A stretch of 64,000 bases of DNA from Antedon mediterranea (lineage: Eukaryota > Echinodermata > Crinoidea > Comatulida > Antedonidae), in the NCBI RefSeq assembly GCF_964355755.1, contig NC_092672.1:496001-560000 (forward strand), in the 5' to 3' direction. Below the pieces are notes generated by a model that ran no database searches, was not told the origin of the DNA, and worked only from the letters and a program-made list of their open reading frames with translations. Made by a program: the position numbers and the translations under genes. Below, one piece after another: positions 1-64,000 of this stretch (position 1 is the first letter of the stretch; each line of letters begins with the position of its first letter).

Positions 1-395
1 AAAATGGCGTACCGGCTTAAAATTTGAGGAAAATTTGGAACACTTGTCGGAAGAGAACGCCCACTGGTGGCGCTACGTAAAAAGAAACAAGAGTGTGAGA
101 AGTCTATTAGTATGAGACATCGTTTTCTATGCGCCATTAGCAAGTTTGCAATGTGCCATTATACAATACATAATATATTTGAATATCATAAGATATAATG
201 TAAATATTTAAAATTATGTTATGATTAAATAGACACTAAATATTTATTGTTCTTTTATTTTATATTATTATCTCGTACCATGTTATTTCTCTATACGAGG
301 CAGCTTTTATTTATAACGAACTTTGGACACTCACACAAAAGCACTTGAACAAAAATAAAGAAAGGGATCTTCAACACACATAGATCTGAACACTA
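1..395. other. Intergenic left flank
   Basis: AT-rich sequence with no convincing ORF or repeat. It is the single-copy left flank of the tandem duplication that starts near 396. Confidence 0.6.
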
Positions 396-1614
396 AAAGC
401 CGAAACACATAAGCTACGTCTCTTCAAACGTTACACTTAACGTTCTAAACAAATTGGAATCTGCAAATTAACACAATAGAGCAGCACATTGAGACCACTA
501 GACCCCACGTATTTTGTTTCCAGTGGCTATAACACACAAAAATACAAACACTTTCAAGCTAAGCATAATATTAAAGCTTTGCATGATCATTAAATCTCTC
601 AACACGGTGGAGGTATACATGGTATGTGGAGCGAATCGTTATACTGCAATATCCTATACCAACTAAATTAAGGCACAACGTAAATGGTTAAACGGAAAAT
701 ATTTGATTGACAATGTAATTTTACATAGATACTGTAAACATGACAATAATTGTGTATATTTTAATTACAAAACTATAGTTAAGGTGTGTAAAAACCTTAA
801 ACATCTTGTTTTTTACCATGTTCTAATTATCATTGAAACTTTCAGTGGCTAAAAAAGTGAGATATTGATTAAATTTTTTTCATCATCGATGCAAATTATA
901 ACTTGCGTAATAATACTTATAATAAAGCTTACTAGACTACTGAACTAAAGAGTTATTTAATTATATTCCTATTTGCCTATATTTCTTATTGAGTATTTTC
1001 TTAAGGGATATGGTCTTCCAATTTCTAACAAAGAAGAATATTGGTATTATTATATTTATACTGAATTCGTTAAAGATCGATATAACACACAATGTAGCCT
1101 TTTGTGCTCCATTAATTTATTTCTATCATGAACATATGGTTTGATGAATAAAAATAATAGGGTCTAGGGTAGTCCTTGAAAATAAAGGATCAAATCACAA
1201 GTCTGGTTTCAAATTATCATACACATGATAAGGTACATAATTCAGAAGGAATATTTTTGTTTGAGTCATCCACTTCTGTCCATGATTTGTAGAGGCGTTT
1301 AGAACTAAAGATTATACCCCTACATATGAATATACAGCCTATTGATTCTATCGTTCATTTATTCTATCCTTACAATTTATTCGTCATTACAGTGCCCATA
1401 TTGTCATCCGATTCTCGCATAGTAGACCTATATCTAGAGAAAATAAAGAGAGGTGTCATGATATAGGTGTGGTTGTTCATAACCATAATTTCTTTATTCT
1501 TTATTCTTTATTAAAGACAAACCAATTGGCAGCAAATCTGCTGAATTGCATGGTAAGGGACAATATACATTCAAAAGACAAGTAAAGTATAGTCATTATT
1601 AAACAAGGGTGTTG

Positions 1615-1860
1615 TTGTCCTAAGGGCATAGCAGTTGGACTAGAGGGTAGTTTTCCTAGGGGAGGGGGGGGGGGGGATAGTTGTCCTAGGGGGTAGATTT
1701 CCGGGTGGGAGTTGTCCTAAGGGGGTAGTTGTCCTAGAGGGTAGTTGTCCTAGAGGGTAATTGTCCTAGAGGGGTAATTGTCCTAGAGGGGTAATTGTCC
1801 TAGGGGGGTAATTGTCCTAGAGGGGTAGTTGTCCTAGGGGGGTAGTTGTCCGGGTGGTCA
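1615..1860. repeat. G-rich minisatellite, unit about 17-19 bp
   Basis: Roughly a dozen degenerate copies of a unit of the type GTCCTAGAGGGGTAATT or GTCCTAGGGGGGTAGTT, next to a pure G run. The same motif forms the arrays at 26741-27148 (reverse complement) and 28256-28448, so it is a dispersed minisatellite family. It lies about 190 bp upstream of the Ig pseudogene. Confidence 0.85.
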
Positions 1861-2052
1861 GGATACCTATTTATTTTACGCATGCGCTAGTGGTGTCTCG
1901 CGTTTATTTGCATTACATTGATCGAATAGGAATTGTGGATCGAGCTTAATTCACGTCACAAAAAATGGACTTCCTAATCATCATATTATTTTCACCCTGA
2001 CGTTTTACAGGTATTTAGTTGTTGTTGCCAATACTAGTTTAGTACCGTACCA

Positions 2053-3170
2053 ATGCACTGCTTTGCCATGTTTTTGATAACTTCTTACATACTTTTGTGT
2101 TCATGTTTACTGCTGCAGTGTACACAAGGGCTTTCTTCAGACCAGGATGAACCACAAATACAAGAAATACAAGAAGTACAAGCATATGTTGGACAACAGA
2201 ACGTGAATTTGGATTGTATCGTAAGAATGCATACCAATCAGATGTTATCATGGCATTTGGTTGACCAAACATCCGATTCTAAACCGACTTCAGACACGTG
2301 GATTAAATACCCAGGTGTGTATGCTCTTCAACACGTCGATATTGTTATAAACGGGATAAGTTACAGCCGTTATACAATGGTTATAAAAAACACGAATACC
2401 GGTATGTTAAATAAGGGATTGTATAAATGCAAAGCTACAAGAGGAAGTGATAGTGTATCTGGCGACGGTGAGACTGTCGTGATAGGCATAGCAAGCTTCG
2501 TAGTTTTTGAACTATCTCCTGAACCAAAGGTTTTATGCGGTATTGCAGAAACTAATGTCAAAGGAAATATCAATTATACAGTGCATTGGCATCTATTGGT
2601 ACTATTCCAGCGAAATTTGAGATAAGGGCTATCTACAGCAATACACCTGATTCTATCGGTAGGCCTGTTAACTCTACATTTTAATAAATGCGGATTTAAT
2701 TGCGTCACAGTGGAAGTAAACATAACCCGCAATATGGATTCATTTCAGTGTGTTGTCTTTCACGATCTTCTGCCAAGCGTGATAACCAATTACACATTCT
2801 TATTCTTATTCTTTTATTGCCAAATATAAAATACATGAAAAACACGACAAAAAACCAAAACAATAGAATCAACTGAGTGAGCTGGCATGGAACACAAAAG
2901 CGAACCTAATCACTATGACTTAAAGCCTGTGTTCCCCACTCACCCAGTTTCACAAGCAATGATTATACCATCTTAAAATATAATATCAAGATTCAAAAGC
3001 TAAGTTTAAATCACAATATAAAAAATATATATAAAAAGTATTTTAAATTATATTCATAGGCCTAACATCACGTATTAATGTAAGTTACCAGCCAACATTC
3101 CAGAATATGCCAACGACATTAGAGTATGACACAGAAGGCGATTTGAAGATACTGATTAAAATAGCAGTGG
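2053..3170 (+). pseudogene. Decayed Ig-domain receptor gene, copy 1
   Basis: An open frame of 190 codons (2053-2625) encodes a signal peptide (hydrophobic residues 5-25) and one V-like Ig domain: Cys at about 55, Trp in a LSWHL context, and a GLYKC motif. It matches the first domain of the intact receptor at 31518-32831. Domain 2 starts (PEPKVLCGI versus DPKIICGI) but a frameshift near 2590 moves the homology into another frame (IGTIPAKFEI versus IGDVPANVTI), followed by TAA TAA. Later pieces VEVNITRNMDSF and MPTTLEYDTEGD still align with the intact gene (TRNMNRF, MPSTLEYDHGD). An insertion of about 270 bp (2796-3070) splits domain 2 from domain 3. No membrane segment or tail is recognisable, so a working full-length receptor is unlikely. 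A short secreted one-domain product is possible. Confidence 0.8.
2796..3070. mobile_element. Unidentified insertion inside the Ig pseudogene
   Basis: About 270 bp of sequence unrelated to the Ig gene lies between blocks that are contiguous in the intact paralogue. It starts with a CTTATT/CTTTTATTGCCA-like motif, as some non-LTR 3' tails do. No TSD or family could be assigned. An identical copy is at about 7394-7668. Confidence 0.45.
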
Positions 3171-3369
3171 TACTACTTTTTCTTTGTCATACTTGGCCTA
3201 CTACTAGTGGTAGCCCTACTAGTAGTGTTTTTGATACGGCACACAAAAAAAAAGATTTAAAGGCTATGTTTATATCTTTAAGCAAACCGTTGGGGCCTAT
3301 TAAAGGAGAATTCACGTCGCAGACCCTGTTATATATATAAATTTCAGTATATCACCGGGCGGTTTCGAA

Positions 3370-3760
3370 TTAATGTTCATTGCCTAATGTGTTTATATAT
3401 ATATATATATATATAAAAGTATCTCTCGAGATCCCGCTTAGTGAATAAATATACTGAATTATAGATGAGGGCGTATCAATTTGATCTCTGGTGCGCGTGC
3501 GTACAACTGAGGACTAGTTGTGTTCCAACCGTACCACGCCGAGAATGTTAAAGGGTCGTTATCCGATCAAGTTAAAGAACAATACCATGAAAGCCTCAGT
3601 GGTCTAATGGTTAGGGCAACTGCATATCAAGCAGACGGTCCGAGTTCGAGTCTCGGTTGGGGCGACTTTTTCTCATTCTCCCAGATTTCCTCATCTTTAT
3701 CGTTTCAAAAAATTAATTAAATAATTTTCAGTGTATCACCGGGCGGTTTGGAATTTATTT
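3370..3760 (+). repeat. tRNA-containing SINE-like repeat, copy 1
   Basis: One unit of an approximately 365-bp family: an AT microsatellite, an AAAAGTATCTCT...GAGATCCCGC hairpin, a tRNA-like block at 3592-3666, then a terminal CACCGGGCGGTTT motif. In the tRNA-like block the 7-bp acceptor stem (GCCTCAG/TTGGGGC) and the 5-bp T stem (CCGAG/CTCGG around TTCGAGT) both pair. The anticodon position reads AUC, which normal eukaryotic tRNA sets do not use, so it is better read as tRNA-derived than as a functional tRNA. Confidence 0.7.
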
Positions 3761-3784
3761 CTATGCCTATATATATATATATAT

Positions 3785-4985
3785 GGGCAATTCCATGGTC
3801 ACTCGCATTACACATTACAGTCATTTTTGTTAGTCTAAGCTTTGTACTTTCTATACTAATTGGATTTTTAAGTCAATGTTTTATATGAACATACTTTAGG
3901 TGCAAGTCTTTAATAAAATACTATAAAAAAAATTGTATGTCTTTTACTTCGACAATGACGCCATTTTGATTAGATTTGAGAAGAACGTGTCCTTAAACTA
4001 AAAATATATGAATCAAAAGATCTTATATTTTTAATTGCTGTACTTTTAAAGTATAAAATAGGATAATAAAAAAATTCAACATTACATAGATTTAAAAAAT
4101 ATTTTACATTTTAACAAAAAAGTCCCGTCACTCGCATTACTGTCACTCGCATTACCGTAAGAAATGAAATTAGTATTTACTAAGCAAAGCAGAAAGAAAA
4201 GTAGACAATAATTAAATAATGCAACATTAAACCACTCAAAGAATGTTATATCAATTTTCAAGTAAAAACTTTTATTTCAACTCATTTGGATGAAGTTCTA
4301 AAGGACATCATCTATTTTTAACACTAACAGAATATCTTGATTTTTTACAAACACAGTAACAGAACACTTATACGGTCACTAAAAATGAAAATAGAAAATT
4401 CAAACAGCCATTTTACAAATTATGGAACTCAAAGTTCTTCGCAAACCAGCATCAAGCATTCTTTTTGCCCTGGTAGTGGCTTTAGCAAAGCCATAGCACT
4501 TCTAAAAGGTGATGGCCCGTCTGATGCCAAAGCAGCCTTCTTTGCTCTGAACTAATAGCCACACGTTTTCTATTAGCAACTTTAAGAGCATCAATCTTCT
4601 GCTTCTTCAAAGCTGGTGGCAGAGCTAGAATTTTCTCTTTTCTTTTACTTTTTTACTTCTTTTCGAAATTTCATTTTGTTTGTTTCTGTATGAGGTGTAT
4701 TTTCCCTCGGCTTTCAGTTTTTCTAGGTACTTTCTCTGTCGTTCGGCCATTTCTAAAGGCAGGATGCAAATGTGAATGATATTTTAAAATTATTTTTAAA
4801 TAATAAGCAATTATATATTTTGTTTTTAAAACTACAATGCTTTAGACCTGGTGGTGTAAAATATGCCTAGTAAATAATAATATATAAATAATAATATATA
4901 AATAACTTATTATAGCCTAGGCCTATATGCGGTGTTTTCAAATTATAGAATTTGAAATAATTAACACTAACAATATAAGAAAAAA
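3785..4985. mobile_element. Left half of a TIR element, cut by the duplication
   Basis: It begins with GGGCAATTCCATG, the terminal inverted repeat of the complete element at 8383-10523. The right half is missing because the duplication junction falls inside it. It carries several GTCACTCGCATTAC motifs (about 3799, 4131, 4145) and a minus-strand peptide remnant (4549-4752). Confidence 0.6.
4549..4752 (-). pseudogene. Basic peptide remnant inside the TIR element, copy 1
   Basis: Read on the minus strand from about 4752, a short frame begins MAERQRKYLEKLKAEGKY and continues with lysine/arginine-rich sequence, then stops. Similar basic N-terminal peptides occur in invertebrate transposon proteins. 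I do not recognise the family. The downstream frame is broken. An identical copy, with one base change, lies at about 9147-9350. Confidence 0.35.
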
Positions 4986-6212
4986 AAAAATAAGAAAGCC
5001 GAAACACATAAGCTACGTCTCTTCAAACGTTACACTTAACGTTCTAAACAAATTGGAATCTGCAAATTAACACAATAGAGCAGCACATTGAGACCACTAG
5101 ACCCCACGTATTTTGTTTCCAGTGGCTATAACACACAAAAATACAAACACTTTCAAGCTAAGCATAATATTAAAGCTTTGCATGATCATTAAATCTCTCA
5201 ACACGGTGGAGGTATACATGGTATGTGGAGCGAATCGTTATACTGCAATATCCTATACCAACTAAATTAAGGCACAACGTAAATGGTTAAACGGAAAATA
5301 TTTGATTGACAATGTAATTTTACATAGATACTGTAAACATGACAATAATTGTGTATATTTTAATTACAAAACTATAGTTAAGGTGTGTAAAAACCTTAAA
5401 CATCTTGTTTTTTACCATGTTCTAATTATCATTGAAACTTTCAGTGGCTAAAAAAGTGAGATATTGATTAAATTTTTTTCATCATCGATGCAAATTATAA
5501 CTTGCGTAATAATACTTATAATAAAGCTTACTAGACTACTGAACTAAAGAGTTATTTAATTATATTCCTATTTGCCTATATTTCTTATTGAGTATTTTCT
5601 TAAGGGATATGGTCTTCCAATTTCTAACAAAGAAGAATATTGGTATTATTATATTTATACTGAATTCGTTAAAGATCGATATAACACACAATGTAGCCTT
5701 TTGTGCTCCATTAATTTATTTCTATCATGAACATATGGTTTGATGAATAAAAATAATAGGGTCTAGGGTAGTCCTTGAAAATAAAGGATCAAATCACAAG
5801 TCTGGTTTCAAATTATCATACACATGATAAGGTACATAATTCAGAAGGAATATTTTTGTTTGAGTCATCCACTTCTGTCCATGATTTGTAGAGGCGTTTA
5901 GAACTAAAGATTATACCCCTACATATGAATATACAGCCTATTGATTCTATCGTTCATTTATTCTATCCTTACAATTTATTCGTCATTACAGTGCCCATAT
6001 TGTCATCCGATTCTCGCATAGTAGACCTATATCTAGAGAAAATAAAGAGAGGTGTCATGATATAGGTGTGGTTGTTCATAACCATAATTTCTTTATTCTT
6101 TATTCTTTATTAAAGACAAACCAATTGGCAGCAAATCTGCTGAATTGCATGGTAAGGGACAATATACATTCAAAAGACAAGTAAAGTATAGTCATTATTA
6201 AACAAGGGTGTT

Positions 6213-6458
6213 GTTGTCCTAAGGGCATAGCAGTTGGACTAGAGGGTAGTTTTCCTAGGGGAGGGGGGGGGGGGATAGTTGTCCTAGGGGGTAGATTTCC
6301 GGGTGGGAGTTGTCCTAAGGGGGTAGTTGTCCTAGAGGGTAGTTGTCCTAGAGGGTAATTGTCCTAGAGGGGTAATTGTCCTAGAGGGGTAATTGTCCTA
6401 GGGGGGTAATTGTCCTAGAGGGGTAGTTGTCCTAGGGGGGTAGTTGTCCGGGTGGTCA
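6213..6458. repeat. G-rich minisatellite, duplicate copy
   Basis: Copy of the 1615-1860 array with a slightly shorter G run. Same unit and same position relative to the Ig pseudogene. Confidence 0.85.
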
Positions 6459-6650
6459 GGATACCTATTTATTTTACGCATGCGCTAGTGGTGTCTCGCG
6501 TTTATTTGCATTACATTGATCGAATAGGAATTGTGGATCGAGCTTAATTCACGTCACAAAAAATGGACTTCCTAATCATCATATTATTTTCACCCTGACG
6601 TTTTACAGGTATTTAGTTGTTGTTGCCAATACTAGTTTAGTACCGTACCA

Positions 6651-7768
6651 ATGCACTGCTTTGCCATGTTTTTGATAACTTCTTACATACTTTTGTGTTC
6701 ATGTTTACTGCTGCAGTGTACACAAGGGCTTTCTTCAGACCAGGATGAACCACAAATACAAGAAATACAAGAAGTACAAGCATATGTTGGACAACAGAAC
6801 GTGAATTTGGATTGTATCGTAAGAATGCATACCAATCAGATGTTATCATGGCATTTGGTTGACCAAACATCCGATTCTAAACCGACTTCAGACACGTGGA
6901 TTAAATACCCAGGTGTGTATGCTCTTCAACACGTCGATATTGTTATAAACGGGATAAGTTACAGCCGTTATACAATGGTTATAAAAAACACGAATACCGG
7001 TATGTTAAATAAGGGATTGTATAAATGCAAAGCTACAAGAGGAAGTGATAGTGTATCTGGCGACGGTGAGACTGTCGTGATAGGCATAGCAAGCTTCGTA
7101 GTTTTTGAACTATCTCCTGAACCAAAGGTTTTATGCGGTATTGCAGAAACTAATGTCAAAGGAAATATCAATTATACAGTGCATTGGCATCTATTGGTAC
7201 TATTCCAGCGAAATTTGAGATAAGGGCTATCTACAGCAATACACCTGATTCTATCGGTAGGCCTGTTAACTCTACATTTTAATAAATGCGGATTTAATTG
7301 CGTCACAGTGGAAGTAAACATAACCCGCAATATGGATTCATTTCAGTGTGTTGTCTTTCACGATCTTCTGCCAAGCGTGATAACCAATTACACATTCTTA
7401 TTCTTATTCTTTTATTGCCAAATATAAAATACATGAAAAACACGACAAAAAACCAAAACAATAGAATCAACTGAGTGAGCTGGCATGGAACACAAAAGCG
7501 AACCTAATCACTATGACTTAAAGCCTGTGTTCCCCACTCACCCAGTTTCACAAGCAATGATTATACCATCTTAAAATATAATATCAAGATTCAAAAGCTA
7601 AGTTTAAATCACAATATAAAAAATATATATAAAAAGTATTTTAAATTATATTCATAGGCCTAACATCACGTATTAATGTAAGTTACCAGCCAACATTCCA
7701 GAATATGCCAACGACATTGGAGTATGACACAGAAGGCGATTTGAAGATACTGATTAAAATAGCAGTGG
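6651..7768 (+). pseudogene. Decayed Ig-domain receptor gene, copy 2
   Basis: Same sequence and same lesions as the copy at 2053-3170: a 190-codon frame (6651-7223) with a signal peptide and one V-like Ig domain, a frameshift in domain 2, TAA TAA, an insertion of about 270 bp, then a MPTTLEYDTEGD block. Because the lesions are shared, the gene decayed before it was duplicated. The one visible change, ATTAGA to ATTGGA near 7718, is synonymous or neutral in a dead frame. Confidence 0.8.
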
Positions 7769-7967
7769 TACTACTTTTTCTTTGTCATACTTGGCCTACT
7801 ACTAGTGGTAGCCCTACTAGTAGTGTTTTTGATACGGCACACAAAAAAAAAGATTTAAAGGCTATGTTTATATCTTTAAGCAAACCGTTGGGGCCTATTA
7901 AAGGAGAATTCACGTCGCAGACCCTGTTATATATATAAATTTCAGTATATCACCGGGCGGTTTCGAA

Positions 7968-8358
7968 TTAATGTTCATTGCCTAATGTGTTTATATATAT
8001 ATATATATATATAAAAGTATCTCTCGAGATCCCGCTTAGTGAATAAATATACTGAATTATAGATGAGGGCGTATCAATTTGATCTCTGGTGCGCGTGCGT
8101 ACAACTGAGGACTAGTTGTGTTCCAACCGTACCACGCCGAGAATGTTAAAGGGTCGTTATCCGATCAAGTTAAAGAACAATACCATGAAAGCCTCAGTGG
8201 TCTAATGGTTAGGGCAACTGCATATCAAGCAGACGGTCCGAGTTCGAGTCTCGGTTGGGGCGACTTTTTCTCATTCTCCCAGATTTCCTCATCTTTATCG
8301 TTTCAAAAAATTAATTAAATAATTTTCAGTGTATCACCGGGCGGTTTGGAATTTATTT
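7968..8358 (+). repeat. tRNA-containing SINE-like repeat, copy 2
   Basis: Duplicate of the 3370-3760 element. The tRNA-like block is at 8190-8264, again with anticodon AUC and intact acceptor and T stems. Confidence 0.7.
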
Positions 8359-8382
8359 CTATGCCTATATATATATATATAT

Positions 8383-10523
8383 GGGCAATTCCATGGTCAC
8401 TCGCATTACACATTACAGTCATTTTTGTTAGTCTAAGCTTTGTACTTTCTATACTAATTGGATTTTTAAGTCAATGTTTTATATGAACATACTTTAGGTG
8501 CAAGTCTTTAATAAAATACTATAAAAAAAATTGTATGTCTTTTACTTCGACAATGACGCCATTTTGATTAGATTTGAGAAGAACGTGTCCTTAAACTAAA
8601 AATATATGAATCAAAAGATCTTATATTTTTAATTGCTGTACTTTTAAAGTATAAAATAGGATAATAAAAAAATTCAACATTACATAGATTTAAAAAATAT
8701 TTTACATTTTAACAAAAAAGTCCCGTCACTCGCATTACTGTCACTCGCATTACCGTAAGAAATGAAATTAGTATTTACTAAGCAAAGCAGAAAGAAAAGT
8801 AGACAATAATTAAATAATGCAACATTAAACCACTCAAAGAATGTTATATCAATTTTCAAGTAAAAACTTTTATTTCAACTCATTTGGATGAAGTTCTAAA
8901 GGACATCATCTATTTTTAACACTAACAGAATATCTTGATTTTTTACAAACACAGTAACAGAACACTTATACGGTCACTAAAAATGAAAATAGAAAATTCA
9001 AACAGCCATTTTACAAATTATGGAACTCAAAGTTCTTCGCAAACCAGCATCAAGCATTCTTTTTGCCCTGGTAGTGGCTTTAGCAAAGCCATAGCACTTC
9101 TAAAAGGTGATGGCCCGTCTGATGCCAAAGCAGCCTTCTTTGCTCTGAACTAATAGCCACACGTTTTCTATTAGCAACTTTAAGAGCATCAATCTTCTGC
9201 TTCTTCAATGCTGGTGGCAGAGCTAGAATTTTCTCTTTTCTTTTACTTTTTTACTTCTTTTCGAAATTTCATTTTGTTTGTTTCTGTATGAGGTGTATTT
9301 TCCCTCGGCTTTCAGTTTTTCTAGGTACTTTCTCTGTCGTTCGGCCATTTCTAAAGGCAGGATGCAAATGTGAATGATATTTTAAAATTATTTTTAAATA
9401 ATAAGCAATTATATATTTTGTTTTTAAAACTACAATGCTTTAGACCTGGTGGTGTAAAATATGCCTAGTAAATAATAATATATAAATAATAATATATAAA
9501 TAACTTATTATAGCCTAGGCCTATATGCGGTGTTTTCAAATTATAGAATTTGAAATAATTAACACTAACAATATAAGAAAAAAAAACTTAAAAATTGTGA
9601 TTAAATATAAATGTATACTTATTCTTACCTTCTTATCTTCACAAAAGATTGTACCAAATTTGTTAAATCTCACCAGATTTAGTGTTTTTTATTTAATGAG
9701 CTCTTATAATGATTGATTTTTCAAATGATTTTTTAACTGCAAAAAGGTCGTTGCTAGGGATTGTGCCCTCAACAAACCTAATGCTATAATTATTATACTG
9801 TAGTGCCTCCAAATAAGGGCCAAATCACACATTGTATTATGAAATTAATGTATATACTAATTCTGGGACTAATTCATAACTAATGATAGATTAATTACTA
9901 TTTTACTTTACAAAAAAAAGAGTTTTAGTAATGTCACTCGCATTACATTGTCCATTTTTGAACGTCACTCGCATTACATGTCACTCGCATTTCACTTTTC
10001 AATGTCTCAACAATTTTGTATTTACGGGGATTTTTTATTTTTATTTGTCAAATTTCAATTGTTCAAAGTAGTATAGCTAAATTATAAAATTTCATTAAAA
10101 AAAATTATCATCATGATGGTATAAAAAAAAAAATCATTTTTTTTGTCACTCGCATTACATACCCTAATATATAACAGAATATACACAGCACTCCTATATG
10201 GGATATTCAACATTTGTAGTTATATCATATTTTCCATACATCTTAAGTGTAGTACCGTATTACTTAGACATGTTACTTTATAAATATTGCTTTGTTGGGA
10301 AAATAATAATCAGTTAACGTAATTACCTATTTTTCACACCTAAAAAAAAATATATATTCAACATTGAATAAACGTAATTTTTTGGCTGCAAAAAGTCATA
10401 AATGAATTGAAAAAGTTAAAAACCTAGTTCCCACATATTCAAAGAGTAACATAAACACAAATTTTGAGCTGACTAATTAATTTGAATTTTTTTGGTCATG
10501 TCCATGTTTGCATGGAATTGCCC
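8383..10523. mobile_element. TIR element of about 2.1 kb with recurrent GTCACTCGCATTAC motifs
   Basis: It begins with GGGCAATTCCATG and ends with the exact reverse complement CATGGAATTGCCC, followed on both sides by AT-microsatellite sequence. Inside, the 14-mer GTCACTCGCATTAC, or a close variant, recurs near both ends (about 8397, 8728, 8742, 9933, 9964, 9979, 10145), like subterminal transposase-binding repeats. Only a broken basic peptide remnant (minus, about 9147-9350) is coding-like, so this is probably a non-autonomous or dead DNA transposon. Superfamily not determined. Confidence 0.6.
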
Positions 10524-10584
10524 ATATATATAAACAAATCAGGCACAGAACATTAATTCTAAACCGCCCGGTTATATATATATC

Positions 10585-11710
10585 CAAAGGCAAATTACTG
10601 AAAAAAATGACAATGCTGTGGGTATCAGTGGCTGGTCATTTTGAATGATTACACCAAGAAGCGTCATGTGATCAACTACTTGTAAAATGGAACCACTCAG
10701 ACTAAAAGAAGGCGATATAATATCGTCCGACTTGTCCTTAAAAAAATTGACAACCAAGATATGGCATTTGGAGGGTTTGGGTATCATGTTATCAGATCAT
10801 CTAACATGGATTGCATGGAAGGCAAATCACCTTTGCGAACGACCTCCCCAACAGTGAGGTCATCCACATATTTCCATCATCTGCAGCAATCAACACAAGC
10901 ATCATTAATAAGTACTAGGAAAAGTACAGGGCCAAGCAATGTCCCCTGTGGGACACCACAAGTCAGTGACTTGGAAGATGACAAAATCCCAGCAAACTTG
11001 GTGTTGAGAGAACGGGAAGTGAGAAAGCTGCAGACGATGGGAATTATGGACGACCTCACACCCAGTTCAATCAACTTTATAATAATAACATTATGATTAA
11101 CACGATCAAAAGCTTTAGTAAAGTCAGTGGCACATAGGTTCACATAACATTTACCCTTCTCAACATCTTTGAGTGTAGAGTCAATAAGACTAACAAGATA
11201 GTGAGTTGAGGAAGCCTTTTTCCTACTACCAAATTGACGAGAATCTAATTTACCCTTAATATCTTCAAGAATCCACTTAACAATAAAAGATTCAAATACC
11301 CTGGCAAGAATATAGGTAAGGGAAATAGGTCTAAGGTCAGAGACAGAACTAGCATTCACAGTTTTAGGAATGGGAACTGCAGTAGCCCCTTTCCAAAGGT
11401 CGGGGAAAACACGGGGGAAAACACCATCCTTCAATGCATGATTGAAGATATCCGCAACAGGCTCAGCAAGTTCAGGAGCAAAATCTCTATATAATTTAAT
11501 AGGGGGTTCATCTGGATGGCCAGCTTTGTTAGGCTTAAGATTACAAAGGGCTTTTAGGACCTGACCAGCATATATTAAAGGTGGTGGCCCAGGGGCTGGG
11601 AGATAAGCAGGCAAATCGTTTAAATTAAGAGGAGGGATGGCATTACAAACACTAGAGAAATGGGCATTAATCTCAGAGGCAGTTTCAACTTTGGACAGCC
11701 CAGGCAAGGT
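10585..11710 (-). pseudogene. Degenerate non-LTR retrotransposon reverse transcriptase
   Basis: The minus frame 11707-10877 encodes RT core blocks in order: AGHPDEPPIKLY, FPDLWKGATAVPIPK, DLRPISLTYILARVFE, FGSRKKASSTHYLV, DFTKAFDRVNH and LTCGVPQGTLLGPVLFLVLIND. An in-frame TGA follows at about 10874-10876, yet the catalytic block KYVDDLTVGE continues in the same frame right after it. After a shift of frame, the thumb-like HMTLLGVIIQND block lies at 10572-10787. No endonuclease is upstream, so the copy is 5'-truncated and mutated. Block order and spacing are those of a CR1/L2/Jockey-type LINE. The exact clade is not resolved. Confidence 0.85.
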
Positions 11711-11794
11711 GAAATTAGTATTTTTAGTCTTAAGATTACATAGTTGTTTAATACCTTAATATATATATATATATATAATTTTATACGATAAAGA

Positions 11795-11940
11795 TGAGGA
11801 AATCTGTGGGAATGAGAAAAAGTCGCCCCAACCGAGACTCGAACTCGGACCCTGTTTGATATGCAGATGTCCTAACCATTAGACCACTGGGGCTTTCATG
11901 GTATTGTTCGAACTCGATTGGATAGCCCTCATCTTTCAGT
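11795..11940 (-). repeat. tRNA-containing repeat, inverted copy
   Basis: Reverse-complement copy of the tRNA-like block and its flanks. The tRNA-like part is 11824-11896 on the minus strand. With the direct copy at 11947-12298 it forms an inverted pair of about 130-bp arms. Confidence 0.7.
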
Positions 11941-11946
11941 ATTTGC

Positions 11947-12298
11947 CTGATTTGTTTATATATATAAAAGTATCTCTTCGGAGATCCCGCCTCGTGAATT
12001 AAAATACTGAAAGATGAGGGTGTATCAATTTGATCTCTGTTGCGCGTGCGTACAACTGAGGACTAGTGCTGTTCCGCCGTACCACGCCGAGAATGTTAAA
12101 GAGTCGCTATCCAATCGAGTTCGAACAATACCATGAAAGCCCCAGTGGTCTAATGGTTAGGACATCTGCATATCAAGCAGGCGGTCTGAGTTCGAGTCTC
12201 GGTTGGGGCGACTTTTTCTCATTCTCACAGATTTTCTCATCTTTATCGTATAAAATTAATTAATTAAATTTCAGTATATCACCGGGCGGTTTAGAATT
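11947..12298 (+). repeat. tRNA-containing SINE-like repeat, direct copy
   Basis: Full unit of about 360 bp with the tRNA-like block at 12139-12211 (GCCCCAG/TTGGGGC acceptor stem, anticodon loop ATATCAA), ending in CACCGGGCGGTTTAGAAT. It is followed at once by a second unit, so the family can form head-to-tail dimers. Confidence 0.7.
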
Positions 12299-12299
12299 A

Positions 12300-12525
12300 C
12301 TGTTCTTTGCCTGATTTGTTTATATATATAAAAGTATCTCTTCAGAGATCCCGCCTCGTAAATAAAAATACTGAAAGATGAGGGCGTATCAATTTGATCT
12401 CTGTTGCGCGTGCGTACAACTGAGGACTAGTGCTGTTCCACCGTACCACGCCGAGAATGTTAAAGAGTCGCTATCCAATCGAGTTCGAACAATACCATGA
12501 AAGCCCCAGTGGTCTAATGGTTAGG
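12300..12525 (+). repeat. tRNA-containing repeat, truncated tandem copy
   Basis: Second direct unit, identical in structure to 11947-12298 but cut off inside the tRNA-like block just after TGGTTAGGA, where Penelope-like sequence begins. Confidence 0.7.
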
Positions 12526-12700
12526 AAAAGTTAGCAGACTAGCTTTCGGGCAACACTAGCCCTCCATCAGTGCAAGTGAAGGAATTTGGATAACGTCATA
12601 GTATAAAGCTGGCAAGTGCTGCCTGGGTGGACAGGAATAAAAGAAATATAACAAAGGGAGCCAGGGTGGAGTCTGAATAAGAGTAGAAAACAAAGAAGGT
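12526..12700 (-). mobile_element. Penelope-like terminal repeat (pLTR), copy 1
   Basis: About 175 bp repeated at 12862-13046. On the minus strand it ends in GGGCTAGTGTTGCCCGAAAGC. The hammerhead-like core is mutated here to CTGATGG. Confidence 0.55.
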
Positions 12701-12739
12701 AGCTTGGTAGAGGATTTGAAGATGATTATATATTTATAT

Positions 12740-12800
12740 ATAAATAAAGGCAAATTACTGAAAAAAATGACAATGCTGTGGGTATCAGTGGCTGGATCTC
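12740..12800 (-). mobile_element. LINE 3'-end fragment between the two pLTRs
   Basis: About 55 bp (AAAGGCAAATTACTG through CAGTGGCTGG) matches 10588-10636, the 3' end of the LINE remnant. It looks like a severely 5'-truncated insertion. Confidence 0.5.
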
Positions 12801-12861
12801 AATGGAGATACAAAAATAAAAAGCAAAAAGCTAAATCAAAACGATAAAGTAAACAGCCTGA

Positions 12862-13046
12862 AAAGTTAGCAGAGCTTTCGGGCAACACACTAGCCCTTCA
12901 TCAGTGCAAGTGAAGGAATTTGGATAACGTCATAGTATAAAGCTGGCAAGTGCTGCCTGGGTGGACAGGAATAAAAGAAATATAACAAAGGGAGCCAGGG
13001 TGGAGTCTGAATAAGAGTGGAAAACAAAGAAGGTAGCTTGGTAGAG
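12862..13046 (-). mobile_element. Penelope-like terminal repeat (pLTR), copy 2, with hammerhead-like motif
   Basis: The minus strand contains CTGATGA (12898-12904), a helix of GGGC/GCCC, then GAAA (12876-12879), the order of the conserved hammerhead ribozyme boxes. One extra A lies between CTGATGA and the helix, and helix I could not be drawn convincingly. Hammerhead motifs in the terminal repeats of Penelope-like elements are established, and the neighbouring GIY-YIG frame supports that class. Confidence 0.5.
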
Positions 13047-13185
13047 ATATAAACAATTTTGGAATGAGACTAAAAAACAGCTTAAATGGTGGTTAATATT
13101 GAAACTTAAATTTTGGTAGTCAATGGAATAATTTTACCGATCTGGGAGTATGTTCCTAATGTTAAGTCCAAAAGGTTTTGTGGTT

Positions 13186-13445
13186 TTAAGTAGTAATTCC
13201 CAGTGGTTTTCTTTGTCTTTGCGAGTTTTGTCGCTCCATTTGACATCGTGGTCTATTGCAATAACTCTGAAATTTGCAATCGAGTGACCAGCTGAAATTA
13301 AAATGTTCGGCTACAGGTTGATCAAGCTTTAATGTGTTGATAGCTGATCTATGTTGTGTCATTCTCATACGGAGAGTGTTTTTTGTTTCTCCGACGTACT
13401 GTTTGCCACAAATATTACAGTATATGAGATAAATGACGTTTTTGG
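13186..13445 (-). pseudogene. Penelope-like GIY-YIG endonuclease fragment
   Basis: The minus frame reads VIYLIYCNICGKQYVGET, then LRMRMTQHRSAI and VAEHFN, ending at TAA. This matches the GIY-YIG nuclease end of Penelope-like retroelements: Y-x-IY, then YVGET, then R..QH. The reverse transcriptase that should lie upstream is absent (a stop appears near 13450), so the insertion is 5'-truncated. The pLTR copies follow it directly at lower coordinates, the expected order. Confidence 0.75.
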
Positions 13446-13449
13446 TATT

Positions 13450-15235
13450 TATATACTGATACCTTTAACATGTATAAAAATATGTAAGTTTGTTTTATCA
13501 GTTTAATATTTTGTAGTTAATATATGTTTCTTTACCCATTTCTTGTAGCATTAGATACTTTTTAAGGTTTTTAAGGATACTAAAATGGTTGTATATTCAT
13601 GTAAAAATATGTAATTCCCTTTACTAAGTACTGATATATTAATGTACTGTATTGGGTTTGCTCTCAGAAATTATTTTGACAAATACTTGAACATTGGACA
13701 TTCTTCCAATATGAATTTATAACACAATCATTTTTAAAATAATGCGTTGTCTCTTTAACTTAAACGGTAAACCGTTAAAACAGAATGATATGACACATAC
13801 AATCATTGAATTGGTGTGTCAACATTAAATGTGGCGCATGATAGGCATAGGCCTACAGTATAAAGTCTTTGTTAAATCTATAGTTTTTTCATTCAGTTTA
13901 CACAGTGTGATATTGATGCTCTCGTTTGTTTGTTGCACACCTGAAATGTTTTTATGCTGCTTGTTATTTCATATAAAATAAATTATCTTTGTTTAGAATT
14001 AAGTGCAACACATTTTAATGGTGTTTGGTTAACTTTTTCATATTTAATAAGATACTATTATATGAATAAAAAGTTTGAAGGCAAAATATGATATATCTCA
14101 TAAACGAGTCTAATTTTCAATCTCGATTTTTGTAAATTGTGCATTTCTATTGCATACAGCAGACCCCTACAATGGGTTGAAGAGTCAAGGGTGTTTCAAA
14201 AGCCCCCAAGCTGCATAAAAATAACCAGTTAAAATCGGTGTGAATAAATGAACTCCATTTTCTTGGGAGCAGAAACAGGACAAATTTGTGGTAATCGGTT
14301 AAAAGGCAGCGCAAAATAACCCGGTTAAAAACACCCATTCAATTCAGTGTTGCCATTTAACCGGTTATCGCTGTTATCACAAAATAACGGTTATTTGATT
14401 GACAGCTGCTGACCCCGAGTCAACTACACGGTAGTAACGTTTGAATTAACCGCCAGGACCAATTGCATATAGCTTTCGCGTTGTTAAAGCTTCTTATTGA
14501 CTATGTCCTCTGGTAATTTAGCTGCCTAGAGGCGCGGCGGGAAAAACACAAGAATCAGAAATATAAATATCAAACAAAAGGAGGAAAAAGAAAAATAAAA
14601 AAGAAGATATATACATTACATATAATAAAATGTAATATATTAAACAAGATCCAGTTCTTTTCACGTTTCAAACATTCAGGTACACTATTTCATATACAAT
14701 AAATTGTACTTTTTTACAATAAAGTCAATTTAAAATTGAAATCAATAATTGATAGTAAATTAAGTTAATTTGGTCCCATTTGCTGTCATTTAATTACAAC
14801 AATGACAAATACTAATAGCCTACATAGTAGAATTTCATAGGTTTCACTTTGTATTTTAATTAGTAACAAAGCGAGCTGGCCTGCTTTATATCTGCTATGT
14901 GATCTACTAAACTTATAAATAAAATTCAACAGCCAACATTTAGGAATAGCTTGTACAGTATAAGCGTAGCATTACTAGCTTTGTTTCCTTATTTCCCCAT
15001 ATGTGTTCCTGCATAACATCATTGTATGATTTTACACTGATTATTCTTTTCGTGGTAAACGATGCATAAAACATGAATTATTTATTGTTTGGGAAATTGA
15101 TAGAATAATGCTTTCCGTCTGTATACTCTAATAGACCAGCATGTCTAAAAACTAGAATTTTTATATTGTTATTGTGAAATTTGTGATTGAAGAGAAAACC
15201 TACCCATGTCATAAATTAATGAGTGCAGAAGGTCG
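13450..15235. other. Intergenic, no gene seen
   Basis: AT-rich sequence with scattered short ORFs and no domain I can recognise. There is a GTTATC/AACGGTTAT-rich patch near 14350-14400 and a (TA)-rich stretch near 14600. Confidence 0.5.
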
Positions 15236-15660
15236 ATGTATGCCATTTTTCATCGTTTATAGTGCTGAATTTTGTATATTGTGTATAGAATAACAATTAA
15301 CGATAGCACAGGTGAAATTACAGGACTCATTCAAATTTGTTCATGAAAATGAAACATGAAAATGACAATTTCGAAAGAGAATTGTCTGAGCAAGAACATT
15401 ACAATTCAAGATAAAATTCAACACGAATAAGCGAGATGCGCTCTCTAATGAATGTGATTATCTACAGTATGACGATCAAATAGAAAACAAATTCATGTGG
15501 CCATATGATGACGTCACAGTTGAGTGATCACGCTAAAAAGATTCTTATGGCCATGGAAAGATACTGTATTGTAAAAAATTGAAAATCATTGAGATTGATA
15601 TTTTTAGATAATCGGTATCCCACATTTCTACAGAAAGAATATAAATAGAAGATCAGGTGA
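15236..15660. repeat. Outlying copy of the TGACGTCA-rich repeat family
   Basis: Diverged copy of sequence found in 22640-26335. Shared phrases are a GTGCTGAATTTTG block, GGTGAAATTAC.GGAC, GAGATGCGCTC, GGCCATATGATGACGTCACA and GAGTGATCACGCT. It includes one exact TGACGTCA (15508). Confidence 0.65.
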
Positions 15661-15821
15661 CTTACCTGTAATATCATTTTAACCAACGTAAAAGCTGAGA
15701 CAACAATATCGGGTAAAAGGGACTATAAATTCATGATGTTTTATGCGGTATAGATATGGTAGGCCTAATTCTATTTGTGAATTCTGAATTTGTCCTTTTC
15801 AATGATAAATATATTAACAAA

Positions 15822-16405
15822 ACTAGAGGGTACTCCGAGAGTACAAACCTCCGCCTACTGTAAAATTCCCCTACATAAAATTCCCCCTGAATATTTTTTT
15901 TTAACATTTTTTTTTATTAGTTCTATGTGTAAATATGTTAACTGCACACTACAAAGTTGTGGATGACAGTGTGGTGTAATGGTTATGTATCCAGCCTCTC
16001 ACAGTTGAGATCGCTGGTTCAAGTCCCACTGAGGGTTCTTTTTTTTTTTTATTATTCTTTTATTTTATTTTTTTTTTTTTGTGGACCTTGATCTTTGACC
16101 CTGACCCTTCAAAATTTAACCACAATTATATGATGTGTCATTGATCATTGTGGCTAAGTTTGGTGAGAATCGGATCAAAACTGTGGTCTCCAGGCAGTAA
16201 AATAGTTTTTTGTTAGTTGTGACCTTGACCTATGACCTTTCCCCCTCAAATTCGAACTCGTCCAAGCTTTTTGGGCATAGATCATTGTGTCCAAATTTGG
16301 TTAGAATCGGATAAAAACTGTGGCCTCCAGGCTGTTCACAGACACACACACAAACACACACACAAACATACAGGGGTGAAAACATAACCTCCTTGGCGGA
16401 GGTAA
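15822..16405 (+). mobile_element. tRNA-derived SINE or MITE-like element with CCTCCGCC ends
   Basis: Left end ACTCCGAGAGTACAAACCTCCGCC and right end CCTTGGCGGAGGTAA carry complementary CCTCCGCC/GGCGGAGG motifs. Inside, 15965-16037 resembles a pol III promoter (A box TGGTGTAATGG, B box GGTTCAAGTCCC). Then come two copies of a TTTGG..AGAATCGGAT.AAAACTGTGG block and an ACACACACAAACA tail. Similar modular elements are common in marine invertebrates. Confidence 0.6.
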
Positions 16406-16409
16406 CAAT

Positions 16410-17020
16410 AAATATAATTATAATGTTAATGTATTAATAATCATTTGTGTTATCCAGGATCAGTTCTATATTTATTTCAACAAGCTGTAAAACTAGATTA
16501 AAACATATTGCCAGAGAACAGACACAAGTTTATTCACGTCCATCATCTGGACATAAACACGAACTACTAAAAGTAGTTCAGATGATTAATATTTGTTGCT
16601 TTCCCTTTATACATATGATTGATATATAATACATTTTACTAAATTACTACAACTATCATTTTGTAATACCAGCTTACAGTGCCCATTAGCAATATATACC
16701 AGATATACACAATAGATCATTCAAGCGCCTGTGCGATTCTTAGAATAAGCTCCTTTCATTTTTTTGTATTATCAATTTGACGTTGAATATGATAATAATG
16801 TTTAATTTTAAGCACTGCTTTTATGTATATTTTGCAGACAGAAAGACAGACATGCAGACAGAAATATTTCCTCTATACAAACTATAATTATTGAAAGGTA
16901 CAAATACAATGTAAAAATATTTCCGGTTTATTGTTCCATTTACAGAAATGTTCATACAGTAAGTCCCAGATCTATCGACCCGATTGGCTGATACAAAGGC
17001 AGCGGGAGAGGTGAAAGCAC
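16410..17020. other. Intergenic, no gene seen
   Basis: AT-rich, with a GACAGACATGCAGACAG short tandem near 16840. No coding signal recognised. Confidence 0.4.
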
Positions 17021-17027
17021 TAGAACA

Positions 17028-17262
17028 GTTTTATACAATGTTGAATACAGAACAAGATAGAGCTTTACATGGGTATGTTTTATACAATGTTAAATACAGA
17101 ACAAGATAGAGCTTAATATGGGTATGTATTATACTGTACAATGTTAAATACAGAACAAGATAGAGCTTAATATGGGTATGTATTATACTGTACAATGTTA
17201 AATACAGAACAAGATAGAGCTTTATAATGGGATATGTTTTATACAATGTTAAATACAGAACA
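17028..17262. repeat. About 50-bp tandem repeat, left block
   Basis: Four to five copies of a unit containing TACAATGTTAAATACAGAAC and AAGATAGAGCTT. The same unit resumes at 17975-18108 on the other side of a LINE fragment, so the LINE appears inserted into the array. Confidence 0.8.
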
Positions 17263-17910
17263 AGTATTCTGAATAATACTGGATTTAATCATGTATTTTC
17301 AAATAACATACCTATAGATTCAGCATGGTTTAAATCTTTTAAGTGTGTTAATCGTCAAATGTATGAATTGGATTGGTTTAATAAAAGCTGTACCAAACCA
17401 TCATTATCACTTTATGTTAAATTTAAAAAAAGGCCTGAGTTAGAAAATTATCTTACTGATTTTCATGGTGCTCAATTGAAATTTAAGGCAAGGTCAAATA
17501 CTCTTCAACTTGAAAGTAGATTAAGTAAATGGGATATGAATAATACTGGTAATTGTATGTTATGTAAGTATGAACCTGAAGATTTATATCATTTTATGTT
17601 AAATTGTAAAGTACTACAAGAAGTGCGAATTTCAGAATTTGAATGCTTGGAACAAAACCTTAATGATTCTGGTCTTTCAGATCTATGGAATTCACTCCAG
17701 TTAAATAATTCAGAGGTTATCTTAATGAGTATACTTGGTGGTGATTGTTCTGTTCTCATTCCAACAATGTCGATTAATATGGTAAACAAAGCCCATGACA
17801 TTCTTGATAAATTCTGCAAATCATATCTTAAGAAAGCATGGGCCTTTAGACAACGTATAAAGTCTAACATTATCGCGCGAATGATTTTTTATATTTTTTA
17901 TTGTATGTAA
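17263..17910 (+). pseudogene. LINE ORF2 C-terminal fragment
   Basis: An open frame, part of 17227-17910, encodes FKARSNTLQLESRLSKWD, then C-x2-C, ..LYHFMLNC. This arginine..KW..C..LC..E..H...C arrangement is typical of the zinc-knuckle end of non-LTR retrotransposon polymerases. No RT catalytic block is present, so it is a 5'-truncated insertion. The first residues of the frame come from the surrounding tandem repeat. Confidence 0.7.
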
Positions 17911-17974
17911 TTTGGTTTAGTTATCTTACTTTGTTCTTTTTCTTTTTTTTTATATCAATTCTGTTTACAGTCAT

Positions 17975-18108
17975 CATACAGAACAAGATAGAGCTTTATA
18001 TGGGTATGTATTATACAATGTTAAATACAGAACAAGATAGAGCTTTATATGAGTATGTTTTATACAATGTTAAATACAGAACAAGATAGAGCTTTATATG
18101 AGTATGTT
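17975..18108. repeat. About 50-bp tandem repeat, right block
   Basis: Three more copies of the 17028-17262 unit, beyond the LINE fragment. Confidence 0.8.
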
Positions 18109-18111
18109 CGT

Positions 18112-18359
18112 CGTGAGGTGGTTTCCCGAATGATCGCAAAATCAAAACGGTACTGGGTATGACCAACTAGCGTTCTTGTCACCAACTAGTCATCCATTCA
18201 TAGAAGTACTGATGTAGTAGCCTATCTGTACGGTGATCATAGAATGAATGTGACCCGAGACATGACTAACTACGACTTTGGTGAGTTGGTGACAATAACG
18301 CTAGTTGGTCATACCCAGTACCGTTTTGATTTTACAATCATTCGGGAAACCACCTCACG
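18112..18359. mobile_element. Hairpin MITE with TIRs of about 77 bp
   Basis: The left arm 18112-18189 starts CGTGAGGTGGTTTCCCGAAT. The right arm 18284-18359 is its near-perfect reverse complement. The centre also contains a smaller inverted pair (CATTCATAGA/AGAATGAATG). It borders the 50-bp array. No coding capacity. Confidence 0.85.
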
Positions 18360-18404
18360 ATATTATTTTAATTATTATATTAATTTATAACACTAATTAT
18401 TCCA

Positions 18405-18690
18405 ATATGGCATTGTTCTCAATAGAATTAAATTTGCTGAGTGGAGTGGCAGCCATTTTGAGATTTCCAATGCCTGATATTGAGGATGAGATTGGATCAA
18501 GCTCATATGAGGATTAAATGGATTTATAACAATCCATGTCTAAGGTTATGAAAATGTTATGCCAGCATTTTTCAAATAACGTTGAAGCCATTGTTCTCAA
18601 TATAATTGGATTTGGAGAGAGTGGAGTGGCAGCCATTTTTCAATGCCTGATATTGTAGTTGATATTCGATTAAGTGCATTTGTAAATTTA
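18405..18690. repeat. Two diverged direct copies, about 180 bp apart
   Basis: CATTGTTCTCAATA.AATT through CAATGCCTGATATTG occurs at about 18411-18485 and 18591-18655. The small ORF at 18305-18517 lies over the first copy and has no recognisable domain. Confidence 0.5.
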
Positions 18691-20105
18691 AACAGATATA
18701 TTAATGATAATGATATAGAACTAAAGCTGAATTGCTTGAGAAAACATACATAATTAAACAACTCTATAAACACAAGGAAGCAAAGTTTGAAGAGCAGCTG
18801 AGCTGACCGTCAACCATGTTTGCACAGTCAACATTTTACTTAGGGACTGTTTTCAAATGAGTATCAATGCAATCAATCAACACAAACTTACTATTCATTG
18901 TAAATAAAGGATTCAACTATTAACATTAATCAATTAATATATCACTTTTATAAAAGTGGCAACTCAAATTATATAACAAAAGTAGAGAAACAAATATATA
19001 TAAAGTATAACCAAAATACAGGGCAAGTTTATTGAATTTCATGTGCACAAGGTACAATCCTTCAATCATGAGAAAGACCTAACCTAACAGTCCTTGGTTT
19101 GTACATATTTAAAACTAGAGCAGCCAAAAACACAAAACATAAGGGTCATTTGAGCATTTCAAAATTGTAAAACTTTTTTGCATTTTGCGCACGCACTTGG
19201 GCTTACAGCTCGTACAAAGCGTATAAAAATGGTTTTTGCAATTGATTTTAGTTTTTCATAGCTAAATTTCATTCATTTGAACTTGAATTGCAAAATAACG
19301 ATGCACGTGCACGTTAAACTTAACTTAATAATCATGTGCTAAAGTACATGTATGCAAATTTGTTCAAAAATATACCTATTTTAATCTGTTATAGCTCATC
19401 AGGATGGCTGATTACCTCATTTTATTAAGATGATAGGAAATAAACAAACAAACTTGTAGGCTTTTAAATGTACCAATTGCCTACTTTAAACATAACAGTC
19501 ATCATTGAAACTCTTTTAACTTGTAGAGTGCCAAAATCAAATGTTTTTTTTTTTGTCTTGTGTGGGTTCGTCCAACTTTTATTATCATACTCTATTAAAA
19601 ATATTATATTTTTTGAGCATATTTTTTCCTCTCGTTTATATGTTACAACGTTAAAAGTATTGTCACATGTCACATGTTTTAATGGATGTCTAATATGAGC
19701 ATAGTTCAAAGGTTTATGACCATACAATAGGCCATAATTGGACAAAATGTGTTATTAGACTCTACAGAAACATGTATTTTCTTAACAATTTGACACTAAA
19801 AAATAATTTCATAGTTATGCGATTCTGTCAATAATGTTAGAATCGGCCATTTTTTTTTGCACAAACATGCCATTAAACTAAATATAAATGTGTAGTTTCT
19901 GAACAATTTAAGGACTAGTTTGTATCTCTCCGATTAGTGGTTGCTAATGAAATGAAATCAAGGTTAAATGTCAGTCATGTTAGAAATAGCACTTCCTTCC
20001 ATTCATTTTTTGACAAACTTTTGCATTAAAGTGAATATAAAAAACATATTCTAAAGATGTTGACACCATATCAAGTATCTCTGACTAGCGGTTTTCCAGA
20101 TATCC
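18690..20105. other. Intergenic, no gene seen
   Basis: AT-rich sequence. The overlapping short ORFs at 19464-19745 show no domain. Phrases such as TTTTAACTTGTAGAGTGCCAAAATCA recur near 26400, so part of it is repetitive. Confidence 0.45.
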
Positions 20106-20109
20106 CCTA

Positions 20110-20640
20110 ATAATCGCATATGATCAACCACATCCAGAACTGATCCATTTAAGGTAAAGTTAGCTGACATATAATCATTTCAGGAGTTTTTGGTTTAAGA
20201 AAATGTATAGTAAGGATGTGACACTAGAGGGTTTGGGTACCATTATTAGCAGACACCATTCATTCAGGTAAAGCATTCATAGGGACAACTTCACCAATGG
20301 TGAGGTCATCTACATATTATTTCCAGATCATCTGCAGTTATCAAACAGGGCGTAATTAATATTAATAAGAACGAGAAATAACACCGGCCCAAAGTAGTGT
20401 TCCCTGGGGGACACCACATTTAATGGGAAATGTAAGAGGACTGGGTGCCCGCAAACCTGGTGTGCATTACTCTGCCACTGAGCAAGCTGCAAACGATGGG
20501 AATAAAAGACGACCTCACCCCACAATTAACTTTCTTAGTGATCAATACGATCGAATGCCTTCATAAAATCAATCGCACAGATATTAACATAATTTCCTCC
20601 TTTATCCACATTCCTAAGAATTCAGGGGCGGACGCAGGGG
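20110..20640 (-). pseudogene. Second, more decayed copy of the 10.6-11.7 kb LINE RT
   Basis: The stretch parallels 10620-11150: GGTTTGGGTA, ACCTTCACCAATGGTGAGGTCAT-like sequence, then CCCTGGGGGACACCAC (minus strand GVPQG block), GCTGCAAACGATGGGAATAA and ATCAATACGATCGAATGC. Frames are broken repeatedly. It is a fragment of the RT catalytic region only. Confidence 0.7.
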
Positions 20641-20956
20641 TGTTGCCCCAGTTGACCGGGCAGCACCCTTAATTCATACTAAATTTTTTTTTTCCCACTT
20701 ATTAAATTTAGATCCTATTTCATCGTAAATAATAACCATTAACGTTATAGAATTCCAGGGTTGGAAGAGAATGTAAATTGACAGACTGCAGCAGTCAACA
20801 ATGCCGTGCACATTTTACCAAATAGACTGTTTAAGTTGTGCGTCTCCATGTTTGTAATACGAAAAATAAATTTAAACATGAATGCGTTGATATTCATTGC
20901 AATGAAACCAACTATCGTCCTTTTGAGCCGTCCTTATTTTGTACAATATATACTAT

Positions 20957-21627
20957 TACCGTACTGACGCGGGTATAAGCCCACCCCCCTCGAACATGAA
21001 ATCACGTCAAGTTTGGGGGGTGGGCTTATACCCGAGGATCCAAAAATGCAGATCGTCAAAAACAGCACATGTACACTGTATATTCCACTATGCGAGCGAG
21101 CGCCCTCACGTGTAGGACGTTGCCTCTAAATACACGAGGTGTAGAGTGTCGGAAAATCAAGTTTATAGTTCGTGTAATTTATCGTAAAATATCTTATTTT
21201 AAACATCAATTTAACAAGAATTTATCAAGCAGAAAAGCAAGTATACAATGTTCGTTAAATAGAAATGTACCAAAGAAATTTAATAAGCTTGTTTATGGCA
21301 GCCGATACCAAATAGTGGTTTTCCGTTTTGGCGACTTGTAGCGTCGTGTGTGAAGCGATCTTCGACCGCGATGGAGTGTAAACAAAACAGGACCGCTAGG
21401 CCTCATATGGCCTAGCGTATATTAGCCTAGCTTGGTTATGATCAAAGGTAGGTGTATTCGGTGTATCGACGTCGCCAAATACAAAATAATATATTACGAC
21501 ACACACTGTAGATCTTCGAATTAATGGATGGGCTTATACCCGAGTGCCTAATTTTTCATGAAAATTAGTCAAAAGTTGGGGGTGGGCTTATACCCGAGTA
21601 TGGGCTTATACCCGCGTCAGTACGGTA
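20957..21627. mobile_element. About 670-bp TIR element
   Basis: Ends are TACCGTACTGACGCGGGTAT and its exact complement, extending over about 27 bp. The motif GGGCTTATACCCG is repeated in subterminal positions (about 21018, 21530, 21585, 21602). The terminal TA...TA would fit a Tc/mariner-like TA target. A 90-codon frame (21069-21341) inside has no recognised domain. Confidence 0.75.
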
Positions 21628-21629
21628 AT

Positions 21630-22620
21630 CGGAAACGGAAAAAATACTAGTTCAGAGAGAGCGCACCACATGTTTATTAATTATTCATTCGTTTTCTTTC
21701 AGTATAATAGGGTAACCCTCTCAGTAATAATATAAAAACTGCTCTTTCGAGGGGCCTTACGACATGCACATTTCGTTTTCGTATAGTAGTGTAGCCCTCT
21801 CAGTAATAATAAAAAAAAGTTTGTGATGTCGATGCGTGTCCCTTCCCCCTCCCCCCCCCCTTTCACTTCTTTTGCTAGTTTTTATAACCTTCCAAGGCTC
21901 GGTATAACTAATAGGAGTTCACATCCCTTGGATCTGCCTTTTAATGATGCATGTTATTGTTAAATGCATGCAATGTTTAGTACTTTTGTGCAGTATTACA
22001 GGTCGAAACTCCACGAAATTAATACAGTACAATATCGGCTCTCAACAATTTTATTATAGTATTTTTCAGTTTTTGTAGCACTGTAGCTTATACCTGTCTG
22101 AGAAATCAATCTAAGTCTTAGTTTTTAATAGAGATATCTCTATTAATAGAGATATCTCTATTTAAAACTAAGATATCTCTATTAAAAACTAAGATATCTC
22201 TATTGCTTGAATAAATGACAGCTTAGCGCGCCATACTTTTGCTTAATATGAACACATGCGGAAAGATTAGACCTACGAGAATAAAGAATATCATTTGTGT
22301 AATGTTAATTTTAAATTCTATTCTATTATACAGTACATTGATAAATAAAGGAAACTTTAAATAATCATGTATATTATTACACAAAAGATGGAAATATTAT
22401 AGAACCACGAGAATAAAAAATGTACATATACAGTAGGCCTACTGTATTTTTGTAATTTAATGTAATTTTGCTGACTTACAATTACATAACACACACACAC
22501 AAGTCACACACACCCACACAGTACTAACTAGAATAGACATGGGCTTTAATAAACTTTAGTAATAAATTCTATTAAAAAACACTATAAACTAAAGGCTGAT
22601 TATAATAATAATAATAACTA
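21630..22620. other. Intergenic with simple repeats
   Basis: Contains two GTAGCCCTCTCAGTAATAATA-like copies (21712, 21791), a local GATATCTCTATT direct/inverted cluster (22130-22203) and a CACACA tract near 22490. No gene recognised. Confidence 0.45.
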
Positions 22621-22623
22621 GAA

Positions 22624-25600
22624 TTTAATTCGTCACTTTGACGAATTATAGGTGATCATTTTTATCATTTTAATGAAATTAACACTTTTTAAACATGCAT
22701 ACGTTAACATACGATCGTAAACAGAATTGATGTACGCCATCCTATGACATGATGCATACGCTTATAGTGCTGAGTTGTGCCTATTAATATGCCATATACA
22801 ATATGTACAGTATATACTGTATATCTATACAGTGTAGCATAGGTGAAATTACGGGACACACATCATGTTCTAATTTTTTGGTATGATGGAATTATCAAAA
22901 TAAACTCGAAGATGACAATTTCGAGAGATAATGAATTGAGCAAATAAATATAAGAATTGGAAGAGAATCTGGCACGTAGAAGCGCTGTGCGCGCTCTTTG
23001 AAATTTGTATAACTTTGACGAAAAAGATGAAAAAACTACTTTTTAACTTCATCTGGCCATATGTTAATGTCACAACATCCGATAGGCTTGGTTTTTATAT
23101 GAATTCATATCTACATTTCATCAGCTTTCATAATAAATTATAATCATCAAGGTAACCTTCAATTCTGAAGAGCTGTAAGATATTCAAATTTATGGCGAAG
23201 GTGAAATTACACGACCTACGTTATTCAACTTTTTACGCGTGATGACGTCATCAAAATGAAAACACTGACAAATTATGAGAAAGATAAATAATTAAGCAAG
23301 CACACACTGAAATTTGCGCGAAAATTGAGCTCAAAAAGCATTCTATTGAATGTGATAACCTACACAAAACGGAAAAAAATCCTAATTTTTAAATTCAAGT
23401 GGCCATTTGATGACGTAATACCATTTTGTACTACTGTACTAATGTGTATATACATTTATTTATATCTACAACTCAATGGCTTCCCGAATAAGTTAAAAAA
23501 CTTAGGGGTCATCGCGCATTCTGAAGAGTTATTTTCATTTTTATTTTTTTTAGCACTTTTGTACAATTAATGTGTGCATTTTGTCATTTGTAATGTGCTC
23601 GTAGAGCACTATTTTAAGTGGAAATGGACTCAAATTTGGTGAATGTACTAAGGATTGCGAGTAGAATGTGATTTATACATCAAATTTTATTTTTTACGCT
23701 TTGTACGAATCGCGTGCGCAAAAACGTGTTTTTGCCCAGTAATCTTTTGAAACACGCAAATGGCCTAATTCATGCTCTAAATTGATCAAAACCTAATTTT
23801 GAGCTTTGTAAAATTTTAACGCGCGATTTCATGCGCATGACCTTTAAACTCGCAGGTTTTTATTTTAATACGTGAAATATTAATGCGCGCTCTTTTAAAT
23901 GTAATGAACTATGACGCAAAATATGAAAATACGACTTTTTTTATTTAACTGGCCATATGATGACGTCACAATATCCGATTGGCAACATTTTCACATGATT
24001 TTGTATCTACAATTCAATAGCTTCCAGAAAACGTTTTAATTGTGATTATCACATTTTATTCTTACGAGCTATAAAAGATTAAAATTTACTGTAAAGATGA
24101 AATTAATGCCATACATAATTTAAATTTGTAGGCATGATGACGTCAAAAAAATTAAAATATTTTTAACTCATGCGAAAGATAGTTGATTAACCTAGACAAT
24201 ATCAAAATCGCGGTAAAAATGGAAACGGATAAGTGGAGATGCGCTCTATTAAATGTGATGACCTATTACGAAAGACACAAAAATCCTAAATTTTATATTC
24301 GCGTGGCCATACGATGACGTCACAATGTTCGGTTAGCCATATTAATACATGATCCGATATCTACAACTCATCAACTTCCAGAATATGTCATCCACAAAAA
24401 GTTGACAGTGTAGTTTAGAAATTACGACTGTTTAAAAAAAGGCATAATTTTGACAAATTTTTGAACTTTTTCATCAAAAACACGCGCAAATTGTACAATT
24501 CGACATGCTCGTATGACGTAACTTTAAGTCGAAATTGTTTAAAAGTTGGTAAAATTACTAGAAAAGGCTGGAAAAACATAAATCACTCGAAAAAATTATG
24601 TTTTTAACTGGGAATTTTTGACATGCTTAAAATGACATGAAACGCGTAGAAAGTTGATTAGAAATTGATTTTTCGCAATATAAAATTTTAACTAACGTAA
24701 CTTTTTGTAAAACATGCCATTTTTAGTTCACTAAAAGTTTGCCCTTGATATGACTTAAATTTTTATAAAGGGTAAAAAAAAAATTACGCTTGGTTTTTAA
24801 GCTATGATCAATCATTAAAAATCATAAAATCGTGCGTAAGTCACGTTGCGCAACTATGACTTCATTCAAAATAGGAGGCGCACAACTTCACGTAAATGCC
24901 CACATGTTGTCAAAGTTATGAAATGTTATGTTTACACATTTTAGAGAAACGTGACTCACAAAAAAATGGGAAAGAAACTAGACATGAAACTCGTCACTTT
25001 GGCGAGTTAGTTATCCGCACGACAAACGCCACGTGCACGTCATACGTTGGAATTTTGCAGAAGAATATGATATGTTGTTAGTGCTGAATTCTGTCAATTT
25101 TGTGTCATATAGTATATGCATGCAAACAGTATAATCTGTATACATGTTACATACAGTGTAGAATAGGTGAAATTACGGGACCCGCCATTTATTCAAATTT
25201 GTAACATGGCGACGGTATCAAGATGAAACACTAAGATAGCAATTTCGGAAGGAAATTATCTCAGCAACAACATATTAACGTGTAGAAGAAATTTGAATAC
25301 GTTTAATATTGATGCGCGCTTTTTAAAATATAATGAACTATGATGCAAAAGATGAAAATACAACTTTTTTTATTTAACTGGCGATATGATGACGTCACAA
25401 CATCTGATTGGCAAAATGTTCACATGATTTCATATCTACAATCCAATAGCTTCCAGAAAATGTTTTAATCGTGATTATCACATTTTATTTTGACGGGCTA
25501 TTTACAGATTAAAATTTACTGTAAAGATGAAATTAATGACCCACGTAATTTAAATTTTTAGGCATGATGACGTCATAAAAATTAAAATATTTTTATCTCA

Positions 25601-26335
25601 TGCGAAAGATAGTTGATTGACCTAGACATTATCAAAATCTCGGAGAAAAAGAAATACGTATAAGCGTGATGCGCTCCATTGAATGTGATGAGCAATAACG
25701 AAAGACAAAAAAATCCTATATTTTACATTCGTGTGCCCATATGATGACGTCACAACATCCGTGAGGTAAAAATTCTGCATGAATTCATATCTACAACATA
25801 TCTGCTTACATATTAAGTTAAAAAAATTAGGGGTAATCGTTGATCCTGAGAAGCTATAAAAGATTCAAAATAGGCATAATTTTGACAACATTTTGTAACT
25901 TTTTCAACTAAAACGCGCGCAAATGGGCTAAATCAACGTGTTCGTAAGACGTTATTTTAATTTTAAATGATGTCAATCACGCGTATGACCCTACGTGCGC
26001 GTGCGTTTTATTAGCTAATATTTTTACCCTTGACCTGAAGTTTATTTATAGTGAAATTCATTAATATGTGATAATGAATTATGGAGATATGATTGATAAT
26101 GTGATTTCACAAAAAATGGTGTATAAATGACGTCACGGATGAGTGATCGCGCTGAAAAGCTTATTAGGACTAAGTTAAAGTATTTGAAAGACATTGTGAA
26201 ATTTTGGTAATCATTGACATTAAACTTTTTGAGATAATTGTTACACAAAATAGTGTACAGAAACAATAAAAACAACAATAAAGATTTCATACAATAACAA
26301 TAGGTGATCATTTTATTCTAAATGATCACCTAATA
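22624..26335. repeat. Long repeat block of about 350-bp units rich in TGACGTCA
   Basis: The phrase GGCCATATGATGACGTCACA or a variant recurs at about 23050, 23398, 23950, 24305, 25379 and 25733, often about 350 bp apart. The interval 23880-24260 is repeated with divergence at 25310-25690. The octamer TGACGTCA occurs eight times between 23243 and 26135. The left edge is a perfect hairpin (AATTCGTCACTTTGACGAATT split, 22626-22646) followed by TAGGTGATCATTT. The right edge repeats TAGGTGATCATTT as a 13-bp hairpin (26302-26335 region). No protein is encoded. Confidence 0.75.
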
Positions 26336-26740
26336 ATACACTACATTTAAATAAAGCTACATGATTGAAATTAGCAGTTAACAGTACGGTTTTAAACTTT
26401 TTTAACTTGTAGAGTGCCAAAATCACATGTTCACAATAATCCACAGTGGAGCTACACTCAGACTTTCTCAGCTTATATCATGTTTAAGTATGATTAATTG
26501 AAAGTGATTACATAAAAAAAAAAAAGGGAAAATGTGGCAATATTTTCCAAAAACTAATTTCTAAAACTGCTGTAGTATAGTAGTAAGGCTAGAGGCCAAG
26601 GCAGCATCGCGGTACATACCTAACCTAGACTCTAGTAGGCCTATTGAATATATCCACGTCTTTCTATCTCGTTAAATTTGACATTTTAGTAGTAATCTCA
26701 TAATCACATTATTACACTGTGAAACCGTATCCGGATATTC
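26336..26740. other. Intergenic, no gene seen
   Basis: AT-rich sequence with the TTTTTAACTTGTAGAGTGCC phrase also present near 19510. No gene or full element resolved. Confidence 0.4.
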
Positions 26741-27148
26741 ACCCCCTGGACATTTACCCCCCGGACAACTACCCCCCGGACAACCACTACTCCTTTAGGA
26801 CAACTACCCCCCGGACAACCACTACTCCTTTAGGACAACTACCCCCCGGACAACTACCCCTTTAGGACAACTACCCCTTTAGGACAACTACCCCTTTAGG
26901 ACAACTACCCCTTTAGGACAACTACCCCCCGGACAAATACCCCCGGACAACAACCCCCTTAGGACAACTACCCCCTGGACAACTACCCCCGGACAACTAC
27001 CCCCTGGAACAACTACCCCCCGGACAACTACCCCCTGGAACAACTACCCCCTGGAACAACTACCCCCCGGACAATTACCCCTAGGAACAATTACCACCCG
27101 GACAATTACCACCCGGACAATTACCCCCCGGACAATTACCACCCATCC
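26741..27148. repeat. C-rich minisatellite array (left arm)
   Basis: About 22 degenerate units of 16-19 bp of the type GGACAACTACCCCCC or AGGACAACTACCCCTTT. It is the reverse complement of the arrays at 28256-28448 and 1615-1860. Confidence 0.9.
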
Positions 27149-27539
27149 CTTTAGAACACCCTAACCACCCAGACCATTCAACAACCTGACTCTGCAACAG
27201 TGTATAATAGGAATTAATAACTATATTTTAATTCGTTACTTTGACGAATTACTATTCATTATAATTGTAAACAAAAGTAAAAGATTGAACATAAATATAG
27301 CCTGGTATAAACTGAAGATTGTCACACATGATCATAGGATAGTCGAACGTATTATATAGTACTCCCTGTATTTACTGTAAAGACTGGGTTCGCTAATAAT
27401 AATAATAATTTTTGCGTCAGGACAATGCTTCGATAACCACTGGTCTTAAAAGAATTAATTTTTGTCTCAAATTCGTCATATATGTATTTTTGTACACTTG
27501 AAGAATAATATCACTTTTGATATTTGACCTCAATGTTCA

Positions 27540-27735
27540 CTCACCGAATAAACGTCGATCTTTAAATAAATTCCCCTCAAATAAACGGTGACCATGTCAT
27601 AATCGGCGTCTATTTCCATTAGATTATACCCCCTCCCATTGAATAAACAACTTTCTTCCAATAAATGTCAACCTAAAAACCACCTAAACAATAAACAGCC
27701 CAGGCCGTTTTTTTCAATAAATACGGTACTTTAAA
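27540..27735. repeat. Fragment of the AATAAACG/CGTATTTATT repeat
   Basis: Repeated AATAAACG phrases ending in CAATAAATACGGTAC resemble the right end of the element at 33860-34602. Confidence 0.45.
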
Positions 27736-27785
27736 TCTAGCACATCTAGGGTCTAGCGTGCTGTTAAACAGAATAATCGGTTAAA

Positions 27786-28196
27786 AACGGGTGTTTCGAA
27801 ACTAGAGACCCGAGACCCAATACGAAAAGGGAGACCTAAATATACGAAAAGGGAGACCCACGTACGAAAAGGGAGACCCCACTATACGAAAAGGGAGACC
27901 CCACTATACGAAAAGGGAGACCCTAATATACGAAAAGGGAGACCTAAATATACGAAAAGGAAGACCCAATTATACGAAAGGGAGACCCAAATATACAAAA
28001 TGGGAGACCCAAATATACGAAAAGGGAGACCCACTATAAGAAAAGGGAGACCCCACTATACGAAAAGAGAGACCCCACTATACGAAAAGGGAGACCCTAA
28101 TATACGAAAAGGGAGACCCAAATATAGGTCTCCCTTTTCGTATTGGGTCTCGTGTCATGTCTCTGGTCTCGGGTCTCTAGTTTCCAAACACCCGTT
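27786..28196. repeat. 18-bp tandem array bounded by inverted repeats
   Basis: About 15 units of ATACGAAAAGGGAGACCC(A/C) run from about 27818 to 28132. They are bounded by a 32-bp inverted repeat: AACGGGTGTTTCGAAACTAG and on (27786-27817) versus its complement at 28165-28196. The last units are themselves inverted (GGTCTCCCTTTTCGTA), so the structure can fold back. The ORF at 28000-28335 is only the array read through. Confidence 0.9.
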
Positions 28197-28255
28197 AAAA
28201 ACAGATGATTTCATTTTTACAGAAACCGGTCCTATATATTTGTCTACTTTTGGAT

Positions 28256-28448
28256 GGGGGAGGGGGGGTAGTTGCCCGGGGGGTAGTTATCCTAAGGGGG
28301 TAGTTGTCCTAAGGGGGTGGTTGTCCGGGGGGTAGTTGTCCGGGGGTTGTTATCCTAAGGGGGTAGTTGTCCTAAGGGGGTAGTTGTCCTAAGGGGGTAG
28401 TTGTCCGGGTGGTAAACATCCGGGGGTAACTGTCTAGGGGGTAGGTGT
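28256..28448. repeat. G-rich minisatellite array (right arm)
   Basis: About eleven units of GGTAGTTGTCC(TAA)GGGG type, inverted with respect to the array at 26741-27148. The two arrays lie on either side of the inverted-repeat-bounded 18-bp array. Confidence 0.9.
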
Positions 28449-28449
28449 C

Positions 28450-29089
28450 CTAGAACCTAAAACATGATATGGTTACACCCAGAATGTTTTAATATACTTT
28501 TCGCCCGTCAAAAATAACATCGCGACAATAATATAGCAGATCGCCAGCTGCAGTAGTAGAGTGTGATCCTGAAAAATGTCACGTGATCATACTCCCTAGC
28601 AAAATAAAAACCCAATTGGACCCGAACGGAGGAAAGTGTCTATTAACGCAAAATTGCGCAATTTATAGGCGATAAAAATACCAGAAATAGAAAGATCTGG
28701 AAAAATTACATAAAAAAACATTTTGATTTTTTTTTAAGTGAAGAAATACATTTTTTATGATTATTCAAATATACACCTCTTTTGCATGTAAAAGAATAGG
28801 AAATTACAAGGTATCCCCGCAAAACGCAAAAAGGCGTGATTTTCAAGAAAATCGTACTCATTGAAAAAAAATTCAAAAAAATATGAAGTATGAGGGATGA
28901 TATTTTAAAATAATAGTTTATTTAGAAATTTTCTGGGTGGAGCTCCACTTTTTAATGAAATCGCACGCCGCAACCACGGCGGAGAGAGGCCTAGAATAGA
29001 CACGTTTCGCGCTCGCGAGGTCACCGTCAGTTTGACCTTTTAGTGGGTATACAATGGTAAACAAACACAGCGAGAGGTAGGCCTATGTT
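28450..29089. other. Intergenic, no gene seen
   Basis: AT-rich sequence, no recognised gene or repeat. Confidence 0.4.
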
Positions 29090-29466
29090 AAGCCGATTTT
29101 CCACTAGGCGAATTTGTTCGCGCGAATCCAACGTTTCGAAGAGAAAAAAATCGCCTACTCTCTTTCCACTACATGAGCGAATAGCTGCGACGTTCATGTT
29201 CCTCGCGTGGTTGCTGAGCATTTCGATTCGCATGAGTGCTCATGAAAGCGTCATAGCTCATTTCCTGAGCTCTGATTGGTTGCGCAATATTTCGCTTCGC
29301 AAAAAGTAGAAACAATTCGAACTAGTAAATTTCGCTGAAGCGAAAAATCAAAGGAACTAGAATTCGTCGAAGAAGGCAGTATGACAGACAGAAACGCGAA
29401 TACGCATGTGCATAGCATGACGCTTTCGATTCGCGCGAACAAATTCGCCTAGTGGAAAATAGGCTT
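29090..29466. mobile_element. MITE with TIRs of about 46 bp and TTCGCGCGAA palindromes
   Basis: The left arm (AAGCCGATTTTCCACTAGGC and on, 29090-29136) is matched by the reverse complement of 29421-29466. Both arms contain GAATTTGTTCGCGCGAATC. The ORFs on both strands here are side effects of the palindromic sequence. Confidence 0.8.
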
Positions 29467-29469
29467 TAA

Positions 29470-31247
29470 AGCATGGGAGAACTGAGAGATGATCATCTTA
29501 AAAAGCAATCGTCAAAACTAGCCTTTGATGGAATGGCATGGTAAGGATGTTATTTATTTTCTAAACTTATGTTTTATATTCACTGTAGAATTATTTGGGC
29601 ATTTGCTTCGGAATCATCGACTTTATTTATGTATTGTCATTTTTGGTTTGACACATATATATTTAGCCTATAATATTACGGTGCATTTAATACATGTTAA
29701 CTGTTGATTTTATTTACAAATGTTGCGTAAATATATTAATTATTATCTTTCATTCTTCTTCATGCTCCTATTGCATCTTCCATGTATTGTGATGTTCTTC
29801 GGCGCTTAAACAGACACCCAAGCCTCCTAGGGGCCTAGGCCTAGTAGACGAAGTACCGCATCAGGCAACGCCACCGGGCGGGCGGAGAGACACGAGCACA
29901 TCGTGGACGTACCTTTCCTTGAAAAATTTCCAAGATTTTGCGCCACTATCCTTCGGAGCCGACGCAAACCACTCAGCAAGTGTTGGAAAATTAAAAACAG
30001 GAATATTATTCAGTGATTTTGTGTAGTTAAATTCACGATTTATCCAACATACATATACAACATTTATGCACCTTGCAACAAAAGCACTCGACAGTCGCCA
30101 TTTCTCAATGCTTCAACACGCACTAAAGGCGAGAGAGGTGTTCGGTTTGTTTACAAATCTATACCAAAGAATATATATCACAAGAATGAGTATTCCGCGA
30201 TTTTTGCATGAGAAATTTGTAACAGAGAGCTCCAGAGAGTGATGCCCGCCCTCATAAGGGCGGATGTATACATACTAAATAAGACTTGATTTAATAGATA
30301 TTATACATGTCACATTAAATAGAATTATGATAATATATATATTTCGCAATTGTAAACTATTTTATAATACATATTTATTAACAAACTAGTGTACATTCAC
30401 TTTTACAGACAATTATTTACTAACATGCTAAATTAGTTCACAAAAAAGGCCTAACACAGCAACACCAAAATCAACAAATCGTTACTCAGCACTGGCCTAT
30501 TCTTTACCATTGCCGCGTACTACTCTACGCCCGGTAAATTAAGTATTGTTTTTATGATATAAATTAGTATAAAATACATGTTATTAATAGGATAAAATGT
30601 TAAATGTCATTAACATTTATTTGTTTTACCAGAAACAAGTTAAATATAGGAATATTATTAAACTATCCTACGTGAAAACGCGTAAACACCAACACGCCCG
30701 GTCACGCTATTGTAGCGCCCGGTTGATAAAGCAAACTGTTTATACGGCAGTTTTTACTAAATAAATTGCATAAAACGAACAATTAAATATCCAAATAGTA
30801 TTTAACATGATGTTGGCATGTAGTTGATAACATTTTTTATCATGAAAATACTACCGGTGGTCCAGCCTTTGATTTGTGAAACCGTCACAAAAAGTTGTAT
30901 ACATCCCATATACATCCACACTTATGGCGGCGCCCTACCACATGGACAATATTACTGTTACAGGGAAAATCGCGGATTACTCATTCTTGTGATATATATT
31001 CTTTGTCTATACCCACTATTTCTGATTGGTCGCGAGCGCGAAACGTGTCTATTAGAATCGTATCGCAGTTATAATCACGCTTGGGTGCACACGGAACAAC
31101 AAAATTTAACTGCTGATGAATTATTCCTGTTTATTTTGTGACGTTTCACGAGAAAAAGCTCGCATCCAAGGCCCTCATTATTGTTGTCATGGTATCATTC
31201 ATATGTATATTACATGATTGAATACTAATTGTGTTTATCTATTGTAG
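29470..31247. other. Intergenic, no gene recognised
   Basis: Short frames at 29525-29707 and 30824-31141 have no recognisable domain and no convincing splice or start context. The sequence is AT-rich apart from a GC-richer patch at 29810-29960. Confidence 0.4.
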
Positions 31248-31249
31248 CA

Positions 31250-31346
31250 TATGGAACGTCGTTTACGCAACATTTTGATGATATGAATTTTATGAAAATT
31301 TTATAAAATTCATATCATTGAAATGTTGCGTAAACGGCGTTCCATA
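31250..31346. repeat. Foldback hairpin upstream of the Ig receptor
   Basis: TATGGAACGTCGTTTACGCA and on pairs with its near-perfect complement ending GTAAACGGCGTTCCATA. Arms are about 45 bp with a loop of about 8 bp. It ends 172 bp before the start codon of the receptor gene at 31518, in the promoter/5'UTR region. Confidence 0.85.
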
Positions 31347-31517
31347 GTAGCAAATAAAACGTCACTTCGAAATTTCGCAATGGACAAACAAAATCATTTA
31401 TAAAGCCATGTTTTCCTGCGGCGACGTTATTCGATGCTATCGAAATTACCACTCTAGGCAATGATCAGTTTATACTAATTTTCGTAGCATTCTGGACACA
31501 TCTACTAGTCTTTAGCC

Positions 31518-32831
31518 ATGAATTCAATTCGTACGATATGCCTATATTACGTTATTGTTAATTGTGCTTTCTCAGAAAACCCATCTGAATCAACGAGAAC
31601 ATTGCAAGTACTTGTTGGAGAAAAAAACATTAAATTGAACTGTTTAGTTGTCGCCGTTAATGACGTCGCTTGGTATCATGTCAATGAATACAACGATGAC
31701 ACTCATCCAACTCAACTGAGTATCAACAAAACAACAACGTTTGAACAATATTTTGAACTTGCATATTATTATGAGCTGAAAACACATAATTATTGTCTTA
31801 TTATAAAACAGATTAGCCGAAATTTGGAAGGTTTGTACATCTGTAAACTAACATATAAATCAGTTGTTTCTACTGTAGCGAAAACAAATATCGAAGTGTA
31901 TGAGTTGCCTACTGACCCCAAGATAATTTGTGGCATAGAAACAACTGATCTTGTAGAAGGTAATATCGTTACTCTAAATTACACCATCTTTATTGGTGAC
32001 GTTCCAGCAAATGTTACAATCTTTATGTTGGATACCAAAGGAGATTGTTATGTTATGTACAACCTACCAAACAGTCAACTTAGTTTGGAAATTAGTGTAA
32101 CCCGTAACATGAACAGATTTCATTTCAGAGTTTCACATAACTTCCTTCAACAAAGTCTTGTCTGTGATACTCCACAACTTAATGTTAGATATTCACCACG
32201 GTTTGAAAGCATGATGCCCAGTACTTTAGAATATGACCACGGGGATCGTCTCAACATACCGATAAATGTTACTAATTCTTATCCCGCGGCAAACATCTCT
32301 TGGAATTGTTGGAGGAACATTAACATATTATTCGATTGTAGTCAAGCTGAATTAATGTCCAGTAAAATTCCAGGCATCTATAATTTATCTATAGACACAA
32401 GTTACTGTTCGGAGTTTATCATGACGTTGACCGCAACTAATACTTTAGGTAAAGATGTCCACAATGTTAGTTTAAATTGCAGTTACATCTATAATAAGGA
32501 CCATCGAAAACCTTTGAAAGTATCAATGTGTATTCTATGTCTACTACTAGTAGTGGTGGTATGCGGCCTGGTCTATAGATACAAACAATGGATAACCGAA
32601 CGATTGAGTAATGGTAGGTCGAGCTGGAGAGACATAATAACTCGTTGCTCTTTCCGTGTGCATGTAGAGTGTCGGACTGCTGTTGATGAGAAGATGTTGT
32701 CTGTTCATGAGGAGATGTTGCCTGTTGATGGGCAGATGTTGCCTGCTGTAAAGGAGTTGTCATCTGATGGTGAGGAGATGTTGCCTGTTGATGAGAAGAT
32801 GTTGCCTGTGAGGAGATGTTGCCTGCTGTAA
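31518..32831 (+). CDS. Single-exon Ig-domain transmembrane receptor with repeat tail
   Basis: 437 residues. Visible in order: signal peptide (1-19); V-like Ig domain with Cys42, Trp52 and Cys109 in a GLYICK motif; a second Ig-like domain (about 133-225, Cys138/Cys206); a third (about 226-320, Trp262); a transmembrane helix at 335-353 (CILCLLLVVVVCGLV); and a cytoplasmic tail. There are many N-x-S/T sites. The tail contains degenerate 21-residue repeats built from EEMLPVDEEMLPAVKESISD. The frame ends in RRCCLL because of an apparent 4-bp deletion in the repeat near 32803-32810; the repeats stay open in another frame to 32998. The whole receptor lies in one exon, unusual for the Ig superfamily. 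It is paralogous to the gene at 35324 and the pseudogenes at 2053/6651. Ligand and role are unknown; cell-surface recognition or immunity is an inference. Confidence 0.85.
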   Translation: MNSIRTICLYYVIVNCAFSENPSESTRTLQVLVGEKNIKLNCLVVAVNDVAWYHVNEYNDDTHPTQLSINKTTTFEQYFELAYYYELKTHNYCLIIKQISRNLEGLYICKLTYKSVVSTVAKTNIEVYELPTDPKIICGIETTDLVEGNIVTLNYTIFIGDVPANVTIFMLDTKGDCYVMYNLPNSQLSLEISVTRNMNRFHFRVSHNFLQQSLVCDTPQLNVRYSPRFESMMPSTLEYDHGDRLNIPINVTNSYPAANISWNCWRNINILFDCSQAELMSSKIPGIYNLSIDTSYCSEFIMTLTATNTLGKDVHNVSLNCSYIYNKDHRKPLKVSMCILCLLLVVVVCGLVYRYKQWITERLSNGRSSWRDIITRCSFRVHVECRTAVDEKMLSVHEEMLPVDGQMLPAVKELSSDGEEMLPVDEKMLPVRRCCLL

Positions 32832-32998
32832 AGGAGTCGATATCTGATGATGAGGAGATGTTGCCTGTTGATGAGGAGATGTTGCCTGCTGTAAAGGAGT
32901 CGATATCTGATGATGAGGAGATGTTACCTGTTGATGAGGAGATGTTACCTGCTGTAAAGGAGTCGACATCTGATGATGAGGAGATGTTGTCATGCTAA
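32685..32998 (+). repeat. Coding minisatellite, 63-bp unit (tail of the Ig receptor)
   Basis: Units of GATGAGGAGATGTTGCCTGT plus GCTGTAAAGGAGTCGATATC recur four to five times. The last three are nearly identical. They encode acidic EEMLPVDEEMLPAVKESISD repeats. The receptor frame leaves the repeat frame near 32805 after loss of four bases, so 32816-32998 is an out-of-frame continuation. Minus-strand ORFs across this region are shadows. Confidence 0.85.
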
Positions 32999-32999
32999 A

Positions 33000-33859
33000 T
33001 TATAAGTATACGATTATTAGCAGACTGGTGGACATTAATTGTTGTTATGCAAGATTCCAATGGTGCACCCAAACTGAAACGTGAAATGTGTATGCACTGA
33101 AAATAGCGGTTGGTAATTTTATACTGATTTATAGTTCTATTATTCAATTAACTTGTACATACAGGTAATTATTGTATGCACTATTGCAAACAATTAATAC
33201 GATTAATTTTGTTGTTTAAAATAATTCAATTAATTTTAGTATCAATATTTAAAAAAATACTTTTAGACACACGACATCATTTACTATAACATCATTTAAA
33301 ATTGACATAGATGACGTTTTATTGGAAAGAGTTTGTAAATATACTGGTTATTGATGATAAAGATCAACTTACTGTAAAATAACCAATCAAATTTTCAATT
33401 TTAAACTTTATCTCTCACCACTACCAGTTCATCTACACTTAAAATATTGTAGCACTGCTTAGTCGAATCTGTTAACAATATTTTCGATTTAAAAACGTAG
33501 ATAAATAATTAATTGTTTCGTATGAATTTTATCGATTAATGTAGTTTTCAAATAACTTTATTAAAAAAGGTCTCCAATAGAGATATTTTAAATAATAAAA
33601 GTTACAAAAGGTGAATACTTTGAATAATTGATCTAAAACAATATTATAATAGTTTAAATGACCACCTGTTGCATTTGTAATAATAATAATAATAAATTGT
33701 CGCACTTTGTAAGAACTTGTTTAATTTGATTATTTCAAAACCTATATGAATGAATAACTGCAATGTGATTACGCGTTTATTAATACCTTTGCGGCTCGGC
33801 TTACTACCGCGACGCGGTATGATTCTATCAGAGTGTGCTCCAGGTCAATTAGCGTATTT
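33000..33859. other. Intergenic, no gene seen
   Basis: AT-rich, presumably the 3'UTR and downstream flank of the Ig receptor. Nothing recognised. Confidence 0.4.
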
Positions 33860-34602
33860 GTAATATCGTATTAATTTATTCGAATAAAGCCTTCTCGAAT
33901 AAATACCACCGAACGTCATTTTAAAGAAATTCCCCCTCGAATAAACGTCCCCGGGACTCATAAATCATGAATAATTCATTAGAACAATTATGACGTAATA
34001 TATGGGACATTATAGAGGGAGGGCGCTATATAGGCATGGAGAGAAAATTAATAAATAAATTGTGTAAACAGCGTTTGCCAACCGAAATGTTTGGTTTAGT
34101 GGTAAAGGCTTAACATATTACGCTGGAGCCCTCGGTTTGAGGTCTATCAAGAACTTGTTTTTTTTTAATAGTTGCGAGAGATTATTTAGAGGGCTAGGTT
34201 TTGTATATTAAGGAAGTAGATCAGCTATCTTGCAAGTCTTTATAATAGAAAATAATTAAGCTAATGAATTATTCATCATTTCTGCCTTAACCTCATATGA
34301 AAAAAATAATGCCCCCGAGACATATGCATATTACAAAATATTGTATTTGTAGTGGAATTCATTGATTGACATAATCTACAATTGATCAAGCATTTCGATA
34401 CAATTTTTACTGTATTTTATCATTTCTCGATTAATTGTGTTTTCACATATATCTTATATTTATTATTTTATTAGGCCTATATCTTGTATTTATTTGATAT
34501 TACCATACAACCAAACAAATAAACGCCTCCCTCCAATAAACTTCCCTAAAAGCCCTCCTGAACAATAAACGCCCCGGGCGTTTATTCGAATAAATACGGT
34601 AA
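33860..34602. mobile_element. Candidate MITE with CGTATTTATTCGAATAAA ends
   Basis: The left end has CGTATTAATTTATTCGAATA and the right end the complement of CGTATTTATTCGAATAAACG, with GCCCCGGGCG next to it. AATAAACG phrases repeat near both ends. Inside, 34083-34147 resembles a decayed tRNA-like pol III promoter (TGGTTTAGTGGTAAAGGC, GGTTTGAGGTC). A partial relative is at 27540-27735. Confidence 0.45.
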
Positions 34603-34604
34603 TA

Positions 34605-35323
34605 CTCATTCAAGTACATAATAGCGCATCGATATTATTGACAGTTTGTTATAAAATCCGACAGGTATTACAAAGTACGACGATACAGAGTGCGACAGTA
34701 CAACAGAATCTAATTTGCTTACTCTATATAATAGTTTTCTGGTCATCTAAATCAATTTCAGTTTTGGCTGTTTGGCACACCCATTCTGGTCCACTACTGT
34801 GCGCCGTCATTGCTGGAGTCACCGTCTAAAAGGCATCTAAACACTATTATAGGTAATAGGAACTTGTTCTTCATTTTGTCTGTTCTCCTTTCTGTATGTT
34901 GTAAGCACTAATGTGCTCGTATATTATATTTTTAAAATGAATACCTGACGTTGGAACAGAAACAGGTCCAGAAAATGAATATTTATAAGAACCGCCTTAG
35001 GCCTAACTACTCATTTATAAAATCTGTGGGGTGAGGCCTGTTTCATTGATTAATACTTCACTGATGAGCATCCAGCGTTCTCAAGTTTCATTACGGCGCT
35101 TTTCTCTAAGCATGAATACAATTTCATTATGAGCTATCCGAGCGTGTAGAGATAAATGCGAGGTGTTTACAAATACGCCTGTTGGATTATTTATCCAATG
35201 GTGACACACCGTGTTAGCTAAATAGAAACTGAGAAGTCAATAATAAATTAAGTTGAAACTTTACCATTTTTCAATTATAGAAGTCAAAAGCGACTAAAAC
35301 AGTCATAAACATAAAACAGTAAC
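34605..35323. other. Intergenic, upstream of the Ig-PHD gene
   Basis: No ORF or repeat recognised. It presumably contains the promoter and 5'UTR of the gene starting at 35324. Confidence 0.4.
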
Positions 35324-37123
35324 ATGAGGCTCAGCAAGAAATCTTCGTTTTTCTCATGCGTAATTTATTTGATATTAAAAGCTGAAGCAGCATATAACGT
35401 AACTGTAACGCCTTCAATGAATATTTTCACCGTATTTAGTACAGCAGAGCTTAGATGCGTAGTTCAAGACACGGAAGTATACGCAGTAAATTGGTTTAAA
35501 TCCAAGTATAAAATTATTGGAAATACAGATGTATTTGATCACACTTACTCTGTTGAGTGTAATTTCACAAGTAAAAGTTTCAAACTGTTAATTAATAAAG
35601 CTGCAGGATTTCATACTGGTATGTACACATGTGAAGTGTGTTTCGATTTGGAAAGAAAAACGTGTGCATTTAGCAATGTTGCAAATGTAACTGTATACCC
35701 GATTCCTGAAAGACCCAAATGCTCTGATGTTGAACACAATGTCAAAGAAGGGGAAGTCATACCTTTCGGGTGTTTTATGATTGGCGGTACACGCTTCCCA
35801 AGTATCTTGGAGGTATCCATTCTTTACAAAAACGGCACATCTCGACCAAACCTGTCGACCTCAACAGACAAAAGCATTTCACACAATATATCAATATCTT
35901 ACGATCTGAACAACGCTGTGTTGTGCTGCACTGCCAGATTTCCAATAATAAATACGACATTAAAGTGTTCAAGTGGGCCATTTAATGTCAGCTACTCTCC
36001 AAAATTTCTTTCAATGACCTACTCAATTGCTGACTCAACCAATGCACCAAGTAACGCATCTTTTACAGTGGCAATCTCATCCAATCCTGAAGCAATTGTG
36101 ACTTGGTCAAACTATGACGGACTTTTTATATACTGTAATGTATCTGAATCTGGAAATTGTAAGTTTTATGTATGTAATATCTATAATATTACAAACGGGA
36201 CAGACGTTATTATTTTAGCTGATAATCATTTTGGTAATATCAGTCAGTCGTTAAATTTGGTTTGGGATCACACTACAATTACACCTATCATAACTATAAA
36301 TACTAATTCTACAAATTATAAAATGGATTATGGTGATAATAAGTTTGCGATAACAATAACTGTTTCTGCTTCTTCAGTGGTGGTTGTGCTTGTTACGATT
36401 ATTATTATTATTGTAATAAAGAAAATCCGGAAGATGAGCCAAATCAAGAATCAAAATATTCGTCTTAATGTTATTGGCGTTTCATCCACACCCAGTCGGA
36501 CACAATCGGCAACACAACAACATATTTATGCAACAAAACTGTACAGAGTAAACAGTGCCGATAGTACAATAGGAGAAATAAATAAACAGGAAAGAAGACC
36601 AATGCAAATGGAAGGACTACCCAACATAGATCTCGGAGCACAAGACATGTTTGTAAATGAAATGTATTCTGAAAATTTAACATACAGTGAAATTGACCAT
36701 CCAATGACTGTAAATAAAGTCGGAGTGACTCGGACAATTGAAAGTGTTGATAACACCGAAGTAGTAAACAAGCATTTTACACAAACTACTGACAGTAAGA
36801 TAATACATAAACATAGGCCTAGAATTATTTGCATTCAACAATGCAAGTTTGACCATGTAATGATGAAGGAAAATCAACTAGAATGCTCACTTTGCCAAAA
36901 ACAATACCATAGACATTGTCTCAAAATAAAGTCAACCGCGACATCCCCCGAAACATGGTTGTGTCCATATTGCAATGATATTCAGGGTACTGTTAAATCT
37001 ATACTTCAGACCAGTTCGGATCAGCAGCAATTGATATCAGACATGGCTTGTAATATCGCTTCATTGACGGCAATGGTAAAAGAACAGAAAGATATGATTG
37101 CAAACCTACAAACCAGCAATTGA
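35324..37123 (+). CDS. Single-exon Ig-TM receptor with ITIM-like motif and PHD finger
   Basis: 599 residues, intronless. Order: signal peptide (about 1-22); V-like Ig domain (Cys45, Trp57, GMYTCEV with Cys103); two further Ig-like domains (about 130-224; 225-313, Trp261); TM helix at about 343-365 followed by basic KKIRKM; then a cytoplasmic tail. In the tail LTYSEI (452-457) fits the ITIM pattern L-x-Y-x-x-I. Residues 503-550 form a complete PHD-type C4HC3 set: Cys503/Cys507, Cys521/Cys524, His529/Cys532, Cys547/Cys550, with WLCPYC at the end. Residues 560-599 look coiled-coil. PHD plus coiled coil is familiar from LINE ORF1 proteins and from chromatin readers, but very unusual behind a surface receptor. 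Paralogue of the 31518 gene. The C-terminal codons are duplicated at 40598. Signalling function is an inference. Confidence 0.85.
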   Translation: MRLSKKSSFFSCVIYLILKAEAAYNVTVTPSMNIFTVFSTAELRCVVQDTEVYAVNWFKSKYKIIGNTDVFDHTYSVECNFTSKSFKLLINKAAGFHTGMYTCEVCFDLERKTCAFSNVANVTVYPIPERPKCSDVEHNVKEGEVIPFGCFMIGGTRFPSILEVSILYKNGTSRPNLSTSTDKSISHNISISYDLNNAVLCCTARFPIINTTLKCSSGPFNVSYSPKFLSMTYSIADSTNAPSNASFTVAISSNPEAIVTWSNYDGLFIYCNVSESGNCKFYVCNIYNITNGTDVIILADNHFGNISQSLNLVWDHTTITPIITINTNSTNYKMDYGDNKFAITITVSASSVVVVLVTIIIIIVIKKIRKMSQIKNQNIRLNVIGVSSTPSRTQSATQQHIYATKLYRVNSADSTIGEINKQERRPMQMEGLPNIDLGAQDMFVNEMYSENLTYSEIDHPMTVNKVGVTRTIESVDNTEVVNKHFTQTTDSKIIHKHRPRIICIQQCKFDHVMMKENQLECSLCQKQYHRHCLKIKSTATSPETWLCPYCNDIQGTVKSILQTSSDQQQLISDMACNIASLTAMVKEQKDMIANLQTSN

Positions 37124-38880
37124 CAACATTCGAAATATGATTTTAATGCGATACAAATTAGACTGATAAATAACAATGTTAGAATATAGGGCTACCATGA
37201 AGAAGAGATTGCATCTCATCTATGCTATATAATATGCCTACGTTTTGAAAACATGAAAAAAAAAACTACTACGGTAAAATCTTATTTTAATCAATAGATG
37301 TACACCCTCAACAGACAAATAGCTGAAGAAAATATATAATTATCAGACTGCTGCTGAGACTTATGCGAGTATATTTGTAAATAATTATGTGTAAAATATA
37401 TATGCAAGTAAATCAGTAGTAAATGTAAATTTTCTTAGATTTTTTACGTGTAAAAAAATGAATACAGTGGAACATTATAAAATAATATTTAACCTATATA
37501 AACAATATTTCACAAATATTAAAAACGCCTATGCTCGGTAGCTTTAAGGTTCTGAATTAAAAAACAAAAAAAGTGAATAAAATCGTTAGACTTAGGCCTA
37601 TAGTGTAAATATATTTCCATAATTTCGTTGTCACATTAGGACAGCAAAAACGTTTTAATCCGCAACCGAGACCAGGCAATTGATGTTTTGTTTTTAATCG
37701 TTTTTTGTTTCATAGCAATTAAAAGAAATGAATATTCAAATATATTGAGTGGTTGTGATTTTCTGATTTGTGTATTAATGACATCACTAACAGCTAAAAG
37801 AAAACTTATATTGGGCCAAAATAAAAACAGAGGGCGCTATCACAGAAACTATCAGCACCTCATGTTTTATACCAATTAATAGAGGGCGGGCTATACATTG
37901 GTAAATGAAAACTATGGAACGCAAAGTGTGCCTTCAGTGAAAACGATAGTATCACAAAATCATTTAAACGGCAGTTACGTGTTTAATTTTTTTACTGACT
38001 GTGTAGAACATTTCCATTTGCGACAATCGTAAACGGTGAGCAGGTTGAGTCTTTGCGATGTATTTTGCATAATCTGCTCCTGCCCAGAATGTGTATACGT
38101 TGTTGTATTGTACATATGTTGAAATGATTTTGAACTACTGTACAATAGTTAGTACAGTACAATAGAATAGACAGGAAAACTACTATACACTACACACTTT
38201 TTGCCGTTCTTGCTATCAGTCTAAACTGCCATTGTGTCTCCGCTGTTGATTTGAAAATACAGTACAAAGAAAACCAGATTACAATATAGTACTGTCATTT
38301 AATGACGTACATATGACTTGCATTGCAGTGGTACCGATAGTGTAGAAGGTTTAAATGCAAATGTACAAGGGGTGGGTATAAACATGGAGTAAAGAATTAC
38401 TCCATGGTATAAATGGAAAAACTGTTTTTTGCAAACAATACAAAATAATATACAGAATACTTTCCACAAGTACTTTATTAGCTGTAATGCCAGTATACCT
38501 CTAAAATATTTACATCTCTACTGTCAATATAGATAAACATAAATTTATAAATAAGAAAATTGGGTTAAAATTATCCCCAAAATAAATCGTATTACTGTAT
38601 CTAACTGTAGATATCCAAAATGTGACCAATGTTTAAACAATTTTCAGAAACCCTTAATCCCATTAAATATGTACAATGATTTCAAAGACAAATATCTATA
38701 CATCTTCAAGCAAAGGGAAGAGATTTGAAAATGAGTCTTCCCATAAATTGTCACAGAAAGGACTAGCATCATTGCTTAGTGGTGAATTTGGAGCGTCACT
38801 GAAAGCTGAATCACCAGAGTCACTCATAGTAGAATACGATGGAGATGGTGATAGCGGATCAGTACTGTTAAGACCCAGCA
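37037..38880. repeat. Segmental duplication, copy A
   Basis: About 1.84 kb also present at 40598-42448 with small indels and substitutions. It holds the last codons of the Ig-PHD gene, the convergent intergenic region, and the last 61 codons of XBP1. It ends exactly where the 106-bp satellite starts. Confidence 0.9.
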
Positions 38881-38881
38881 A
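38696..38881 (-). pseudogene. XBP1 3'-terminal fragment
   Basis: Encodes the last 61 residues of XBP1 (LGLNSTDPLSPSPS ... LWEDSFSNLFPLL), ending EDV where the intact gene at 42263 ends EDL. There is no bZIP exon or upstream exon in the copy; the homology stops at the satellite. It is a by-product of the 1.85-kb duplication, not a gene. Confidence 0.85.
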
Positions 38882-40250
38882 AGTTTATCCTATTCTTTAT
38901 AACTGTTCTCAAGTATACCAAAATGACTATAGTTGAGAACAGTGTTAAACTGGATCGTACATTAATGTCTTTTGTTGTATATTGTTAAGTTTATCCTATT
39001 CTATCACTGTTCTCAAGTATACCAAAATAACTATAGTTGAGAACAGTGTTAAACTGGATCGTACATTAATGTTTTTTGTTGTATATTGTTAAGTTTATCC
39101 TATTCTTTATCACTGTTCTCAAGTATACCAAAATGACTATATTTGAGAACAGAGTTAAACTGGATCGTACATTAATGTTTTTTGTTGTATATTGTTAAGT
39201 TTATCCTATTCTTTATCACTGTTCTCAAGTATACCAAAATAACTATAGTTGAGAACAGTGTTAAACTGGATCGTACATTAATGTTTTTTGTTGTATATTT
39301 TTAAGTTTATCCTATTCTTTATCACTGTGCTAAAGTATACCAAAATGACTATAGTTGAGAACAGTGTTAAACTGGATCGTACATTAATGTTTTTTGTTGT
39401 ATATTTTTAAGTTTATCCTATTCTTTATCACTGTGCTCAAGTATACCAAAATGACTATAGTTGAGAACAGTGGTAAACTGGATCGTACATTAATGTTATT
39501 TGTTTTATATTATTAAGTTTATCCTATTCTTTATCACTGTGCTCAAGTATACCAAAATGACTATAGTTGAGAACAGTGTTAAACGGGATCGTACATTAAT
39601 GTTTTTTGTTGTATATTGTTAAGTTTATCCTATTCTTTATCACTGTTCTCAAGTATACCAAAATGACTATAGTTGAGAACAGTGTTAAACTGAATCGTAC
39701 ATTAATGTTTTTTGTTGTATATTGCTAAGTTTATCCTATTCTTTATCACTGTGCTCAAGTATACCAAAATGACTATAGTTGAGAACAGTGTTAAATGGGA
39801 TCGTACATTAATGTTTTTTGTTGTATATTGTTAAGTTTATCCTATTCTTTATAACTGTTCTCAAGTATACCAAAATGACTATAGTTGAGAACAGTGTTAA
39901 ACTGGATCGTACATTAATGTCTTTTGTTGTATATTGTTAAGTTTATCCTATTCTATCACTGTGCTCAAGTATACCAAAATTACTATAGTTGAGAACAGTG
40001 TTAAACGGGATCGTACATTGTTGTTGTATATTGTTAAGTTTATCCTATTCTTTATCACTGTGCTCAAGTATACCAAAATGACTATAGTTGAGAACAGTGT
40101 TAAACGGGATCGTACATTAATGTTATTTGTTGTATATTGTTAAGTTTATCCTATTCTTTATCAATGTGCTCAAGTATACCAAAATGACTATAGTTGAGAA
40201 CAGTGTTAAACTACATCGTACATTAATGTTATTTGTTGTATATTGTTAAG
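38881..40250. repeat. 106-bp satellite, about 13 copies
   Basis: Unit starts AAGTTTATCCTATTCTTTAT and is 106 bp long (one copy 104, another shortened near 40020). Each unit contains a 10-bp perfect inverted repeat, CTGTTCTCAA...TTGAGAACAG, around a 20-bp spacer, though some units carry CTGTGCTCAA. The array lies between the two copies of the segmental duplication. Confidence 0.95.
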
Positions 40251-40597
40251 TGTATTCTTTATTCTTATTAATTGTACTAAATTATTAAAAGAAACAGTAG
40301 TAAGCATAACATTTCCCCACTCCTACATTAACATGGTAGGACATTGTAATGGTCGCAGGTGGCTCAACTTTATTACTGCAATGGGATGGACATGGTCCTA
40401 CTACCACCTTACCATCCAATAGGATTCCAGTAAATTTCCTTTACTACCAATCATAATTCAGTAATTAAATGACCCCTTAAGTTAACAAGGAAATCAGCCT
40501 ATCCCATTATACCGGTAGGCTTCGTCGTTACAGGCGTACTGCGGTAATAGTTGAGAATTTTCAACTAGCCAATTTGGTATATTTTATATACCTGATC
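40251..40597. other. Spacer between satellite and duplication copy B
   Basis: Unique-looking AT-rich sequence with a CCATTACAATGTCC/GGACATGGTCC-like pair. No gene. Confidence 0.4.
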
Positions 40598-40723
40598 TCA
40601 GACATGACTTGTAATATCGCTTCATTGACGGCAATGGTAAAAGAACAGAAAGATTTGATTGCAGACCTACAAACCAGCAATGGACAACATGATATGATTT
40701 TAATGCGGTACAAATTAGACTGA
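40598..40723 (+). pseudogene. Ig-PHD gene C-terminal fragment
   Basis: Encodes SDMTCNIASLTAMVKEQKDL and on, matching residues 572-599 of the 35324 gene. The copy reads through the original stop (TSNGQH instead of TSN stop) to a TGA at 40721. No PHD or upstream exon sequence is present. Confidence 0.8.
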
Positions 40724-42448
40724 TAAATAACAATGTTAGAATATAGGCCTACCATGAAAAGGAGAATGCATCTTATCGATGATATAGATTTTGAAAAAAC
40801 ATGAAAAAAAAAATACTTCTGTAACATCATATTTTAATCAATAGATGTAAACCCTCAGACAAATAGTTAAGAAAATATATATTTATCATACTCTGCTGCT
40901 GAGAACTTTCTATCCGAGTAAATTTGTAAATTATGTGTAAAATATATGCAAGTAAATCAGTAGTAAATGTAAATTTTCTTAGATTTTTTACGTGTAATGA
41001 ATACAGTGGAACATTATAAAATAATATTAACCTATATAAACAATATTTCACAAATATTAAAAAGGCCTATGCTCGGTAGCTTTAAGGCTCTGAATTAAAA
41101 AACAAAAAAGTGAATAAAATCGTTACGACTTATAGTGTAAATATATTTCCATAATTTCGTTGTCACATTAGGACAGCAAAAACGTTTTAATCCGCAACCG
41201 AGACCAGGCAATTGATGTTTTGTTTTTAATCGTTTTTTGTTTCATAGCAATTAAAAGAAAAGAATATTCAAATATATTGAGTGGTTGTGATTTTCTGATT
41301 TGTGAGTAATACTGGACTAAGATAATGACAGGCCGAAACATCAATTTTAGTTGATTTTGTATTAATGACACATCACTAATATAACAGCTAAAAGAAAACT
41401 TATATTGGGCCAAAATAAAAACAGAGGGCGCTATCACAGAAACTATCAGCGCCTCATGTTTTATACCAATTAATAGAGGGCGGGCTATACATTGGTAAAT
41501 GAAAACTATGGAACGCAAAGTGTGCCTTCAGTGAAAACGATAGTATCACAAAATCATTTAAACGGCAGTTACGTGTTTAATTTTGTTACTGACTGTGTAG
41601 AACATTTCCATTTGCGACAATCGTAAACGGTGAGCAGGTTGAGTTTTTGCGATGTATTTTGCATAAACTGCTCCTGGCCAGAATGTGTATACGTTGTATT
41701 GTACGTATGTTGAAATAATTTTGAACTACTATACAATAGTTAGTACAGAACAATAGAATAGACAGGAAAACTACTGTACACTACACACTCTTTGCTGATG
41801 AGGAAATGTTCTTGCAATCAGTATAAACTGCCATTGTGTCTCCGCTGTTGATTTGAAAATACAGTACAAAGAAAACCAGATTACAATATAGTACTGTCAT
41901 TTAATGACGTACATATGACTTGCATTGCAGCGGTACCGATAGTGTAGAAGGTTTAAATGCAAATGTACAAGGGGTATAAATGGAAAAACTGTTTGTTGCA
42001 AACAATACAAAATTACATACAGAATACTTTCCACAAGTACTTTATTAGCTGTAATGCCAGTATACCTCTAAAATATTTACATCTCTACTGTCAATATAGA
42101 TAAACATAAATTTATAAATAAGAAAATTGGGTTAAAATTATCCCAAAAATAAATCGTATTACTGTATCTAACTGTAGATATCCAAAATGTGACCAATGTT
42201 TAAACAATTTTCAGAAACCCTTAATCCCATTAAATATGTACAATGATTTCAAAGACAAATATCTATAAATCTTCAAGCAAAGGGAAGAGATTTGAAAATG
42301 AGTCTTCCCATAAATTGTCACAGAAAGGACTAGCATCATTGCTTAGTGGTGAATTTGGAGCGTCACTGAAAGCTGAATCACCAGAGTCACTCATAGTAGA
42401 ATACGATGGAGATGGTGATAGCGGATCAGTACTGTTAAGACCCAGCAA
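40598..42448. repeat. Segmental duplication, copy B
   Basis: Matches 37037-38880. Its left end carries the Ig-PHD C-terminus and its right end runs into the intact XBP1 last exon, so this copy has the native XBP1 context while copy A has the native Ig-PHD context. Confidence 0.9.
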
Positions 42449-44451
42449 GTCCGACAGCTCGTCAGTAAACCCATCGTCCACTTGATCACAATTCAGGATA
42501 TCACTAATGTCAATTTTGTCTTCATTAGTAGTAATTTCAGCAACAGGTTCAACAACCATTGGAATGTCATAAGGTACAGAGAATGTTTGTTCATCTTTGT
42601 CGTCGGTGACTAACATGAGAGAGGCAACTGGCGGCTTGGAGTACTCGTGGTCGGTAAGGATCACTTCTTTGATGGATTCCACGTCTTTTGATGAGCTCCC
42701 CACCAGATCACTAGAGGATTCTGTGTTGGAACGGTCTTTTGTTGTTGTTCCTTTGGTCTCGAAGCTATTAGTGTTTGTTGAGATGGCATGCTCGGAATTG
42801 AGCTGCTCGATAAGTTGAAGAAGGACATCAGACTGGTGAAAAAAAAAATTGAAAATTGTACAATATTGCAGCATACAAAAAACTTATTGGTCTAATGCTC
42901 TGTCTACACTATCAAACTTAAGTGTGATATGCCCAAATATGGTGGTAATAATATGACATCATCGTGTCCATATATGGGCACATCACATTTTGTTGTCACA
43001 TAAAGTTTGATAGTGTAGATAGAGCTCAATAATGTACCCCGTATGAAATTGTTTATATAAATAAAATAAAGATCGATATCTATGGTTAGAACACTGAACC
43101 CAACAGCTAATAATTACCAACAATAATCAGTACTCACCTCCACATCAGAATGGTCGTTAACATTGTTGAAAGCTGTTGGATGTGCACCTGCGGCAGAGGG
43201 GCTATGAGTACGGCAGACTCAGGGGATCCAACTTCTTTCTTTACAACCACACTCGTGGAGTCTAAAACCTAAAATAAAATCAAGAAAATCTGTTAGAAAC
43301 AAAGTCAACAAACATACATAGGCAAGGCTAGTTTTGATTTAACTTTATTTGCCACAAAAAGGACAAAAACCATGAGCTATGCTAGTTAGGTGTATGTATG
43401 TATCATCATTTTAACTGTTGGTCTCTAGTTCAATGAGGGCAATTCATTCCACTTAAACCCTCAAACAACCAGCTACAGACTTGAGATACAACCACCTTTC
43501 ATGCATTTATTTACCTTTTCCTTATCCATATTGTTTGAGCTCAGGAATAGCTTCAGACAGGCTTTCAGTTCTCTGTTTTCATTTTCCAAGGCATCATTTT
43601 GTGACCGAAGGAGTTTGTTTTCTTTTGTAAGCTTAGTGTTTTCATCTTTGATGGCATTCACCTCGCCTTCTATACCGTTTACGTAATCTTTTTTCCGATC
43701 ACGCGCTGTCTGTGCAGCTACTCTATTCTTTAACTTCCTGTAATAATAAAATCATAAATATCTACATTTAGCCTGTTGTTGAAAAATGATTAGCTTAGCC
43801 GCTAGGTGAATAAATATTTGATTAAAAAAATTTATAACGGCATTTATATATGGAAAAAATGGTTTATTTTACAGTTTCTGAGCTGAAAAAAAACAATATT
43901 TCCTTTTCTTTAACTTTCATTTTAGTGAAACATGGAATAATGGAAGCTACTCTACAGTCTACATTATTTTGTAGGCTATGCCTAAATAAAGTAAAATTAT
44001 CAAAAAGAGGCCTTTCCGGTTCCAACTACAAACAACGTCATCCAGTGATTAAATTACCATATGGTAGATATTGTTTGTTGGTTTAGGGCTAGGCCCGAGA
44101 ACACCAGTTCCGGTTTTTATAGAAATTAATTTTGGCTATGAGCCTATGGTTTTTTATACAATTAAAATAAGTTTTCAGATTCTACGATACATACCTTCTA
44201 GCCATTTTTTGTTCAGGCGTAAGATGTGTTAATCGCTGCCTTTTTCTCGGCATTCCTTGTTTTGTGTATTGAGTATCAAATTCTGTACTATCAATACTTG
44301 GAGTGAATGCCAATCGCTGGGCCAGTTCAATCGATCTCTGATCCATCTCCTCGTTACTTCGTTTCTGTGTTGATGTCGGGCTAGACGAAACTAACATTTT
44401 AATCGGTGTCTGATTCTGGGAAATCTGGGCAAGTAGTATTCTAGAGGCCAT
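42263..44451 (-). CDS. XBP1: X-box binding protein 1 (XBP1), bZIP factor of the unfolded protein response
   Basis: Four exons on the minus strand, all with GT-AG introns: 44195-44451, 43515-43737, 43138-43268, 42263-42832. Spliced form: 386 residues. MPRKRQRLTHLTPEQKMARR joins KLKNRVAAQTARDRKKDY, giving the XBP1-specific basic region (about 68-103) and a leucine zipper (about 104-150). After IRE1 processing, ESAAGA, SDVESDVLLQLI, KEVILTDHEYSKP and the terminal WEDSF..LFPLL align with the vertebrate XBP1s activation domain. Without processing the frame ends at 42661-42663, giving 260 residues, essentially the length of mammalian XBP1u. It acts in the nucleus on ER-stress genes and is regulated by cytoplasmic IRE1/RtcB splicing. 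Intron 3 carries a small MITE. Start chosen at the first Met of the exon, in line with family length. Confidence 0.95.
42896..43030. mobile_element. MITE in XBP1 intron 3
   Basis: The ends GCTCTGTCTACACTATCAAA and its complement, followed by GTGTGATATGCCCAAATATG and its relative, give a hairpin of about 130 bp. The same family is in a TLCD3 intron (55463-55560) and, as a fragment, in an AKAP10 intron (about 62186-62224). Confidence 0.75.
43194..43213 (-). promoter_or_regulatory. XBP1: Predicted IRE1-excised unconventional intron of XBP1 (20 nt)
   Basis: On the minus strand two CTG|CCG sites, after 43214 and after 43194, bracket 20 nt. The 5' site lies in a 7-nt loop CTGCCGT closed by the perfect stem TGAGT/ACTCA. 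The 3' site lies in loop CTGCCGC closed by GCCCCT/AGGTGC with one mismatch. Removing 20 nt shifts the frame exactly as the mammalian 26-nt removal does and yields ESAAGA, identical to the vertebrate junction peptide, and an open frame through exon 4. Confidence 0.9.
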
Positions 44452-45384
44452 GTTGACAATAACTAACCAAAAATATCTGCAATAAGATAAAATGGGCCAA
44501 AAAGCCGAGACAAAACACAGCTACTTTTCAGAGTTCTCACATACTTCGCCTTTCTGATATTTAGCAACTACTTATGTGACGATCTTGCAATCGGTAAATG
44601 TTCGTGTCCTTTTTTGATTGGCCAATACAACTAGCTTCTATAATACTGGTGGCGCTTTTCGAGTGTGTGAAATATATATCTGTTTGCATTTGTTTAGGTA
44701 AGCTATAATTACGTCATTGTTTTCCAAAAATAGTAGTGTATTGGAGGAATAATAGACCGAAAACGTGGAAGTCTGATGCAACGGGGTGTGATATTGTTGA
44801 TTGTTGTGTACGACCCGTCTGTTGCCAAAATATTGCGTAAGCAATCGAATAATAAAAACATCACAATCACGCTAGAATTAACGACTAGAATAACGATAAT
44901 GTTGTGTGAGACTGGTAATTGCCACGTCTCTGAGATTATATCTATGTGATTGAATTTTAAATTGAACGAGAATAAATACGTTAGTGACAGCTAAAATGAA
45001 ATTAAAGGCCTATAAATTTTTGATTTGTTCTATATATGTGGCGGGCGGGACCGCACCTGGGGAATTACTCGCTACTTTTAGCTGAAATTTCCAATTGGTG
45101 GTTTATACAAGATAATTAAAGCAGTGATGTGATTCTCTTATCTATCTAGTTTTAATCACGCATTTCACTTTTATAAAACGTCTTCTGACAGAGTGCATAG
45201 CCTAAGTAAAGTGGTACCACAATTAGAATTATTTTGGGATCATTGCTTTTTAATTTTATAAATACACTCTGCCCTGATAGTCAATGGTAGTGTAATAATA
45301 CGATGATAACACAACAATTATTTGGTGGTTCTCACACTTCTGTATGCCTACTTCAAAATGAACTTCAAACCAATTTTAATGTTA
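44452..45384. promoter_or_regulatory. XBP1 upstream/5' region and intergenic
   Basis: The first 200 bases after the XBP1 start contain 5'UTR/promoter sequence; TTGGCCAATA at about 44620 includes a CCAAT-type box (ATTGG/CCAAT). Beyond 44700 nothing is recognised. Confidence 0.35.
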
Positions 45385-46020
45385 AAGCCCCATTCCCTAC
45401 GTTTTTTAGATCTAATTTAAGATCACAAACTATATTTAATGTAAAAATAATACTATATGGTCCTATTGCGATAACTTTTTTCATCTTTAAACGGTTAAAA
45501 ATGTGAAAAATAAGTCGATTCTAATCATTATAGCGGCCCGCTATAAATCCCAAAATGCATTGCGCGCGGATTGATATTTTTGTTTTTCACCTGTAATTCG
45601 CCCACTTTTCGATCGATCGTGAGGCCAAAACAAATGGAAGACTCCTAACTTTTCAGCGAAAATACCGGGTTTTCCCCAATTTGTATCAACGGAGTCTGGC
45701 AAAAATAGAAAGACAATTAATGCAGCAACTATACAACGTCAGGCTAGGTATATAGCTCGCGTACGATGTTCGTACGTTACCGATGTTTACCAGCTAGGCC
45801 TACAAAACTAAGCCTAGCTAGGCTAGGCCTAAGACCGTCCACGAGAGGTCGATCGCCGCGAGCTACTTAGGTAGTGCATTGTTTCTCACTTTTTATCATA
45901 ATTTATCATAAAACGTACATTTAAGACAAGAAATGACATGGTTTAATGTTTTTAAAGTGATATATATGTATTATTTTCCAAAAAACGTCCAAAATTGCAG
46001 GGAAGGGGTCTTTAATGTTT
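45385..46020. mobile_element. About 640-bp TTAA-bordered non-autonomous element
   Basis: The left end TTAAAGCCCCATTCCCTACG and the complement of the right end (TTAAAGACCCCTTCCCTGCA) are imperfect TIRs. Both ends show TTAA, as expected for piggyBac- or Kolobok-type insertions. A closely similar copy lies in inverted orientation at 56270-56893 inside TLCD3 intron 1. No coding capacity. Confidence 0.7.
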
Positions 46021-46975
46021 GTTACTTGTTTATAAAAAAATAAACTAAACTAATTTTATGGTTTTAGGAACTTCCCACTTTACTTCCCAAATTGTCCAAC
46101 ATTTCCCTTGATATACGAAAAAAATGACATTAAACAGGTTAAATTAAATATCTTCTGTAAATTTTGAAATTGCACATTCATGGGCTTAATTTACATATTA
46201 TTGAAAATACAAATATCGGCAAAAATATCAAATAAAATTGGTCGACGTTATTCTCAGTGCACAAGAAGTAGGCCTAAATCAAATAACAATAATGGAGCAA
46301 AATGGGAGACAGGTACAAAAGGCACAGGATCATTATTTAAGACATGAATAATCTTCCAAACAATATAACAACAACATTCAATGAATCCCTGCAACATTTT
46401 TTTAAATCATAACTGTAATGTTGAATTTTTCTTTCGCCACTTTTGCCTTTTGGACCTTTTAATTGTTAATTATATTTTCTATTGCATTATTTTGTCTTGT
46501 AGCTTTTTATTTTGTTTTTTGTTATAGGTCTAGTGTAAAGAATATAATCTGTGATCCATTTTAAAAAATCAGTACTGTAATACTAAGTGTATCTAAAACA
46601 AGGCCAACAGCCATAAGTCGCGTGCTAAAACGCATAGTGATACCGGACAGACCGACAGACCGACAGACATAGTGAACTATAGAGTCGCGTCCACGCGACT
46701 AAAAAGACAGAAAAAAAGTGCATAACTCGTAGTGGTCCATGCGACGATCGACGACGCATCATGACATGAAATAAGCGTCGGTCGTAAACACCTCACAACC
46801 ATAACTACGTATACTGACAGTTGGATTTCCTGTGCAGCAGAACACAATAATAAACGCCATCCTTGTTTGACTTCGACTAAACTAAGTAACATAAATATTG
46901 CAATCAGATCTGTGTATGCCTATACACAGTACTACACCCGAGTTTTGACTAAACATAATTCACATTATAATAACC
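46021..46975. other. Intergenic with a GACAGACC repeat tail
   Basis: Around 46600-46700 there is CGGACAGACCGACAGACCGA followed by a GAGTCGCGTCCACGCGACT hairpin, a pattern typical of dispersed invertebrate repeats. No gene. Confidence 0.4.
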
Positions 46976-47115
46976 CGCCTATATAATGGTATGTGCCGTC
47001 TGTCCAATGATCAGATTTCCTATCTCAACGGTCACAAGACTTCAGTTATCCTAATAAATAGAGGTTCGTTTTTTTAGCTGACCACACCTCCATTACTCTG
47101 CCAGCTAGGTACACA
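46976..47115 (+). promoter_or_regulatory. Candidate promoter of the luciferase-like gene
   Basis: CCTATATAATGG (TATA-like, about 46979-46990) and CCAATGA (about 47014) lie 100-140 bp before the start codon. Spacing is plausible, but the CCAAT lies downstream of the TATA-like element, so assignment is tentative. Confidence 0.3.
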
Positions 47116-48063
47116 ATGTGTGATGTAAATGTACGATCTGAATGGCATTCTCTAGCCAAACGAGTCAATGTGTTGGAATCGTATATGAGTTATTATGATT
47201 CCAATCCAGATAAAGTTGACGGAAAGTTCTGTGTAGTTTTTGTTCACGGAAATCCGACATCATCATACCTCTGGCGCAACGTCATTCCGTTCGTGGAATC
47301 AAAATACCGATGTTTTGCTCCTGATCTGATCGGCATGGGGATGTCTGCGAAGTTACCTGGAGGCAGTCAATACACATTCATGGACGTATTTCGGTATTTG
47401 TCCGAGTGGTTCACGGCAGCTTGTGTTCCGCAGAAAGTTGTTCTTGTTTGCCATGATTGGGGATCAGCTTTGAGCTTCAATTGGGCTTACAAGAATCAGG
47501 ACAGGGTCGTTGGAATCGTTCATATGGAAAGTCTTGTTTCACCGATTCCAAGTTGGGAGTTTTGGGAACAAAACTTTAAAGACCCGACACTGAAAGACGC
47601 ACCGGAGGGCACTCCTGGAGTAATCGACGTCTTCAAATCATTTCATACTTCGGTTGGCGAGAAAGCAATACTGGATGACAATGTATTCATCGAGAAGCTT
47701 CTAGGAGAAGGAATAATTCGAGATTTATCTAACGAAGAGTTGGATATTTATCGAAAACCTTTCCTGGAGCCAGGTGAGTCTCGTCGACCTATGCACACCC
47801 TGGCATGCTCTCTTCCGATTGTAACACTGGGTGGAGAAGTCGTCCAAATCGTGAGTGCTTACAGTAAATGGCTATCAGAAAGTTCTGATGTGCCCAAGTT
47901 GTTTTTGAACGCCGAACCTGGTTTCTTTTCGCCAGTGATCAAAGCCATTACAAAGGATTGGCCTAACCACCGAGTCGGAACTTGTACTGGTTTGCATTTT
48001 GTTCAGGAAGATTCTCCAGATATTATTGGGAAGCAAGTGGTGGAGTTCTTGGATGAGTTGTAA
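47116..48063 (+). CDS. Renilla-luciferase-like / haloalkane dehalogenase family protein
   Basis: 315 residues in one exon, alpha/beta-hydrolase fold. Visible catalytic set: HGNPTSSYLWRN with Asn46, CHDWGS with nucleophile Asp114 and Trp115 (halide/oxyanion residues), HMES with Glu138, and GLHF with His294. This is the Asp-Glu-His triad of haloalkane dehalogenases and of Renilla coelenterazine luciferase, which is about the same size. Further luciferase-like blocks: IYRKPFLEPGESRRP, VVQIVSAYSKWL, EPGFFS and FVQEDSPDIIGK. No signal peptide, so probably cytosolic. Echinoderm and amphioxus relatives of this family are known; some echinoderm members are linked to bioluminescence, others are dehalogenases. 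Sequence alone cannot choose between them. An intronless gene among intron-containing neighbours fits retroposition or ancient transfer from bacteria. An AATAAA lies at 48457-48462. Confidence 0.92.
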   Translation: MCDVNVRSEWHSLAKRVNVLESYMSYYDSNPDKVDGKFCVVFVHGNPTSSYLWRNVIPFVESKYRCFAPDLIGMGMSAKLPGGSQYTFMDVFRYLSEWFTAACVPQKVVLVCHDWGSALSFNWAYKNQDRVVGIVHMESLVSPIPSWEFWEQNFKDPTLKDAPEGTPGVIDVFKSFHTSVGEKAILDDNVFIEKLLGEGIIRDLSNEELDIYRKPFLEPGESRRPMHTLACSLPIVTLGGEVVQIVSAYSKWLSESSDVPKLFLNAEPGFFSPVIKAITKDWPNHRVGTCTGLHFVQEDSPDIIGKQVVEFLDEL

Positions 48064-49640
48064 GTTCTGAGTAGCACTCTTTGTATGCAGAATGCAGAAC
48101 ATTATTTTCCACACATTTAAACTATTTAGTGTCAAACGGAAAACAATATATTTGGTCACGTACTCTAACAGTGATATCAAATAATCAACTTGCTGAAACG
48201 ATTGGCGATTATTAACAATACTTATTTTCGATTTCGATTGGCCTACTTAACTAGCTATCAATACATTTTGTTGAACTATTAACGCTACTGCTTTTTTCTC
48301 ATGCTACATGTAATTTGCTAGCGATTATGTATGTATTTAGTATTTAGAATAATATTTTAATTCCGTTTTACAAAATAACGTAAAATGTAAACCATTTCGC
48401 TACAGGAATGCGTACTGTGAATAGAAGCGCCAGCTAAAGCATGTAATATTTGTTAAAATAAAATGTAACGGTACATAAAATATATATTTTTTATTTTGCA
48501 CACTTGTTTCCTTGTTGTAGCCTACTACACTTGTATGGCTTGGAATTCAATGAAGTCGCTGCTCGGGGAATAAAAACACGGTAAAATGGAATGTGACATT
48601 TTATATTTTAAAAGAAAACAGAATGTGTAGGCCTATTTCCTGATACAAAAAAAAAATTGTATCCAGCGAATAGGTAAATTGTGTGACCGTCAAGCGTCAA
48701 CAATCATAAACAAAAAGCACTGTTAAATTTGCATATGGATTATAGACACGTTCAGTCAACCAATGAAAACATTAATTGAATGCATGTGGTGGTGATGACC
48801 ATGATATCATCATCACCACCACCGAACCATACATATCTATCTAAACACACTAGGCCCTACCAACCAAATTTGAATTTAAGAGTTGACGGGCTTCATCCAT
48901 ATTATTATTATTATTATTAAATCGCCTGTATCGTTTTAATCATAATTCAGACGACTAGCCTCCAAAATGTGTATAACCTTCTAGGCCTCCGCTACTGTTT
49001 AGGCTAGCGTGCGTAGGCTAGGCCTACAACACTAACTGTATTGAAAGTAGCCATACTAGCTAGCAGGACTCCCACACATCAAGGCCTAGGCTAGCTAGCT
49101 AGAGGGTAGGCCTGGACCTACTCGCTCCTCGCTTGCTTGGATATGCCTAGACTGTCTACTACCTACCTCAAATGTGTGCTTGGCCATCAGCAGTTAGTCC
49201 AGGTCTTCTATTATATTCCACATTAAAGCTTTTTTCATGAATAAGGCAACTGAATTTTACTGTTTTACCGTGTGTGTAGCCTCCGACGTAAAAAAGCGGA
49301 GATCACGTTGCACTTTTCTGACGATGATTTTGCCGCCCATGCGCCAACCAACCAAACGAGAGCCATCGATGACGTCGGCTCACCGTGCGTGATTGGCCAG
49401 TAGTTAAATGCGCAAGATAATAATAATACATGCATTGACAATTACAGTGCGAAATCAACAAATATACAGTTAGTTATGCAGCCTTTTATTTATTGTTTTT
49501 TGTGTACAATATCCTATCGTATTTTAAATAACAGTAATACGATAATTGACAAAAATATAAAGTAATTCTTTTAAATCTACAACAGCCATAGTTCTCAAAT
49601 GTAAGACTATTTGCAAACAATATGATCTTATGATATGATA
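48064..49640. other. Intergenic, no gene seen
   Basis: 3' flank of the luciferase-like gene. Contains the palindromic GGTGGTGATGA..TCATCACCACC near 48787-48826 and a cluster of CTAGGCC/GCTAGCTAG motifs at 49000-49110. No coding signal. Confidence 0.45.
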
Positions 49641-49650
49641 TGATGATATA

Positions 49651-49679
49651 ATCGTGTGTACAAACATTGTACACACGAT
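49651..49679. repeat. 13-bp perfect hairpin
   Basis: ATCGTGTGTACAA, loop ACA, then TTGTACACACGAT. Confidence 0.85.
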
Positions 49680-49727
49680 TTAATACAGTACAATCTCAAC
49701 AGGTCAAAGTTCACAACCGTGTTAAAT

Positions 49728-49762
49728 TGGCATAGATGACAGTAACACTGTCATCTATGCCA
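49728..49762. repeat. 16-bp perfect hairpin
   Basis: TGGCATAGATGACAGT, loop AAC, then ACTGTCATCTATGCCA. A third partial TTCATCTATG copy follows at about 49777. Together with the hairpin at 49651 it may be the relic of a foldback element. The loop is too short for a canonical pre-miRNA. Confidence 0.85.
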
Positions 49763-50709
49763 GTATTACTGTAGTTCATCTATGTTTATACACTACAATA
49801 GTTCTACTAATTTGATAGAAGGTTTACAAAATATAAATAAATAAAAATACAAAAATATAGAAAAAAACAACAAAGACTTTGAATATTCGCTGCTTGTAAC
49901 ATTGTTATTTTATCAATGTAAAGCAAAAACATTAAAAATGTACAACAAACACCAACTCCTAATGGTAACATTTCCTTTAATAGGTCAGTTGGTACTTAAT
50001 AAATCATTCATGTGCTTGTAACATTTTTATGTATCTCAAGGTTATTGGAATTCAACAATTCTTCATAATACATTCACATTAATGTTTTAATCATTTGGAA
50101 AATAAAACATTATTGACTATCAATAATTTATTTGCTGCAAAAAATGTTATTTGTCATTATTTGGAACATCATGAATGATAATGTAGCATATATGAATCTA
50201 TTATTACAAGAAAATACTTTTGAATTTGGATTATAATCTTCTGTAGTACTACCTATAAATGTTACAAGCACCATAGGAGTTGGTGGCTGTTGGTACACAT
50301 TGTAATATTTCTTTTCTATGGCTATTGTACATTATTATTCTACAACAGTGTTATGAATAGAGCAAATAAATCTATTCTATGTAATATTTTTACTTATTCA
50401 ACTTTGCACTATGGTTGTTTGAATGGCAGGAGATAACAAGAGATAGTCTATAGGATATCAGAGGGGGTGTGTATTAATATTGCACAGAAAAATCCAATGA
50501 CATAACATCCTCCCTCTGCTGCCACCCTTACAAAAAAAGTTTTAACAACCAGTTGCTCCTCTTTACATTTGGTCTCAATAACAGATTCATTCCATCATCG
50601 CTTAGTATTATACGTTGATAGCTGTATCGCTCCAGACTATCCTTACTTTGCGATTATCAGTACAGTATCTATTTTCATTGTGTGCTGATTGTTGGAATTG
50701 TAGGACAAT
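49763..50709. other. 3'UTR/downstream of the BACURD gene
   Basis: AT-rich with no gene. The part next to 50709 should be the 3'UTR of the minus-strand KCTD gene. Confidence 0.45.
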
Positions 50710-52784
50710 TCATGTTTTGCGAAGGCGATAGTACTCATCCTCTTCATCACTTAGGTAGTGTGCTGTATGGTGCTTACTGGAACTGCGGGACAGTTCATAT
50801 CCATCGCTGCCGTCCCAGCGTTCGTACAAAAGGATGTTTAACGTTTCTTCTAAAATTCTAGCTTCAGGAAACTCAACCTTTAAAAAGAAGCAAAAAATAA
50901 AATTTAGAATTCAATAATAATTTCTTCTTTTACAAAGTGTATATTTAATTATGAAAACCACTACTGGTATGTATTGTTGGTTGGAAACACTAACTTCATT
51001 CTCTACAGAAGAGATAACCATGTTAAAACTTTAAATTAAAATGCTGCTTCTTAGGCCTACTAGAATATTATTTAATACAAAAATATATGACATTCAAACA
51101 TAAAGATACAAGAGGATTCTTAAAAGTAAAAATTCTCAAACAGATTTAAAAAAAGAGACAACATGCATATTGGAAAACAAACTTCCCTGTGTTTTTGGGA
51201 GTGTACAAATATTTGTGATGTGTTCCTCCTTACCTTTGTCTGCTTTCTTTCACTTGTATACACAATAGATGTACAACTGATTTCTGCAACTTTCTTATTA
51301 TGTCCATAAAATGTCCAACAACAAATTTCCTCACTTCTTCCTGTCACATCTTTGACGAATACCACCCGACCGTTGAACCGTAACGACAACTTATCAAACA
51401 TTTCTATGTTTTTTAATATGTTATCATCTGAGTTACTAAAAAGAAAATGTACAGATGAATATATAGTTAGTAAGCAATAGAATGTTGACATTTTAGCTTG
51501 AGTCTTTTATTTATCAAGATGAATTAGAACTTTGATGAAGCTGGATTTATGTATATACATCATTAAAAAGTAAAATATAAATTTGATGATTTCGTTTCTT
51601 ACCTTGTATACGAATATTTATTATTTTGCCTGTTGTACAACAGTTTAACGATAGGCTGAAATGACAAAAATTAAAACTAATTTGATTGAAATATTAATCA
51701 GTACATATTATTTGTATAATTTCTTTTGTGCTTATATCGCTGACAAATATATATGTAAATTGAAGGGATTTCAGAATCCATTTTAGAATGACATGGCTAT
51801 TGAATTGCTTAGTTTCAACTTCAGGCCTTGTCTTTTAACACACTCCTAAACTGCTCTTGAGGAGTGCTATTTACAACATGCCTTAATTTGGTAAACTTTT
51901 ACACACAAAAATACAAACAGCACACCTTCAGCACCCCTGAATGTATTGAGGAGTGCAATTTGTAGCACACCTATGATTTTCAAAAGACAAGGCCTGCAAC
52001 TTACTTTACAGGATGATGATATCAGCTTCTGAGCCTCCCTCGGTGAAGTGACAACCGGTACCCTACATATAGGCTCATACTCGTCATCTTTTCTTCGTCT
52101 CAATGTCCGTGCACAGTTATCAACTAGTCCTTGTACTAAGTAATATTTAGCCTCGCACAGCAGTTCTTCGATATCTCTTGTTGATTCCGGTAAAGGGGCT
52201 TGGCCATCTCGTAGATAGTTTAGAATGACACCAAAGTGTTTGCCACTTCTGTCTATCAAAATCCAACCTGAAACATGATGTCAAATAAATCCAAAATGCA
52301 ATAATTATGCCATGTTATTATTGTTAACATTAAAAAGTTCAATTTAGTAGTACAGACAACATATATATTACATTAACAATTACATTAATTGTCATTTAAC
52401 AAATTTTACTTTATTATATTAGCCTACTAATATTATATAGGCCTATTCGTATTGCTTAAACAACATTTTTAATCCAAAAAAAGAAAATATTATTGAATAC
52501 AAATTACAAATACCTTCTGAATCTGTAAGAACCTCCATCCGGCCACTAAACATAGCACGTAACATGTTATCTTCTTTGGTCAGGGTATCAATGGTTGTGT
52601 AATGCAGAGAGCCACCAACATTTAGCTTCACATACTTACTAGGAGCACCCTTCACACGGCGACTAGTTGCAGGGGAACAGGTCGACGAGTGGCCTACCGA
52701 GCTCGTTGCGGTTAGGCCTGGAAGTGAAATCGTACTGCCAGTCGCTGATGTACAACTCGCCATTGGGACTGCTTCGGCCGACAT
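50710..52784 (-). CDS. KCTD10: BACURD-type BTB/POZ (KCTD10/KCTD13/TNFAIP1) CUL3 adaptor
   Basis: Five minus-strand exons, GT-AG throughout: 52514-52784, 52005-52267, 51603-51655, 51234-51435, 50710-50877; 318 residues. After a low-complexity Ser/Thr-rich start (1-45), the T1/BTB domain runs from [10 protein letters not shown] (about 49) through [34 protein letters not shown] and [14 protein letters not shown]. Then [61 protein letters not shown] and [22 protein letters not shown] match the BACURD C-terminal domain. The family supplies substrate-recognition adaptors for CUL3 ubiquitin ligases acting on RhoA and other targets. Invertebrates usually have one member for the three vertebrate paralogues, so the symbol names the group rather than a strict orthologue. 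First Met used; length fits the family. Confidence 0.95.
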
Positions 52785-53910
52785 ACCGAATTAAAAGCAA
52801 AATTCTAGCTAACCTACGTCTTTAAGGAAAAGCTGGACTACCTAAATGAACTAGAAATCGTTTATTGTGGCATTTAATTTGCCATAAATTCACGGTGACA
52901 AATATAAACCTTTTCCGACTTCCATATTTTCATCGATGATAAATTTTGGAAACACCCAAAAACGTTGGTGGCGCTATAAACAATAATTAAAACAAAAGTG
53001 TACACGCCTTTTTGTATTGTAATGATTCACCATCGGAAGTAAAGTAAATAATCTTATCTTAATAATTTAATTATTATTACAACAAATCTATTAATAGATT
53101 TGTTATAAACATATAAATTAAAACGCAACCACAAGCTAGACCATTAAAAAGAGTCCAAGGAAGGACACAAGATGAGCCAGAGTGCTTGACAGAATAAAAT
53201 AATTGAATTGAGATTAAGATAAAAGAATGCCATATCCAAAAAAAAAATTATTAAAATAAAAAAAAAACAAGAATTAATTAATATTTACATAAACATATAA
53301 TAATATTGTTACAAATTTTAAGGTTTTTCGAAAGAAAGCAGAAAGATTAAAGCATATTTTATATTAAGTCAAAGAGGATTTATTTCAGTTATAAAGTACA
53401 TATTGTATCAAACTTGTCATTTTAACTGTCTATAGAAATATTAAATACAAATTTAGTATTAAAATATGTGCGTATATAAATTGTATAATAAACAGCTATT
53501 AAAAATGTTCTGAAAGATTAAACTTATATAAAGTTACACATATAAATATAATAAATAAGTGAAAATGTTTAAAGAATGTTGTGTCATACATATTGCATAT
53601 TTTTTTGATAAAATATTCGGTAAAATAACATGATAATTTCCCTAAAAAATGATAAGTTTACATCATAATTGGCTCAGAATTTTACAAATTATTATACAGT
53701 TGGGGCAGTGGTTTCAACCAAACAATTTGGTGGGCTTTTCTTCTACTTAATTGCATGTTAGCAGCATGGAAAACATTAAATTGCATTTTAAAAACACAGT
53801 TAAAAAAAGCATCACATATTATAATTTTTGGTCTGGACAATGATTTTCAGAATCCCCTCATCAACATTATATAATTCTGCTTGATGAAGTGATCTCTTTT
53901 AAATATATGA
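52785..53910. other. Upstream of the BACURD gene, no other gene seen
   Basis: AT-rich. Contains an ATTTAATTTGCC-rich 5' region and nothing recognised up to the MITE at 53911. Confidence 0.4.
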
Positions 53911-54034
53911 TACAATGGACTCTCCCAATACCAGACACCTTTGACCTGACATAATATGTCTGGTTTTATGGAAAGTCCGGTATTTGGAGAGTTTCCAGTT
54001 TTCAAAGAGTCCGGTATTGGGAGAGTTGACTGTA
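53911..54034. mobile_element. Pogo/Tigger-like MITE (124 bp)
   Basis: The left end TACAATGGACTCTCCCAATA and the complement of the right end, TACAGTCAACTCTCCCAATA, are near-identical TIRs. The interior repeats GTCCGGTATT and GTCTGGTTTT. The TACAGTC-ACTC terminus resembles pogo/Tigger ends with TA target sites. It lies 64 bp downstream of the TLCD3 stop codon. Confidence 0.7.
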
Positions 54035-54097
54035 TATTGTTAATTTGCATATCAAATGTATTATGTGTTACAATATCAAATGTTAAACTAAAACTGT

Positions 54098-57000
54098 TTA
54101 ATCATTGTGCTTTGTACCGTAACCATTGACAGCACTGAATTCACTTTGTTTGGAAGTAGTTACCATCTGATCTGATTTTAATCTCGATTTCACCATCCTC
54201 ATACCCGCCTTCATTATCAAATAAAACCATCCTAACTGAATAAGTAAAAAGAATAAGTTTCCTAAATTACAATGCCATGGAATTGATGTGAACGCTTCTA
54301 GAAAACTAATCTGTTTGTACGCTGAATAAGAGTAATACATAAAAGGAAAAATTAAAAGACGAAAAACTATGAACGTTGAAAGCAGCAAAATGTTGACTAA
54401 TGTGTATAATCTTGTGTTCTCCTTTTGAATCTGAAATTTAAATATGAAATTCAGTTTGAATTTAGATAAATAAGTTTTTGGTACTAATAATCTAAGTACA
54501 GTATGACTCAATTACAAATGGTGTATTCAATTTGAATCTGTTGTACTCTACAGAAAATCTGTTCTTTTACTACTGTAGTAAGTTAAACACATATAAAGGT
54601 CAATGTACAGACAAGTGTTAACAGTGATTGGTAAATGGTAAGTGGAAAACAGGCTGTATTCAGGTGTGGAGTGAGGATGTCCTAATATCCTCACAATGAA
54701 TTAACATGACGTAGTTTGGTTGTCTATCATCACAAATCAAAAACTCCCTAGTATTTCTAAAAATTCTTATAAAACATAAATTTAAATTGTAATTAATAAA
54801 AATTACCTTTTTCATTAGTGCTCTTGCATTAAAAAATGGTGTAGTTGTCTCGGATAACAAGTAGCATGCTAAAAAGAAGTCTCCAAGTCCTTTTCTAAAA
54901 TACTGAAATACAGGAAATAAGAATGGGTTCTTAGTAAGTGCTTACAGTTGAGTTAATTAATATAGTTTGGCACAGTGTTTGTCTAAAGTCAAAGTAAAAT
55001 ATATTCATCCTTAAAAGAAAATTGGATTGAGATATAAATAAACATATAACATTCAATTTCTTTCTGGCTGTTTTATTTTATCGTTTTGATTTAGCTTTTT
55101 GCTTATTTTATTTTATACTTACTAATATAACTGGAGGACCACAAAGAACAATGAGAATATGGTGGTAAACAAATATCCCTCTGGCATTCACAAATTTTCT
55201 CACTCCTGTCCAGTATGGTAATCTTAAAATTTCCAATTTAGAATGTCGATACACGATAAACATTGTATAAATATCGTAGGTGAAGTAAGCTGTGTTTATG
55301 ACACTGTATGGCTCAACCAACCACCATCTGTTGAACAATTAATTTAAATTAACATATTAAATTAAATAAACATAACATATATAAATATAAAAATAACCTA
55401 TTATTATATTATTACCTAGTGATTGTAGTCTAACATTCTCAATAAATTATGCTTTTGCATTAAGCTCTGTCTACACTATCAGTATCAAACTAGTTTGACA
55501 ACAAAAGTGTGATGTGCCCAAATATGGTAGGGATATGTCCAGATATGGTAGTGATATGACATCTGCCAATCTGTGTTCCTGGAAATTTAATTTGATATAT
55601 AATACAGTTACAGTATATGGCACTAATAGAAGGTGTGGCCAGATCAACGGATGTTCTGTCTTCTTGGTAACAAAAAACTAGAATGACCTACCTGTCATGA
55701 ATGACATCTTGTTTGCAAAATACAACAGCAGTCAAACCAATGATAGATGCAAGTATGCCTTGCAGGATGCATACTAGCCTAAATAAAATTAAAACAACAC
55801 CGTGTTAAAACAATCAATTTAATACAGTCAGTAGTTTCAATGATTGTCAGACGATCGGGTCTATTTCAATACGATTGTATGTGGTAACCCATTTGAATGG
55901 TTGAGTGTCACAGTCATGCAAAATAATAAGATGGCAAAATAAAAAAAATAGGAGGCCTCTCAGACCAGACTTCCCAACTCTATCGATATTTTGTGTCATC
56001 ATCCGCTACAACATGGCTAAAAAATACAATTTCTCAAGATTTTTGGAATAAACATAAAATATATCCAATTTAGAGCCTACTTTCTATGACCTCTAGGCTG
56101 TAAATGGATAAGAATTAAGGGGTTTATTAAAAGGATAGGCTTTATTCGGTCCACAATATTAAAAAGATCGTTTAAATTCATGAATTGATTAAATAATATA
56201 GTGAAATATTGAGTTGGTAACTGATTTTCCTGCCTTTGATACATCATTATTAATATACCATCATGTTTACTATTAAAGACCCCTTCCCTGCAATTTTGGA
56301 CGTTTTTTGGAAAATAATACATATATATCACTTTAAAAACATTAAACCATGTCATTCCTTGTCTTAAATGTACGTTTTATGGTAAATTATGATAAAAAGT
56401 GAGAAACAATGCACTACCTAAGTAGCTCGCGGCGATCGACCTCTCGTGGACGGTCTTAGGCTTAGTTTTTTAGGCCTAGCTGGTAAACATCGGTAACGTA
56501 CGAACATCGTACGCTAGCTATATACCTAGCCTGACGTTGTATAGTTGCTGCATTAATTGTCTTTCTATTTTTGCCAGACTCCGTTGATACAAATTGGGGA
56601 AAACCCGATATTTTCGCTGAAAAGTTAGGAGTTTTCCATTTGCTTTGGCCTCACGATCGATCGAAAAGTGGGCGAATTACAGGTGAAAAACAAAAATATC
56701 AATCCGCGCGCAATGCATTTTGGGATTTATAGCGGGCCGCTATAATGATTAAAATCGACTTATTTTTCACATTTTTAACCGTTTAAAGACGAAAAAAGTT
56801 ATCGCAATAGGACCATATAGTATTATTTTTAAATTAAATATAGTTTGTGATCTTAAATTAGATCTAAAAAACGTAGGGAATGGGGCTTTAATATTATACT
56901 ATAGATTCCAACATATGTCGTATTCGATTTAGACTTTCACCGTTGGCGTTGAGTACAGATTTTCCATTGAGTACTTCTTTAAACGGAGTATTTTGAGCGT

Positions 57001-57459
57001 TGAGATTGTTCTTAACGAAAAACCTTTCGTTGTCAACGTTTTCTATTCGAATGACTTTCTGTTAAGCACAAATTTACAATTCGAATACAAAAAGTACTCA
57101 ACGAATCTTTACGTTGACAACGAAAGTTCCCAATCGAATACGACAATTGTCAATTCTATTGACTTCTATTTTTTAATAGCGTCCTCTATGGTTCCTCAAT
57201 TAGTACAACATACACCTGACCTATTTTTTTAAACAGGCGAATACGTGTGTCTCGCCCTGAACGTGATTTACGGTAGGCCCCAACACACAGCAAGCCTAGG
57301 AAGGCTGAGAAAAGGAAACAACACAAACCTATTTGCAACTTCGGTTGTAACACCTTCTGAATTTTCAAACTTTCTTGTGTAAGGTCGTAAGATATTGCAA
57401 AACAAACCAAATAGTAAAAAGAAAAGCACTAAAGATGATATAAACAAATTCAAAAGCAT
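54098..57459 (-). CDS. TLCD3A: TLC domain-containing protein 3 (TLCD3/FAM57 family)
   Basis: Five minus-strand exons: 57329-57459, 55692-55778, 55123-55327, 54807-54902, 54098-54430; GT-AG introns, 283 residues. Start placed at the second Met of the open frame (MLLNLF), which gives the family's hydrophobic N-terminus; an upstream in-frame Met at 57489 would add ten residues. TLC features: RLVCILQGILAS, VIHDRWWLVEPYS, YFTYDIYTMF, FVYHHILIVL, GLGDFFLACYLLSETTTPF, RLLIFPFMYYSYS and IPWHCNLGN, all matching TLCD3A/B. Several membrane helices span the protein. TLCD3B has been linked to ceramide synthesis in vertebrates; TLCD3A function is less clear, and A versus B cannot be decided here. Divergent from TUBD1, with 258 bp between start codons. 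Intron 1 holds a TTAA element and a small MITE. Confidence 0.92.
55463..55562. mobile_element. MITE relative in TLCD3 intron 2
   Basis: AGCTCTGTCTACACTATCAG, then GTTTGACAACAAAAGTGTGA and TGTGCCCAAATATGGTAG: the same family as the XBP1 intron 3 MITE. Only one arm is clear. Confidence 0.65.
56270..56893. mobile_element. TTAA-bordered element in TLCD3 intron 1, inverted copy
   Basis: Reverse-complement relative of 45385-46020 over nearly its full length, with the same ends (ATTAAAGACCCCTTCCCTGC at left, complement of TTAAAGCCCCATTCCCTACG at right). Confidence 0.75.
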
Positions 57460-57717
57460 TTTCTCTCTCGGCAGTCGATCGACGACCAAAACAGAAGTCG
57501 AGCGAGGGCTTGTTGGCGCCCTCTACAATTCTTAATAATAACAACAACCAGCCAAACACACATCAACATTGACATCCAAAAAGCAGATAGCTGCATGTTT
57601 CTGTAGATAAGAGCATGTCACTCCACCACCAGGACATCAGCAATAATATGTGTGTACTGCAAGCACGAGACTTACCTAGTAGTAGTAGTACTTGGGAGCT
57701 ACAGTGACATTTTAACC
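57460..57717. promoter_or_regulatory. Bidirectional promoter region TLCD3/TUBD1
   Basis: 258 bp between the two divergent start codons; both promoters and 5'UTRs must fit here unless an untranslated exon lies inside the other gene. No TATA box is evident. ATG-free GC-richer stretch at 57490-57520. Confidence 0.5.
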
Positions 57718-59431
57718 ATGTCCATAGTTACTGTTCAAATTGGACAATGTGGCAACCAAGTTGGTCTGGAGTTGTTCAACACTGTAATGGAAGATGTGAG
57801 CAGTGACTCTACCAAACATTCCACCTTCAATGACCAAACACTCACAAGGTTCTTTGATGTCCCAGAGAGCAGCAAAGAGAAAAGACCGGTTGCTAGAGCA
57901 GTCCTTGTCGACATGGAAACCAAAGTGATTCAGAATATGTATGAGGCATCAGAAAAGTCTGGCCGATGGAAATATGGAAACCATCAGTATTTTTGCCAGA
58001 AGCGAGGCTCTGGTAATAACTGGGCAAATGGATTTTCTGTACATGGACCCAAGGCTGAGGAAAGTGTTTTAAACATTGTGCGGCGGGAAGTTGAGAAATG
58101 TGACAGGTTAACAGGTATGACAACTGTATATTGTGTAAACACTCACCTAAACTTAGTGAAGACTTTAGTAAAAACAATGAAGATTTTTTTTTTTTTTCAG
58201 GCTTCTTGAATCTGATGAGTCTTGCAGGTGGTACTGGATCAGGCGTGGGTACCAGATTAACACAGAGTCTCAGAGACAACTATCCACAAAACTTCATTTT
58301 AAACCAAGTTGTGTGGCCTCATAGTAGTGGAGAAGTCTGTCTCCAAAACTACAACACTGTATTGTCACTGTCCCATTTGTACAAATCATGTGATGCAATA
58401 CTTCTTCTAACCAATGACAACCTGAATAAGATCTGTTCACAACTTCTTGGGATTAAAAATGTTGGGTTTAAAGACATGAACAAGGTCATAGGTCACCAAC
58501 TTGCGTCAGCTTTTCAACCAGCATATGTGCATGGTCAAACACTATGGTCATCTGTTGAGGAAACCTTTGAACATTTGGTAGCACATCCAGAATATAAACT
58601 TGTAACATCAAGGTGTGTTCCACAAACTTCTGAACGATCGATGGAGTTTAGTACGTACAATTGGCCAAGTCTGTTGAAGTACTTACGACAGATGTTGATT
58701 GTTGATTCCTACATGGACGAAGGTATATGTCATCTGCTGTCATAAACACACACTTTATTTTGTAGTCTGCCATGCACCAGTCTAGTAATTTCATGGGAAT
58801 CATTGCTATAAAGCAGAGAAAAAGTACATTTTAAAATTTTGCTAATCAAACTGAATTTAGTCTAGAAATATTTTGTATTTGTATGCTTTGCTATACAATT
58901 TTATGTGGAGTAGTAAAGCAGATTTGTATAGCTTTTTTTAAGGTTCAATTGCAGTAGGTGTGAAAAGTATTCATACTGTAAATTTTAACCCTATTATTAC
59001 AGCACACTTTGTTTATTTTTATAGGTGTTAATTGGCACGTTAAGGTACCACCTGCATCTTCCAACCAATCAGCATCCAACTACATCAAGTCCATTAGTAA
59101 TCAACTCATCCTTCGAGGAAAAGATGTCACGCTGGCAGACTGCCAACATTTCAAAGACACCGCTTTATATGCAAACTGGATCCACCCAGACTCCGCCATG
59201 TCGGTTCTCTCACACCATCATCAATTCCTTAAGTACGAGAAGTCTGCAACTTTGCTAAGTAACTGTCAGTCCCCGGTAAAACCTTTAGGGAAGTGTCTGG
59301 ATAAAGGCTGGCAGATGTTTGCGATGAGGGCGTATGTTCATTGGTACACTAGATATGGCATGATGGAGGAAGACTTCATTGACTCATTTGCTTCTCTGAA
59401 ACAGGTGCATCATAGTTATGCAAATATTTGA
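57718..59431 (+). CDS. TUBD1: Tubulin delta chain
   Basis: Three exons: 57718-58114, 58201-58722, 59025-59431; GT-AG introns, 441 residues (vertebrate protein about 450). MSIVTVQIGQCGNQVGLELF is the tubulin N-terminus with its nucleotide-loop Cys/Asn. ARAVLVDMETKVI, KYGNHQYFCQKRGSGNNWA, SVHGPKAEESVLNIVRREVE and the GTP-binding signature AGGTGSG (about 141-147) follow. Further delta-type blocks are VILRGKDV-like LILRGKDVTLADCQ, YEKSATLLSNCQ, VKPLG, AYVHWYTRYGMMEEDFIDSF and SYANI at the end. Delta-tubulin acts with epsilon-tubulin in centriole triplet stability and basal bodies/flagella. The frame is open upstream to an ATG at 57652, but the family start is 57718. Intron 1 is only 86 nt. AATAAA at 59492-59497. 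Confidence 0.96.
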
Positions 59432-61884
59432 TGTCTCTCATTGAAAATGTAAATATCTGAAAGTAATTGTAATAACTGTATGCAGTAATATAATAAAATA
59501 AGCAAATACAGTAAAATGTAAATATCTGAAAGTAATTGTAATAATGATTAATAATCAAATATAAAAACAAAGACTTGTTAGACTTTACTATATTCATGTT
59601 ACATTTATTTCATATTCAAATTTTTATTTACAATACATTAAATATACATTTTCCGATCTAATTTGCACATTTTACGCATTCTAACTATAATTCTGAGCTG
59701 GTACAAGAAATGGGCAAGGGTTATTGGTAGTTCTGTTGGTGTTATTGTTAGTTTTTTTATTATTTGATAGCATTGCACTGAGTGTAACTGATAAATTAGG
59801 ACTGCATTTGTTTTGTATTTAGAGTCAGATTTTCTTTGTGCATTTTCTACCATCCATGACATGGACCTCAACTGTTTTACATATTCCTAATATGGGCCTC
59901 AACTGTTTTACATAATCTTTATGTATAGGCGTAATAGTTTTAAATATTCTTATAGTAATGGAATGGTGGTTATCAACAATATTACAATAGGGTTACCAAT
60001 TTAATAGTTATATAACAGACAAAACATTCTTGCTTATTTTTAATAATAATCATATATTTGAGTTGTTTTTTTATCCAATACAATTGTTTTCTTTATTTAA
60101 TATGGTACTTAATTTGATCAACTATCGTAATGCTCATAAATGCTTTTTAATGATTTTTGTGTTTGTTTGAGATACTAGGGTAAAGCACATTTACAACACC
60201 AAAATATTTTCTTTTTTGTTGATCTAAAATATTACTACTAATATATACTCCATCTTACAACAACCGAGTAAACATTTTACTTTTTATTATTACAGTATTA
60301 GTGTATTTATTATTACAGTATTAGTGTATTTATTATGAATGTTATTTGTTCTTATTGCTTTATTTTATCTCTTTTGTTATTGTAAAGTGTTTTCAAATTC
60401 GTCCCACTAGCTTCATTTATTACTAGCTTCATTTATTATACTAGCTTCATTTCAATCAAATATCTTAGAATTTTATTGTTGCCTCAAATATCATGAGAGA
60501 CGCTACATTAAATAGAAATCAGAGTATACAATGTATTAATTCTCTCAACGCTCCATAAAAGGGTAGAGCAGTCCCCTTTGTGGTCTCTCCACTTAATTAG
60601 ATTAGACCCTCTAAATTCTATCACTTTGCAGTAGAATATTACCAGGGATATGAATATTCAGTACACATGATCCAATCTAGACAACTACCTTGCTTACCAA
60701 ATACGTGGAAGACATATTCATACAAAACAAGATTCTATAAACTTATTCTAAGCATGGAGGTATAACCATGTACTAAGTATACATCCTTTACACTTTGACA
60801 TGGTACTTAGGTCATATTTAATTATTTCAGCGTTAAACTAATGATCAATAGTTACGGCGCAATATAAGTTGACAGAACTAAGTGGGTTACGGTTACACAC
60901 CACAACACAATTATTATTGTTTGATAAAAAATGACTGGGGTAATAATGTGAAGCACTTCAATGCTTTGGGCATTTATGTAAGACCAACATATTATTACAC
61001 AAGCCAAACTAAGTTTAGAAAGCATGGATTAAGTTCTCATCTTTCAAGCTAATTTGCATAACAGATATTATATATAAAATGATAGATATTAAAAAACATG
61101 CAATTAAAATGTCCAAAGAAATATAAAATAAAATCTTAACTTTTAGTATATTTTTATAGCACATACAAATAATTGTGACCAATATCATATTTCATTGTAG
61201 TACCATAATATATTATACACTACCTATATATAAAATAAACTGATATATTGGGGTAATTTCTTCAAATATTTAATATTTAACAATCATTTCATAAGGTTTA
61301 TCGCAAATAGCTTGATTTCGCCAAAAACGATATGCGGTATAAAAAAAAGTATAACTGAATTTGTAAACTTCTTAAAAACATAATTAAGGGTAAGATACAA
61401 TACATATAATATAACTTTTTTTAGATTATTTTTAATAGAAATATTTGGTAATGAACATTTAAGGAATGACTATAAAGAAAGTTTAACTAGCAACTGAGAC
61501 CTACTGCAGCAACTAAATGCATCATTTACTGCAGTAGTCTCTATTATATACTGGTACAAAATATACATTTTGGTATATTATGAAAAGAGGGCTCCAGCAT
61601 GGTGGGGTTCAGGTGGTTTTACCATCAATCAGCACCCATGTCCCTTCCCTACATGCACCATTGACTTGTTTACTATGGGCAGCCATTTGTGCCAAAATGC
61701 TCCAGCTACTGTATTAAATCAGCAAAATAATATGGTTTTGAAATCACTTATTATTACTCATATTAATTATATTTCACAATTCTGTTTTATATTTGTGAAA
61801 CAAAAGACATTTCAGATTGATTGTATTTTCTGAAAAGTATACAAGTTAAAATACTGCAGTAACTGCAGTAGAATAGTTGACTGG
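59432..61884. other. Intergenic, no gene seen
   Basis: Convergent gap between TUBD1 and AKAP10, about 2.4 kb and AT-rich. Two GGCCTCAACTGTTTTACATA-like copies at 59871 and 59897; a CTACTGCAG/CTGCAGTAG inverted pair at 61501-61537. The part next to 61884 should be AKAP10 3'UTR. Confidence 0.5.
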
Positions 61885-62714
61885 TCAAGAATCTGGTGCT
61901 GATGGAAATCCAACGCCAGTATTATGAGTTTGCATGTTGACATCTTTAATAATCATCTGGGCTACTTTCCAAGCCATGTCTTCTTTTGTCTACAGAAAGA
62001 GAAAACAAATTAGTCAATTTGCAACATAAAAATAAATAATTATTTTACTGTGTTCGAAATAGTTAGAAACAATAAATCTATGTTACACACCTTATCTTCT
62101 TCTTTGGTTACTAGTTTCCGTAAAGAAAATTTCCCTACAAAAAAACCAAAATGAGTTTTGTTTAAATTTCCATAAATCAAACACCATGTTGTCACATACA
62201 GTTTGATAGTGTGAACAGAGTTTAGATACCTTTTGCCTTGTGTTGTGCGACCTCTGGATCAGGTTCATATTCTGCTACAAATTGTCCCAAAGAATTCACA
62301 GTACCAAAGCTCATAGGCCTACAAGAAAAAACAAGATTAAATTGATGAGTTGACTTTCTTTTATTGTTCTAAAAATGAATACAAAATGTTCTAGTAATAA
62401 ACTATTAAGAACAATAATTGTAAAAGTGTGTCTACTAACGATTGGTTTGGCCTTGTCCACAAAGAGCTTGGGTTCAAAACTCCCGAGTCTATTGTAAAAT
62501 CATTCATTTCAAATAAAGTCTTCACTTTCCCTTCTGCTAATAAAGTATTCTTATTAGCTGATTGGTCAGTAGTTGACTGGCCTGCTCCACTTGTGTTGGA
62601 GGGGTGTGTGCTAGTATCTGATGAAGGAACTTTAATTTCACTCTTAATTTGGTTTACTAATTCAGATAAGAACAGGTAGTATAAATCACTTGTGAGAAAG
62701 CCAGGAAAATGAAC
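61885..62714 (-). CDS. AKAP10: AKAP10 (D-AKAP2) homologue, 3' exons only
   Basis: Four minus-strand exons: 62440-62714, 62230-62318, 62091-62134, 61885-61989; frames join without stops (170 codons plus stop). The first begins VHFPGFLTSDLYYLFLSELV, the C-terminal helix of an RGS domain. Then comes a Ser/Thr-rich linker, PMSFGTVNSLGQFVAEYEPD, KFSLRKLVTKEED and, at the end, TKEDMAWKVAQMIIKD. This last block matches the PKA regulatory-subunit binding amphipathic helix of D-AKAP2 (ELAWKIAKMIVSD). The protein anchors PKA on endosomes and mitochondria. The remaining 5' exons must lie beyond the LINE at 63088 or outside the window. The donor at 62440 follows a C (CAATC|GTTAGT), slightly atypical. The terminal residues are not the PDZ-binding STKL type of vertebrates. 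Confidence 0.85.
62186..62224. mobile_element. MITE fragment in AKAP10 intron
   Basis: TTGTCACATACAGTTTGATA and GTGTGAACAGAG resemble one arm of the MITE in XBP1 intron 3. Confidence 0.45.
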
Positions 62715-63087
62715 CTATGAAAAAATCAATTAATAAAATTCACTTGAGAAAAAAATCGAACAAGATCAAATCAATGCTTTGGTAATAATTTGTACCTTCT
62801 ATCTGTAGATAAATTTTTCTTTCTTCATAATTTTGTGTATTTAATTTTTTTATTTCATTTAAAAACACATCCAACAGCAAGAAGCCAATTAGTTTTACAG
62901 GATGCCTTATATTATAAAACAATATAAAACAACAAAGCAGAAATATTTAAATGTCATATAAAATATCATAATACTTATAGAAATCATTACAAGAATGATA
63001 ATATTTATATAAATACATAGATTAAAGGTGTTTCATTGAAAAGTGGAGTCTCTTGGAATACTAATAAGGAGTATTTCCTCTCTATAG
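62715..63087. other. AKAP10 intron sequence
   Basis: AT-rich. A 60-codon minus ORF (62740-62922) shows no RGS similarity and no splice context I would trust. Confidence 0.45.
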
Positions 63088-64000
63088 AATCAGCAAGCAA
63101 AAATTATTAATGTACGTAAATGGTCTCCTGAAGCCGAGGAAGCCCTGATAGCGGAATTTGAATCTACCGATTGGGATATTTTTACGGAGGATGAAGATTT
63201 GAATAGTATTACTTATGCAGTGAGCTCGTACATAAACTTTTGTATTGATAAATGCGTTCCAGTTAAAAAAGTGAAAATCTACCCTAACAACAAGCCATGG
63301 ATCACGAAAGGCGTTAAATTACTGTTGTGTGAGAAACGTAAAGCCTTTAAGATGGGCGACTCTAATCGTATGAAAATATTGACTAGAGAGATTAAATCTG
63401 AAATAATGAAACAGAAGAACATTTATAGGAAAAAAGTTGAACATAACTTCAGGTCTAATAATATGAAACAAGTTTGGCAGGGTATGAAACTTATGAGTGG
63501 TTACACAAACGGTGGTAATACACCCACCTCGATTCCGAATGTTACTGTGCAATATGTTAATGAGTTAAATGAATTTTATAACCGTTTTAATGTTCATGAT
63601 TTTAAAAAAGAAAGAGAGGCTCTATTTAGCTTGTGTCGGGTGACTGAAGATGATCCCAAATTTAGTATAAGCATTTCTGATGTACATAACGAATTCATGA
63701 AACTCAATTCATCGAAGGCTGCTGGGCCGGATAGAATCCCACCACGAGTACTTAAGGTCTGCTCTCCTCACCTTGATGGTATATTTACATTTATTTTCAA
63801 TATGTGTCTTTCTTATCATGCGTTCCCGGATATTTGGAAACTTTCATGCATAATACCGGTACCTAAGAAACCTAAGATTAACTGCATGAATGATTTGAGA
63901 CCCGTTGCACTCACGTCTGTCGCGATGAAAATATTGGAACGTATTATTTTAAAAATTATGCAACCTTATGCTGAAAAAGTGTTAGACCCGTTGCAATTTG
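63088..64000 (+). CDS. Non-LTR retrotransposon ORF2 (partial, runs off the window)
   Basis: One uninterrupted frame follows a TAG at 63085-63087 and continues to the last base: 304 codons, no stop. It encodes the linker after an endonuclease (KWSPEAEEALIAEF, NNKPWITKGVKLLL, RKAFKMGDSNRMKIL), then RT blocks LNSSKAAGPDRIPPRVLK, FPDIWKLSCIIPVPKK, NDLRPVALTSVAMKILERII and DPLQFG. The catalytic block would lie beyond the edge. No endonuclease upstream, so probably 5'-truncated, but the unbroken frame suggests a recent insertion. It lies in or beside AKAP10 in antisense orientation. It differs from the LINE at 10.6-11.7 kb. Clade (CR1/Rex1/L2-like) not resolved. Confidence 0.85.

Follow-up and report, generated by a model that had tools for sequence, protein, structure and literature searches.

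The receptor family described here presumably resembles the ITIM-bearing paired Ig receptors of the FcR-like, Siglec and LILR type. As in these receptors, a signal peptide, an Ig ectodomain, one transmembrane (TM) helix and tail motifs of the LTYxEI/VDYxEV type are combined, and the copies are clustered and diverged. In contrast to them, the receptor studied here is encoded by one uninterrupted frame and its tail ends with a PHD finger and a coiled coil. Chromatin proteins are the main known carriers of PHD fingers, and no Ig receptor with a PHD tail was described in the listed titles and abstract openings of open-access papers, which is not a proof of absence.

PHD fingers have also been found in the ORF1 of many CR1 and L2 LINE subgroups; in the available portion of that 2014 report, PHD and esterase ORF1s are described as separate types and its authors were aware of no functional study of a LINE PHD (PMC4120745). 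With PHD-bearing ORF1 proteins, the receptor shares a PHD finger followed by a coil, ~60% identical to that of a C10 element over residues 500-596, but it is devoid of the SGNH domain, the zinc knuckle and the ORF2, and it possesses an N-terminal receptor part. The passage of LINE ORF1 protein sequence into a host gene has been described for L1TD1 (PMC4161310), an RNA-binding protein whose coding sequence is nearly all LINE-1 (PMC4161310, PMC11925450), whereas the receptor would be a surface protein that has gained only a short stretch, taken from a LINE of a different kind. As L1TD1 was called in 2014, in the accessible text of the report, the only known domesticated gene with a coding sequence almost wholly LINE-1 (PMC4161310), domestication of LINE proteins seemed rarely documented at that time. 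Plant PTM likewise combines a PHD finger with TM segments but is located in the chloroplast envelope, and neither Ig domains nor a LINE link is mentioned in the available part of its description (PMC7209948).

The window, i.e. the whole stretch of 64,000 nucleotides analysed (C3:496001-560000), contains a frame of 599 codons and a stop, with zero internal stops, whose features are collected in Table 1. In the preliminary description, this unbroken frame was read as a signal peptide, Ig domains, a TM helix, a C4HC3 PHD finger and a coil, a layout which was confirmed by translation, by the zinc ligands and by the relatives of the protein; the tail tyrosine motifs, the tandem family and the PHD-less paralogue L003 were not mentioned there. 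The signal peptide and the TM helix were assigned by eye from the window protein. With Pfam, the profile match on this protein covers the first Ig domain only (I-set, 1.5e-6, exceeding the curated cut-off), while Ig domains 2-3 are suggested by cysteines and by the paralogue alignment. The location of the receptor at the cell surface is predicted from this layout.

Table 1. Features of the receptor gene and of its surroundings in the window (positions are those of the window).
Feature	Position	Strand	Basis
Ig receptor ORF next to the gene in the cluster (437 aa, PHD-less)	31518..32831	+	ORF, Pfam
Receptor gene, single open frame	35324..37123	+	Translation, genome search
Signal peptide, residues 1-22	35324..35389	+	By eye, presumed boundary; paralogues also have a hydrophobic N-terminus
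Ig-type ectodomain, residues 23-338	35390..36337	+	Pfam (first domain I-set/V-set), paralogue alignment
TM helix, residues ~341-365, followed by basic KKIRK	36344..36418	+	By eye
Tail tyrosine pair Y402/Y407	36527..36544	+	Motif QHIYxTxLYx[VI]
ITIM-like LTYSEI, residues 452-457	36677..36694	+	Motif scan, alignment
C4HC3 PHD finger, very probably LINE ORF1-derived, residues 500-552	36821..36979	+	Pfam, LINE relatives, tree, ligands
Coiled coil, very probably LINE ORF1-derived, residues 555-599	36986..37120	+	Heptad analysis, LINE match
Partial duplicate: final 30 codons and 3' flank of the gene, source 37032-38881	40593..42448	+	

A whole-genome search of this one genome revealed that the gene belongs to a tandem family on C3, all members of which lie on the same strand. 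L001 (C3:448345, 65% identity) and L004 (C3:494117, 50% identity) are uninterrupted and carry the PHD finger and the coil. L002 (C3:463084/463502) has kept both in frame though the copy is broken further upstream, and L003 (C3:478942, 64% identity over the aligned part) is without a PHD finger. The three PHD-bearing paralogues, with the module in frame, are thus found 37-83 kb upstream of the window gene, and elsewhere in the genome the same search returned less closely related Ig receptors with long open reading frames. The break in L002 consists of an insertion and a separate in-frame TAG. The insertion (L002:566-714, ~150 bp relative to L003) ends in a short AAATG-like repeat, and short repeat ends of this kind are typical of LINE-type insertions. 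An intron was considered and rejected, given that the left edge is without GT and that the insert ends in this repeat; L002 was therefore treated as a broken copy, on account of both the non-intron insertion and the in-frame TAG.

L003 combines the same Ig head with a different tail, in which a tyrosine-rich 105-bp tandem repeat precedes LTYLEI and VDYADV. This coding repeat comprises 8.9 copies (L003:3402-4333, C3 ~480.2-481.1 kb) and encodes ENIYEMEQ and HTSYSREE. Over the 1 kb downstream of L003, inspection of the three frames by eye showed no PHD; L003 most likely lost the module. Since L003 has tyrosine motifs without a PHD finger, the motifs are, as far as the aligned copies tell, a family trait to which the PHD module was added later. 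L003 does without the module, and the latter is therefore not essential to the family. In the window itself, a 21-bp repeat array (32680-32989) covers the stop codon of the neighbouring Ig receptor, whose tail length may vary with the repeat number, and a 106-bp tandem array of 13.1 copies (38881-40255) separates the 3' end of the gene from its partial duplicate.

The ITIM consensus is [SIVL]xYxx[ILV]. A motif scan found one match in the tails of the window gene and of L004, and two in each of L001, L002 and L003. By motif, the window gene tail is ITIM-bearing, phosphorylation and SH2 recruitment being predictions only. QHIYxTxLYx[VI] was found in four of the five family members, with L003 as the exception, and where the paralogues have their second motif, V[DE]Yx[ED][IV], the window gene reads VDNTEV (~residue 475). 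Among the six distant relatives fetched, one has a clear ITIM-like tail motif, the C6 cousin L035, whose tail ends with LTYADL and IYADV; the one other pattern match, in L036, sits at the membrane edge.

In the window protein, the zinc ligands are C503, C507, C521, C524, H529, C532, C547 and C550, in C4HC3 order. W545 precedes the last ligand pair, at position -2 from the seventh ligand, and the first pair has the spacing C-x3-C, which is the same in the C10 LINE. With Pfam, the window protein alone stays under the curated cut-offs of both PHD_4 (2.8e-4, 21.2 of 30.6 bits) and PHD (2.5e-3, 18.2 of 24 bits), and L001, L004 (23.0 of 24) and five scanned LINE ORF1s are also under the PHD cut-off. 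An alignment of four receptors and four LINEs reaches solved PHD fingers, e.g. 2ysm, with a best value of 4.8e-7. The PHD assignment is thus based on a closely related LINE ORF1 (E 9.5e-31) and on this alignment search. Single-sequence AlphaFold gave poor models of both the PHD finger with the coil (mean pLDDT 51.7, <50 over nearly the whole finger) and the ectodomain (mean pLDDT 29.6); Foldseek on the former, poor model returned nothing with E <0.001, a PHD-like chain being ranked fourth (E 4.4).

The MARCH membrane E3 ligases carry a RING-CH zinc finger, which is distinct from PHD. A MARCH/RING-CH reading was rejected on the grounds that the finger is closest to LINE PHDs and to solved PHD fingers and that the Trp stands at -2 from the seventh ligand; the RING-CH family is absent among the Pfam matches of the window protein. 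The positions at which H3K4 readers have the aromatic-cage Trp or the acidic residues are, presumably, occupied by Gln and Ser in the receptor PHD (CSLCQKQYH). Canonical H3K4 reading is not favoured because these reader residues are not evident in the receptor finger.

A genome search with the PHD finger and coil returned 27 places, repeat counts being lower bounds. Besides the window gene, its partial duplicate and the three paralogues with a PHD, these comprise 22 non-receptor places. Fourteen of the latter were fetched; an SGNH (esterase) match adjoins the PHD in 12 of them, and in nine the fetched DNA includes an EN-RT ORF2 match. For the PHD-bearing frames of L026 and L033, neither an SGNH nor an ORF2 match was obtained in the fetched DNA, and these would represent an ORF1 of a different type or a further host gene that has captured a PHD. 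L011 has the complete arrangement, with PHD, coil, GDSL lipase and zinc knuckle in ORF1, of which PHD and knuckle score under their cut-offs, and with endonuclease, RVT_1 and zf-RVT in ORF2. L011 and other LINE loci thus have an ORF1 that joins PHD, coiled coil, SGNH esterase and zinc knuckle, and this combination of PHD and esterase in one ORF1 may merit attention.

The closest LINE is the element on contig C10 (L006), whose ORF2 pieces are contained in L025. The preliminary description had proposed that a receptor gene captured the PHD and coil of a LINE ORF1, and the search that it suggested, of the PHD tail against the LINE ORF1s of this genome, returned this C10 ORF1 with ~60% identity over residues 500-596 (E 9.5e-31). 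At the protein level the match spans window positions 36821-37111, and at the DNA level it reaches 72% over 36821-36996. The C10 ORF1 runs on into an SGNH esterase, and EN-RT pieces of ORF2 lie downstream of this ORF1. Within L006:1660-3351, this ORF1 contains an internal repeat of the coil and SGNH start in one 564-codon frame. The C10-type LINE is represented by at least one long ORF1 and at least one further close fragment (C2:32591282).

In a midpoint-rooted tree of 19 rows, the PHDs of the four receptors group together with support 92/89 (in 90% of the 200 bootstrap trees), and this group joins the C10 LINE with support 98/97. L015-L021 (second cuts of places already included), frames that misfit the ligand pattern (e.g. 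L010 and L032) and loci without a PHD were left out of this tree; the pattern required most ligands, and the tree rows are therefore no measure of ligand loss in LINEs. The spacing between the second and the third ligand is one residue longer in all four receptors than in the C10 LINE. Because the receptor PHDs group together and then with the C10 LINE, a single capture before receptor duplication appears the likeliest history. Collectively, identity, tree position and LINE context support the proposed capture of the PHD/coil module from a LINE ORF1 by a receptor gene, which we regard as very probable.

Two other origins were rejected. The gene is not a complete LINE, as its own ORF2 is missing downstream: in the window, two LINE ORF2 queries gave no match after 37123 until a fragment at 63562. 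Nor does it correspond to an ordinary 5'-truncated LINE insertion, in which the 3' end of the element would be present, for the captured part comes from ORF1. Since this part is without the 3' end of the element, the module more likely arrived by recombination or as a partial copy. LINE fragments occur in the region, three in the window and one after L001. The latter, an RT fragment (L030), was considered as a donor remnant and rejected, being 31-39% like the ORF2s of the PHD-bearing LINEs and of another type by eye; it is treated as a probably unrelated insertion.

The coil starts at ~residue 555, and its best register, with 75% I/L/M/V/F at a/d positions, was matched by 3 of 5000 shuffles. 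One heptad register fits both the receptor coil and the C10 LINE coil. Between the window coil and the C10 LINE, 10 of 12 a/d sites are identical, against 9 of 30 other sites (p 0.0024), and the conserved a/d sites include two Gln at d. In comparison with the same element (L006), the values are 7/10 against 5/23 for L004 (p 0.016) and 6/10 against 7/23 for L001 (p 0.14, not significant); for the window coil and the more distant LINE L007, they are 6/12 against 10/30 (p 0.48). At their start, the coils of L001, L002 and L004 lack 14 residues, which is exactly two heptads. Such a length difference, along with the kept heptad core, would fit selection for a coiled coil. This shared gap is at odds with the ectodomain, for which L004 is the outlier.

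The four PHD-bearing copies (window gene, L001, L002 and L004) have retained all eight zinc ligands; the preliminary description had looked to their conservation in orthologues, and among these paralogues none has been lost. Pairwise dN/dS (NG86) was estimated for the six pairs among the four copies of this one genome. Point estimates are lowest for the PHD finger (0.12-0.34 in five of six pairs, dS being saturated in the sixth), with wide intervals which reach 0.96 (window gene and L001) and 1.10 (L001 and L002) and overlap those of the Ig part. The latter gave 0.36-0.52 (six pairs), the coil alone 0.27-0.48 and the TM helix 0.38-1.60 (five of six pairs each), and the tail before the PHD 0.23-1.12 (two regions and six pairs, i.e. 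12 region-pairs). Fisher tests of synonymous versus nonsynonymous changes yielded p values of 5e-4, 3e-7 and 2e-6 for PHD and coil in the three pairs tested, and of 0.36 and 0.06 for the adjacent tail in the two pairs tested. Over residues 367-450, the window copy is nearer to L004 (dS 0.54) than to L001 (1.40), while in the PHD it is nearer to L001 (dS 0.46) than to L004 (1.41). Because of this mosaic of divergence between tail and PHD, gene conversion between copies is likely and may blur the substitution counts. Assuming one capture, the comparison of these paralogues indicates that the module has been under purifying selection since that event.

The following mechanism is proposed. Tandem Ig receptors with ITIM-like tails would have gained a ~290-bp piece of a LINE ORF1 once, before the present copies diverged; this piece would have become the C-terminal end of the cytoplasmic tail, beyond the tyrosine motifs, and would then have been retained by purifying selection. 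The coil of the LINE-1 ORF1p self-associates. The captured coil may do the same and pre-cluster the receptor tails, while the PHD finger would serve as a zinc-stabilized docking surface for a cytoplasmic peptide partner, such that the receptor would signal through its tyrosine motifs together with a transposon-derived scaffold. The architecture, the LINE relationship, the constraint and the preservation of the heptads are established at the level of sequence. The role of the module in clustering tails or docking a partner, drawn by analogy, is put forward tentatively, with a likelihood somewhat short of even, and the whole account, from capture and retention to clustering and docking, is considered moderately probable.

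Other fates of the tail are conceivable; the preliminary description had raised both a nuclear release and the binding of a modified ligand at the membrane, which are conjectural. If intramembrane proteolysis freed it, the PHD finger could act as a nuclear chromatin reader, and the solved PHDs reached by the family alignment are, by name, mainly chromatin proteins. This is nevertheless quite unlikely, as the reader residues are presumably replaced in the receptor, as noted above, and as no clear nuclear signal was seen by eye beyond the basic residues beside the TM helix. In the accessible text on plant PTM, this membrane-anchored PHD protein was proposed to be cleaved and to reach the nucleus, although this has been doubted, and its location is the chloroplast envelope (PMC7209948). 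The captured coil could alternatively still pair with the donor-type LINE ORF1 protein, such that the receptor would tether or poison LINE particles, as a restriction decoy, or sense them. The a/d identity of 10/12 with the C10 LINE, the two Gln included, fits this idea, as does the interaction of L1TD1, a domesticated LINE-1 ORF1 gene, with L1 ORF1p; yet L1TD1 is reported, in the part of the source available, to promote rather than restrict LINE retrotransposition (PMC11925450). Moreover, the a/d identity of L001 with L006 is not significant, the C10-type LINE looks low-copy on the lower bounds given above, and a surface receptor is an odd site for a LINE decoy; this pairing is thus judged unlikely. 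The broader notion that the tail co-assembles with LINE ORF1 protein or enters the nucleus, and thereby links self/non-self recognition to transposon control, has similarly slim chances.

Pure chance read-through was rejected, the frame, ligands and coil being conserved in tandem paralogues. A functionless read-through into a LINE fragment, or a frame that is spliced out of the real mRNA, would agree with the nearby LINE fragments, with the lack of the module in L003 and with the broken state of L002, but the frame and eight ligands are common to all four copies, the PHD dN/dS point estimates are well below 1 and the indels between aligned frames are in-frame, one of them of exactly two heptads, which makes it very unlikely. 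As the direction of transfer depends on the root of the tree, here the midpoint, the PHD finger and coil could in principle be host-born and have been acquired by LINEs from such a gene. Against this, the receptor PHDs adjoin a single LINE amid varied ORF1s that bear a PHD, the coil is shared with the LINE besides the PHD, and PHDs occur in many CR1 and L2 subgroups according to the available portion of the survey (PMC4120745), so that such an origin is highly improbable.

With the capture reading, the locus presents an orphan LINE module on an immune-type receptor, with dN/dS point estimates lower than those of the ectodomain. It would offer a way to test the function of a LINE PHD-coil in isolation and would exemplify how pieces of transposon proteins enter a receptor family that is diverging.

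Two further features of the window are recorded. Positions 396-4988 and 4995-9586 form a near-perfect tandem duplication (99.9% over a 4593-column match). Each copy contains a tRNA match and an Ig-type ORF of 190 aa, which does not differ between the two. At 47116-48063, a 315-aa ORF in one frame encodes an alpha/beta hydrolase (Pfam Abhydrolase_1), which we take to resemble a relative of Renilla luciferase and haloalkane dehalogenase.
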